DNA of 48,018 nucleotides from Bacteroidales bacterium (GTDB taxonomy: Bacteria; Bacteroidota; Bacteroidia; Bacteroidales; UBA12077): the NCBI GenBank assembly GCA_027859205.1, contig JAQIBH010000131.1, positions 1-48,018 of the forward strand, written 5' to 3'. The notes beneath the pieces are model-generated. The model worked only from the letters and a program-made list of their open reading frames with translations. It did not search any database and was not told the origin of the DNA. Positions 1 through 48,018 of the stretch are shown piece after piece; position 1 is the stretch's first letter, and the number at the start of each line of letters is the position of its first letter. Made by a program: the position numbers and the translations under genes.

Positions 1-174
1 GAACCTGCTAGTGTAAAAATTGCTTCGTTATTGTTTAAGCCGGAAGCGTATCAAAAAAGCCTGAAAATAGATTATATTGGGATGGAAATTCCTAATGATT
101 TTATTGTAGGATATGGCTTGGATTATGATGGTTTGGGTAGGAATCTTGCAGATATATATACTTTGAGTAGTTAA
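1..174 (+). CDS. hpt: Hypoxanthine phosphoribosyltransferase, C-terminal end (partial)
   Basis: The window opens inside a reading frame that runs in frame 1 to a TAA at 172-174. Its 57 visible residues contain KPEAYQKSLKIDYIGMEIP and then a FIVGYGLDYDGLGRNL stretch. That is the usual C-terminus of purine salvage phosphoribosyltransferases of the Hpt family, where the V-G-Y-G-x-D-Y segment lies close to the bound purine. The catalytic PRPP loop would lie upstream, outside the window. The enzyme salvages hypoxanthine/guanine to IMP/GMP in the cytoplasm. Only 18 bases separate it from adk, so it is probably the first visible gene of a nucleotide-metabolism run. Confidence 0.85.
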   Translation, partial: EPASVKIASLLFKPEAYQKSLKIDYIGMEIPNDFIVGYGLDYDGLGRNLADIYTLSS

Positions 175-192
175 TTTAATCACGATTTTTTA

Positions 193-768
193 ATGTTAAA
201 TATTATATTGTTTGGCCCTCCGGGTTCAGGGAAAGGTACGCAGTCAAAAAAAATTACCGAAAAGTATAACTTAGTCCATATATCAACAGGAGATGCTTTG
301 CGCAATGCAATTATAAAAAAAACTTCATTGGGAATTGAAGCTCAAAAATTGATTGACGATGGTAATTACGTTACTGATGAAATGGCGATCGAAATAATTA
401 AAGAAGAGTTGGATAACCACGAGTGCGCAAATGGTTTTGTTTTTGATGGTTTCCCACGTACTACATTTCAAGCAGAGCAATTTCCAGAAATATTATTCAA
501 ATTTGGAACTAATGTAAACTTGATGATCTCGATAGTAGTTGATGAAAATATATTGATTGAACGCTTATTGAATCGAGCCAAAGAGTGTGACAGACCAGAT
601 GATCGTGAAGAGGAGATAATTTATAAGAGATTAGAGATTTATAATGAAACAACAGCTTGTGTAAAAGATTATTATAAATCATTGGGAAAATATGAATCTA
701 TTGAAGGAAATGGAGAAATAGATGGTATATTTGATAAAATTTGTACAGTAATAGAAAAATATAATTAG
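193..768 (+). CDS. adk: Adenylate kinase
   Basis: This 191-residue cytoplasmic enzyme interconverts ATP + AMP and 2 ADP. The P-loop GPPGSGKGT is at residues 8-16, followed by the AMP-site motif STGDALR and the DGFPRT motif near residue 85. The LID region is short (NRAKECDRPDDREEE), with no four-cysteine zinc site, as in the short adenylate kinases of Bacteroidota. The start gives MLNIILFGPPGSGKG, the expected N-terminus. The stop TAG (766-768) is followed immediately by the ATG of obgE, so the two are almost certainly co-transcribed and translationally coupled. Length is normal for the short form. Confidence 0.97.
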   Translation: MLNIILFGPPGSGKGTQSKKITEKYNLVHISTGDALRNAIIKKTSLGIEAQKLIDDGNYVTDEMAIEIIKEELDNHECANGFVFDGFPRTTFQAEQFPEILFKFGTNVNLMISIVVDENILIERLLNRAKECDRPDDREEEIIYKRLEIYNETTACVKDYYKSLGKYESIEGNGEIDGIFDKICTVIEKYN

Positions 769-1755
769 ATGGCAGGATCGAATTTTGTTGATTATGTAAA
801 AATATACTTTAAGTCTGGTAAAGGAGGAGCAGGTTCTCCGCATTTACATCGGGAAAAGTTTATTACTAAAGGAGGTCCAGATGGTGGCGATGGAGGCCGT
901 GGAGGCCATGTTATTTTAAAAGGTAATGCCCAACTTTGGACTTTGCTGCATTTTAGATATAAAAAGCATATTTCTGCCACAAGTGGAATGTCTGGTGGAA
1001 GTTCAGAGCGAACAGGAGCCGATGGTAAAGATGTTATTGTAGAAGTACCATTAGGAACAATTGCAAAAAATGCAGAAACAGGCGAAGTAATTTTTGAAAT
1101 AACAGAAGATAAAGAAGAAAGAATATTCTTGGAAGGCGGTAGAGGTGGTTTGGGAAACACACATTTTAAATCATCTACACATCAAACTCCTCGTTATGCT
1201 CAGCCTGGTGAAGAAGGACAAGAAGATTGGTTTATTCTTGAATTAAAACTTCTTGCTGATGTTGGTTTAGTAGGATTTCCAAATGCGGGCAAATCAACAT
1301 TATTATCAGTAGTTTCAGCTGCAAAACCTAAAATAGCCGATTATGCATTTACCACTTTAACACCTAATTTGGGAATTGTACCTTATCGCGATATGCAATC
1401 GTTTGTAATGGCAGATATTCCCGGAATAATTGAAGGAGCTCACGAAGGTAAGGGCTTAGGATTGAGATTTTTGCGCCACATTGAACGAAACTCGATGTTA
1501 TTATTTATGGTTCCATGTGATAGCGATGATATTCATTCGGAGTATAAAACCCTGTTGTCAGAATTAGAAAAATATAATCCTGAATTATTAGATAAAACCA
1601 GAGTGTTGGCAATTACAAAAACTGATATGATTGACGAAGAATTAATCGATGAAATGAAAAAAGATTTGCCAGATATACCATACTTATTTATATCTTCTGT
1701 AGTTCAACAAGGAATTCAAGAATTAAAAGATTTAATTTGGGAACAACTTCGATAA
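769..1755 (+). CDS. obgE: Obg family GTPase (CgtA)
   Basis: This 328-residue GTPase acts in large ribosomal subunit maturation and stress signalling. The glycine-rich Obg fold fills residues 1-160 (for example [12 protein letters not shown] at 35-46). The G domain follows: G1 GFPNAGKST 169-177, G2 TTLTP 195-199, G3 DIPGIIEGA 216-224, G4 TKTD 283-286, G5 SSV near 309. It ends right after the G domain, so the C-terminal OCT extension of many Obg proteins is absent, as is common in this phylum. It abuts adk with no gap. The PAP2 phosphatase starts 9 bases after its stop. Confidence 0.97.
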
Positions 1756-1764
1756 TTAATAACT

Positions 1765-2337
1765 ATGCTCGAATTACTTAATAATATCGACACACAACTT
1801 TTTATTTTTTTAAATAGTATAAATTCTCCTTTCTGGGATGTAATAATGCGATGGATTTCGGGATCAAAATCCTGGATTCCGATGTATTTAGTAATTGTAG
1901 CATTTATTATATATAAATTTCGTTGGAAAGCAATTATTACATTATTGTTTGTTGCTCTTGTGGTTACCTTAGCCGATCAAATATCTGTAAAAGGATTTAA
2001 AGAAGTTTTCGAGCGATTACGTCCTTGTCATACTCCCGAGTTACAAGACATTGTACATTTGGTAAAAAACAAATGTGGAGGTAAATACGGATTCATATCA
2101 TCACACGCAGCAAATACATTTGGTGTAGCATTTTTCTTGTCACAATTATTTAAAAACAGAAATTTCTCAGTTTTTATTTTTGTTTGGGCATCCATTGTGT
2201 CTTATAGTAGAATTTATCTAGGAGTGCATTTCCCTTTCGATGTTTTAGGTGGAGCAATATTGGGAAGTGTAATAGGTTTTTCAGTTTATTATCTTCATAA
2301 TTTTACGTTACAAAAATTATCAAAACATTTTAAGTAG
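1765..2337 (+). CDS. PAP2-superfamily membrane phosphatase
   Basis: This 190-residue integral membrane protein has about five hydrophobic helices (for example residues 38-50, 57-72, 115-128, 134-148 and 160-177). The three PAP2 phosphatase motifs are recognisable: K-rich/RP (KGFKEVFERLRP, residues 76-87), a modified motif 2 (FISSHAANTFG, 110-120; the canonical form is PSGH) and motif 3 (SRIYLGVHFPFD, 148-159) with the catalytic His and Asp. Members dephosphorylate lipid phosphates or pyrophosphates such as undecaprenyl pyrophosphate, phosphatidylglycerol phosphate or lipid A. The substrate cannot be told from sequence. It is the last gene of the hpt-adk-obgE run. Confidence 0.88.
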   Translation: MLELLNNIDTQLFIFLNSINSPFWDVIMRWISGSKSWIPMYLVIVAFIIYKFRWKAIITLLFVALVVTLADQISVKGFKEVFERLRPCHTPELQDIVHLVKNKCGGKYGFISSHAANTFGVAFFLSQLFKNRNFSVFIFVWASIVSYSRIYLGVHFPFDVLGGAILGSVIGFSVYYLHNFTLQKLSKHFK

Positions 2338-2361
2338 AACATTGTTATTTTTGTATTCGGA

Positions 2362-2380
2362 TAGCCGCTTCAAGCGGCTA
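2362..2380. repeat. GC-rich palindrome (REP-like) between PAP2 gene and lplA
   Basis: TAGCCGCTT, one base, AAGCGGCTA: perfect 9-base arms around a single C, flanked by GGCGGAT. It is strikingly GC-rich for this AT-rich genome. It has no T-run, so it is not a classic intrinsic terminator. It could be a small interspersed palindromic element or a stabilising hairpin at the 3' end of the adk operon message. Confidence 0.5.
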
Positions 2381-2431
2381 GGCGGATTAAATCTGGCACA
2401 AAATGATAAAAAATAGTATGTTAGCTTATTA

Positions 2432-2448
2432 TTGTAAAGATTTTACAA
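2432..2448. promoter_or_regulatory. Palindromic operator candidate just upstream of lplA
   Basis: TTGTAAA, GAT, TTTACAA: perfect 7-base arms with a 3-base spacer, ending 6 bases before the ATG at 2455. The 17-base symmetric shape fits a dimeric regulator site, or a weak hairpin over the ribosome entry region. No regulator is encoded next to it, so its role is inferred only. Confidence 0.35.
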
Positions 2449-2454
2449 ATCAAC

Positions 2455-3441
2455 ATGATGCTTTGTATTCAAAATAATTCAACCGATCCGTATTTTAATT
2501 TGGCAGCCGAAGAATATCTTCTGCGGAATTTTAAAGAAAATTGCTTTATGCTTTGGCGAAATAAGCCATCAATAATTGTGGGTAAACATCAAAATGCTTT
2601 AGCGGAAATAAATTACGATTATATTAAAGAAAATAGTATTGATGTTATTCGTAGATTATCGGGTGGAGGAACTGTTTTTCATGATTTAGGAAACCTAAAT
2701 TTTACGTTTATTCAGAATGTAAACCCAAATGAAAATATTGTTGATTTTAAAAGATATATTAAACCAGTTGTTGAAGTTTTAAATCAATTAGGAATTAATG
2801 CTAAGCATGAAGGGCGAAATGATATAATGATTGAAGGCAAAAAAGTATCTGGTAATGCAGAGCATGTGTTTAAAAAAAGAGTTTTGCATCATGGAACATT
2901 ATTATTTTCCTCGGCAATATCAAATCTTTCAACAGCCTTAAAAGTAAATCCTTTAAAATATCAAGACAAAGGAGTAAAATCTGTTAAAAGTAGAGTAGCT
3001 AATATTAAAGAATATTTATCAGAATATATTTCGGTAATTGAATTTCAGAATAAGATAATAGCTTACATGAATGAATCTGAGACTAATTTTGAAAATTACC
3101 AATTTTCTAAAACCGATATTGATAAGATAAATAAATTGGTCAAGGATAAATACGCCACTTGGGATTGGAATTTTGGATACTCGCCGAAGTATAGTTTTGA
3201 AAAGTCTGTTAATATTAAAGACAACCATATTGATATTAAATTGAGTGTTGAAAAGGGTATTATTACTAATGTTAAATTTAATTGTGATTCAATTGATAAA
3301 AATGATATTTCTTATGCTGAGCAAAAATTAATTGGAATCAAACACAAGGAAGATTCAATTATGAAAGCTTTCAAGGATATTCCCAACAATAGTTTTATTT
3401 CTGCAATTCCATTAGGGGAATTAATAAAATCATTATTTTAA
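2455..3441 (+). CDS. lplA: Lipoate-protein ligase A
   Basis: This 328-residue cytoplasmic enzyme attaches lipoate to the lysine of E2 subunits and glycine-cleavage H protein, via lipoyl-AMP. The BPL/LplA catalytic domain occupies about residues 1-240: RRLSGGGTVFHD at 66-77 (lipoate pocket), GRNDI at 120-124 and the K-VSGNA motif with Lys130 expected to contact lipoyl-AMP. A small C-terminal accessory domain follows (about 250-328), giving the long two-domain form that uses free lipoate. Two adjacent ATGs (2455 and 2458) are possible starts; both leave the domain intact. It is probably its own transcription unit, preceded by two palindromes. Confidence 0.93.
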   Translation: MMLCIQNNSTDPYFNLAAEEYLLRNFKENCFMLWRNKPSIIVGKHQNALAEINYDYIKENSIDVIRRLSGGGTVFHDLGNLNFTFIQNVNPNENIVDFKRYIKPVVEVLNQLGINAKHEGRNDIMIEGKKVSGNAEHVFKKRVLHHGTLLFSSAISNLSTALKVNPLKYQDKGVKSVKSRVANIKEYLSEYISVIEFQNKIIAYMNESETNFENYQFSKTDIDKINKLVKDKYATWDWNFGYSPKYSFEKSVNIKDNHIDIKLSVEKGIITNVKFNCDSIDKNDISYAEQKLIGIKHKEDSIMKAFKDIPNNSFISAIPLGELIKSLF

Positions 3442-3475
3442 TTGTATTTCTAAACTGCTTGGGGTCAGTCGTTTT

Positions 3476-3518
3476 GTCAGTATCTTTTTAACTTTTTGTA
3501 AAAAAAGTTGACTCTGAC
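3476..3518. other. Nested inverted repeats upstream of the M49-like gene
   Basis: An outer pair GTCAG (3476-3480) / CTGAC (3514-3518) encloses an inner AT-rich pair AACTTTTT (3490-3497) / AAAAAGTT (3502-3509). There is no downstream T-run beyond the hairpin itself. It may be a weak terminator for lplA or a structured leader. AT-rich arms of this size can also arise by chance. Confidence 0.25.
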
Positions 3519-3605
3519 TTGATTTCTTCGTATTTTTAATAGAAGATTTTTACACTATTTTTCATACTATATCATACAAATTTATATAACCTAAAACCCA
3601 AGATT

Positions 3606-5258
3606 ATGCAAAAGAAATTAATAATAATTAGTTTAATAGCATTCTCTTTTGTTTTTGTTCAGTGTACAAAAAAGGACAAAAAAGAAGAATTAAAGCCTCA
3701 AACAAAAATTGAAAAGCTTTTGGCTAATTATGCGGATGTTAAACTAGAAACCGACCTTAGTGCATTAAGTGAAAATCAGAAAAAGATGATACCTCTGCTG
3801 TTCGTAGCAGCACAATTAATTGACGAGCTTTATTGGGCGCAAATATGTGCGTTGAGGGATGAAACAAAAGAGAGCATAACTGACGAAAAAGTTATGAAGT
3901 ATTTTAATATTAATTATGGACCCTGGGACAGATTAAATGGAATGGAACCGTTTGTTGATGGAGTTAATGAGAGATTTGATGGAGCAAATTTCTATCCTGA
4001 TAATATGTCTTACCAAGAGTTTGACGAATTTTCTAATTTGGGTAAGTATAATTCATATACACTAATTCGAAGAAACGAACTAGGGAGTTTACAAACGATA
4101 CCATATCATCAGGCATACAAAGAAAAGCTGGATAAGATAGCAGAATTAATGAATAAGGCAGCTAATTTTTCTGAGGATAAGGGGTTTGAAAAATATCTCA
4201 AATCACGTGCTAATGCATTATTAACCGACAACTATTACGAAAGTAATATAGCATGGATGCAAATGAAAGATAATTTAATAGATTTTGTAGTTGGCCCGAT
4301 TGAAGATTTGGATGATAGGTTATACTATACAAAAACATCATATCAGTCGATGATTTTAATAAAAAACAAACAATCAAGTAAGGATTTAGAGAAATATTCG
4401 CTTTTGCTTCCTTATCTTCAGAAGAATCTCCCAGTAGATGTTAAATATAAAACAGAAATGCCGGGAGAATTATCTGACATTATGGTTTATGATGTTATAA
4501 ATTGCTCAGGATACTGGAATACCGGAAGTAAGAAAATAGCTATAACATTACCACTTGATGGACAAGTCCAATTAAAAGTTGGAAGCAGAAAACTGCAGTT
4601 TAAAAATGTTATGGAGGCAAAATTTGAAAAAATACTACGACCCATAAGCGAGGTTTTAATTGAAGAAGATCAGCTTAAACATGTGAAATCAAAAGCTTTT
4701 TTCGAAAATACAATGTTTTATGAAGTAGGTAGTGCTCTGGGAATAAAAAATACCATAAATGGAAAAGGTACTGTACAAAATGCTTTAAAAGATCAATATA
4801 ATGTTATCGGGGAATGTAAGAATGATATATTAAGTTTGTTTTTTGTAACAAAACTTTATGAAATGGGCGAAATGAATGGAGGAGATTTAATGGATAATTA
4901 TGTTACATATATGACAGATGTTTTCAGATCCGTTCGGTTTGGTATTTCTAATGATCAAGGAGTTGCTAATATGATTAGATTCTATTATTTTGAAGAATTA
5001 GGTGCCTTTACTCGTGACAAGAAAAGCGAGAAATATAGAATAGATTTTGATAAAATGAAAGAGGCTATGCTTAAATTTTCTGAAGAAATATTAGTAATAC
5101 AAGGGAATGGAGATTATGAGGCTGCTAAGAACTTAGTAAATGAGAAAGGATTTATAAGAGACGATTTATTAAATGATTTATATAAGATTCAAAAGCAAAG
5201 AATTCCTAAGGATGTCGTATTTATTCAAGGACTTGATGTGGTTGGTTTAGAAAATTAA
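3606..5258 (+). CDS. M49 (dipeptidyl peptidase III)-related lipoprotein lacking the zinc motif
   Basis: A 550-residue exported lipoprotein: a hydrophobic signal ending in FVQC with Cys20, followed by a lysine-rich tether. The body resembles the Bacteroidota branch of M49 metallopeptidases, with an N-terminal YYESNIAWMQMKDN-type region (about 210-223), a 'GPIEDLDDRLYYTKTSY' stretch (230-246) and a C-terminal helical domain. Active M49 enzymes carry HExxxH (HELLGH) and a downstream EExxAE/D helix. Here the matching stretch reads YEVGSALG (372-379) and GECKND (402-407): the glutamate is kept but both histidines and one acidic ligand are gone. It therefore looks like a non-catalytic homologue or a protein with another activity. 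It is read alone and ends in a strong bidirectional hairpin. Family placement is from recognised motifs, not from a search. Confidence 0.75.
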   Translation: MQKKLIIISLIAFSFVFVQCTKKDKKEELKPQTKIEKLLANYADVKLETDLSALSENQKKMIPLLFVAAQLIDELYWAQICALRDETKESITDEKVMKYFNINYGPWDRLNGMEPFVDGVNERFDGANFYPDNMSYQEFDEFSNLGKYNSYTLIRRNELGSLQTIPYHQAYKEKLDKIAELMNKAANFSEDKGFEKYLKSRANALLTDNYYESNIAWMQMKDNLIDFVVGPIEDLDDRLYYTKTSYQSMILIKNKQSSKDLEKYSLLLPYLQKNLPVDVKYKTEMPGELSDIMVYDVINCSGYWNTGSKKIAITLPLDGQVQLKVGSRKLQFKNVMEAKFEKILRPISEVLIEEDQLKHVKSKAFFENTMFYEVGSALGIKNTINGKGTVQNALKDQYNVIGECKNDILSLFFVTKLYEMGEMNGGDLMDNYVTYMTDVFRSVRFGISNDQGVANMIRFYYFEELGAFTRDKKSEKYRIDFDKMKEAMLKFSEEILVIQGNGDYEAAKNLVNEKGFIRDDLLNDLYKIQKQRIPKDVVFIQGLDVVGLEN

Positions 5259-5300
5259 ACTAATAAAAAAGGGAGCAGAAGCTCCCTTTTTTATTAGTTT
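5257..5300. terminator. Bidirectional intrinsic terminator, perfect 20-bp stem
   Basis: A 20-base arm (5257-5276), a four-base AGAA loop (5277-5280) and an exactly complementary 20-base arm (5281-5300). The core GGGAGC/GCTCCC is followed by T-runs on both strands. It sits between converging genes and overlaps the stop codons of both, so it should terminate both transcripts. Confidence 0.93.
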
Positions 5301-5854
5301 GTTTCTTTATCTTTTTTGGGAGGTTCAAATCCATATGCAATACCTTTTACTTCGTACGTTGGAGCTTCTCCAAAACCTCCTATTGATTCTTCTTTTGTAA
5401 CCAAAACAATCATGCCTCCAAGTCCAGCTGCTTTTTTCTGGAGTCTTATCATAGCACTTTTTTTCGCTGATTTTGCACTTCTGCTTCCTGCAGAAGAGCT
5501 TGCTTCTACAAAACCCAATTCATATAAACCTTCTACATCATTTTTTTGGTTGGTAATAATTACAGTTTTCCAGTCTCCTTCTTCGACCATCATCAAAACA
5601 GGTTTGTTGAAAACTTCTTTTCTTCCATTACTAAAAACTACTTTTTGAATTTGTTTTCTTTTAACAGTTATTGTTTCATCCGAACCTGGTTCTGAGTATC
5701 GAACTGTTGCTGACGAAATATTTTTAACATCAACAACAAGTTTTCTTCTACCTAGCATATATATTGTGTCAAGCTTTACATCATCTTCTTGTGCAAGTAC
5801 AGGCAAACTCATAATAAATACTAAACTCGCTATAATTAAATTCTTTATTTTCAT
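5294..5854 (-). CDS. Small secreted protein of unknown function
   Basis: The best start is the ATG at 5854-5852, giving 186 residues; it is preceded by an AAAGGA-like ribosome site and gives a clean signal peptide (MKIKNLIIASLVFIMSLPVLAQ). A longer frame upstream would put non-signal sequence first. After cleavage the mature protein has a beta-rich first half, with a YML-G-RRKLVVDVKNI stretch and repeated Lys-Gln-Val patches. A Ser/Ala/Lys-rich linker follows (SSSAGSRSAKSAKKSA), then a KKAAGLGGMIVLVTKE segment that recalls the alpha/beta fold of small envelope stress proteins such as RcsF/DUF4156 types. I do not recognise a specific family. It is transcribed divergently from plsC. Confidence 0.75.
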   Translation of the reverse strand: MKIKNLIIASLVFIMSLPVLAQEDDVKLDTIYMLGRRKLVVDVKNISSATVRYSEPGSDETITVKRKQIQKVVFSNGRKEVFNKPVLMMVEEGDWKTVIITNQKNDVEGLYELGFVEASSSAGSRSAKSAKKSAMIRLQKKAAGLGGMIVLVTKEESIGGFGEAPTYEVKGIAYGFEPPKKDKETN

Positions 5855-5987
5855 AATTCCTTTATTTTCAGATTTAAAATGATCGTTCTTAATTTTTTGT
5901 GAAATTAAGAAGTAAAAGTTAATATTCAAAAAATATACCAATTTTGAAAATAATTTATAGTGAAAACAAATAATTAAATTAAAACGA

Positions 5988-5995
5988 TATTTTTG
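5988..5995 (+). promoter_or_regulatory. Candidate -7 box for plsC
   Basis: TATTTTTG matches the Bacteroidota -7 consensus TAnnTTTG. It lies 27 bases before the plsC ATG at 6023, so the leader would be about 20 bases. No good TTTG -33 element lies at the right distance, so this rests on the -7 box alone. Confidence 0.35.
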
Positions 5996-6022
5996 TGTTA
6001 AATATTTTAAATAATAATTTAA

Positions 6023-6769
6023 ATGAAAAAAATTATTTTCTCGGTTTACGTATGGCTTTTATTAATAACTACGGCATTAGTTCTTTCTTTACCATTTGTT
6101 ATAATATGGTTATTTACGGTTTTATTCGATAAAAGATTAATTGTATTACATTATTATGCAAATTTCTGGGGAAGTTTATTAACAGTTCTTGTTCCTGGAT
6201 GGAACATAAAACTAATTGGTAAAGAGAAATTAAATAGTAAAGCTAAAATAATTGTAGCAAATCATCAATCACAAGAAGATGTACTCCTGATTTATCGTTT
6301 GGGAGTACCATTTAGATGGATTTCTAAAGCGGATGTTTTCAAAACCCCGATTTATGGTTGGTTAATGTCTTTGAAAGGTGATATTAAAGTGCAGAGATCA
6401 AATAAAGCAAGTATTAAGCAAATGTTTATTGATGCAGAGAAAGTGCTAAGAAAAGGAAGTAGTATTACAATATTCCCTGAGGGAACAAGGTCTAAAACCG
6501 GTTATTTAGGAAATTTCAAGGAAGGGGCATTCAAATTAGCACAGGCGGCAGAAATTCCTATTGTTCCTGTTGTAATTTACGGTACAGGGACAAAACTGAT
6601 TTATCCAAATGGTATTTTTAAAGGAAAACATAGTGTTATTGTTAAAATTCTTGATGAAATTTCATACGAAGAGATAAAAGATAAGAACACAAAAGAACTT
6701 GCAAATAAGGTAAAAAATTTAATAGAATTAGAATTGAATATGCTAAAATTATCTGAGAATGGAAATTAA
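6023..6769 (+). CDS. plsC: 1-acyl-sn-glycerol-3-phosphate acyltransferase
   Basis: This 248-residue membrane-bound acyltransferase makes phosphatidic acid from lysophosphatidic acid and an acyl donor. One long N-terminal hydrophobic segment (residues 8-35) anchors it. The catalytic HxxxxD motif is NHQSQED (80-86; His81, Asp86) and the glycerol-phosphate binding block is FPEGTRS (151-157). Another conserved block, KADVFKTPIYGW, is at about 102-113. Length and motif order are typical. Its last 11 bases overlap the start of the next gene in another frame, so translational coupling to the MutS-like protein is likely. Confidence 0.95.
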   Translation: MKKIIFSVYVWLLLITTALVLSLPFVIIWLFTVLFDKRLIVLHYYANFWGSLLTVLVPGWNIKLIGKEKLNSKAKIIVANHQSQEDVLLIYRLGVPFRWISKADVFKTPIYGWLMSLKGDIKVQRSNKASIKQMFIDAEKVLRKGSSITIFPEGTRSKTGYLGNFKEGAFKLAQAAEIPIVPVVIYGTGTKLIYPNGIFKGKHSVIVKILDEISYEEIKDKNTKELANKVKNLIELELNMLKLSENGN

Positions 6770-8561
6770 TGAACTCCTAAATACTTACCAAAAAAGGGTA
6801 GATTCATATACTAGTAAATTAGTAATAGTCAAAAGAGATCTTGTAGTTCTTAGCTTTTTAAGATTTCTAGCTTTTATTTCGACTTTTGCTTTAGTAGTTC
6901 TGTTGGTAAAGCATTTTAGTGTTTTATTTTTAGTATTGGTATTATTATCATTTGCCTTGTTCATTTTCTTTGTACTTTATTATTTTAAGAGAACAGATTA
7001 TTTAAATCATTTACAAAATCTGATAAAAATTAATAAGGACGAAATTGATGTTCTAAATAATGACTATTCAAAATTCTACGATGGCGAAAAATATATGAGT
7101 AGAGATCATGCATATTCGTATGATTTAGATTTGTTTGGACAGGGATCACTTTTTCAATACTTGAACAGGACGGTAACTTTAGTTGGTCGTAAACTTCTTT
7201 CGAGCAGACTGTTAAATATTAACATTATTACAGGGTTAGTACTTGAAAAGCGACATGAAGTTTTAAAAGAACTAAGAGTTAAAATTGATTGGAGACATAA
7301 TTTTTTAGCTACGGCTTATTCTAGCCCGGTTACCGAAGATGACAATAAGAAATTAGATATTTGGTTAAAAGAACCTGTGTTTTTTATTAAAAAAATTGCT
7401 TTTCGAATATTGATAGTTTTGCTACCTGCAATCACCTTGTTATTTGTAGGACTATTTGTTGCGGGAATATCGCATTACGTATGGTTTACAACATTAGCTC
7501 TAATGCAATTATTCTTTGCAATCGTAATTCTCCGCAGAACAAATAAAGAACAGAACAGAGTTTCTAAGGGTTTGGGGATATTGCGAAATTATTCAAAACT
7601 AATTAAGTTAATTGAACCAGAGATTTTTAGTTCAGAAATATTGAAGGATTTACAAAAAGAGTTACAAACAGAATCAGTTAGAGCTGAATTTGCATTTAAA
7701 AAGCTGATTAAAATAATTGATGCATTCGATACGCGGCTAAATATATTTTTAGGCTTTATATTAAATGCTACTTTAATGTGGGATTTGTATTCTATGATTC
7801 GTTTAGAAAGGTGGAAATTAAAATATGGAAAAAATGTAAAACAATGGGTCCAAGTTATAGCCGAGTTTGATTTTTACTGTAGTTTGGCAAACTACAGTTA
7901 TAATAATCCAGATTTTGTTTTTCCCGAAATTTCGGAAAAAGCAGTGCTGCATTCTCAAGAATTGGGGCATCCATTAATTCCAAAATTAAAACGTGTAAAT
8001 AACGATTATGGGATTGATCCAGGGAAAATAGATATTATTACGGGTGCTAATATGGCTGGCAAAAGCACATTCTTAAGAACTGTTGGTGTTAATTTAATTC
8101 TTGCAATGACTGGCATGCCTGTTTGCGCCACAAAATTTGAGTTTCGATTAATGGATTTATTTTCGGGAATGCGAACAGCCGATTCACTTAAAGAAAACGA
8201 ATCTTACTTTTACGCCGAATTAAAAAGATTAAAACATATAATAGAAAAATTGAAGAACGGTAATAGTGCTTTTGTATTATTGGACGAAATACTTAAAGGG
8301 ACAAACTCAATTGATAAAGCTAAAGGTTCGTGGAAGTTTGTAGAACATTTAATAAATTTGGAAGCCACAGGAATAGTTGCGACGCATGATTTAAATTTGT
8401 GTAAGCTTGAGAAAAATTATCCTGATAATATCAAGAATAAGTGTTTCGAAGTAGAAATTAATTCTGATAAAATAAAATTTGACTATAAACTCCGCAAAGG
8501 TGTAACACAAAATATGAATGCCTCGTTATTAATGAAACAAATGGGAATTTTTTCTAATTAA
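6759..8561 (+). CDS. Membrane-anchored MutS-family ATPase
   Basis: 600 residues. Hydrophobic pairs near residues 30-75 and 210-258 predict four membrane helices. A MutS core/lever-like helical part follows (about 270-380), then a full MutS domain V ATPase: LGHPLIP 402-408, Walker A GANMAGKST 429-437, the DSLKENESYFYAELKRL block 475-491, Walker B VLLDEILKGTN 506-516 and the His switch ATHD 541-544. The mismatch-reading N-terminal domain of MutS and the Smr domain of MutS2 are both missing. The group is found in Bacteroidota and usually labelled only as MutS-related. Its role is not established. It overlaps plsC by 11 bases, which ties it to an envelope gene rather than to repair genes. Confidence 0.88.
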   Translation: MEINELLNTYQKRVDSYTSKLVIVKRDLVVLSFLRFLAFISTFALVVLLVKHFSVLFLVLVLLSFALFIFFVLYYFKRTDYLNHLQNLIKINKDEIDVLNNDYSKFYDGEKYMSRDHAYSYDLDLFGQGSLFQYLNRTVTLVGRKLLSSRLLNINIITGLVLEKRHEVLKELRVKIDWRHNFLATAYSSPVTEDDNKKLDIWLKEPVFFIKKIAFRILIVLLPAITLLFVGLFVAGISHYVWFTTLALMQLFFAIVILRRTNKEQNRVSKGLGILRNYSKLIKLIEPEIFSSEILKDLQKELQTESVRAEFAFKKLIKIIDAFDTRLNIFLGFILNATLMWDLYSMIRLERWKLKYGKNVKQWVQVIAEFDFYCSLANYSYNNPDFVFPEISEKAVLHSQELGHPLIPKLKRVNNDYGIDPGKIDIITGANMAGKSTFLRTVGVNLILAMTGMPVCATKFEFRLMDLFSGMRTADSLKENESYFYAELKRLKHIIEKLKNGNSAFVLLDEILKGTNSIDKAKGSWKFVEHLINLEATGIVATHDLNLCKLEKNYPDNIKNKCFEVEINSDKIKFDYKLRKGVTQNMNASLLMKQMGIFSN

Positions 8562-8568
8562 TATTTTT

Positions 8569-8659
8569 TCAACAATTAACATGCTTATTATTTGTTGATT
8601 TTTATTTATTTTGTGCGGCTTATTGATTGATCAACAGTAAAATGCCTTTGCCTGTTGAT
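8569..8659. promoter_or_regulatory. Four alternating TCAACA half-sites upstream of parE
   Basis: Two inverted pairs lie in the 153-base gap: TCAACAA 8569-8575 with TTGTTGA 8592-8598, and ATCAACAG 8630-8637 with CTGTTGAT 8652-8659. The first pair, followed by T-rich DNA, could act as a weak terminator for the MutS-like gene. The second pair lies 56 bases before the parE ATG. A TATATTTA box (8691-8698, one mismatch to TAnnTTTG) follows. This looks like regulatory DNA, but no binding protein can be named. Confidence 0.4.
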
Positions 8660-8714
8660 AAACAAATTCTATATGGATTTTTCTTTTATTTATATTTACG
8701 GAAAATTAGATTAA

Positions 8715-10544
8715 ATGACGGCAACATACACAGAAGATAATATTCGAACACTCGATTGGAAAGAGCATATTCAGAAACGTCCCGGGATGTATGTCGGGAA
8801 ATTAGGTGACGGTTCTTCACAGGATGATGGGATTTACGTATTATTAAAAGAAGTTATGGATAATTCCATCGATGAATTCATGATGGGAAATGGGAAAACA
8901 ATTGATATTGAAATGACCAATGATTCTGTTAAAGTTCGTGATTATGGTCGTGGAATACCTTTAGGAAAGTTACTCGACGTTGCTTCTAAAATGAATACCG
9001 GAGCAAAATATGATTCTAAGGCTTTTAAAAAATCCGTAGGGTTAAATGGGGTTGGTATTAAGGCAGTAAATGCATTATCATCAAATTTTAAAATAGAAAC
9101 TTTTCGTGAAGGAGAAAGAAAAAGTATAGAGTTTGCGAAAGGCGAAATAGTAAATGATGAAGATATTCAGAAATCAACTGAAAAGAACGGGACATTAACA
9201 ACTTTTGTTCCAGATACGGGTATTTTTGGCGAATATAATTATATTGAAGAATATGTAGTTGCACTTATTAAGAATTACATTTTCTTAAATGCAGGATTAA
9301 CAGTAAAACTTAACGGTGAAAGTTATTTTTCGAAAAACGGCTTAAGAGATCTTTTAGATCAAAATATGAGTTCAGAAGGATTGTATCCGATAATTCATAT
9401 TAAAGGTGAAGATATAGAAATTGCAATTACTCATGGTAACCAATACGGTGAAGAATATTACAGTTTTGTAAACGGTCAACATACAACCCAGGGAGGATCA
9501 CACCTTATAGCTTTTCGTGAGGCATATGTAAAAACTATACGTGAATTTTACAAAAAGGACTTTGAGCCATCCGATATTAGAGCATCAATTGTCGCAGCGG
9601 TTAGTATTAAGGTGGAAGAACCTATATTCGAATCCCAAACAAAAACTAAGCTTGGATCGAAAAATATAGCACCTAATGGGCCATCGGTCCGAAATTTCAT
9701 TGCTGATTTCTTAAAAAATGAACTTGATAATTTTTTACATAGAAATAGTGAAGTAGCGGATGCCTTGCATCGAAAAATTATTGAATCGGAGAAAGAGAGA
9801 AAAGCAATTTCTGGCATTAAAAAACTAGCTAAACAAAGAGCTAAAAAAGCAAGTTTACATAATAAAAAATTGCGTGATTGCAGGGTTCATTATGACTCTA
9901 ACGCAGAGCGCAAAGAGGAAACAATGATTTTTATTACCGAAGGTGATTCAGCTAGCGGATCAATAACTAAATCACGAGATGTAAATACACAAGCTGTTTT
10001 TAGCTTAAAGGGAAAACCATTAAATACTTTTGGACTTACAAAAAAGATCGTATACGAAAATGAAGAGTTTAATTTATTGCAGGCAGCACTTAATATTGAA
10101 GAAGGAATTGAAAGTTTGAGATATAATAATGTTATAATAGCAACCGATGCCGACGTAGATGGTATGCATATTAGATTATTATTAATTACTTTTTTCTTAC
10201 AATTCTTCCCTGATCTTGTAAAAAATGGGCATCTTTATATTCTTCAAACACCTTTGTTTAGGGTTCGAAATAAAAAAGAAACTATATATTGTTATAGCGA
10301 TGAAGAAAAAATTAAAGCAATAAACAAATTAAAAAGCAATCCCGAAATAACTAGGTTTAAGGGACTAGGAGAGATCTCTCCGAATGAATTTAAGCATTTC
10401 ATTGGTAAGAATATTCGTTTAGATCCTGTGCGGTTGCGGAAAGAAGATGCAGTTAAAGATTTGCTTGAATTTTATATGGGTAAAAACACTCCTGAAAGAC
10501 AAGACTTCATAGTTGAAAACCTTAAAATAGAAGCTGCAGATTAA
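8715..10544 (+). CDS. parE: DNA topoisomerase IV subunit B (ParE)
   Basis: This 609-residue ATPase subunit of a type IIA topoisomerase decatenates and relaxes DNA together with ParC. The GHKL ATPase motifs are present: [19 protein letters not shown] and [14 protein letters not shown] (about residues 46-122), with the QTKTKLG transducer lysine near 315. The TOPRIM domain has EGDSASGS (near 410) and [10 protein letters not shown], then [12 protein letters not shown]. The EGDSASGS form, rather than gyrase-like EGDSAGG, and the adjacent parC favour ParE over GyrB. ParC starts 47 bases downstream. Confidence 0.93.
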
Positions 10545-10591
10545 AACAAAATTGATAATAACGATTATTAAATAAGATATTGATGTAAGAA

Positions 10592-13228
10592 ATGAGTAAA
10601 GAGAATAAGGAAAATACGGATCAACAAAATAATGAAGAGTTGGAAATAAATTCAGAGATATCTGAAAAGGATAAAAATAATAAAGAGCTGCATAAAATTG
10701 TTCATTTGTCGGGAATGTACAAAGATTGGTTTCTTGATTACGCATCTTATGTTATACTTGAAAGAGCAGTTCCACATTTATACGATGGTTTAAAACCTGT
10801 TCATCGTCGCATTTTGCATGCAATGAAAAAACTGGATGATGGCAGATATAATAAAGTAGCAAATATTATAGGTTTTACAATGCAATTTCATCCTCATGGT
10901 GACGCATCAATTGGCGATGCTCTTGTTCAACTTGGTCAGAAAGATTTATTAATTGATTCGCAAGGAAACTGGGGGAATATATTAACCGGTGATGGAGCTG
11001 CTGCCTCCAGATATATAGAGGCAAGATTGTCAAAATTTGCTTTGGATGTTGTATTTAATCCCAAAACTACCGAATGGAAAAAGTCATATGATGGTAGAAA
11101 TGAAGAACCTGTTTCTTTACCCGTTAAGTTTCCGTTACTTTTAGCTCAAGGTGTTGAAGGTATCGCTGTTGGCCTTGCATCAAAAATATTACCTCATAAT
11201 TTCAATGAATTAATTGATGCCGCAATTGCCTTTTTAAAAGGAAAAAGTTTTGAGTTGTTTCCTGATTTTTTAACTGGAGGCATTGCTGATTTTAGTAAAT
11301 ATAATGATGGCATTCGCGGTGGATCAATTAAAGTGCGTGCAAAAATTGAAAAAGAAGATAAAAAGACTCTTAAAATAACTGAACTTCCTTATGGAAGAAC
11401 AACTCAGAGTTTAATAGATTCTATTGTAAAAGTAATTGAAAAGGGTAAAATTAAGATTAGGAAGATTGATGATAACACAGCCGAATTTGTAGAAATATTG
11501 ATTCACCTTCATTCTGGCACTTCACCTGATCAAACCATTGATGCATTGTACGCTTTTACCGATTGTGAGATGTCAATTTCACCAAACTCATGTGTTATTG
11601 AAAATTCGAAACCCGTATTTCTTGGAGTTAGCGATATGTTGAAATATTCGGCAGAAAATACTGTTGAATTATTAAAAAAAGAACTTCAAATTAGAAAGAA
11701 GGAATTACAAGAATCATGGCATCTTTCATCTTTGGAAAAAATATTTATTGAGAATAGAATTTATCACGATATTGAAGAGTGCGAAACCTGGGAATCTGTT
11801 ATTGAAACAATTGACAAGGGACTCGATCCTTTCAAAAAATTGTTAATGCGTGAAGTTACCGTGGAAGATATTGAAAAGCTTACCGAAATAAAAATTAAGC
11901 GAATTACGAAATTCGATGTTAAAAGGGCAGATGAATATATTAAGGGAGTTGAGGCTGAAATAAAAGAAGTTCAAAATCATTTGGATAATATAATTGATTT
12001 TGCAATTAATTATTTTAAGCAAATTCGCAAAAAACACGGCAATGGTCGAGATCGTAAAACAGAAATTAGAAACCTTGGTTCTATAGCGGCAACTCAGGTT
12101 GTTGTTGCTAATGAAAAGCTTTATGTAAACCGCGAAGAAGGTTTTATTGGCACAGGCCTTAAAAAGGATGAATACGTTAGTGAATGTTCAGATATTGATG
12201 AGATTCTTGTATTTCTTCGTGACGGTAAATATGTAATTACTAAAGCCGATGATAAGGTATTTGTTGGTAAAGATATTATTCATGTTGCTGTATTTAAAAG
12301 AAATGATGAACGTACTATTTATAATATTATTTATCGTGATGGTTTAAATGGTGCAATCATGATTAAACGATGTGCTATTAAAGGTATAACACGTGATAAA
12401 GATTATAATATTACGAAAGGCACTAAAGGATCAAAGATTCTTTATATGACTACCAATTTAAATGGAGAAGCAGAGGTAGTTAAAGTTTATTTACGTCCGC
12501 GACCGCGATTAAAAAAGCCGATTTTTGAATTTGATTTTAGCGAACTTGCAATTAAAGGCCGTCAATCAATTGGTAATATCTTAACCAAATATCCACTTCA
12601 TAAAATTGTTTTAAAAGATGAAGGTGTTTCTACTTTGGGAGGAAGAAAAATTTGGTTTGAAGAAGAGGTGTTACGTTTAAACGCTGATGGTAGAGGTAAT
12701 TATTTGGGCGAATTCCATGGTGACGAAAAGATACTTATAATTACGAAATCTGGAAAATATAGATTGTCAAATTACGATTTGGTAAATCATTTTGAAGATG
12801 ATGTTTTAATTGTTGAGAAATTCAGACCAGAGAAAATATTTTCGGCAGTTTATTATGATGCTGACTTGGAATATTATTATGTTAAAAGATTTATTATTGA
12901 TCCTATAGATAAATTAACAAGTTTTATAGGTGAAAATGAAGAATCGCGTTTAATGAAAATCACTGAAGTTGAATTCCCAAGATTGGAAGTTTCATTTGGA
13001 GGCACAAACAAAAATCGCGAAAACGAAATCATTGAGATTGCTGAGTTTATAGGTGTCAAGAGCTATAAAGCTAGAGGGAAAAGATTATCAAATTACGAAG
13101 TAAAAGTGATAAATGAACTAGAACCATTAATTATTAAAGAAGAAGAACCAGAAGTTATTAAGCCGAGTGATGAAATTAAAGACAATAATACATCACAAAT
13201 GAGCTTGTTTGAAAACGGTAAAAAATAA
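10592..13228 (+). CDS. parC: DNA topoisomerase IV subunit A (ParC)
   Basis: This 878-residue breakage-reunion subunit is the partner of ParE. A charged N-terminal extension of about 35 residues precedes the winged-helix/catalytic core. The conserved region DYASYVILERAVPHLYDGLK starts near residue 49, and KPVHRRILHAM follows. The catalytic tyrosine is Tyr141 in AAASRYIEARL. A coiled-coil gate with many Lys/Glu occupies about 360-480. The C-terminal part (about 510-820) is a divergent beta-pinwheel with no GyrA-box, as expected for ParC. The last residues (SQMSLFENGKK) form an acidic/polar tail. It is probably co-transcribed with parE. Confidence 0.93.
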   Translation: MSKENKENTDQQNNEELEINSEISEKDKNNKELHKIVHLSGMYKDWFLDYASYVILERAVPHLYDGLKPVHRRILHAMKKLDDGRYNKVANIIGFTMQFHPHGDASIGDALVQLGQKDLLIDSQGNWGNILTGDGAAASRYIEARLSKFALDVVFNPKTTEWKKSYDGRNEEPVSLPVKFPLLLAQGVEGIAVGLASKILPHNFNELIDAAIAFLKGKSFELFPDFLTGGIADFSKYNDGIRGGSIKVRAKIEKEDKKTLKITELPYGRTTQSLIDSIVKVIEKGKIKIRKIDDNTAEFVEILIHLHSGTSPDQTIDALYAFTDCEMSISPNSCVIENSKPVFLGVSDMLKYSAENTVELLKKELQIRKKELQESWHLSSLEKIFIENRIYHDIEECETWESVIETIDKGLDPFKKLLMREVTVEDIEKLTEIKIKRITKFDVKRADEYIKGVEAEIKEVQNHLDNIIDFAINYFKQIRKKHGNGRDRKTEIRNLGSIAATQVVVANEKLYVNREEGFIGTGLKKDEYVSECSDIDEILVFLRDGKYVITKADDKVFVGKDIIHVAVFKRNDERTIYNIIYRDGLNGAIMIKRCAIKGITRDKDYNITKGTKGSKILYMTTNLNGEAEVVKVYLRPRPRLKKPIFEFDFSELAIKGRQSIGNILTKYPLHKIVLKDEGVSTLGGRKIWFEEEVLRLNADGRGNYLGEFHGDEKILIITKSGKYRLSNYDLVNHFEDDVLIVEKFRPEKIFSAVYYDADLEYYYVKRFIIDPIDKLTSFIGENEESRLMKITEVEFPRLEVSFGGTNKNRENEIIEIAEFIGVKSYKARGKRLSNYEVKVINELEPLIIKEEEPEVIKPSDEIKDNNTSQMSLFENGKK

Positions 13229-13282
13229 CAAATTTTTTATCAAAGAGTTTTTTCGTATATTTAGTATTCAAAATTTAAGAAT

Positions 13283-13792
13283 ATGAGAGTTTTTTTAGTT
13301 GGATTTATGGCAAGCGGAAAATCTTCTATTGGGAAGAAATTAGCAAAAAAAATTGGGGTTTTATTTATTGATTTAGATGAATATATGGAGGAGAAATACA
13401 ATTCTACGATACGTTCACTTATTAGTGATAAAGGAATGGATAAATTTAGAGAAATCGAAAAAGAATCTCTGGAGGTCATAATAAATAAAAATAAGAATGT
13501 ATTGATCTCAACTGGGGGAGGTACTCCGTATTATTTTGATAATATGAAACTTATGAATGATTCTGGTGTAACTGTTTATCTTAAGGTTGATGTTCCTACA
13601 TTAGTTGATCGTTTAATGTATGACAAAAAAGACAGACCATTAATTTGGGGTAAATCAAGAGAAGACTTAACAGTTTATGCAAATGACTTATTTGGTAAAC
13701 GAGAAAAGGATTATTTAAAAGCAAAACACACAGTAAGTGGTAAGGATTTTAAAATGCAAGCTCTGATAGATTTGTTAGAAGTTGAGAATTAA
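13283..13792 (+). CDS. aroK: Shikimate kinase
   Basis: This 169-residue cytoplasmic kinase phosphorylates shikimate at the 3-hydroxyl in the chorismate pathway. The P-loop GFMASGKSS is at residues 7-15, the shikimate-site DLDEYMEE near 31-38, the conserved KFREIEKESL block near 53-62, STGGGTPYY near 75-83, and the LID with KDRPLIWG near 114-121. Length and motif order are standard. It lies 54 bases after parC and converges with the SpoIIE-type phosphatase gene, whose stop is only 6 bases away. Confidence 0.95.
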   Translation: MRVFLVGFMASGKSSIGKKLAKKIGVLFIDLDEYMEEKYNSTIRSLISDKGMDKFREIEKESLEVIINKNKNVLISTGGGTPYYFDNMKLMNDSGVTVYLKVDVPTLVDRLMYDKKDRPLIWGKSREDLTVYANDLFGKREKDYLKAKHTVSGKDFKMQALIDLLEVEN

Positions 13793-13797
13793 AAACT

Positions 13798-15738
13798 TTA
13801 AATTTTTACGCCGATTGAAAGAATATCATCAACTTGTTGTTCTTTACTTTTCCAATTAATAAAAGTTTCAAATAAAATTCTTTTTTGTTCGGGCATTTCA
13901 TTCTCATGTATTTCAAGAAGTAACTCCCTTAAATTTCCAGGTCGGAATTTTTTTCTTTGAGGACCACCAAACTGATCAGTATAACCATCGGTGAACATAT
14001 AAAATAAATCTCCTTTTTGAATATCAATTGTATGATTCGTGAATGGAGCTATAGATTTTTCGGAAATACCTACAGGCATTCTATCAGCTTTAATTACATT
14101 GAGCATATGGTCACGGATATAATATAAATTGTTATATGCACCGGCATACTCTAATTTCATATTGTCATAATCAATTACAATTAATGAAATATCCATACCA
14201 TCTTTTGTTTCAGAAATTCTGTTGGCGTGAACCATTGTTTTTATAATCTTTTTACGTAACTGATTTAATATTTCTTTTGGTGTAAGAACATGCTCATCGT
14301 AGATTATTTCATTAAGAAAATTGATGCCAATAATACTCATGAATGCGCCAGGCACACCATGTCCTGTGCAATCTGCGGCTGCAATTATTGATTTGTTACC
14401 AATTTGTGCAACCCAATAAAAATCGCCACTTACAATGTCTTTAGGTTTAAATAAACAAAATCCGTTTTTTAATGTTTTTTGTAAGGTAATTTTGTCTGGG
14501 AATAACGCAATTTGTATATGTTTAGCATATTCTATACTATCGGTAATATCCTTATTTTGCTTTAATATCCTATCGGTTTGTAATTCTGAAAGATCAATTT
14601 GCTGTTTTATTTCATCTCGTTGAGCTTCAATTTCGTCTCGTTGAGCTTCAATTTCTTCTTTTTGTTGCATTACCTCAACGTTACGTACATTCAGTTTCCG
14701 ATTATTGTTTCTTCGTAGTTTATTAACTAATATTAAAAATATGATAAAGCCGCTAAAAACGAATAAACCTGAAAATCCAAAAATATTTAATAATTTTTTT
14801 TGCTTTTTCTGTTTGTTTAGGAGTTCAATTTCTTGTTGCTTTTTATCCGATTGGTATTTTATTTCTAATTCGGCAATCTGATAATTTGAATCTTGATTAA
14901 TTCTGCTGTTTTTTAATTCATAAAATTTCTCAAGATAAAACAATGCTTTTTCAGTGTTATTAATCTGATTATATGTTTGATATAGAATATCATAATTAAC
15001 CTCAAGCGTGTGCTTAAAGTCCAGGGAATCTGAAATTTTTATGCTTTTTTCGCAAAAATCAATGGCTTTACTGTAATTCTTTAATTTGAGATTAATACCT
15101 CCCAAATTCAGATAAGATGTGGAGATGCCTTCTTGATCATTCAATCCAAGTTCTATTTTAAGAGATTTTTTATAAAACTCATTTGCTTGTGCAAATAATT
15201 CAAGATATTCATATAAAACACCCAAATTATTATAAGTGTTATTTAAGCCTTCAATATTATTAAGTTCTAGGTATATTTCCATCGATTTTTTATAACATTG
15301 AATAGCCTCAGTATAATCATCAAGAGTTCTATATACTATTCCCAAGTTATTATAAGCTTTTCCAATTTTTAGTTTGTTATCTTTTTCAAGCTGAATATTT
15401 AAGTATTTCGTAAAGTAATCAAGGGAATTATCATAGTTTTCTTGCAAATAATGTGCTTCACCCAAAATTTGATAACAATATTCTATAATAAGAGTACTGT
15501 CAATTTTTTCGGCGAGAATTAAAAATTCATTTGCATAGCGGATGGCTTTATCGGGAGAATTATAAACGTAATAGTCTGTTATATTATAATAAATGGGGAT
15601 TTTTTTTATTCCATGTGAATTTTCTAAAATTGTTTCAAGAGAATCAATATTATAATTTTGAGCCGCAATTTTATTTAGCCCAAATGTTGAGAATATAATT
15701 ATTATGGAAATAAAAAAAGCCGGTATTCTATTTATCAT
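13798..15738 (-). CDS. TPR sensor with SpoIIE-type PP2C phosphatase domain
   Basis: 646 residues. The order is: N-terminal signal segment (5-26), TPR repeats (about 45-280, e.g. KAYNNLGIVYRTLDDYTEAIQCYKK), one membrane helix (316-339), a coiled coil (345-400) containing tandem EIEAQRD repeats, and a C-terminal SpoIIE/PP2C domain. The metal-binding motifs of the latter are visible: KDIVSGDFYW (433-442), AADCTGHGVPGAFMS (454-468) and MFTDGYTDQFGG near 590. The layout suggests that TPRs in the periplasm sense a ligand or partner and drive a cytoplasmic Ser/Thr phosphatase, as in partner-switching systems. No anti-sigma or STAS gene is adjacent. It lies 110 bases downstream of the ABC exporter on the same strand. 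Confidence 0.88.
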   Translation of the reverse strand: MINRIPAFFISIIIIFSTFGLNKIAAQNYNIDSLETILENSHGIKKIPIYYNITDYYVYNSPDKAIRYANEFLILAEKIDSTLIIEYCYQILGEAHYLQENYDNSLDYFTKYLNIQLEKDNKLKIGKAYNNLGIVYRTLDDYTEAIQCYKKSMEIYLELNNIEGLNNTYNNLGVLYEYLELFAQANEFYKKSLKIELGLNDQEGISTSYLNLGGINLKLKNYSKAIDFCEKSIKISDSLDFKHTLEVNYDILYQTYNQINNTEKALFYLEKFYELKNSRINQDSNYQIAELEIKYQSDKKQQEIELLNKQKKQKKLLNIFGFSGLFVFSGFIIFLILVNKLRRNNNRKLNVRNVEVMQQKEEIEAQRDEIEAQRDEIKQQIDLSELQTDRILKQNKDITDSIEYAKHIQIALFPDKITLQKTLKNGFCLFKPKDIVSGDFYWVAQIGNKSIIAAADCTGHGVPGAFMSIIGINFLNEIIYDEHVLTPKEILNQLRKKIIKTMVHANRISETKDGMDISLIVIDYDNMKLEYAGAYNNLYYIRDHMLNVIKADRMPVGISEKSIAPFTNHTIDIQKGDLFYMFTDGYTDQFGGPQRKKFRPGNLRELLLEIHENEMPEQKRILFETFINWKSKEQQVDDILSIGVKI

Positions 15739-15744
15739 ATCAGC

Positions 15745-15779
15745 ATTAGTAAGAAAAAGTATTTCTATATCTTACTAAT
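15745..15779. promoter_or_regulatory. Inverted repeat in front of the SpoIIE phosphatase gene
   Basis: ATTAGTAAG (15745-15753) and CTTACTAAT (15771-15779) are perfect 9-base arms with a 17-base spacer; a smaller AGAAA/TTTCT pair lies inside. The element starts 7 bases upstream of the start codon, so it could be an operator or a leader hairpin that masks the ribosome site. Confidence 0.35.
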
Positions 15780-15848
15780 TTACGAAAAAAAAGAAAAAAA
15801 GATACAATTTTTATTGTTTTTGGAAACTTTGAAATTATTAAACAAGGA

Positions 15849-17669
15849 TTATGCAAAAATTTGGAGATCATGTAACTTTTTGTATGTTCCTTGTTTTTTA
15901 AGCAATTCTTCATGTTTACCACGTTCTACAATTTCACCTTCATGAAAAACACAAATTTCATCCGCATCATGCACGGTAGAAAGCCTATGTGCTATAACAA
16001 TCGAAGTTCTGTTTTTCATTAATTTGAATAAAGCATCCTGAACCAGTTTTTCCGATTCGGTATCTAAAGCCGAAGTAGCTTCATCAAGAATCATAATAGG
16101 TGGATTTTTTAGTACAGCCCTGGCAATACTTATTCTTTGACGTTGACCACCGGATAGTTTTGTCCCTCTATCACCAATATTGGTTTGGTATCCATGTTCT
16201 GTTTGTAGTATAAATTCGTGGGCGTTAGCAACTTTTGCTGCTTCAATAATTTCAGCTTCAGTAGCATTATCCAAACCAAAGGCAATGTTATTGTATATTG
16301 TGTCATTGAATAATATTGATTCCTGACTTACAATTCCCATTAAGCTTCTTAAATCATTAATTTTAAGATCTTGAACATCATGTCCATCAATACTTATACT
16401 TCCTTCTAAAACGTCATAAAATCTAGGCAAAAGATCAACAAGAGTAGATTTCCCTGAACCAGACTGACCAACTAACGCAATTTTTTGACCTTTTTGTACT
16501 TCCAGATCAATATTCTTTAGCACATAGTCTTCTATGTATTTAAAATTAAGGTTCTTATATACAATTTTATTTTCAAAGTCCTTAATTGATTTTGCATTTG
16601 TTTTTTCAGTAATAGCCACCTTGGCATCCAAAATTCCACTTATGCGTTCAACAGAGGCTAATCCTTTTTGTAAATTGTAATACACGGTGGACAGTTCTTT
16701 CGATGGTTGAATTATTTGTGAGAAAACAATTAAATAAGTCATAAATTCTTGCGGGCTCATTAATGAATCAGAGCTTAAAACAATATTACCCCCAAACCAC
16801 ATAACAATAACTATTACCAATGTTGCCATTAGTTCACTGAAGGGACCTGCAAGTTCTTTTTTTCTCCAAATCCGTGTCATTAAACGAGTATATGCCTGAT
16901 TTTCTACTTTAAATCGATCGTGTATTTTTTTCTCGGTACTAAATGCTTTAATAATACGAAGCCCAAAAAGAGTCTCTTCAATATAAGATAAAAGTATACC
17001 TAATCGTTTTTGCCCTTTTAATGATTTTCTTTTTAATGATTTACCGATACTGCCAATTACAAAACCACTAAGAGGTAGTAAAACTAAAACAAATAAGGTG
17101 AGTTTTGGACTCCAAATAAATAACATTGTTAAGTATATTATTATTGTTATTGGAGCTTTAATGGCATTATTTAAAGATCTAATAATTGAAGCTTCGATTT
17201 CTTTTACATCACCTGTCATTCGTGAAATTAAATCGCCTTTTCGTTCTTCAGTAAAATATGATAATTGTAAGTCTAATATTTTAGCATTTAAATTATTTCT
17301 TATATCTCTAACTACACGAGTTCTTAGCGGAGCCATTGCATAATTACTTAAATAGTGGAACAGTGTTTTAAAAAACACAAAAAACATGATCATAATGCTT
17401 ACAGCCAGTAGAGCTTGTTGTACACCTTCGGTTTCAATTATATTGCTAAGAAAATAATTAAAATTTTGCGTAATTGCCTCTGTACTTAATTCTAAAGGGA
17501 TAGGTTCGGTAATTCGTGGTTGATTATTGAATAAAATACCTAAAAAGGGACCTGCCATTGTAAATGAAAACAACGAAAATATTGTACTTAGCAATGAAAG
17601 TAATATACTTAATAAGCCTTTGCCCCAATAAGGGATCATATATATAATTACTCTGTTCAATCCGTTCAT
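15849..17669 (-). CDS. MsbA-like ABC exporter (fused membrane and ATPase domains)
   Basis: A 606-residue half-transporter. Six membrane helices lie in about residues 1-330 (pairs near 17-40, 80-105, 165-205 and 280-315). The nucleotide-binding domain has Walker A GQSGSGKST near 398, the Q-loop GIVSQESILF, signature LSGGQRQR near 510, Walker B MILDEATSALD and the H-loop IAHRLST. The family exports lipids, lipid A precursors, peptides or drugs; MsbA-type lipid flipping is the default guess in a Bacteroidota core region, but substrate cannot be read from sequence. A TACATTTG box on this strand (17708-17715) could give it its own promoter downstream of the MBOAT gene. Confidence 0.9.
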   Translation of the reverse strand: MNGLNRVIIYMIPYWGKGLLSILLSLLSTIFSLFSFTMAGPFLGILFNNQPRITEPIPLELSTEAITQNFNYFLSNIIETEGVQQALLAVSIMIMFFVFFKTLFHYLSNYAMAPLRTRVVRDIRNNLNAKILDLQLSYFTEERKGDLISRMTGDVKEIEASIIRSLNNAIKAPITIIIYLTMLFIWSPKLTLFVLVLLPLSGFVIGSIGKSLKRKSLKGQKRLGILLSYIEETLFGLRIIKAFSTEKKIHDRFKVENQAYTRLMTRIWRKKELAGPFSELMATLVIVIVMWFGGNIVLSSDSLMSPQEFMTYLIVFSQIIQPSKELSTVYYNLQKGLASVERISGILDAKVAITEKTNAKSIKDFENKIVYKNLNFKYIEDYVLKNIDLEVQKGQKIALVGQSGSGKSTLVDLLPRFYDVLEGSISIDGHDVQDLKINDLRSLMGIVSQESILFNDTIYNNIAFGLDNATEAEIIEAAKVANAHEFILQTEHGYQTNIGDRGTKLSGGQRQRISIARAVLKNPPIMILDEATSALDTESEKLVQDALFKLMKNRTSIVIAHRLSTVHDADEICVFHEGEIVERGKHEELLKKQGTYKKLHDLQIFA

Positions 17670-17707
17670 TTCATTAAAATGTTTATTAACTCAATCTATT
17701 TAAACGA

Positions 17708-17715
17708 CAAATGTA
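17708..17715 (-). promoter_or_regulatory. Candidate -7 box for the ABC exporter gene
   Basis: Read on the minus strand this is TACATTTG, an exact TAnnTTTG match. It lies 38 bases upstream of the ABC gene start, inside the 109-base gap after the MBOAT gene. No clear -33 element is seen, so confidence is limited. Confidence 0.35.
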
Positions 17716-17778
17716 GAAAAAAATATTCTAGTAAGACCGTAATTATTTGGCTTAAAGATTAAAAAAAGTTAAAGCGAT

Positions 17779-19314
17779 TTAAAACTGAAAATAAATAAAG
17801 GGCTGCAATTCAGATGATTTTACCTGATATAAAATGAAGATAATTACTACAACTAATAAGATTTTTACAAATATGTTTGATTTTATAAACCAACCTCGGT
17901 AGTTTTCTTTAAACCCAGCAGGTAACCAATGGATTGCAAATCCAAGAACTATTAAAAAGAAAATTTTATAATAAGAAGAAATCATAACAGGAACAAGGTT
18001 TATTTGAAAATTCCCTGTAATCTGTTTGATCATTCCAAAGGCACTTTCCATACTTTCTGCTCGGAAGAATATCCAAGCAAAAGTTACTAAATTAAATGTT
18101 GTAAATACTGAAACAAAACGGTAGAATAAATTATTACTTGATCGAGAAGTATAATGTTTATTCAAAGACAGATTCAATTGAACCCATAGCTTATGAATTA
18201 CCAGACCTAAACCATGCAAACCACCCCAAATTATAAACCGTAAACTAGCACCATGCCATAAGCCCCCAAGAAGCATGGTTATCATTAGATTTATGTATAA
18301 CCTCGTTTTTCCTTTACGATTTCCCCCAAGTGGAATATATAAGTAATCTCGTAGCCACGATGATAAAGAAATATGCCACCTCTGCCAAAAATCAGTAATA
18401 TTAATTGCTTTATAAGGAGAATTGAAATTAACGGGTAATTTAAATCCAAGCAATAACGCAACGCCAATCGCTATATCTGTGTACCCCGAAAAGTCACAAT
18501 AAATTTGAATGGAATAACCATAAACTGCCATCAGGTTTTCAAAACCTGTAAAAGATAGTGGAGACTCAAAAACACGATCAACAAAATTAATTGAGATGTA
18601 GTCAGAAATGAGCATTTTCTTAACTAAACCGTTAAGTATTAAAAATGCAGCATGTCCAAATTCTTGTTTTGTTAACTTGAATTTTTGGTAAAGTTGAGGA
18701 ATAAATTCTGCCGCACGAACAATAGGACCTGCAATTAATTGTGGAAAGAATGAGACATAAAAACCAAAATCAATAATATTTCTTACAGGCTTTAGTTTCC
18801 CACGATAAACATCTACCGTATAACTTATTGTTTGGAAGGTGTAAAACGAGATTCCAACGGGTAAAATAATCCTTGATAAATTAAATGAAGATCCAGTTAA
18901 ATTATTGGTCCAGGAGGCTAAAAAGTTTATAACTTCAAAATCAGTATTAAAAGTAGAATTTATTATATCGGTAAAAAAATAAGTGTATTTGAAATATCCT
19001 AAAAGACAAAGATTTATAATTATACTAGTTGCCACAAATAACTTTTTTCTCAAGTTTGTATTCGCTCTGTAAATTAATTGCCCTAGTGTAAAATCTGCAA
19101 TAGTTGAAAAAATGATTAATGAAAAAAAGTAGCCTCCAGATTTATAATAAAAGAATAAACTCATAAAAAACAGGTAAGCATTTCTTAATGGGTTTTTCTT
19201 ATATATAAAAGAATAAATAAGAAGTAAAAAAGCAAAAAATCCCCAAAAGTAAAACTTTGTAAACAAGAGTGGCTTTGCTTCGGAGTATAATAATATGTCT
19301 TTTAAAATATCCAT
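17779..19314 (-). CDS. MBOAT-family O-acyltransferase (AlgI/PatA-like)
   Basis: 511 residues with about ten to twelve hydrophobic helices. The MBOAT signature regions are present: NITDFWQRWHISLSSWLRDY, YIPLGGNRKGKTR and GGLWHGASLRFIIWGGLHG (invariant His near residue 353). Members of the AlgI/DltB/PatA branch move an acetyl or acyl group across the membrane for O-acetylation of exopolysaccharide, peptidoglycan or teichoic acid. The two upstream SGNH-type genes are the usual transfer partners, as in PatA/PatB or AlgI/AlgJ/AlgX systems. It starts only 3 bases after the preceding SGNH gene ends, so the three form an operon. Confidence 0.92.
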   Translation of the reverse strand: MDILKDILLYSEAKPLLFTKFYFWGFFAFLLLIYSFIYKKNPLRNAYLFFMSLFFYYKSGGYFFSLIIFSTIADFTLGQLIYRANTNLRKKLFVATSIIINLCLLGYFKYTYFFTDIINSTFNTDFEVINFLASWTNNLTGSSFNLSRIILPVGISFYTFQTISYTVDVYRGKLKPVRNIIDFGFYVSFFPQLIAGPIVRAAEFIPQLYQKFKLTKQEFGHAAFLILNGLVKKMLISDYISINFVDRVFESPLSFTGFENLMAVYGYSIQIYCDFSGYTDIAIGVALLLGFKLPVNFNSPYKAINITDFWQRWHISLSSWLRDYLYIPLGGNRKGKTRLYINLMITMLLGGLWHGASLRFIIWGGLHGLGLVIHKLWVQLNLSLNKHYTSRSSNNLFYRFVSVFTTFNLVTFAWIFFRAESMESAFGMIKQITGNFQINLVPVMISSYYKIFFLIVLGFAIHWLPAGFKENYRGWFIKSNIFVKILLVVVIIFILYQVKSSELQPFIYFQF

Positions 19315-19317
19315 TTA

Positions 19318-20532
19318 TTATTTCAGGTCATTCTTTTCAATTAAATCTAATAAAGCTTCCGTAAATAATTTTCCTTGAATTTCATAACCGATTTTTTTAA
19401 AATGCAATCGGTCTTCACATACTAGTCCTTTATTATACCATTGTATTATAGAGTGCTCACCGCCCATAATGGAATGAAAATCCCAAGAACTAATTTGTAA
19501 TTCATCGCAGATTTTAAAAATATTATATCTAAAAGAAAGAATGTTGGGGTTGTTTATTTTTTTATCTTTTAGATGATCATTTGGTGTTATAAGCAAGATG
19601 GATGCATTGGGCACAGAATTTTTAATCTGTAAAATCAAATCTCTCAAAATATATAGATGTTCCACAGATGAAAATTCTGTTTCATAAGCTTCGTTTGTCC
19701 CTAATGATATAATGATTAAATCGGGATTGATTATTCCTAATTGACCGGAAAAATAATCGCATTTTAGATATGACTGTGCAGTCGCTCCATTAATACCAAT
19801 GGTATGGTAGTTTATTTTTGATTCTTCGTTTTCGAGGATCAAACCGTAAAGCTCAAAAAATTTGTTGGTATCATTAATGCTTATATTTATTGAAAGAGAA
19901 TCTGTTAAATTATCTAAATGAATTTGTGAGAACCCTTTTTTTGTTTCAGGTATTTTATTATTTACTATCAGCTGTAGGGAGCTATCAGTATTATGAAAGA
20001 TCTTTATGGTATTAAAAAAGTATTTTTGGGGATAATCGTATTTTTCATTCTGCATTTTTATGCTAAATGAGGCAATGCTATCGTTGGTTCTTACGGTAAT
20101 TCCTGATAATCCTAATTTGCAGGTTTTTTCTGAATCGACATTTCTACAACTATCCCAATTTCCTGTGTATTTTACTTTATAAAAAAATGGATTATTAGTT
20201 TGAGCAATGGTGTAGGGGAAAATAAATCCTGGAGCAGCAAATCCGTTTTTATCTGAATAATATTGAAACAAACTTTGCTTAATTTTTTCTGTTAAAAATC
20301 CTGCTTGCAGATGAGAATCTCCAATGTGTACAATCTTAATAGTTTCGAAATTTTCTGTTTTTAGATCTTTAAATTTATGAATCAGTTGTTTAATACTTTC
20401 ATAATTTCTTACGGAAATAGAATTTTCATTATAATTAATAAAAGGCAAAGAATCATATAATCCTTGACTTTTTACAGCAAAAGTGAACGCTGTAAACAAA
20501 ATAACATAAATGCTAATTTTTAGTATTCTCAT
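19318..20532 (-). CDS. SGNH/GDSL-type acyl esterase or transferase, periplasmic
   Basis: 404 residues beginning with a signal peptide (MRILKISIYVILFTAFTFAVKSQ). The SGNH fold motifs are: block I KIVHIGDSHLQAG (catalytic Ser near residue 71), block III ISLGTNEAYETE (Gly/Asn oxyanion residues) and block V DRLHFKKIGY (Asp/His dyad near 372-375). A beta-sandwich-like insert lies between blocks I and III. In MBOAT-linked systems such proteins carry out the final acetyl transfer or the reverse esterase step. Its first 20 bases overlap the end of the upstream SGNH gene, and MBOAT follows after 3 bases. Confidence 0.88.
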   Translation of the reverse strand: MRILKISIYVILFTAFTFAVKSQGLYDSLPFINYNENSISVRNYESIKQLIHKFKDLKTENFETIKIVHIGDSHLQAGFLTEKIKQSLFQYYSDKNGFAAPGFIFPYTIAQTNNPFFYKVKYTGNWDSCRNVDSEKTCKLGLSGITVRTNDSIASFSIKMQNEKYDYPQKYFFNTIKIFHNTDSSLQLIVNNKIPETKKGFSQIHLDNLTDSLSINISINDTNKFFELYGLILENEESKINYHTIGINGATAQSYLKCDYFSGQLGIINPDLIIISLGTNEAYETEFSSVEHLYILRDLILQIKNSVPNASILLITPNDHLKDKKINNPNILSFRYNIFKICDELQISSWDFHSIMGGEHSIIQWYNKGLVCEDRLHFKKIGYEIQGKLFTEALLDLIEKNDLK

Positions 20533-22066
20533 TTTTTGATTGTTCTATATTTTTTAGGTATTCATAATAATCATGAATAAAAGCTTCATAAAACATTTTA
20601 GAAATAACAACTGATCCTTTCCATGTGAAATGAGTATAATCTGTTTTTGCCAATGGTGGTGTGGTGCTTGCCCAAGCTGGCATGGAATTTTTCCCACCCA
20701 TAGCAGCATACATATCCCAAAAAGCACATTCTGCTTTAAAAGCGGCGTTTCTTTGCGCTTTACGGATTTTTTCGATGTTTGGATATGATTCAAGTTTTCC
20801 ATTGTTATTTCTTGCCATATCCGAAACGCCAATTACAATAATATTTATATCAGGCCTTAGTCCTTTTAGGGTTTTTAGTTGTTTGTAGAATTGCTTTTCG
20901 TAATAGGTATAATCTTTAGTTTCGTAAGGCACCAGGTTTACGCCAAATTGAAGAATAATAAGTTTTGTGTTAAGTTCCTGATACATTGATCGTAAAAAAG
21001 CAAGATCAGTCCTGGTAAAATCGGTTCCACTACTACCACGTAATGGAATATTATCAACAGCTACACCTGAATTATCATCCAGAGCAATGCCATAAATATC
21101 AGGACTAGCCTCCCCTTTAAAACTAATTGTTATTTCATCCAATGCACCATCGATATCCCATTTTAAAGTATTTAATTGATAAGAAGCAGAAATTAATTCG
21201 GCATCGAGGGTTTTATCTTTGTATTTTAATTCGGCAATAAACGGATGTTCATTATAACCGTAAAAAACTCTACATTGTTTGAATTTTCTTGTTTTTAAAT
21301 AAGTAATATTTGATTTTTTTAGATTTATTTCTCCTGCACAAAATGTATTTTTATTGATATTATCCGGAGCAAAACGACCAAAACTCATTAAAGCACCTAG
21401 TCTTTTATGATAAATATTCCCTTTTTTAATACTTTGCATAGTAAATCTTTCCCAATTACCATCGAGTTGATGTTGCATTGAAATATTTGTTCCTTTAATA
21501 AGAACAGGTGTAAATAAACCAATTCCAGACCCGCCAAACTGTTTTTGTAATTCATTTCGAATGTAAGATGTAATACGATCTCCTTCAATTTGAGAATCGC
21601 CATAATGTAATATGCGAATTAGCTCGCCTGAAGTTTTCAAATTGTTTAAATGATTAAAAATCGAATATAATACCTTAGAATTTCCGTCGGGATATTCAAG
21701 TTTTTGTCGAATTGTGCCAGGCTGTTGTACATAATTATTGGCGATTGTGGTATCGTTTCGACTAATTGAATCAGTAATTATCTCAGCCGTTAAAGAATCT
21801 GGAACAGTTAAACTATCACTAAATTCTATAATAGTATCTGAGGCTAATTGATCAATATTTTCTTCAATATCGGATTGATGATATTCAAGGATCTCTGAAA
21901 TATCTGCATATTTTGATTCATCAGGAGTAAGACTGGCTCTAATATCGGGAAATTTTAATAGGATGTTATTGCCAATAAAAATTCCATTCTTTGGAAAAAC
22001 AAGCGAAAGCAAAGAAACTATAATGAAAATACTAATCAGAAAAAGTAAAATTTTGTGTGGTTTCAT
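20513..22066 (-). CDS. SGNH/GDSL-type acyl esterase or transferase, membrane-anchored
   Basis: 517 residues. A single N-terminal hydrophobic segment (about 5-25) anchors a periplasmic protein. An acidic, Ser/Thr/Asp-rich linker runs to about residue 120. The SGNH domain follows: block I RILHYGDSQIEGDRI (Ser near 156), ILQFGVNLVPYE as block III with a conserved Asn, and TDYTHFTWKGS (Asp/His dyad near 476-479) as block V. This is the first gene of the cassette with the second SGNH protein (20-base overlap) and the MBOAT protein. Two different SGNH partners for one MBOAT suggest a transferase/esterase pair or two acceptors. Confidence 0.87.
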   Translation of the reverse strand: MKPHKILLFLISIFIIVSLLSLVFPKNGIFIGNNILLKFPDIRASLTPDESKYADISEILEYHQSDIEENIDQLASDTIIEFSDSLTVPDSLTAEIITDSISRNDTTIANNYVQQPGTIRQKLEYPDGNSKVLYSIFNHLNNLKTSGELIRILHYGDSQIEGDRITSYIRNELQKQFGGSGIGLFTPVLIKGTNISMQHQLDGNWERFTMQSIKKGNIYHKRLGALMSFGRFAPDNINKNTFCAGEINLKKSNITYLKTRKFKQCRVFYGYNEHPFIAELKYKDKTLDAELISASYQLNTLKWDIDGALDEITISFKGEASPDIYGIALDDNSGVAVDNIPLRGSSGTDFTRTDLAFLRSMYQELNTKLIILQFGVNLVPYETKDYTYYEKQFYKQLKTLKGLRPDINIIVIGVSDMARNNNGKLESYPNIEKIRKAQRNAAFKAECAFWDMYAAMGGKNSMPAWASTTPPLAKTDYTHFTWKGSVVISKMFYEAFIHDYYEYLKNIEQSKNENTKN

Positions 22067-22386
22067 TTAGCTTATACTTGTGTGCTATTCATTTTGATTT
22101 CTAAATATATTAATATTTCTTTTAAAAGAAAGATTTTATTCTTTAAGATTATTTTTAAGAAACATTAAATATCTTAATTAAATGAAGTATTAATGATACA
22201 AAAGTAGATACTTGTTAAAGAAATTATTATTTAATTATATTTACACAGACTATAAAGTGCTTTTACTCTTAAGGTCAGTTATTTTAAAATATATGTATTT
22301 TAAGCAATGTTTAAAAGTATTTGTATGGATATTAATTTTCATGTAACATTGACCTCCAAATTGTAAAAAGCTAAAAAGCAAAAAAA
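22067..22386. other. 320-base divergent intergenic region
   Basis: This separates the SGNH operon (-) from the response regulator (+). It is very AT-rich, with no gene visible. On the minus strand TACTTTTG (22199-22206) matches TAnnTTTG and could be a -7 box for the SGNH/MBOAT operon with a long leader of about 125 bases; no matching -33 element is seen. I find no terminator or riboswitch-like fold. Confidence 0.4.
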
Positions 22387-23070
22387 GTGAAAATTCTTAT
22401 AATTGAAGACGAGAAAGCATTATCAGATTCGGTAGTTGAATATTTAACAACAGAAGGTAATTTGTGTGAAGTTGTTTATAATTTTTCAGAAGCAGTTGAG
22501 AAAATAGAATTATATGAATACGATTGTGCAATTGTTGATATAAACTTGCCCGATGGTAGTGGATTAGAAATCATAAAAAAAATAAAAGAAAATCAGATTT
22601 CTTTGGGTATAATAATAATTTCTGGAAGAGGTTCTTTAGAAAATAGAATAGAAGGCTTGGAAATTGGTGCAGATCACTATCTTACTAAACCCTTTCATTT
22701 GGCAGAATTAAACGCACATTTAAAATCAATAAATAGGAGAATAAACTTTAGCGGTCATAATGAAATTGATTCAAACGAAATAAAGATATTGCCAGATGAA
22801 CATAGAGCTTTTGTTTGTGACAAAGAATTAAAACTTACAAAAAAAGAATATGATTTGTTATTGTTTTTTATTTCGAATAAGAACAGAGTTATAACAAAAA
22901 TTAGTTTAGCTGAATATCTTTGGGGCGATTTTATGGACACTGCCGATTCTTTTGACTTTATATACACTCACATTAAGAATTTACGAAAAAAATTGTTAAA
23001 ATTGGGTTGTGCAGATTACATCCAGACAATTTATGGAGTTGGTTACAAATTTGATTTAACAATAGGATGA
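22387..23070 (+). CDS. OmpR/PhoB-family response regulator
   Basis: 227 residues, starting at a GTG that yields MKILIIEDEK, the normal receiver N-terminus; no ATG would keep it. The receiver domain (1-120) has the acidic pair Glu7/Asp8, the phosphorylated Asp51 in CAIVDINLPDGSG and Lys in LTKPF near 104. The winged-helix DNA-binding domain (about 130-227) has LTKKEYDLLLFFISNKNRV and YIQTIYGVGYKF. It should bind DNA as a phosphorylation-dependent dimer. The ATGA overlap with the next gene pairs it with that histidine kinase. Confidence 0.93.
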   Translation: MKILIIEDEKALSDSVVEYLTTEGNLCEVVYNFSEAVEKIELYEYDCAIVDINLPDGSGLEIIKKIKENQISLGIIIISGRGSLENRIEGLEIGADHYLTKPFHLAELNAHLKSINRRINFSGHNEIDSNEIKILPDEHRAFVCDKELKLTKKEYDLLLFFISNKNRVITKISLAEYLWGDFMDTADSFDFIYTHIKNLRKKLLKLGCADYIQTIYGVGYKFDLTIG

Positions 23071-24338
23071 AACTTTTAACAAAAACATCACTTAACTTTC
23101 TTTCAATTACTCTATTCATTTTTTTGTTTGGGATTGTGGCCTTTTATTTTTTATTGCGTGGACAGGTAAATCAAAATATTAACCTTGATCTCGAAAAACG
23201 TAAGGCAAGTATTATAAAACAATTAAATGCTTCTGATACTGAAAATAGAATACCTCCAAATCCTAACGAAAGAATCATTATTGATTTAATAACAGGGGAC
23301 AATAAAATTCCGGATGTAATTTATACCGACACCTTAATTTTTGATGTAGCACAACATCGATATATCCCATTTAGAAAATTAGGATTTATTACAACACATA
23401 ATAATCAAAGGATTTATATCCGAATATTTAAATCATTGGAAGAGTCAGACTTATTAATTGTTCGGATATTTTTAATGTTAACGGTATTATTTATTGCACT
23501 GATTGTTACTTTGCTTATAATGAACAGGATTACACTGAAGCAATCTTGGAAGATTTTCTATAATACTATTAATAATTTGAGTAATTACAACGTAAACAAA
23601 CATGAACAGTTTGCATTGCAAGAATCAGAAATAAAAGAGTTTGAAGATTTGAATAGAGTAATTCAAACAATGACCGATAGAATAAATGCCGATTACATTA
23701 ATTTGAAAGAGTTTACTGAAAATGCCTCTCACGAAATCCAAAATCCACTGGCAATAATAAATTCAAAAATGGAATTGTTATTACAATCTGGTGATTTAAG
23801 CGAAAATCATTATAAAGCAGTTGTTGATGCATATGAAGCTTCAAATCGTATATCGCGATTAAATAAAACTCTGATTTTATTAGCTAAAATTGAAAATAGA
23901 CAGTTCCCAGAATCTGAGGAAGTAAACATTAAACTTATTATTGATAATCAGTTGGAGTTACTTGAAGACATCATAGATTCAAAAAGTATAATAACTAAAA
24001 ATAATATTGAAAAAGATTTTTCGGTGATGATGAATCCATATTTAGCTGAAATATTGTTTATGAATTTAATAAAAAATGCAATAAGACATAATGTCGATAA
24101 AGGGCAAATAATAATAAATCAAACAGAAAATACAATTGAAGTATCTAATACAGGCCCGGTTCAAAATATGAATTCTGAAGATCTGTTTAAAAGATTTAGA
24201 AAATTTTCAAATTCTTCGGAATCACTTGGTTTAGGGCTTTCAATAGTGAAAAAAATAAGCGAAGTGTACGACTTTCACATATTTTATGAATACAATAATA
24301 TGCACAGATTCTTCATTAAATTTAACGATTTAAAATAA
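23067..24338 (+). CDS. Sensor histidine kinase, partner of the upstream response regulator
   Basis: 423 residues. Membrane helices at about 11-31 and 131-152 flank a short periplasmic sensor of about 100 residues. HisKA has the phosphorylated His222 in NASHEIQNPLAI. HATPase_c shows the N-box NLIKNAIRHN, a G1 box reading VSNTGP (Asn in place of the common Asp) and GLGLSIVKK as G2. The HEIQNP and SNTGP variants recur in Bacteroidota kinases, so I do not read them as loss of function. It overlaps the regulator gene by 4 bases and is followed by a terminator at 24425. Confidence 0.9.
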   Translation: MKLLTKTSLNFLSITLFIFLFGIVAFYFLLRGQVNQNINLDLEKRKASIIKQLNASDTENRIPPNPNERIIIDLITGDNKIPDVIYTDTLIFDVAQHRYIPFRKLGFITTHNNQRIYIRIFKSLEESDLLIVRIFLMLTVLFIALIVTLLIMNRITLKQSWKIFYNTINNLSNYNVNKHEQFALQESEIKEFEDLNRVIQTMTDRINADYINLKEFTENASHEIQNPLAIINSKMELLLQSGDLSENHYKAVVDAYEASNRISRLNKTLILLAKIENRQFPESEEVNIKLIIDNQLELLEDIIDSKSIITKNNIEKDFSVMMNPYLAEILFMNLIKNAIRHNVDKGQIIINQTENTIEVSNTGPVQNMNSEDLFKRFRKFSNSSESLGLGLSIVKKISEVYDFHIFYEYNNMHRFFIKFNDLK

Positions 24339-24424
24339 CTTCAGAATTTCTTCAGATTTGTGTTCTATGTTTGCAGTAGAACAATTAGTATTGATTTTTT
24401 TATAGCTAAAAAAATAAATAATAG

Positions 24425-24463
24425 AAAAGAGTTGTTAGACGGCAAGCTAACAACTCTTTTTTT
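24425..24463 (+). terminator. Intrinsic terminator after the two-component pair
   Basis: Perfect 14-base arms AAAAGAGTTGTTAG (24425-24438) and CTAACAACTCTTTT (24447-24460) with an 8-base loop, followed by further Ts. It lies 87 bases after the kinase stop. A TATGTTTG box at 24366-24373 precedes it. Confidence 0.85.
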
Positions 24464-24589
24464 GTTTAAAAAACTCCGAAATACTCCTAAGGCACACTTC
24501 AATCCACGTTTTATTTTTAAAATCATATTGCTGAAAATTGATTGCTTGAAAAAAAAACTGTTAATTTGAATTATATTAATCAAATTATT

Positions 24590-25042
24590 ATGGATTTACA
24601 AAGTGGCTTTCATATCATAAAAATTTTACACTACATTATAAGTACTACATTCCTTATTATTGCAATTGCTCTTATTTACAGATCTGTAATTGGCATTATT
24701 CGAGAATATGATTACACATTCTTCGACAAAATCTTATCATCATCCTTTATAATAAATTTGTATTTTCAATTAATTTTTGGTTTGATTCTTTTTTCAAATT
24801 TAGGTTCTTCATTAGGATATGATTATGTTAGTGCCGATGGTACCGTATCTGCCGTTACTAAAAGATTTTGGCCAATTGAGCATATAGTGTTAATGATATT
24901 TGCACTTTTAATTGCTAATTTGGGTTTTATATTTTCAAATAAATCAAAAGAGAGTAAAGCAAAACATAAAAAGGTGCTTATTTATTACAGTCTTTCTATT
25001 CTTCTTATAGCTTATTCTTTAGGAGCAATTTATTTGTTTTAA
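24590..25042 (+). CDS. Small four-helix membrane protein of unknown function
   Basis: The ATG at 24590 gives 150 residues; an upstream TTG (24542) would add a charged, unconvincing extension. Four hydrophobic helices are clear (about residues 9-28, 48-66, 91-113 and 130-148). His9 and His15 at the N-terminal helix and the PIEHIVLMIFALLIANLGF segment (with a conserved-looking Glu-His) are reminiscent of small Bacteroidota membrane proteins often labelled cytochrome-b-like. I cannot show that it binds haem. It stands alone between a terminator and the converging lytic transglycosylase gene. Confidence 0.72.
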   Translation: MDLQSGFHIIKILHYIISTTFLIIAIALIYRSVIGIIREYDYTFFDKILSSSFIINLYFQLIFGLILFSNLGSSLGYDYVSADGTVSAVTKRFWPIEHIVLMIFALLIANLGFIFSNKSKESKAKHKKVLIYYSLSILLIAYSLGAIYLF

Positions 25043-25062
25043 TTGAAAATAACTAGATAAGT

Positions 25063-26616
25063 TTATCCTTTAGTTTTAATTTTTATTATTTGTCCAGCTT
25101 TAAGAGATCGCCCGCTACTTATATTATTTAATTCCATAATGTCTGTTTCATTAACTCCCGAGTATTTTTTAGCTATGTCCCAGAGCGTGTCGCCAGAACG
25201 AACTTTATAATACTCATAATTATTATTTGTTGATTCTGGTTTAACTTCCATGGATTGTGCAACCGTTTTTCCTATTCTTCGTTGCTTTTCTTCGAATGAG
25301 AGTTTGTTTATACTGGCATATTTTCCTGCACTACCTTTTGGTGCATAAATGTTAAGCTTTTGGCCAACACGAATTGTATTTCCTCGTACATTATTCCAAT
25401 AACGAATATCTGAAATTCTAACATGATACCATTCAGAAATGTATCCTAGATTATCACCCGATTTTACTGTGTAAATTAATTTGTCCCTGTTAGTTGGTGC
25501 TTGAGGCACATAATATGATTTTTGTGGATTCTTAATTGTATTGTCTGAATTGAAAAAAGCAGAAGCTTTATACGCAAAAATTGAATCTTGAAGATCAATA
25601 AATTCTCCGGTAAAATTAATTGGTAATGTTATTGGATATTGTGATCCCTTTCCCGGGATTATATCTAGTTTATATTGTGGATTTAAATCTCTTAAAGCCT
25701 TAAGTGGGATATTCAAAACTTCAGAAACTTGTTTAAGATGAAGATTATCTACAATTATTACAGTATCTGTTGCAATAGATATTTCGGGGAATTTGGGAAT
25801 TATTCCATGTTCTTTGTAATAATTAAAAGTATATGTAGCTGCAATGTATGCTGGAACATATCCTCTTGTTTCTCTTGGTAATCGATAATATATTTCCCAA
25901 AAATCACGTTTCCCGCCTGATCGTCTTATTGCTTTATTCACATTCCCCGGACCACAATTGTATGCTGCAATAACGAGTGTCCAGTCGTTAAACATCGAAT
26001 ACAAATCTTTCATAAATAGTGCTGCAGCGTGAGCCGATTTAATAGGGTCGCGTCGTTCATCAACATACGAATTTATAGTAAGATCGTACATACGAGCTGT
26101 ACCATACATGAATTGCCACATTCCTGTAGCTCCAACTCTTGAAACTGCTCTTGGATTTAAAGCAGATTCAATAACTGCCATATATATAAGTTCTGTTGGT
26201 ATTCCGTAGCTTTCAAATATTTCTTCAAATTTTGGGAAATAATAATCAGATACACCAATCATTGCACCAACATTTTCCCTTCTTTGCTTTGTGTAAACAT
26301 GAATATAATTTCGAACTATTTTATTGTATGATAAATCGATTATCGAAGGAATATTTTGGAGCCTTTCTATGTATATCGAATCTGCAAATTCCGGAATGCC
26401 TAGAATAGAGTCATTGTATAATGAATTATAATCTGTTTTAATGGAGTTTTTCACATACCATAATTGAATTAAGCTATCCAAATTTGTTTCAAAATCGGCG
26501 CTTACGTTAGCATTTATTGATAAAGTATCTTTAGCTGTGCCGTTTGAATATGCATTACTTATGGTAAATTGCGTAAATATAATGATTGATAAAAATAATA
26601 TTTTGTACATTTTCAA
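25063..26616 (-). CDS. mltD: Membrane-bound lytic murein transglycosylase D-like, two LysM domains
   Basis: 517 residues with a signal peptide (1-26) and no lipobox. An SLT domain covers about 120-270: catalytic Glu150 in AVIESALNPRAVS, the GATGMWQFM motif (162-170), AAYNCGPGNV (217-226) and the YVPAYIAA motif (253-260). Two LysM repeats follow (about 384-427 with KSGDNLGYISEWYHV, and about 468-515 with RSGDTLWDIAKKYSG), which bind glycan chains. It cleaves murein to 1,6-anhydro products during wall growth or remodelling. It lies 101 bases downstream of the DUF5683 gene, in the same direction as parAB. Confidence 0.93.
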   Translation of the reverse strand: MKMYKILFLSIIIFTQFTISNAYSNGTAKDTLSINANVSADFETNLDSLIQLWYVKNSIKTDYNSLYNDSILGIPEFADSIYIERLQNIPSIIDLSYNKIVRNYIHVYTKQRRENVGAMIGVSDYYFPKFEEIFESYGIPTELIYMAVIESALNPRAVSRVGATGMWQFMYGTARMYDLTINSYVDERRDPIKSAHAAALFMKDLYSMFNDWTLVIAAYNCGPGNVNKAIRRSGGKRDFWEIYYRLPRETRGYVPAYIAATYTFNYYKEHGIIPKFPEISIATDTVIIVDNLHLKQVSEVLNIPLKALRDLNPQYKLDIIPGKGSQYPITLPINFTGEFIDLQDSIFAYKASAFFNSDNTIKNPQKSYYVPQAPTNRDKLIYTVKSGDNLGYISEWYHVRISDIRYWNNVRGNTIRVGQKLNIYAPKGSAGKYASINKLSFEEKQRRIGKTVAQSMEVKPESTNNNYEYYKVRSGDTLWDIAKKYSGVNETDIMELNNISSGRSLKAGQIIKIKTKG

Positions 26617-26717
26617 ATATTTTATAAGTCAATTTAGTATAAAGCCCGAAATAACTACAATTCTATTACAATAAGAAACGATTTTTGTTATTAATTGTTA
26701 ATTAGGCATGAAAAAAA

Positions 26718-27278
26718 CTAGAAATTAAGACTTAATGAAAGTCCATATGAATTTTGATAATCAAAAGATTGTTTAATAGTAGGTTGGAAATTTAGAGATA
26801 AATCATCATTTATTTCATAATTAAATAAATGCGCATCAACGGTTGCATCTAGCACATTAAGTAAATATATTGCTGCTAACGAAATTACGTTAAGATCACG
26901 ATTTCGCCGTGCGTCATCTTTTGCTCTTAAAATTCTGCTTTTATCGGAGACGCCTTCAAATATTGTTATTTCTCCTGCATCCATTCTGGCGTATGCATTT
27001 TTATATTTATTATACTGTTCATTATTAAAATCAAATGCATAAATTAAAATGCCTGTAGCACCATAAATTATAGGTAGTTTCCAGTATTTCTTATTGTAAA
27101 TTTGACCTAGACCGGGAATAAGGGCAGAGTAAATTGCAGCTTTATGTGGAGATTGAATTTGGGTAATATCTTGTTGAATATTATTATCAACAGAGGCAGG
27201 ATTCTGACCTTTCCCAATTGACATAATACTTATAAAAAAAGTTATGAATAGTAAGGATTTTAAATTTTTACCCAGCAA
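26718..27278 (-). CDS. DUF5683-type membrane protein
   Basis: 186 residues with a signal-like N-terminus (about 7-24). The DUF5683 core has the AAIYSALIPGLGQIYNKKYW stretch (about 47-66), a helix ILIYAFDFNNEQYNKY, then RRNRDLNVISLAAIYLLNVLDA with a buried helix. The IPGLGQIYN segment is a short motif also seen in small TM2-like proteins. Its position between parB and mltD in one run is a recurrent Bacteroidota arrangement. Function is unknown; a link to envelope or segregation is inferred from position alone. Only 32 bases separate it from parB. Confidence 0.8.
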   Translation of the reverse strand: MLGKNLKSLLFITFFISIMSIGKGQNPASVDNNIQQDITQIQSPHKAAIYSALIPGLGQIYNKKYWKLPIIYGATGILIYAFDFNNEQYNKYKNAYARMDAGEITIFEGVSDKSRILRAKDDARRNRDLNVISLAAIYLLNVLDATVDAHLFNYEINDDLSLNFQPTIKQSFDYQNSYGLSLSLNF

Positions 27279-27310
27279 AATATTATGTTTTAATTTGTTA
27301 CTGGGTAAAA

Positions 27311-28177
27311 TTATTTCATTTTATCTATAATTCCCATTATTCTCTCTAAATCTTCGTCTGATTTAAATGAAATAACGATTTTCCCACTTCCTTTATTGTT
27401 ACGATTAAAGTCAATATCAGAATTAAAGTGTTCAACTAAATGTTTTTTCAGTTGTAAGTATTCCTCTGGCAATCGAACTTTTTCTTTTTTCCCTTTTGAT
27501 TTTGGAGTGTTAATATCACGAATTATATCTTCGGTTTTACGAACAGACAATCCTTCGTCAATAATTTTATAATAAATTTTAAGTTGGGTTTTATCGTTAT
27601 CAAAATTTACAAGAGCTCTGGCATGTCCCATTGAAATTTGTTTATCGCGAATTCCAAGTTGAATTTCAGCAGGTAGTTTTAATAAGCGGAGGTAGTTTGA
27701 AATAGTTGATCGTTTTTTCCCTACACGCTCACTCAGGCTTTCCTGAGTAAGTTTACACTCTTCCATTAATCGCTGATAGCTAATTGCAACTTCAATGGAA
27801 TCTAAATCTTCACGTTGAATATTTTCAACCAAGGCCATTTCAAGCATTCCTTGGTCATCGGCAAAACGAATAAACGCAGGAATTTTCTTTAAGCCTGCTA
27901 AATGAGCAGCACGTAATCTTCTTTCTCCGGATATTAGTTGGAATTTATTATCGTTTAGGTTTCGTACGGTTATGGGTTGAATAATTCCTAATTCTCTTAT
28001 TGACTTTGCTAATTCTTCTAAAGATTCTTCATTAAAAACAGTTCGTGGTTGAAAGGGATTTGCTTCAATCTTATCAATATTAATTTCGTTAATGGAATCC
28101 GCTGTTACAATATGTTCCATACCTGAGTCATCAATTAATGCTCCTAATCCTCTTCCTAATGCATTTCGTTTTGCCAT
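27311..28177 (-). CDS. parB: Chromosome partitioning protein ParB
   Basis: 288 residues. The N-terminal ParB/Srx-type CTP-binding domain contains GERRLRAAHLAG (84-95) and ENIQREDLDSIE (118-129); the N-terminal tail MAKRNALGRGLGALI is the ParA-stimulating peptide typical of ParB. A helix-turn-helix (about 144-166, TQESLSERVGKKRSTISNYL) should read parS, and the C-terminal dimerisation segment is short and basic. It acts with ParA to load and segregate origins. It begins 23 bases after parA. No clear parS site was found in this window. Confidence 0.95.
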   Translation of the reverse strand: MAKRNALGRGLGALIDDSGMEHIVTADSINEINIDKIEANPFQPRTVFNEESLEELAKSIRELGIIQPITVRNLNDNKFQLISGERRLRAAHLAGLKKIPAFIRFADDQGMLEMALVENIQREDLDSIEVAISYQRLMEECKLTQESLSERVGKKRSTISNYLRLLKLPAEIQLGIRDKQISMGHARALVNFDNDKTQLKIYYKIIDEGLSVRKTEDIIRDINTPKSKGKKEKVRLPEEYLQLKKHLVEHFNSDIDFNRNNKGSGKIVISFKSDEDLERIMGIIDKMK

Positions 28178-28200
28178 CTTGCGTTAAATTATATATTGAT

Positions 28201-29001
28201 TTATTCTACTATTTTTTCTGCGTTTGCAATTTTAGTTTCGTCATGTTTTTGTAAAACCTCCCTAGCAAGATTTAAATAATTAACCGAACCTTTTGAAGCA
28301 GCATCATATAATACCACTGGTTTTCCATAACTTGGCGATTCACTTAATTTAATATTTCGTTGAATAATAGTTTCAAAAACCATATCCTGGAAATGCTTTT
28401 TAACCTCATCAACAACTTGATTTGATAATCTTAAACGTGGATCGTACATGGTTAAAAGGAAACCTTCAATTTCAAGTTCTTTGTTTAAGCGAGATTGTAT
28501 AATCTTAATTGTATTCAATAGTTTACCCAATCCTTCAAGTGCAAAATATTCACATTGCACAGGTATCATTATTGAATCAGCCGCTGTTAATGCATTTACT
28601 GTGATTAGACCCAATGAAGGAGAACAGTCAATCAAAACATAATCATAAGCATTTTTCACTTTCTCAATAACATGCTTTAGTACATATTCGCGGTTTGGCT
28701 TATTAAGCATTTCAATTTCTGCTCCAACCAAATCAATATGTGAAGGAATTAAATCTAAACCTTCGATATCGCTATTTAAGATAATATTTTTAGGATCTTG
28801 ATCATCAACCAGACATTCGTAAATGCTTGTTTTTATGGCTCTTATATCGAATCCAGTTCCTGATGTAGCATTTGCCTGAGGATCTGCATCAACAATTAAA
28901 ACTTTTTTTTCAAGTACAGCTAAACTTGCTGCTAAATTTATTGCGGTTGTTGTTTTTCCAACACCACCTTTTTGATTTGCTACTGCAATTACTTTTGCCA
29001 T
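28201..29001 (-). CDS. parA: Chromosome partitioning ATPase ParA (Soj)
   Basis: 266-residue deviant-Walker ATPase: KGGVGKTTT at 11-19 with the signature Lys, DADPQANAT near 40, VLIDCSPSLG (Walker B) near 122 and the PVQCEYFALEGL block near 147. ParA dimerises on ATP, coats nucleoid DNA non-specifically and is released by ParB. It is the first gene of the parA-parB-DUF5683-mltD run. A CAAAAATA at 29061-29068 (TATTTTTG on this strand) fits TAnnTTTG at a distance of 60 bases and may be its -7 box. Confidence 0.95.
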   Translation of the reverse strand: MAKVIAVANQKGGVGKTTTAINLAASLAVLEKKVLIVDADPQANATSGTGFDIRAIKTSIYECLVDDQDPKNIILNSDIEGLDLIPSHIDLVGAEIEMLNKPNREYVLKHVIEKVKNAYDYVLIDCSPSLGLITVNALTAADSIMIPVQCEYFALEGLGKLLNTIKIIQSRLNKELEIEGFLLTMYDPRLRLSNQVVDEVKKHFQDMVFETIIQRNIKLSESPSYGKPVVLYDAASKGSVNYLNLAREVLQKHDETKIANAEKIVE

Positions 29002-29060
29002 AGAGATATCGTTTTTAGGAATAAACCTGTTTTAAGTCTTTGTTACTGAATTTAGGAATT

Positions 29061-29068
29061 CAAAAATA
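29061..29068 (-). promoter_or_regulatory. Candidate -7 box for parA
   Basis: TATTTTTG on the minus strand is an exact TAnnTTTG match and lies 60 bases upstream of the parA start. There is no convincing -33 TTTG at the expected distance. The rest of the 29002-29280 gap is AT-rich and featureless. Confidence 0.3.
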
Positions 29069-29280
29069 CAACTTTATCGCGTTTTTCTATTTCACTAAGA
29101 TAAGAATTGTAAACATTTTTTTTAGAGTTATAAACAAATTATTAACAATTAAATTCTGATTTTTTTTCAACCGATTGAACCTTAAAGTAAATGATTTGTT
29201 TTGATAACTCTGTTTTTCAATTACCAATTTTTTATTAAGGTAATATGTTTAGGATTTTATTACTGATAATTGGTCTTTGT

Positions 29281-30276
29281 TTAAGAGTATTTTTCTATAA
29301 CTTCTTGAAATAACTGATCTTTACTAATAGGAACAACACCAACCTTTTCGCATACTAAGCCTCCGGCAATATTTGATATTCCAGCAATTAAATCCGGCTC
29401 TAATCCTGCAGCTAAACATAAACTTGCTGTACCGATTAAAGTGTCACCGGCTCCTGATACATCTGCAATATCTCTAATCTCAGCAGGAATAGTTTGGTAA
29501 GAATTATTATGACTTATAAAAACACCAAGCTCTGAAAGTGTTATTAATAAGTATTTTGTTTTTAACTGAGAATGTAGTTTTTGTGATGCTACAAATATTT
29601 CGGCAAAATCTCCTTTTTTAATATCTGTTTTTGATCCTTCGATTAATTCTTTAAAATTTGGCTTAAAAAGTGTAACATTTTTGTACTCCATAAAATTGCG
29701 CTTCTTTGGATCAACCAAAGTTGGAATATTATTTTTATTAGCAAAATCAACAATACTCTTTATAACTTCTGGTGTAATACAACCTTTATCGTAATCTTCA
29801 AAAACGATTGCATTGACTTGTTTCTCGGACAGTATAGTTAAAATCTTTTTAGTAAATTCTGTTTCTGTTTCCTTTTCAAGTTCAGTATCTAGTTCTTCGT
29901 CAACTCTCAGTATATGTTGATTATCAGCAATTATTCTAGTCTTAACAGTTGTTTTACGATTTTCATCTTTAAGAATTCCTTCGCTTGTTAGGTTTCGTTT
30001 TTTTAGCAAACTATGAAAAGTTTTCGATTTGGAACCATTTCCAATTACCGAGCATAATATTGGATTAGCTCCAAGCGCTTGAATATTTAATGCTACATTG
30101 GCGGCACCACCTAAACGATATTCTTGAGCTGAACTCATAATAATTGGAACGGGAGCTTCAGGTGAAATTCTATCTACTTTTCCCCACATGTACGAGTCGA
30201 TCATTACATCGCCAATAATTAAAATGTTAAATTGCTTAAAGGATTCGAATATGGATTTTATATCTGGGTTTCTCAC
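29281..30276 (-). CDS. PfkB-type heptose-7-phosphate kinase (HldE N-domain/RfaE1-like)
   Basis: The best start is GTG at 30276-30274 (331 residues); upstream in frame there is only a TTG, and the added sequence is not family-like. Ribokinase-fold motifs are clear: ILIIGDVMIDSYMWGKVDRISPEAPVPI near the N-terminus, the GGAANVALN sugar-binding block, FEDYDKG, LVDPKKRNF and the ATP/catalytic DVSGAGDTLIG. It should phosphorylate D-glycero-D-manno-heptose-7-phosphate to the 1,7-bisphosphate in ADP-heptose synthesis for LPS. The nucleotidyltransferase half of HldE is not attached and would be encoded elsewhere. Other PfkB sugar kinases are possible, but the SPEAPVP block favours this family. Confidence 0.85.
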   Translation of the reverse strand: MRNPDIKSIFESFKQFNILIIGDVMIDSYMWGKVDRISPEAPVPIIMSSAQEYRLGGAANVALNIQALGANPILCSVIGNGSKSKTFHSLLKKRNLTSEGILKDENRKTTVKTRIIADNQHILRVDEELDTELEKETETEFTKKILTILSEKQVNAIVFEDYDKGCITPEVIKSIVDFANKNNIPTLVDPKKRNFMEYKNVTLFKPNFKELIEGSKTDIKKGDFAEIFVASQKLHSQLKTKYLLITLSELGVFISHNNSYQTIPAEIRDIADVSGAGDTLIGTASLCLAAGLEPDLIAGISNIAGGLVCEKVGVVPISKDQLFQEVIEKYS

Positions 30277-30323
30277 AGTAATGATTTTATAATGTATTGC
30301 AAAGATAAGACTTTTCAATACTA

Positions 30324-30398
30324 CAATTATCAATGAACAATTATCAATGTTAATAATCTATTTTTTATTGTTCACTGATCACTGTTTATTGTTCATTG
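30324..30398. repeat. Nested direct and inverted repeats
   Basis: The element contains: direct repeat CAATTATCAATG at 30324-30335 and 30338-30349; direct repeat TTATTGTTCA at 30365-30374 and 30386-30395; and an inverted pair CAATGAACAAT (30331-30341) / ATTGTTCATTG (30388-30398). It fills the gap between the heptose kinase and the SnoaL-like gene and runs into the latter's last codons. Confidence 0.7.
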
Positions 30399-30877
30399 TT
30401 AACTGGTTCAAGTCCTGGATTTCCTGTATCCAAAACAAATCGCCATTCACCCGTTGTATTTTTCTCCCAAATGGAACAATATGTTCCATGACTTATTTGT
30501 CCTTTTTGTTTGCCCTGACCGTCCGGCAGGCGGGCTTCGGTTATTTCAAGTGAATAAATTCCAAAGGTATAACCCAAATCACCCGATATAGAAACTCTTG
30601 CGTAGCTCGGTTTCCATGCTAAACGATAATTAGAATCCGATAGCTCAGCGTATAATTTCTTTAGGGCAGGTTTGCCAACAATCGGATATGAGTTTGGTTT
30701 TAACAATACCACATCGGGCGATGCAAATTCCAAAAATGCCTGATGATTGCCAACTTCCAATGATCGGTTCGAGAAATCAATATCGGTTTGGAGAAGTTTT
30801 TCTTTTTCCTGTTCCATATTTATTTGTGGATTACAGCCTATGGCAAGAATTATCAGTACAGGGAAAAGTTTTTTCAT
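30386..30877 (-). CDS. DUF4440/SnoaL-like lipoprotein
   Basis: 163 residues with a short lipoprotein signal (MKKLFPVLIILAIGC, Cys15). The body fits the NTF2-like DUF4440/ketosteroid isomerase fold: a helix with LLQTDIDFSNRSLEVGNHQAFLEF, then ASPDVVLLKPNSYPIVGKPAL and beta strands YARVSISGDLGYTFGIYSLEI, GTYCSIWEKNTTGEWRFVLDTG. Members bind small molecules or act as accessory isomerases; no function can be assigned here. Two oddities: residues EARLPDGQGKQKG are encoded by a GC-rich palindromic stretch (30512-30540) unlike the rest of the gene, and the C-terminal VNNEQ codons lie within the repeat element at 30324-30398. Confidence 0.75.
   Translation of the reverse strand: MKKLFPVLIILAIGCNPQINMEQEKEKLLQTDIDFSNRSLEVGNHQAFLEFASPDVVLLKPNSYPIVGKPALKKLYAELSDSNYRLAWKPSYARVSISGDLGYTFGIYSLEITEARLPDGQGKQKGQISHGTYCSIWEKNTTGEWRFVLDTGNPGLEPVNNEQ
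30512..30540. repeat. GC-rich palindromic element inside a coding sequence
   Basis: GCCCTGACC...GGCGGGC forms an imperfect dyad (GCCCTG with CAGGCGGGC) with CCGTCCGG in the centre. It is much richer in GC than flanking DNA and codes for ARLPDGQG in the lipoprotein. It shares the GCCG/GGCGG theme with the palindrome at 2362-2387, suggesting a REP/MITE-like family. Confidence 0.45.
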
Positions 30878-30930
30878 GGCTTTTTAAATTTAATTGATAA
30901 ATATATGAAATTATTCTTTGAGCTGTAAAT

Positions 30931-30959
30931 AAAAAAAGCGCAGCTAAAATGCTGCGCTT
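30931..30959 (-). terminator. Intrinsic terminator of the LRR protein gene
   Basis: Arms AAGCGCAGC (30936-30944) and GCTGCGCTT (30951-30959) with a 6-base loop; reading the minus strand, the stem is followed by a run of T (30937-30931). It lies 23 bases after the stop of the LRR gene. Confidence 0.9.
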
Positions 30960-30981
30960 CCTAAATCTGATTACAAATTAT

Positions 30982-33900
30982 TTATTGTATTTGTAGTTTT
31001 TTGGTCAAAACATGATTATTATTTTGTATAGAGATGAAGTATGTCCCTGATGCAATTCCTATCAAATCAATATTATGTTTAGGGCTTGTAGAAACTTGAT
31101 CGTAAATAACATTTCCAATTATATCGTAAACTTTCACCTGATATCTATTTGAATTAAACTCTAAGGTAAAGTTCCCGTTCGAAGGATTTGGATAAACCGT
31201 CCATTTTAATTCATCGAGATCATTCAGACCTGTTTCAGTTACATCATTTACATTTATGGTAAATGCTTTTTCGAAAGTTAATCCATCGGCATCAGTTGTT
31301 CGGACATTGATATTATACGTTGTTTTTGTTTCATAATTCAACTCAACTGCGGTTTTCAAATTTTCACTTTCGATTGTAAACGATGCATTATCAGCATCAT
31401 TCGTTCCATCACCAGCTACTAAAGTGTATGTAAATGAATCTCCATCATCAACATCAGTTGTTGATAATTGACCAATTGTTGAACCGATAGCAGAATTTTC
31501 ATCAATTGAATTAGTTGTCAATTCAATATTTGATGGAATTTCATTAATGTCAGTAATTGTAATAACAAATGCTTTTTCATAAGTTAATCCATCGGCATCT
31601 TCAGTTTGAACATAAATATAATATTCAGATTGAGATTCATAATTCAATTCAGCTGCTGTTTTTAAGCTGTCATCTTCAATTGAAAAAGAAGAATTATCTG
31701 CATCATTTGTTCCATCTCCTGCAACAAATGAATAAGTGAATGAATCTTCAGCATCAGCATCTGTTGTTGAAAATTGACCAATAATTGAAGCTATGGCAGA
31801 ATTTTCATCGATTGAGTTTGTTGATATGGCAATGCTTGATGGCGCATTGTTAATTTCAAGTGTTAAAGTATCACTATATAAAATTAAATCAGTGTATTCT
31901 GTATTTTTAACCTGAATTGCATACTCTCCAACATCACCGCTGGCAAATGAACTTATGATATAATCAGGATCGCTCGACCAATCCATACTTAAATCACCAT
32001 CTTTATAAATTGCGTAAAGGTTGTTTTCACTTGATAATGCTTCTGTAGTTAAAATATCACAGCTCAATGTTATGCTATTACCTTCAGAAATATACCTTTC
32101 ATGATTTACCATTTCTAAATTAGCTTGAGGTGAATAAAAGAAGCTTAATGTTCCAACATCAAGTTTTGTGTTTTCTAAATCTTCGAATGTTAAATTATTA
32201 TTATAAATTTCTAAATAATTTAGATTTGTAAGGGAACTTAAATCAGGTAATCCTATAATCTTATTATCATTAAGTTGGACATATTCCAGCGTAGTTAAAT
32301 TTGCAAAATTATCAGGAATATTTCCATCAAATTCATTAGCATGTAAATAAAGAGTAACCAGATTCGACATATTCCCAAGTTCTTCAGGAAGGTTACCTTG
32401 CAATATGTTGTTATTTAGTGATAATGTAGACAAGCTTGTTAATCCTCCAATTTCTACTGGAATTTCTCCTGTCAGATTATTAAAGTTTAGATTTAAATAT
32501 TCCAGATTAGTCAAATTTCCTATTTCCGCAGGAATTTCCCCGCTTAAGCTATTTTGGAAAATATTGAGATAAGTAAGGTTTTCAAGATTTCCAATCTCTG
32601 CTGGAATTGATCCTGTTAAACCGTTTCCGGTTTCCTTTATTTCAATTCGGTCAAGGTAAGTTAAATCACCAATTTCAGTAGGAATAGTTCCTGTTAAATT
32701 ATTATACAATAAATCAAGCTTAGTAACATGTCCTCCAACTACAGAAATACCAAACCAGTCATTTACATCTTCTTCAGAAAGCCAGTTGGTATTATTGTAC
32801 CAATTATCACCATTAGTAGCGGTATAGAATGCTTCTAAAGCATCATACTCTGCTTCGGTTATTCCATTTGCTCCTGTACTGTTTATAAATACAGCTTTTG
32901 TTGTAAGAATAAGTTGTGGGTAATTGCTATTTTGTATTTCACAATAAAAAATGCCACTTTCTGTATTCGCAATTGTAAGTGCATTTGTTGTTTCTCCAGA
33001 AATTACTTCATCTTCTTTATACCATTGATAGGTGTTACCTGTTCCATCTGTAGTGAACGATAAAATTATATCATCTCCTGATGGTGTTTGAGTTGGTTCT
33101 GGTAATTGTGTCTGAGGAGAATAAAAGTAATTTGGATTAGAAAAACTGATATTATAGTTTTCTATATCACCAAAACTAAGTTCATTATTATTGACATATA
33201 ATATGATTAAGCTTGTTAAAGCAGATAAATCAACTCCATTTGTAAAATTATTATTGCTTAAGTAGAGAAATTGCATGTTTGTTAGATTTTCAATTTCAGT
33301 AGGAATTAATCCTTCAAAATTATTATATCTTAAACTAAGTGTAGTTAAGCCTGTAAGATTTCCCAATTCTACAGGAATTGTCCCTGATAATTGATTGTTT
33401 CTTAAGCTGATTGAATATAAGGTAGTTAGATTCCAAATTTCAGAAGGAATTGAGCCTGTTAGCTGATTATTGCTTAAAGAAAGACTTCTTAGATTGCTAC
33501 AGTTCCCAATTTCAGAAGGAATTGATCCGGTAAGTTGATTGCCATATAAGTATAAATTTTGCAAATTAGATAAACTTCCTAGTTCCGAAGGAATTGAACC
33601 TGTTAGTTGATTGCTATATAAGTATAATCTTTGCAAATTAGATAAATTTCCTAGTTCCGAAGGAATTGAACCTGTTAGTTGGTTATTATACAGGTATAAG
33701 TATATCAAATTAGATAAACTTCCTAATTCAACAGGAATTTCTCCTGATAGTTGATTGTCATGTAAATATAATCGTGACAAACTTGTTAAATCTCCAAATT
33801 CAGATGGTATTTCTCCTGTTAGTTGGTTTGTAGAAAATCCTAATATTTGTAAATTAGTTAAATTTCCTATTTCTGAAGGGATTTCGCCACTAAGCTGAAG

Positions 33901-36231
33901 ATCATTAAGCCATAGGTTTTCTAAGGCACTTAAATTACCCAGTTCAGCAGGTATTAATCCGGATATTTGGTTGTAGCCAATATCTAAAGTTGTCAGTTCA
34001 GTTAAACCGCCTAATTCAGAAGGGATATTTCCGCTTAATTTATTTTCCCAAAGATTCAATTCTAGTAATTGACTCAAATTACCCAATTCTGCTGGTATTT
34101 CACCTGTAATTTCGTTGTGATCAATATTTAAATACAGCAATGAATCAAGTGAACCTAACTCTCCAGTTAATGTGCCGGTTAGATTATTTGTTGCAAGATT
34201 AATTTCAGTAACATGTCCTTCAATAACAGTAATACCAACCCATTCGTCAACATAATTGTCTGTTAACCAACAAGTGTCTTGGGTCCATTCAGTTCCATTA
34301 GTTTCATTGTAAAAAGTAACAAGAGCATTGTATTCTTCTTCAACAACTCCATGATTCATGGTTAAATTTAATGCTGCATATTCCGTTTCTAAAACCAAAT
34401 CAGGATAAGTTGCATTTGAAACAGCACAATAATAATAACCTTCAATTGTATTATCAACTGTAATTGTATTCGCTGTTTCTCCTCCAAGTATTCCTTTATT
34501 GCTATACCATTGGAAAGTGTTTCCTGTGCCATCGGTAGTAACAGTTAAAGTTGTTGTACCATTGCCATTGTCAGTTTGGTCAGGTGCTTCAATCTTTGAT
34601 TGTGGAGTATATTCGATTTCTGTTAATGTAGAAAAATCTACGCTTGTATTTTCAAAATCTCCAAAAGAAAATTGATTTTCCAGTAAATATAAATACTGAA
34701 TACCTGTACTAGATAAATCAGGTAGATCATTAAATTGATTATAGTTTAGATTTAAGTTACTTAGAACAGTTAAATTACCAATTTCAGATGGTACTATTCC
34801 GCTTAGCTGGTTATTTTGAACAGTTATACGCTCAAGAAAAGTCAGACTCCCAAGTTCAGAAGGGATTGACCCTGTTAATTGGTTGTCGTATAAATCTAAA
34901 TACTGTAGGTCTGATAAATTACCAAGTTCGGTTGGAATTGAATCTGTTAATTGGTTGTCGTATAAGTATAAACGAGCTAAATTTGTCATGCCGCCTAACT
35001 CAGCAGGGATTGAGCCGGTTAATTGATTATTATATAATCCAAGGCGAATGACTTCAGTAAGATTGCCCAATTCTGTAGGAATACTTCCAGTTATTTGATT
35101 ATTATGAATATAAAAATATTGTAAGAAAGATAAATTTCCTAATTCGGCTGGAATTGAACCAGTTAATTGGTTGTTATAAATATATAAAACTTGCAAGCTT
35201 GTTAAATTTCCTAATTCGGCTGGAATTGATCCAGTTAGTAGGTTATCATTTAGATATAAATATACAAGGTTTGATAAGTTTCCTAATTCAGCTGGAATTT
35301 CACCAGATAATTGATTTGTATATAATCCAAGGAAAATTAGATTTGAAATATTTTCTAATTCAGAAGGAATAGAGCCTGTTAAGTTATTTAAGGCTAATCC
35401 TAACATTTCTAAGTTAGTTAAATTTCCTAATTCAGATGGAATTTCACCTGTAAGTTGATTAACATCTAACCAAAGGTCAGTTAAACTAGATAAATTACCT
35501 AATTGTGTTGGAATGCTACCAGAAAGTTGATTCTCGTCAAAATCTAGAAAGGTTAAATTAATTAAGTTACCTAATTCAGGAGGAATTGAACCTGTAAGTT
35601 GGTTTTGCCAAAAACTTATTCTAGTTAAATTGTTTAAGTTTCCTATTTCTGAAGGTATTTCTCCGGTAATTTGGTTCGTTTGAAGATCTAGTAATGTTAT
35701 GGATGTTAGTTGTCCTAATTCTGTTGGTATAGTTCCAGTTAAATTATTGCTACCAAGAACAATAGATGTAACTAAACCCCCATTAACATTTATCCCAAAC
35801 CATGAGTCTACCGGTCCGGAGAGCCAGTTGGTATTATCGGTCCAGCTAACCCCATTGGTAGAAGTATAAAATGCAACTAAGGCCAAAGAATCCGATACAC
35901 TTACAAATGTGCCGTCACCTTTTATGTTGGTGCTAATTTTACTTTTTGCCAGAATACTTTGTTTAAGAGCTATTAAGTCTGGTAACTCATCTTTTGGAAT
36001 GAATGCTTTTACTGGCGCTGACGGTTCAGTAACTGTTGTTTGCTGAATCGTATGCTTTTTAGCCTTGTATTTTAAGATGTAATCATCGTTTTTGGTTAAT
36101 ACATCTGTAGGCATTTCATCAGAAATTATTATACCATCTTCTGAATAATTAATGGTTTTAGTTGCTTTTTGCCCAAAATTGTTTAAAGCAAAAAAACTCA
36201 AGATCATTGTTAGTAGTAAAACTTTTTTCAT
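30982..36231 (-). CDS. Giant T9SS-secreted leucine-rich-repeat / cadherin-like surface protein
   Basis: 1749 residues. Signal peptide 1-20. Three modules each open with an xxFYxxTNGxxWxxxTxWL cap (about 124-140, 633-656 and 1129-1153) and continue with 24-residue plant-type LRRs of the form LTGSIPxELGNLxxLxxLxLxxNQ: about 154-525, 667-1024 and 1164-1358. Each LRR block is followed by an Ig-like domain (about 531-620, 1038-1114, 1368-1461; e.g. TDGTGNTFQWY, TDGTGNTYQWY). Two cadherin-like repeats follow (about 1461-1561 and 1563-1661; SIDENSAI...FTYSFVAGDGTNDADN). The last ~80 residues are a T9SS type A sorting domain (YPNPSNGNFTLEF, VYDIIGNVI, GTYFISI). Likely a cell-surface adhesin or ligand-binding protein exported by the type IX system and lipid-anchored or released by the sortase-like PorU. 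Block-to-block similarity shows tandem duplication of whole modules. Confidence 0.92.
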   Translation of the reverse strand: MKKVLLLTMILSFFALNNFGQKATKTINYSEDGIIISDEMPTDVLTKNDDYILKYKAKKHTIQQTTVTEPSAPVKAFIPKDELPDLIALKQSILAKSKISTNIKGDGTFVSVSDSLALVAFYTSTNGVSWTDNTNWLSGPVDSWFGINVNGGLVTSIVLGSNNLTGTIPTELGQLTSITLLDLQTNQITGEIPSEIGNLNNLTRISFWQNQLTGSIPPELGNLINLTFLDFDENQLSGSIPTQLGNLSSLTDLWLDVNQLTGEIPSELGNLTNLEMLGLALNNLTGSIPSELENISNLIFLGLYTNQLSGEIPAELGNLSNLVYLYLNDNLLTGSIPAELGNLTSLQVLYIYNNQLTGSIPAELGNLSFLQYFYIHNNQITGSIPTELGNLTEVIRLGLYNNQLTGSIPAELGGMTNLARLYLYDNQLTDSIPTELGNLSDLQYLDLYDNQLTGSIPSELGSLTFLERITVQNNQLSGIVPSEIGNLTVLSNLNLNYNQFNDLPDLSSTGIQYLYLLENQFSFGDFENTSVDFSTLTEIEYTPQSKIEAPDQTDNGNGTTTLTVTTDGTGNTFQWYSNKGILGGETANTITVDNTIEGYYYCAVSNATYPDLVLETEYAALNLTMNHGVVEEEYNALVTFYNETNGTEWTQDTCWLTDNYVDEWVGITVIEGHVTEINLATNNLTGTLTGELGSLDSLLYLNIDHNEITGEIPAELGNLSQLLELNLWENKLSGNIPSELGGLTELTTLDIGYNQISGLIPAELGNLSALENLWLNDLQLSGEIPSEIGNLTNLQILGFSTNQLTGEIPSEFGDLTSLSRLYLHDNQLSGEIPVELGSLSNLIYLYLYNNQLTGSIPSELGNLSNLQRLYLYSNQLTGSIPSELGSLSNLQNLYLYGNQLTGSIPSEIGNCSNLRSLSLSNNQLTGSIPSEIWNLTTLYSISLRNNQLSGTIPVELGNLTGLTTLSLRYNNFEGLIPTEIENLTNMQFLYLSNNNFTNGVDLSALTSLIILYVNNNELSFGDIENYNISFSNPNYFYSPQTQLPEPTQTPSGDDIILSFTTDGTGNTYQWYKEDEVISGETTNALTIANTESGIFYCEIQNSNYPQLILTTKAVFINSTGANGITEAEYDALEAFYTATNGDNWYNNTNWLSEEDVNDWFGISVVGGHVTKLDLLYNNLTGTIPTEIGDLTYLDRIEIKETGNGLTGSIPAEIGNLENLTYLNIFQNSLSGEIPAEIGNLTNLEYLNLNFNNLTGEIPVEIGGLTSLSTLSLNNNILQGNLPEELGNMSNLVTLYLHANEFDGNIPDNFANLTTLEYVQLNDNKIIGLPDLSSLTNLNYLEIYNNNLTFEDLENTKLDVGTLSFFYSPQANLEMVNHERYISEGNSITLSCDILTTEALSSENNLYAIYKDGDLSMDWSSDPDYIISSFASGDVGEYAIQVKNTEYTDLILYSDTLTLEINNAPSSIAISTNSIDENSAIASIIGQFSTTDADAEDSFTYSFVAGDGTNDADNSSFSIEDDSLKTAAELNYESQSEYYIYVQTEDADGLTYEKAFVITITDINEIPSNIELTTNSIDENSAIGSTIGQLSTTDVDDGDSFTYTLVAGDGTNDADNASFTIESENLKTAVELNYETKTTYNINVRTTDADGLTFEKAFTINVNDVTETGLNDLDELKWTVYPNPSNGNFTLEFNSNRYQVKVYDIIGNVIYDQVSTSPKHNIDLIGIASGTYFISIQNNNHVLTKKLQIQ
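33558..33701 (-). repeat. Two adjacent 72-base LRR units, nearly identical over 50 bases
   Basis: Unit 33558-33629 and unit 33630-33701 begin identically; the first 50 bases differ at only one position (C/T), then diverge. The period is exactly 72 bases (24 codons, one LRR), so this looks like a recent in-frame duplication or gene conversion. Confidence 0.8.
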
Positions 36232-36814
36232 AAATTAAATTTTAGGTTAATAAATTTTTTATTGTGAATATTAAAATTAGTATTTAAATTTCTTATTGAC
36301 TATCAAAAAAACATGTTAAGGAACCTATGTTTTTTAATAAAATTTTTATAAGAGTATTTATAGAATAATAATTTTTGAACCTCATCTACTAAAAAATTGC
36401 AAATGCAGTTATTTAATGATATTAATAGTCTGATTTTCAATTTTTGGTTTTAATTTATTGAGAAATTAATTACAAAGCCCCAACAAGGTTAGATGTTGAA
36501 TGGATTTAAATCTTTCCTAGAAAGAAGCTTTGTTATTTGTTCAGTCAGGTTATTGAATCCTTTTAGTTTTGGCTATAAAGTGAATAAACCTTTAAACTAT
36601 AGTTTCAAAAATCACATCGTTTGCGAAAGTACATTATCGACCGGTAATTAGATTTCGTTATCTTGTCTATAATTAATATTTAAAGCTTGTGGTACGAATA
36701 AAACATCTTATTTAGCCCGGAATTTCATTTGTTAACTTTTTGGTATAATCAAATTAACTTATATTTGAAGTAGGTTTTTACTATCAATATTATTTCTCCT
36801 TTAATATCATTTAT
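36232..36814. other. 583-base intergenic region between the LRR gene and the orphan kinase
   Basis: Divergent, AT-rich spacer. No gene, tRNA or clear RNA fold is visible. Near the right end there is a promoter-like pair (TTTG 36739-36742, TATATTTG 36760-36767). I see no exact TAnnTTTG match for the LRR gene on the minus strand close to its start. Confidence 0.45.
36739..36767 (+). promoter_or_regulatory. Candidate promoter for the dCache histidine kinase
   Basis: TTTG (36739-36742), 17-base spacer, TATATTTG (36760-36767): both elements of the Bacteroidota TTTG/TAnnTTTG promoter. It predicts a leader of about 40 bases to the ATG at 36815. Confidence 0.5.
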
Positions 36815-38599
36815 ATGTTTCTTAAAAAAGAAAATACAAGTCCGGTAACAGCAATTGTCGTAGCTATTGTAATAGCGCTTGTATTTTCATTTCTTTTTTT
36901 ATTTTTAGGAGTAAATCATAGAAAAGATGTTTATAATGAAGCTAAAAAGCTGGCAACTGAGATATCCCGTAAAGCAGCCTTCGAAACTCAGATTTATCTG
37001 TCTTCAGCAATAATGACTTCAAGGTTACTTGAGCAAAAAGCTTTGCTCCTTCATAAACTAAAAGGTCCAAGGGAAGAAGTAAGCCACGCACTTAAATCAG
37101 CTATTATTGAAAATCCTAATTTCCTTGGAGCATGGTCACTTTGGGAACCGGATGCTTTTGATGGCAGAGATGATTTCTTCAAAAACGATTCACTTTATAG
37201 TAATCGGGGATTATTAGGAATGGGTTATTTTCGTCACGATAATAAGATGTATTATGAAATAATGACCTCAGCAGATTACGTAGGTCCTCATTATTTGCAG
37301 CCGAAAGAATTAAAAGAGGAAGTAATTATTGAACCTTACCGATTCAGATATACAGGCCATAAACAAGTGTTTTTTGCTACAACATTCAGTGTTCCGATAA
37401 TGGCTGATGAGAAATTTCTGGGAGCAGTAGGAATAGATATTGATCTTGGGAGTCTGCAAAAGAAAATTAATAAAATAAGGCCTTACGAAACAGGTTACCT
37501 TTCATTAATATCAAATAATGGAACAATTGTAACTCATATTGATACTTCTTTGATTCATAAAAATATTTTCGCTTTATTGAACGAAGAAGACTCTTTAAGT
37601 TATAAAGCAATAGTAAGCGGGAAAGAACTTGCTTTTGAAATTAAATCAGAATTTACGGGTAAAAAAGTATTCAGATTATTTTATCCGATTATTATTGGAA
37701 AAATCAATAAGCCTTGGCATATGATGGTTGAAATTCCTATAGAAAAGGCTACCTTTCGATCAAAGCAATTGTTATTTATAGCAATAGGAACTTTGTTTGC
37801 AGGCTTAGTTTTACTAATATATTCAATTATTAATATTGTCGAAAGGAAAAGATATGAAAAGACAATTCTGTCCGCCAAAATTAAAGCTGAGGAAAGTGAT
37901 CGCTTAAAAACAGCCTTTTTGAATAATATATCGCATGAAATAAGAACACCTTTAAACGGAATTCTTGGATTTTCTGAATTGCTTACTGATGACAATTCAG
38001 ATGAACAGCAGAAACAAGCATACATGGAAATAATTCAAGCTTCAAGCAGCAGGTTGCTTTCAACAATTTCTGATGTTATAGAATTATCAAAGATACAATC
38101 TCGCCAACAGGAAGTTAGACCGCGCGAGTTTGATGTTGAACAAATTATAAAGAAAGTCACTGATGCTTTTGAAACAGAAATAGAAAAAAAGAATTTGAAA
38201 CTTATTATAAAATATCCGGATAATAAGAATAAATCTTTAATTTCAACAGACGAAGATAAATTTAAACGGGTACTTTCTTATCTTTTAAACAATGCTATAA
38301 AGTTCACTGCTAAAGGGCTTATTGAAATTGGATACGAAGTACATAAAGATGCATATTTGTTTTATGTAAAAGATACAGGAATAGGTATAAATCCCGAAAA
38401 TGCGAATAATATTTTCAAGTTTTTTAATCAGGAAGAAGCAACATTATCAAGAAAATACGAAGGTTTAGGCATTGGCCTATCTATTTCAAAATCACTCGTT
38501 GATATACTCGGGGGATCTATTCGGTTTGAGTCAGAAGTTGGTAAGGGTTCTGCTTTTTATTTTAATTTACCAAGACAGTATGCAGGTAATTCGGGTTAG
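36815..38599 (+). CDS. Orphan sensor histidine kinase with periplasmic dCache domain
   Basis: 594 residues. Membrane helices at about 13-34 and 318-341 flank a ~280-residue double-Cache sensor (GAWSLWEPDAFDGRD near 105-119, the VFFATTFSVPIM block near 185-196, FLGAVGIDIDLGSL near 200-213). A short signalling helix leads to HisKA with phospho-accepting His374 in ISHEIRTPLNG, then HATPase_c (N-box NNAIKF, G1 DTGIGI, F-box FKFFNQE, G2 GLGIGLSISKS). There is no receiver or phosphotransfer domain and no response regulator beside it. dCache domains usually bind small molecules such as amino acids or carboxylates; the ligand is unknown. It is monocistronic. Confidence 0.9.
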   Translation: MFLKKENTSPVTAIVVAIVIALVFSFLFLFLGVNHRKDVYNEAKKLATEISRKAAFETQIYLSSAIMTSRLLEQKALLLHKLKGPREEVSHALKSAIIENPNFLGAWSLWEPDAFDGRDDFFKNDSLYSNRGLLGMGYFRHDNKMYYEIMTSADYVGPHYLQPKELKEEVIIEPYRFRYTGHKQVFFATTFSVPIMADEKFLGAVGIDIDLGSLQKKINKIRPYETGYLSLISNNGTIVTHIDTSLIHKNIFALLNEEDSLSYKAIVSGKELAFEIKSEFTGKKVFRLFYPIIIGKINKPWHMMVEIPIEKATFRSKQLLFIAIGTLFAGLVLLIYSIINIVERKRYEKTILSAKIKAEESDRLKTAFLNNISHEIRTPLNGILGFSELLTDDNSDEQQKQAYMEIIQASSSRLLSTISDVIELSKIQSRQQEVRPREFDVEQIIKKVTDAFETEIEKKNLKLIIKYPDNKNKSLISTDEDKFKRVLSYLLNNAIKFTAKGLIEIGYEVHKDAYLFYVKDTGIGINPENANNIFKFFNQEEATLSRKYEGLGIGLSISKSLVDILGGSIRFESEVGKGSAFYFNLPRQYAGNSG

Positions 38600-38688
38600 G
38601 CAGAAGATAATACTCTTTATTTGTTTAGTTACTTCTTGTCCAATCCGAAATGGCAATTGATTAATATAGTTTCTTCAAAAGTGGTTTT

Positions 38689-41166
38689 TTATACTGGATC
38701 AACATCAATGGAAATATGCACGGATTTAAAATTATCCATTGTTACCAAGTTTGTAATTTGATCACCCAACAATTGTTTTGCCTTTTGGAAAGATCTTTCT
38801 CTTTCTACTTTTAATATAATACTTTGTATGTAATAATTTTGTACGCGTGAGATTATTGGAGGCTCGGGACCGAGAATTCTTTTCCCAAAAACTTTTCTTA
38901 AATTAACTCCAAGTATGTGTGATGCTTGATTTACCGTTTCCTGTTTCTTATGGCGAACACTAATTTTTATTAATTTGTAAAAAGGAGGGTATTTAAAATT
39001 CTTACGTTCCAATAATTGCGATGTGTACATTTCTTCGAACTTATTGTCTAATACAAATTGTAAAATTGGATGTGCAGGATTACCTGTTTGAATAATCACT
39101 TTACCCTGTTTGTTTTTTCTTCCAGCGCGTCCACTTACTTGTGCGATTAACTGGTAGCTTCTTTCAAAAGCTCTAAAGTCTGGATAATTGAGCATGTTAT
39201 CGGCATTCATTATTCCTACCAAACTCACATTGTCAAAATCAAGTCCTTTCGAAACCATTTGCGTTCCAATTAAAATATCTATTTTGCCTGTTTCAAAATT
39301 GGAGATAATATTGTGATATGCATTTTTCGATCGAGTTGAGTCTAAATCCATCCTTGCTACCTTAATATCAGAAAAAAAGATTTTAATTTCTTCTTCAATT
39401 TTTTCTGTACCAAAACCTCGAGTTTGTACAGCAGTATTCCCACACGCCTTACAGGTTTTGGGCGATCGAATAGAATAACCGCAATAATGGCAAATCAATT
39501 CGTTTTTATGTCGATGATATGTAAGACTAACGTCGCAATTAGTACATTGAGGAATCCATCCGCACATATCACACTCAATGTATGGTGCAAATCCACGACG
39601 ATTTTGAAATAAAATTACTTGCTCGCCCATTGCAAGAGATTCTTTAATACTATCTAAAAGTACTGGGCTGAAAAGAGATTTCATTTCTTTTTTCTTTTTT
39701 GCTCTTAATATATCTACGAGTTGATTTTCCGGCAATTGTATATTTTGAAATCGAGTATTGAGTCGAACCAAACCATATTTCCCGGCTTTGGCATTAAAAT
39801 AACTTTCAATTGAGGGAGTTGCTGTGCCTAAAAGAACTTTAGCATTGTGCATTCGTGCTAAAACAGCAGCACTATCTCGAGCATTGTATCGCGGCGCAGG
39901 ATCGTATTGTTTATACGTATTTTCATGTTCTTCATCAACTATTATTAATCCCAAGTTTGAATAAGGTAAAAAAAGTGAAGAACGAACACCTAGAATTATA
40001 TCATACTTTAAAGAATTGCTTGGTTCAAGAATGTTTTTATAAACTTCAACTCGTTCTGAATCGCTAAATTTCGAATGATAAATACCTACACGATTTCCAA
40101 ATACTGATTTAAGCCGATTTATAATTTGGGCTGTTAAAGCAATCTCTGGTAATAAATATAATACTTGTTTGCCTTTTTCTAATTGCTCATTTATAAGATG
40201 AATATAGATTTCGGTTTTCCCGCTCGAGGTTACACCATGAAGTAATACAATAGGTTTTTCTGTAAATTGTTCTTTAATTTCATCATGAGCTATTTGTTGA
40301 ACATCTGACAAATCTTTAATTTTGGATTGTTCTTCCTGAGAATCATTTAATCGGCTTACTGTTTTGTCATATTCAGCAAGTATATTTTTTTCAATAAGTG
40401 ATTTTACGATACCAGAATTTGATTTAGAATCTTCAATTAGGCCAGTTTTTTTTACATCAACAGTTTTTTTATTCATAAAACTCCCCGAGAGTTTTATATA
40501 ACTCATTAAAACATGAACTTGTTTTTGTGCTCTACTTAGCGAATCAAATGCCTTGCTAAGCTGTGATTCTGTTGAAATAGAATCATTCAATTTAATATAA
40601 GTTTCGGTTTTTGGTTTATAATTCTCTCGTAATTTTTCTTCCAGAATTACAGCCTTTTTGTCCAATAAAGATTTTATAACAGGGAGGGCATCTTTCCGAT
40701 TTAAAGCAGCGGAAATTTCATTTATACTAGCAATATTTTTAGCGGATAAAAAATCAAGAATTAATTTTTCTGTTGAGTTAAACTTTTTATTTTCAAGCGA
40801 AATAGGATTGTAAATAACATTGGTTTCACTTTCTAACTTTAATCCTGCTGGCAAAGCGGCTTTAAAAACTTCACCAACCGAACACATATAGTAATCTGCG
40901 ATCCATTGCCAAAGCTTAAGCTGTTTGTCGTTTACAATTGGTTTTTGATCTAGAATTGAAACAATATCTTTGGTTTTATATTCTGTTGGTGCTTTTTGAT
41001 GAATCGAAAAAACAATGGCTGTATAAATTTTTCGTGATCCGAATTGTACAATCACTCTTTTCCCTGTTTCAACATCTTTTGACAATGTTTCAGGAATACT
41101 GTAAGTGAATAATTGCTTAAGCGGTAAGGGAAGAATTACATCTACAAAATATGTTTGATTGTTCAT
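38689..41166 (-). CDS. priA: Primosomal replication protein N' (PriA helicase)
   Basis: 825-residue superfamily 2 helicase that restarts stalled forks. The N-terminal 3'-DNA-binding and winged-helix parts fill about 1-270. The helicase core has Walker A HGVTSSGKTE near 309 and DEEH near 413 in IIVDEEHENTYKQYDPAPRYNARD. A zinc module with eight cysteines follows (about 527-571; CDMCGWIPQCTNC, CHYCG, CKAC). Helicase motifs V/VI include GTQMVSKGLDFDNV and AQVSGRAGRKNKQG. Length is normal (about 820). ispH lies 35 bases upstream on the same strand. Confidence 0.96.
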   Translation of the reverse strand: MNNQTYFVDVILPLPLKQLFTYSIPETLSKDVETGKRVIVQFGSRKIYTAIVFSIHQKAPTEYKTKDIVSILDQKPIVNDKQLKLWQWIADYYMCSVGEVFKAALPAGLKLESETNVIYNPISLENKKFNSTEKLILDFLSAKNIASINEISAALNRKDALPVIKSLLDKKAVILEEKLRENYKPKTETYIKLNDSISTESQLSKAFDSLSRAQKQVHVLMSYIKLSGSFMNKKTVDVKKTGLIEDSKSNSGIVKSLIEKNILAEYDKTVSRLNDSQEEQSKIKDLSDVQQIAHDEIKEQFTEKPIVLLHGVTSSGKTEIYIHLINEQLEKGKQVLYLLPEIALTAQIINRLKSVFGNRVGIYHSKFSDSERVEVYKNILEPSNSLKYDIILGVRSSLFLPYSNLGLIIVDEEHENTYKQYDPAPRYNARDSAAVLARMHNAKVLLGTATPSIESYFNAKAGKYGLVRLNTRFQNIQLPENQLVDILRAKKKKEMKSLFSPVLLDSIKESLAMGEQVILFQNRRGFAPYIECDMCGWIPQCTNCDVSLTYHRHKNELICHYCGYSIRSPKTCKACGNTAVQTRGFGTEKIEEEIKIFFSDIKVARMDLDSTRSKNAYHNIISNFETGKIDILIGTQMVSKGLDFDNVSLVGIMNADNMLNYPDFRAFERSYQLIAQVSGRAGRKNKQGKVIIQTGNPAHPILQFVLDNKFEEMYTSQLLERKNFKYPPFYKLIKISVRHKKQETVNQASHILGVNLRKVFGKRILGPEPPIISRVQNYYIQSIILKVERERSFQKAKQLLGDQITNLVTMDNFKSVHISIDVDPV

Positions 41167-41201
41167 TCTTTTTCAAAGATTTGCCAAAAAACAAAACTAA
41201 C

Positions 41202-42080
41202 TTAAATTGAAAGGATTTCAATATTTTTGGCAATTTTTTCCATTAACCAACGTGGAGTAGAGGTTGCCCCACAAACACCTATTGAATCACTATTTTTAAA
41301 CCAAATCGATTTAAGTTCATCAATATCTGAAACAAAATAAGTATTTGGATTTTCTTCTTTACAAACTTGATATAGCATTTTGCCGTTTGAACTTTTTTGA
41401 CCACTTACAAAAATTACTACATCGTGGTTTTTGACAAAATTACGCAATTGGGGTTGGCGATGAGAAACCTGTCTGCATATTGTATCATTTACAATAAATT
41501 CAATGTTATCTGTTTTTTGAGCAGCAAGCATTCGTCTTTTTATTTCATTTTGGATCTCGTAAAAACCTTCAATGCTTTTTGTCGTTTGGGAAAAGAGGTT
41601 AATAGGTTTCGAAAAATCAACTTTATTAAGATCATTAATTCCACCAATAACTATTGCTTTTCCATTGGTTTGACCCACAAGTGCATTTACTTCGGCATGT
41701 CCTTCTTTACCATAAATCAATACTTGCCCACCTTTTTTTAGAATTGAATCAAAACCAATTTTGATATTATTCTGAAGTTTAAGAACCACAGGACATGATG
41801 CATCAATTAGCTGAATATTATTTTTTATAGCTGTTTCATACGTTTCAGGAGGTTCTCCATGTGCTCTTAACAAGACCTTGCAATTTTTTAATGTTTTGAA
41901 TTTCTCATGATCAATTGTAACCAAACCGGTTAGTTTTAAGCGTTCTACTTCGGCGTTGTTATGAACAATATCTCCAAGACAATATAAGGTTTCGTTACGG
42001 CCGAGCTCCATTTCAGCAAGTTGTATGGCATTTACAACACCAAAACAAAACCCCGACTTATTATCAATTTCAATATTCAT
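41202..42080 (-). CDS. ispH: 4-hydroxy-3-methylbut-2-enyl diphosphate reductase
   Basis: The ATG at 42080-42078 gives 292 residues and the normal N-terminus MNIEIDNKSGFCFGV; a longer frame upstream is rejected. This [4Fe-4S] enzyme does the last step of the MEP isoprenoid pathway, giving IPP and DMAPP. The three cluster ligands are present (Cys12 in GFCFGV, Cys96 in DASCPVV, Cys202 in NDTICRQVSHRQ), as are the substrate-site histidines in GDIVHNNAEV and LLRAHGEPP. It lies downstream of cmk across a 200-base gap that holds an inverted repeat, and upstream of priA. Confidence 0.96.
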   Translation of the reverse strand: MNIEIDNKSGFCFGVVNAIQLAEMELGRNETLYCLGDIVHNNAEVERLKLTGLVTIDHEKFKTLKNCKVLLRAHGEPPETYETAIKNNIQLIDASCPVVLKLQNNIKIGFDSILKKGGQVLIYGKEGHAEVNALVGQTNGKAIVIGGINDLNKVDFSKPINLFSQTTKSIEGFYEIQNEIKRRMLAAQKTDNIEFIVNDTICRQVSHRQPQLRNFVKNHDVVIFVSGQKSSNGKMLYQVCKEENPNTYFVSDIDELKSIWFKNSDSIGVCGATSTPRWLMEKIAKNIEILSI

Positions 42081-42160
42081 ATTTGTTTTCCTATTTGCCA
42101 AGTTCGATTTTGAAGATAATTGAATTAAAAAATATAAGCTTAGGTTGAGTATTAAATACA

Positions 42161-42196
42161 AAGTATCAAGATATGAGATAATCTTTCTTGATACTT
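42161..42196. repeat. Inverted repeat between cmk and ispH
   Basis: AAGTATCAAG (42161-42170) and CTTGATACTT (42187-42196): perfect 10-base arms with a 16-base spacer. There is no following T-run, so it is not a standard terminator. It resembles in style the ATCAA/TTGAT-rich repeat at 30324-30398. Confidence 0.6.
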
Positions 42197-42280
42197 GATT
42201 CTAATATCTTAACGCTTTCCATCTGGCAACTCTTAATTTTTTATAAAATATTTAGAATGAAAAACAAAATCAAACCTTAG

Positions 42281-42985
42281 TTATTTAATTCTCTCCTTTA
42301 CTAAACCAATAATATGTTCTAATTGTTCTTCCTTGTTTAAATTACTATTATCTAAATCAACAGAATCGAAAGCTTTTTTCAAAGGACTTTCATCACGAGT
42401 TTCATCTATATGATCTCTTTTTTTAACATTTTCCAGAATTTCTTCGTAGCTAACATTAATATTTTTCTCTTTTAGCTCCAGATATCTTCTTTCCGCCCGA
42501 ACCTCAGCTTTGGCATTCATAAATATTTTTAATTCAGCATTTGGAAATACAACTGTGCCAATATCACGACCATCCATTACAATGCCTTTTTCTTTTCCCA
42601 TATCTTGCTGAATACGAACCATTTTTTGGCGAATAAAACTTATTTTGCTAATGAAACTGACATTGTTGGAAACATTCATTTCGCGAATTTCTTCTTCAAT
42701 ATTTTCATTATTAAGGTACGTGTCATGATTGTTTTTTAGTGAATTGTACTTAAAGTTAATGTGAATTTGATTGATTGAATCTTTAAGTTTTACTATATCA
42801 ACCGCATGGTTTTTCGGATTAATTAAGTTATTGCGGAGAGCAAAAAGAGTTACGGCACGGTACATTGCTCCACTGTCGATGTATTTATAATTAAGCAATT
42901 GTGCAATTTCTTTTGCAAGAGTACTTTTACCTGATGATGAATAACCATCAATGGCAATAATTATTTTTTTATCTGATTTTATCAT
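42281..42985 (-). CDS. cmk: Cytidylate kinase
   Basis: The ATG at 42985-42983 gives 234 residues with the P-loop GYSSSGKST at 14-22; a longer upstream frame would add an unconvincing basic leader. The enzyme phosphorylates CMP and dCMP. The family blocks IDSGAMYRAVT, VMDGRDIGTVVFPNAELK and ERRYLE are visible, and the C-terminal half has the RDHIDETRDESPL motif. Length and motif order are those of the bacterial Cmk family. It precedes ispH and follows porQ on the minus strand. Confidence 0.95.
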   Translation of the reverse strand: MIKSDKKIIIAIDGYSSSGKSTLAKEIAQLLNYKYIDSGAMYRAVTLFALRNNLINPKNHAVDIVKLKDSINQIHINFKYNSLKNNHDTYLNNENIEEEIREMNVSNNVSFISKISFIRQKMVRIQQDMGKEKGIVMDGRDIGTVVFPNAELKIFMNAKAEVRAERRYLELKEKNINVSYEEILENVKKRDHIDETRDESPLKKAFDSVDLDNSNLNKEEQLEHIIGLVKERIK

Positions 42986-43064
42986 TTTGAATTTTAATTT
43001 GAGCATCAAAGGTAAATCCAAAAATGACATTTGACAAATTCTTTTATCAACCAGAGAATAAATT

Positions 43065-44108
43065 TTAAAGATTTTTTCTAAAACTATCTAGATTTGTACT
43101 TATTGAAAAATGATCAGAAGCACCTGCTAAATGATAAGTAGCACGTCCGTAACTCAAATGAAATCTAGATATTTTAACTCCAAATCCCCAGGAAAAACCA
43201 ATTGTAGAAGTTTTTGATTCGATTAGCATTTCTTGCCTACGTCTGTAATTATAACCTGCTCTAAGGTAAAAATTGTTGATAGGATTAAATTCAACTCCAA
43301 TTAAAATATGACGCATAAATTGATCCGCTATTTTGTCAATGTTTGACTGAGAATTCTCTTCTACCGTAAATGGATCTAAGCTTGATTCTTCGACGGGTAC
43401 TTCATATGTTAGATCCCATTTTTCTAAATGATCAAAAGTAACAGAAAATAAAAGTGGTGCATGTTTTAGCTTTTGGGATATGCCGAGTTGAATATTGAAA
43501 GGTAAAGATTCTTTTTCGCTGGTATATCCTTTGAGCTGAGTTCCTAGATTTTTTATAACTAAGGCTGCAGTGAACAGACTTTTTGGTTTGTTATAAACGA
43601 CTCCAAAATCTGCAGCTATACCCAATGAAGTATATTTTTCTAAGGTTGAAATTATAGGCTTAACATTTACCCCAACTCTAAAATTACTATCTACGGCTTG
43701 CGAATATATTAGGTTTATTGCATATTCTGCTGCTTTAAATTCTCCGGTAACTATCCCTTTTTCGTCGGCTGCAATAAAGTTTCCATAATTGATGTAATGA
43801 ATACCACCCGAAAAAGTGCCTTTATTTTTTAAATTGGTTGCATAAGCTGCATAACCATAATTTATATCGGTAAAGTAATTCACATAATTTAAAACCATAT
43901 CATGGTTCATGTTGGGATTTAATAGTGCAGGATTATGATAAGTTAAATTAAAATCGTTGTCGTTTATTGCAATTACATCTCCGCCAAAAGATGCAACCCG
44001 TGCTGAATTTACCAAATTAAGAAAATCGTAAGTATGGGTTCCGCCAATTTGTGCAAATAATTGAGTCGAAAAGGAAATTAAATAAAAAGCGAACAACAAT
44101 TTCTTCAT
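43065..44108 (-). CDS. porQ: Type IX secretion system protein PorQ
   Basis: The ATG at 44108-44106 gives 347 residues with signal peptide MKKLLFAFYLISFSTQLFAQ; an in-frame ATG 15 bases upstream is less likely. The mature protein is a beta-barrel-like outer membrane protein: GGTHTYDFLNLVNSARVASFGG at the start, alternating hydrophobic strands throughout, and RAGYNYRRRQEM and GVKISRFHLSYGRATYHLAG near the end. PorQ belongs to the accessory set of the T9SS, acting with PorU/PorV/PorZ in sorting cargo. Its neighbours cmk and ispH are housekeeping genes. The T9SS-tagged LRR protein at 30982-36231 is a plausible cargo. Confidence 0.85.
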   Translation of the reverse strand: MKKLLFAFYLISFSTQLFAQIGGTHTYDFLNLVNSARVASFGGDVIAINDNDFNLTYHNPALLNPNMNHDMVLNYVNYFTDINYGYAAYATNLKNKGTFSGGIHYINYGNFIAADEKGIVTGEFKAAEYAINLIYSQAVDSNFRVGVNVKPIISTLEKYTSLGIAADFGVVYNKPKSLFTAALVIKNLGTQLKGYTSEKESLPFNIQLGISQKLKHAPLLFSVTFDHLEKWDLTYEVPVEESSLDPFTVEENSQSNIDKIADQFMRHILIGVEFNPINNFYLRAGYNYRRRQEMLIESKTSTIGFSWGFGVKISRFHLSYGRATYHLAGASDHFSISTNLDSFRKNL

Positions 44109-44275
44109 GCAGCAAAAGTACAAATAATAGAATAATCTTAATTTAAAAAATGAAAACGCTTTAAAGAAGAGATTAGTATTTTCTATTAAGACAATTATTT
44201 CAGATTTAAAATTTAAAATTAAGTTTGATTGTATAACTTTGTACCGATTCGTTGTTTAGTTGAGGAAACAGAAAA

Positions 44276-45148
44276 ATGGTTGATAAAATTATATTTATAA
44301 TAAATCCGGTTTCGGGTAAAAAAAAGAAAAAAAATATTCCTGTTCTTATCAAAAAGACCTTTGATAATGAGGATGAATATAAAATCGTTTATACTAGTTT
44401 CGCAGGTGAGGCAACAATAATAGCAAAGAAATATTTAAATAAGGGATATAAGAAATTTATTGCTATTGGAGGTGATGGTACGGTAAATGAAGTCGCATCC
44501 GCAATTGTTGATACTGATGCAATTCTTGGAATTCTTCCGTTAGGATCGGGAAATGGATTAGCTCGTCATTTAAAAATACCATTAAAACTTCAAAAAGGAT
44601 TAAATATTATAAAAAAAGGAAATCACAAAAAAATAGATTATGGTGAAATTAACGACCATAAATTCTTTTGTACAACTGGCGTTGGTTTTGACGCTCATGT
44701 TGGGCACGTGTTTTCAAAATTAGAGAAACGAGGATTTTCAAACTACATAAGAACTACTGTTTCAGAATTTAGAAGATATCAGCCAAAACGATACGAAATT
44801 TCAATGAATGGCACAACAATTATGCGTGATGCATTCTTGATAACCTTTGCCAATGCTTCCCAGTATGGTAATAACGCGCATATAGCGCCAAAGGCTATAA
44901 TAAATGATGGAAAATTAGAGATTGCGATTATGCGGTCGTTTCCATTAATTACTGCACCAGGAATAGGGGCAAGGCTTTTTCTTAAAAACATTGATAAAAG
45001 TAATTATCTTGAAACTTATCGCTGCAAAAGCATTGTTGTAAAAAGAAATTCTCCCGATGTAATTCACTATGATGGGGAGCCAGGGAAAATGGGGGAAGTT
45101 TTGTATATTAAAATAGTTCCTAAAGGATTAAATGTTTTTGTAAATTAA
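44276..45148 (+). CDS. Diacylglycerol kinase-family lipid kinase (YegS/DgkB-like)
   Basis: 290 residues with the diacylglycerol kinase catalytic fold: IINPVSGK at 8-15, the nucleotide-binding GGDGTVNEVASAI (65-77), ILPLGSGNGLARHL (86-99), then IDYGEIN, FCTTGVGFDAHVG and the C-terminal HYDGEPG motif. Family members phosphorylate diacylglycerol, sphingolipids or related lipids using ATP at the inner membrane; the lipid cannot be told. A TAACTTTG box (44234-44241) fits TAnnTTTG ahead of the start. The stop overlaps the stop of the converging YkgJ-type gene by 4 bases. Confidence 0.92.
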   Translation: MVDKIIFIINPVSGKKKKKNIPVLIKKTFDNEDEYKIVYTSFAGEATIIAKKYLNKGYKKFIAIGGDGTVNEVASAIVDTDAILGILPLGSGNGLARHLKIPLKLQKGLNIIKKGNHKKIDYGEINDHKFFCTTGVGFDAHVGHVFSKLEKRGFSNYIRTTVSEFRRYQPKRYEISMNGTTIMRDAFLITFANASQYGNNAHIAPKAIINDGKLEIAIMRSFPLITAPGIGARLFLKNIDKSNYLETYRCKSIVVKRNSPDVIHYDGEPGKMGEVLYIKIVPKGLNVFVN

Positions 45149-45654
45149 AAATCTTCTTTCCGGGTTTTGAGCTTTTCAACTATATCAAATACTGCCGGAC
45201 AAACTTCAGTGTTTTTTAAGCTTAGATCTAAAATTTGATAAATTCGTTTACGATCTGTGTGTGGATACTCTCTACATGCCTTAGGACGACTTTCATACGC
45301 CATGCAATAATTGTCGGAAAGTAAAAAAGGACAAGGTGTTTGTTTAAAAACATAATCTCCATCATCATCAACATAAAGATATTCATTGATAAATAGCCTA
45401 GGTTTCATTTTGAAATGTTTGGCAAGTCGTTCTACATCTTTGTCGTATAATGTTGGACTAATTGATTTGCAGCAATTGGCACAATCTAAACAATTAATTT
45501 CTTCAAAGACCTCATCATGTAATTTATGAACAATACTATCGAGATTTTTAGGTTTTTTCTTTTTTAATCTTGCAAATAAAGATTTAGTTTCTGGCGCCAG
45601 TTTTAAAGCTTTATCTTTAAGTTCGGACAGAAGTATTTGGTTCAGCTTGCTCAT
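45145..45654 (-). CDS. YkgJ-family cysteine cluster (Fe-S/zinc) protein
   Basis: 169 residues. The signature is the cysteine cluster C55-L-D-C58-A-N-C61-C62, with further cysteines in PCPFL (about 108), YCMAYESRPKACREYP and VCPAVF. That pattern is the UPF0153/CxxCxxCC family, which is thought to bind an iron-sulfur cluster or zinc; its role is not established. Residues 1-50 are charged and helical. It starts 1 base inside the EamA gene's stop (TAATG overlap), so the two form one operon read from the EamA side. Confidence 0.88.
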   Translation of the reverse strand: MSKLNQILLSELKDKALKLAPETKSLFARLKKKKPKNLDSIVHKLHDEVFEEINCLDCANCCKSISPTLYDKDVERLAKHFKMKPRLFINEYLYVDDDGDYVFKQTPCPFLLSDNYCMAYESRPKACREYPHTDRKRIYQILDLSLKNTEVCPAVFDIVEKLKTRKEDF

Positions 45655-46577
45655 TATTCTTGTGGTCTGATAAATGAATTTATCATTTCACGTAAACCAA
45701 AAGTTCTAATTTGTGACAGGAATAAGCCACAAATAACTAATGAAATCCCTGTTATCTTACCGATATTAATTATTTCATTTAAAATGAAATACGCAATTAA
45801 TGCCGTAAATACAGGAATTAGATTTGTAAAAGCATTGGCTTTGCCAATTCCGATGCGCTGTATTGAGAAAGTAAAAAATATAAATGCAAAGGAAGAACCG
45901 AATATTGCTAGTTTAAGTAAAGGAATCCAAGCCTCAGAATAAAATCCATTTAATCTAAATTCTGGGAAATCAATAATGAAAAATAGTGGTGCAAATAGAA
46001 AAATGCCGATAAAATTATGATATGTAACAATAGTTGTAGGATTGTATTTCTTGGTTAGTTTTTTAAGAACTAATGTGTATCCTATCGCAGCTGCCACAGC
46101 AAATGAGAGCATGCTAATTCCAAATGGAGAAGCATTAATAGTTTCACCTTTATTGAAAATAACAAATCCAACACCAAGTACTGAAACTAAGATTCCCAGA
46201 ATATTCATTTTGGTAATTTTCTCATTTAAAAAATAAGATGAAGTGAAAATTGTAAACAAAGGTATTGTTGCAATAATTACTGCAGCCAAAGTCGAAGAAA
46301 CGAACTTGATACCATAACTTTCTCCTAAGAAATAAAGGAATGGGTTAAAGATAGCAACCAATAGAAAGTATTTAAGATCGCCCTTTTGAATTCTTTGTAG
46401 TCTTTTTAATGGATACATTAAAGCAAATAAAAATACAGATGAAATTATCAATCTGAAAAACACAACAGTAATCGGATTGTAAAATTCAAATATTATTTTA
46501 TACCAAATAAAAGTATAACTCCAGAATATCATCGCTAGAACTACTGAAAAATAGGCTGTTAGACTGGTTTGTTTCAT
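45654..46577 (-). CDS. EamA/DMT-family transporter
   Basis: 307 residues with ten hydrophobic helices and the internal two-fold repeat of EamA domains (about 8-140 and 153-290). Features include FWSYTFIWYKIIFEFYNPITVVFFRLI at helix 1-2, ATIPLFTIFTSSYFLNEKIT (helix 4) and the matching LIPVFTALIAYFILNEII near the end, with the shared LNE motif. Such transporters export amino acids, nucleosides or metabolites; the substrate is unknown. It is the first gene of a two-gene operon with the cysteine-cluster protein and is divergent from rpoD. Confidence 0.93.
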   Translation of the reverse strand: MKQTSLTAYFSVVLAMIFWSYTFIWYKIIFEFYNPITVVFFRLIISSVFLFALMYPLKRLQRIQKGDLKYFLLVAIFNPFLYFLGESYGIKFVSSTLAAVIIATIPLFTIFTSSYFLNEKITKMNILGILVSVLGVGFVIFNKGETINASPFGISMLSFAVAAAIGYTLVLKKLTKKYNPTTIVTYHNFIGIFLFAPLFFIIDFPEFRLNGFYSEAWIPLLKLAIFGSSFAFIFFTFSIQRIGIGKANAFTNLIPVFTALIAYFILNEIINIGKITGISLVICGLFLSQIRTFGLREMINSFIRPQE

Positions 46578-47020
46578 ATTAATAAACGGTCATTAACTGG
46601 GGCGCAAGTTATGATTTTTTATCAGGGAATTTGTAATTCATTTGTAAAATTAGATTCTAATAGTAGAAAGTTAAATGTGAAAATGTTGCTGTAATTATTT
46701 GAATAGACCTAAATAATTCCGACTTTTGGTTCTTGTAATGAGCTATTCTGTTAATAATTCTTAATTATATTAAAATATATCTCTTTAAACAGAACATTTT
46801 GCCTTCGGTTCTCGTTACACATAGAGCAATTAAACTCATAAATTATTTTTGATTCAATCAAAAAAATTGTTTCTTTGCATAATTTTTCGTATAGTTGTTA
46901 GTTTTGGAATAAGTGAGAGTCTGATTCTTACAAAGTTTATAAATTACTTTTAGGTTTAAATACATTGTATTCCAAATTGTTCACTTATTATAAATAGTTA
47001 GTTTGAAAAGGAGAGGCTAA
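46578..47020. other. 443-base divergent region upstream of rpoD
   Basis: AT-rich, no gene or tRNA. A promoter-like pair for rpoD is ATTG (about 46866-46869) with TATAGTTG (46890-46897; one mismatch to TAnnTTTG), which would leave a leader of about 115 bases. A long rpoD leader could carry regulation, but I see no clear riboswitch fold. A strong ribosome site lies at its right end. Confidence 0.4.
47006..47016 (+). promoter_or_regulatory. Strong ribosome binding site of rpoD
   Basis: AAAGGAGAGGC lies about 5-13 bases before the ATG at 47021. It is close to the ideal AGGAG Shine-Dalgarno sequence, which stands out because most genes here have weak or no SD. Confidence 0.75.
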
Positions 47021-47881
47021 ATGAGACAGTTAAAAATTACAAAATCTATCACTAATCGTGATAGTTCTTCACTTGAGAAGTACTTGCAAGATGTTGGGAA
47101 AGAGCAGATGGTAACGGCTGAGGAAGAAGTTGAATTAGCACAAAGAATTAAAAAAGGAGATAGATTAGCATTAGAAAAATTAACAAAAGCAAATTTGCGA
47201 TTTGTTATTTCTGTAGCTAAACAGTATCAATTTCAAGGATTAAGTCTCCCAGATTTAATTAACGAAGGGAATTTAGGATTAATTAAAGCTGCTGAAAGAT
47301 TTGATGAAACTAAGGGTTTTAAATTCATATCCTATGCTGTTTGGTGGATTCGTCAATCGATATTACAAGCTATTGCAGAACAATCTAGAGTTGTTCGATT
47401 ACCTTTAAACAAGGTTGGATCATTAAATAAAATACATAAAGCATATTCAGTTTTAGAACAAAAGTATGATCGTACTCCTACCGCAGCAGAATTAGCAGAG
47501 TATGTTGAGTTACCTACTGATAAAGTTGAAGATACATTGCAACTTTCAGGTAAACCTTTATCTGTAGATGCACCATTTGCCGACGGAGAAGAGGGTAGTT
47601 TGTTAGATGTGATGGAAAATGCTGATTCGCCAAAAGCTGATAGTAATTTACTTGATGAATCACTTGCAAGAGAAGTTGAACGGACTTTAAGCATTTTACC
47701 TGAAAAGGAAAGAATGGTATTAAAGTATTATTACGGTATCGGAGGTAAAGATTTATCTTTAGAAGAAATAGGATTTGAACTTGGTTTAACTCGTGAACGC
47801 GTCAGACAGATTAAAGAAAAGGCTATTCGAAGGTTAAGACATTCTTCTAAAAACAAGCTTCTTAAAAAATATTTAGGTTAA
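47021..47881 (+). CDS. rpoD: Primary RNA polymerase sigma factor RpoD (sigma-70, short Bacteroidota form)
   Basis: 286 residues. Regions: 1.2 ([21 protein letters not shown], 16-36), 2.1-2.4 ([53 protein letters not shown], about 60-125), 3 (about 135-200) and 4.1-4.2 ([44 protein letters not shown], about 225-275). Region 1.1 and the long non-conserved insert are missing, which is the normal form of the main sigma factor in this phylum and explains the unusual TTTG/TAnnTTTG promoters. It is monocistronic with its own terminator. Confidence 0.96.
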
Positions 47882-47902
47882 AAAGTTTATAAAACTTATA
47901 AG

Positions 47903-47931
47903 AGGGTGTCCAAGAACGGATACCCTTTTTT
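47903..47931 (+). terminator. Intrinsic terminator of rpoD
   Basis: AGGGTGTCC (47903-47911), loop AAGAAC, GGATACCCT (47918-47926), one G-T wobble in the stem, followed by a T-run to 47931. It is 22 bases after the rpoD stop. Confidence 0.9.
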
Positions 47932-48007
47932 CATTTAAAGTTCTATTAAATATGAATTTAGTCATCTCATTGTTTTGTTATATGCCTAATATTTAGTATA
48001 TTAAGGC

Positions 48008-48018
48008 ATGAAAAGAAT
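48008..48018 (+). CDS. Possible start of the next gene (partial)
   Basis: ATG at 48008 follows TTAAGG and reads Met-Lys-Arg before the window ends. Only three codons are visible, so its existence is only suggested by the AAGG ahead of the ATG and the open space after the rpoD terminator. Confidence 0.25.

Follow-up and report, generated by a model that had tools for sequence, protein, structure and literature searches.

The pseudo-M49 locus

The window, i.e., the whole 48,018-nucleotide stretch of DNA analysed here, contains an intact, full-length open reading frame on the forward strand (3606-5258) that encodes a protein of 550 residues. On the basis of homology and fold, we describe its product as a pseudo-M49 (DPP III-like) lipoprotein. 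The N-terminus is hydrophobic and leads to Cys20 in a lipobox-type context (FVFVQC), although the Gln that this genus has at the -1 position is atypical of a lipobox. The putative signal peptide (3606-3665, forward strand) ends at this cysteine, a pattern that suggests type II processing. Wherever the N-terminus of a pseudo sequence could be read (37 sequences, three families), a cysteine stands at the corresponding position. The window protein is, as far as its sequence indicates, probably a membrane-anchored lipoprotein.

Immediately downstream, a bidirectional, intrinsic-terminator-like hairpin (5257-5300) closes the gene against a convergent open reading frame on the reverse strand (5294-5941). 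The latter encodes a 215-residue protein with a signal-peptide-like N-terminal stretch, which is syntenic in most of the genus and has no match in Pfam or NCBIfam. The gene order of the genus is largely fixed, namely adk, obg, pap2, lplA, the pseudo-M49 gene, the reverse-strand open reading frame and plsC. At one locus (L035, 5647-6001) lplA is missing before the pseudo-M49 gene, with the other gene order retained. An operon partner was considered and rejected: the neighbourhood seen in the genus is absent from the other families, and no neighbour gene is common to all three; lplA is not constant within the genus; and the terminator-like hairpin follows the gene.

Fold and relationship to DPP III

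A Pfam search with the window protein gave no match. The gathering score of PF03571 is reached by none of 17 pseudo sequences of the genus, the window protein included, and by 12 of 12 active relatives. The closest matches in the PDB are the DPP III structures from Caldithrix (6EOM, E=1.3e-95) and Corallococcus (5ZUM, E=1.4e-69), so that the original prediction of an otherwise well-kept M49-type protein is borne out. A structural model was obtained with AlphaFold2, using as input 24 sequences, i.e., the protein's own and related ones. This model has a pLDDT of 88.2 and a pTM of 0.85, with low confidence chiefly in the signal peptide and the linker. Foldseek gives it a TM score of 0.86 against 6EOM/5ZUM, and superposition by VIA yields a Z of 46.3 on 6EOM (2.2 Å over 509 residues) and of 47.1 on 5ZUM. 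The next distinct structural group after the DPP IIIs is PolE/DUF6421, at a Z of 18-19. By its homology and its predicted two-domain fold, the window protein belongs to M49 (DPP III) in both descent and fold.

The Caldithrix abyssi enzyme (CaDPP III), a member of the short, pentapeptide-motif M49 branch, shares the fold, a similar length and 33% identity with the window protein. It binds zinc and carries HEISH, EECKAD and the distal His460, whereas YEVGS, xE[C/S]KND and Gln451 stand at these places here. The Corallococcus protein (CoDPP III) likewise shares the fold, a predicted signal peptide and membership of the pentapeptide branch, but is an active zinc enzyme with the motif HELMH.

Loss of the zinc site

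Residues 372-379 and 402-407 read YEVGSALG and GECKND, just as originally predicted. The first segment lies in a degenerate HExxH helix, F371-Y372-E373-V-G-S376-A-L-G379 (4716-4742, forward strand), in which HEVAHGLG has been altered. Both zinc-binding histidines are indeed gone, replaced by Tyr372 and Ser376, and the general-base Glu373 is kept. The motif had been read as a hexapeptide HExxxH whose zinc-site spacing was lost. This reading must be corrected, since the relatives carry the pentapeptide HExxH, including CaDPP III, CoDPP III and the protein's own paralogue (HEVAH). Because HExxH is the motif of the branch, the spacing is unchanged, and it is Ser376, not Ala377, that replaces the second histidine.

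The second segment is a degenerate EExxAD helix, G402-E403-C-K-N406-D407 (4809-4826, forward strand), in which Ala is replaced by Asn406 and Asp407 is mostly retained across the pseudo sequences. In this helix, previously taken to be of the EExxAE type, the first acidic residue had been described as gone. The first Glu is indeed Gly in the window copy, at a variable position (E, G, A or S across orthologues). Glu403 is kept; it corresponds to the second Glu of EExxAD, the zinc ligand in CaDPP III (PMC5805324).

This pattern extends across the pseudo clade. Neither zinc histidine is retained in any of 34 pseudo sequences aligned, whereas Glu373 is present in all 34 and Glu403 in 32, the exceptions being Val in L175 and Thr in L216. 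According to the alignment, Gln451 (codon 4956-4958, forward strand) takes the place of the distal catalytic histidine, His460 of CaDPP III, in 34/34 pseudo sequences, versus His in 47/47 active ones. Asp438 (codon 4917-4919, forward strand) is likewise near-invariant by alignment (33/34), where active relatives have Gly or Ser. As the original prediction allowed for, we also looked for alternatives to a lost zinc site: the nearest homologues are zinc enzymes, and neither a new conserved His or Cys across the pseudo clade nor an alternative set of His ligands is present in the sequence.

The carboxylates that remain raise the question of a repurposed enzyme, in which Glu373, Glu403 and Asp438 would form a site for another metal, or a metal-free one, and another reaction would take place in the DPP III cleft. 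The near-complete conservation of these three residues speaks for this explanation, as does the precedent of PolE/DUF6421, Fe- and pterin-dependent oxidases with a DPP III-like fold in which the peptidase motif has also been lost, and the site reused otherwise; the authors of the PolE study remarked that HExxGH and the catalytic His have been lost (PMC12614342). However, these oxidases are mostly actinobacterial, measure about 370 residues and use two His together with a Glu to bind iron; no His ligand is left in the window protein, which departs from the DUF6421 motif, HE/DxxH...E, in both histidines. PolE thus illustrates that repurposing of the fold is feasible, yet with its His and Glu ligands retained it is not a model for the window protein. 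The two exceptions at Glu403, the lack of any new clade-wide His or Cys, and former substrate-binding positions that differ between families count further against a repurposed enzyme, which we regard as possible but doubtful.

Loss of the substrate contacts

The functional residues of CaDPP III described in PMC5805324, to which we added the distal His, were mapped onto the window protein. The loss goes further than originally predicted: in addition to the zinc histidines, seven or more other catalytic or substrate-contact positions are replaced. In the substrate-contact segment comprising E233, L235 and Q247 (4302-4346, forward strand), Tyr242 of CaDPP III has become Leu235, at a variable position, and Glu254 has become Gln247. 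In the cleft segment comprising Y303, W304, T314, L317 and G319 (4512-4562, forward strand) the peptide anchors are lost, with Asp310, Thr311, Asn321, Asn324 and Glu326 replaced by these residues in the order given. Glu458 is replaced by Asn449. Glu240, Glu380 and Glu412 are retained, as Glu233, Glu373 and Glu403.

Losses are concentrated at functional positions. Active relatives share 136 positions with a conservation of at least 95%, and the consensus of the genus retains 118 of these; the losses affect 7 of the 12 functional positions among them, versus 11 of the remaining 124 (Fisher p=1.2e-4, the unit of the test being positions, which are not independent events). Trp304 (4515-4517) is invariant in the pseudo copies of the genus, where active relatives have Cys, Ser or Ala. 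Together with Tyr303, it would render the cleft more aromatic. The substrate-binding positions vary between the families of the pseudo clade.

A receptor that binds the N-termini of oligopeptides in the manner of DPP III, leaving them uncut, would be in keeping with the preserved cleft scaffold and with Glu233, which is retained in most members of the genus. Yet the substrate-holding residues of CaDPP III, i.e., Asn321, Asn324, Asp310 and Glu254 (PMC5805324), are replaced in the genus, and at the position of Glu233 itself 10 of 15 sequences of the Ancylomarina family have Val or Ser. We consider such a receptor improbable. The suggestion in the original prediction that the protein binds peptides is weakened by the same loss of the Asn pair and of the Glu and Asp residues.

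Conservation and selection in the genus

The pseudo copy is present in 18 of the 20 genomes of the genus; the other two are G003 (83% complete), with fragments only, and G011 (93% complete), with one match. The motif F-Y-E-[VI]-[GA]-S-[AS]-L-G ... E-[CS]-K-N-D is fixed in 17/17 aligned sequences of the genus, and 227 positions are identical among 15 of them. The median dN/dS of the pseudo copy is 0.066, compared with 0.080 for the active paralogue, and in the Ancylomarina family the ratio is 0.078 for pseudo and active copies alike; these values are pairwise NG86 estimates (40 pairs with dS <3 for the genus), and they are approximate, with synonymous sites near saturation.

A sequencing artefact or decay is ruled out by the recurrence of the motif in 17 sequences, by the separate assemblies from which these come and by the low dN/dS. 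The loss of catalytic residues would also be expected of a duplicate decaying towards a pseudogene, but the frames are full-length in three families, the median dN/dS contradicts decay, and both the 227 identical positions and the fixed synteny of the genus argue the same way; this explanation is scarcely credible. In sum, every orthologue has lost the catalytic residues, yet purifying selection acts on the protein, which at the level of sequence is what characterises a pseudoenzyme. The altered motif proves to be conserved and selected in orthologues, a check that the original prediction had called for, and the proposal that a zinc peptidase gave rise to a pseudoenzyme gains further from the preserved fold and from an intact paralogue in the same genome.

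An active paralogue

This paralogue (G000:C176:11003-12628; L002) carries HEVAHGLG and EEGKAD and is 49% identical to the window protein. The two are alike in length and in their lipobox-type N-terminus; the paralogue differs in matching PF03571, at 57.3 bits (cut-off 21). A second M49 copy is found in all 18 genomes of the genus that have the pseudo copy, and it is intact in the 13 that were read. In the Ancylomarina family, an active copy exists in most genomes with a pseudo copy.

The pseudo copy might be a regulatory subunit that associates with the active lipoprotein paralogue to tune its action or to place it in the cell. This co-occurrence is consistent with such a subunit, and so is the observation that CoDPP III crystallises as a dimer (PMC9820243). 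Against it, G113 (98% complete) and G214 have the pseudo copy but no active copy; in G423 the pseudo copy is intact (L187) and the active copy is split by a frame change (L215, G423:C1:1146200-1148200), possibly through a sequencing error; and in the genomes seen, the two genes are widely separated or sit on different contigs. Because G113 has only the pseudo copy, a partner role towards the active paralogue is unlikely in general, which narrows the partner role put forward in the original prediction, and we rate a regulatory subunit as unlikely overall.

Distribution and origin of the pseudo clade

The same signature marks further pseudo-M49 proteins of family f90 (G113, G214, G301 and G414, with a Trp variant in G365) and of the family of Ancylomarina euxinus, where position 372 is Tyr or Phe, position 376 is Ser, Asn or Asp, and position 451 is Gln. 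A more degenerate member is seen in G365 (L218, 7472-9118; also L161 and L216), which reads WEIADGLG and ETTKSEM and has lost the zinc Glu as well. A DNA-pattern search ([F/Y]YE[IV] plus a small residue) of 393 genomes from the order and a sample of 295 across the class returned M49 matches confined to the window's genus and f90; this pattern misses Phe and Trp variants, so that the clade may extend further.

In trees calculated with FastTree and rooted on CaDPP III and CoDPP III, all 32 pseudo sequences included form one clade, with a support of 1.0, and of 0.999 and 0.994 when the active-site columns are removed. Convergent loss in each family is thus unsupported. Family f90 is not recovered as a clade of its own, the branching inside the pseudo clade is poorly resolved, and so is its attachment among active M49s. 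The tree would be compatible either with one ancestral loss or with a single loss and later horizontal transfer. That a single monophyletic clade spans nearly the whole genus, f90 and the Ancylomarina family, and hence at least three families of Bacteroidota, shows, on the available sequences, that the pseudo state is old.

The surroundings of the gene differ in the other families. In G301, of family f90, the pseudo-M49 gene faces a convergent gene for a bacterial alpha-2-macroglobulin (L224, 3951-9461). In the Ancylomarina family the order is constant: a PgpH-like 7TM-HD gene comes before the pseudo-M49 gene, which is followed on the same strand, after some 80-150 bp, by one encoding a TonB-dependent receptor (L055, 3633-10180; L219, L220, L221, L222, L223). 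The top NCBIfam matches of this receptor are of heme/hemoglobin types, below the cut-offs. This neighbour is a lead for an uptake role in the Ancylomarina family, and it is no evidence for the window's genus.

Proposed role of the pseudo-M49 proteins

The zinc histidines, the distal His, the equivalent of Tyr242 and the Asn, Glu and Asp substrate anchors are lost, and the remaining scaffold is under strong purifying selection. With two of the three zinc ligands gone, DPP III chemistry implies that the catalytic zinc would not be held and that dipeptides would not be cleaved. Thus, we consider it very probable that the window protein is a pseudopeptidase. The strength of the selection argues that it is in use, in a job other than cutting peptides.

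Asp438, Gln451 and an aromatic residue at 372 across the clade show continuing constraint on the former active site. This makes a site for binding, or a repurposed one, more likely than a passive scaffold. The protein would act by binding, through a two-lobed DPP III fold with a cleft re-lined by the aromatic residue at 372, Trp304 (in this genus), a mostly hydrophobic residue at 317, Gln451 and Asp438. It may serve at the membrane as a scaffold or receptor to which a small ligand or a partner protein binds. We lean towards this binding role, by a slight measure, and hold the two proposals in conjunction, i.e., a pseudopeptidase that works as a binding protein, to be somewhat more probable than otherwise. 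A more speculative proposal, to which we give limited credence, is that these proteins form a branch of the DPP III fold in Bacteroidota that is undescribed, became fixed long ago and functions as an envelope receptor (or as a new carboxylate-site enzyme), with the TonB adjacency in the Ancylomarina family hinting at uptake of a non-peptide ligand.

Pseudoenzymes are well known in other families. For M49, no description of zinc-less proteins was found in the open-access literature searched. Annotation of pseudo-M49 proteins as DPP III on the basis of homology would be wrong. The clade presents a clean case, with active and dead paralogues that are about 50% identical, often in one genome, and in some instances in named genera (Ancylomarina); such pairs make the role of a dead DPP III open to testing.
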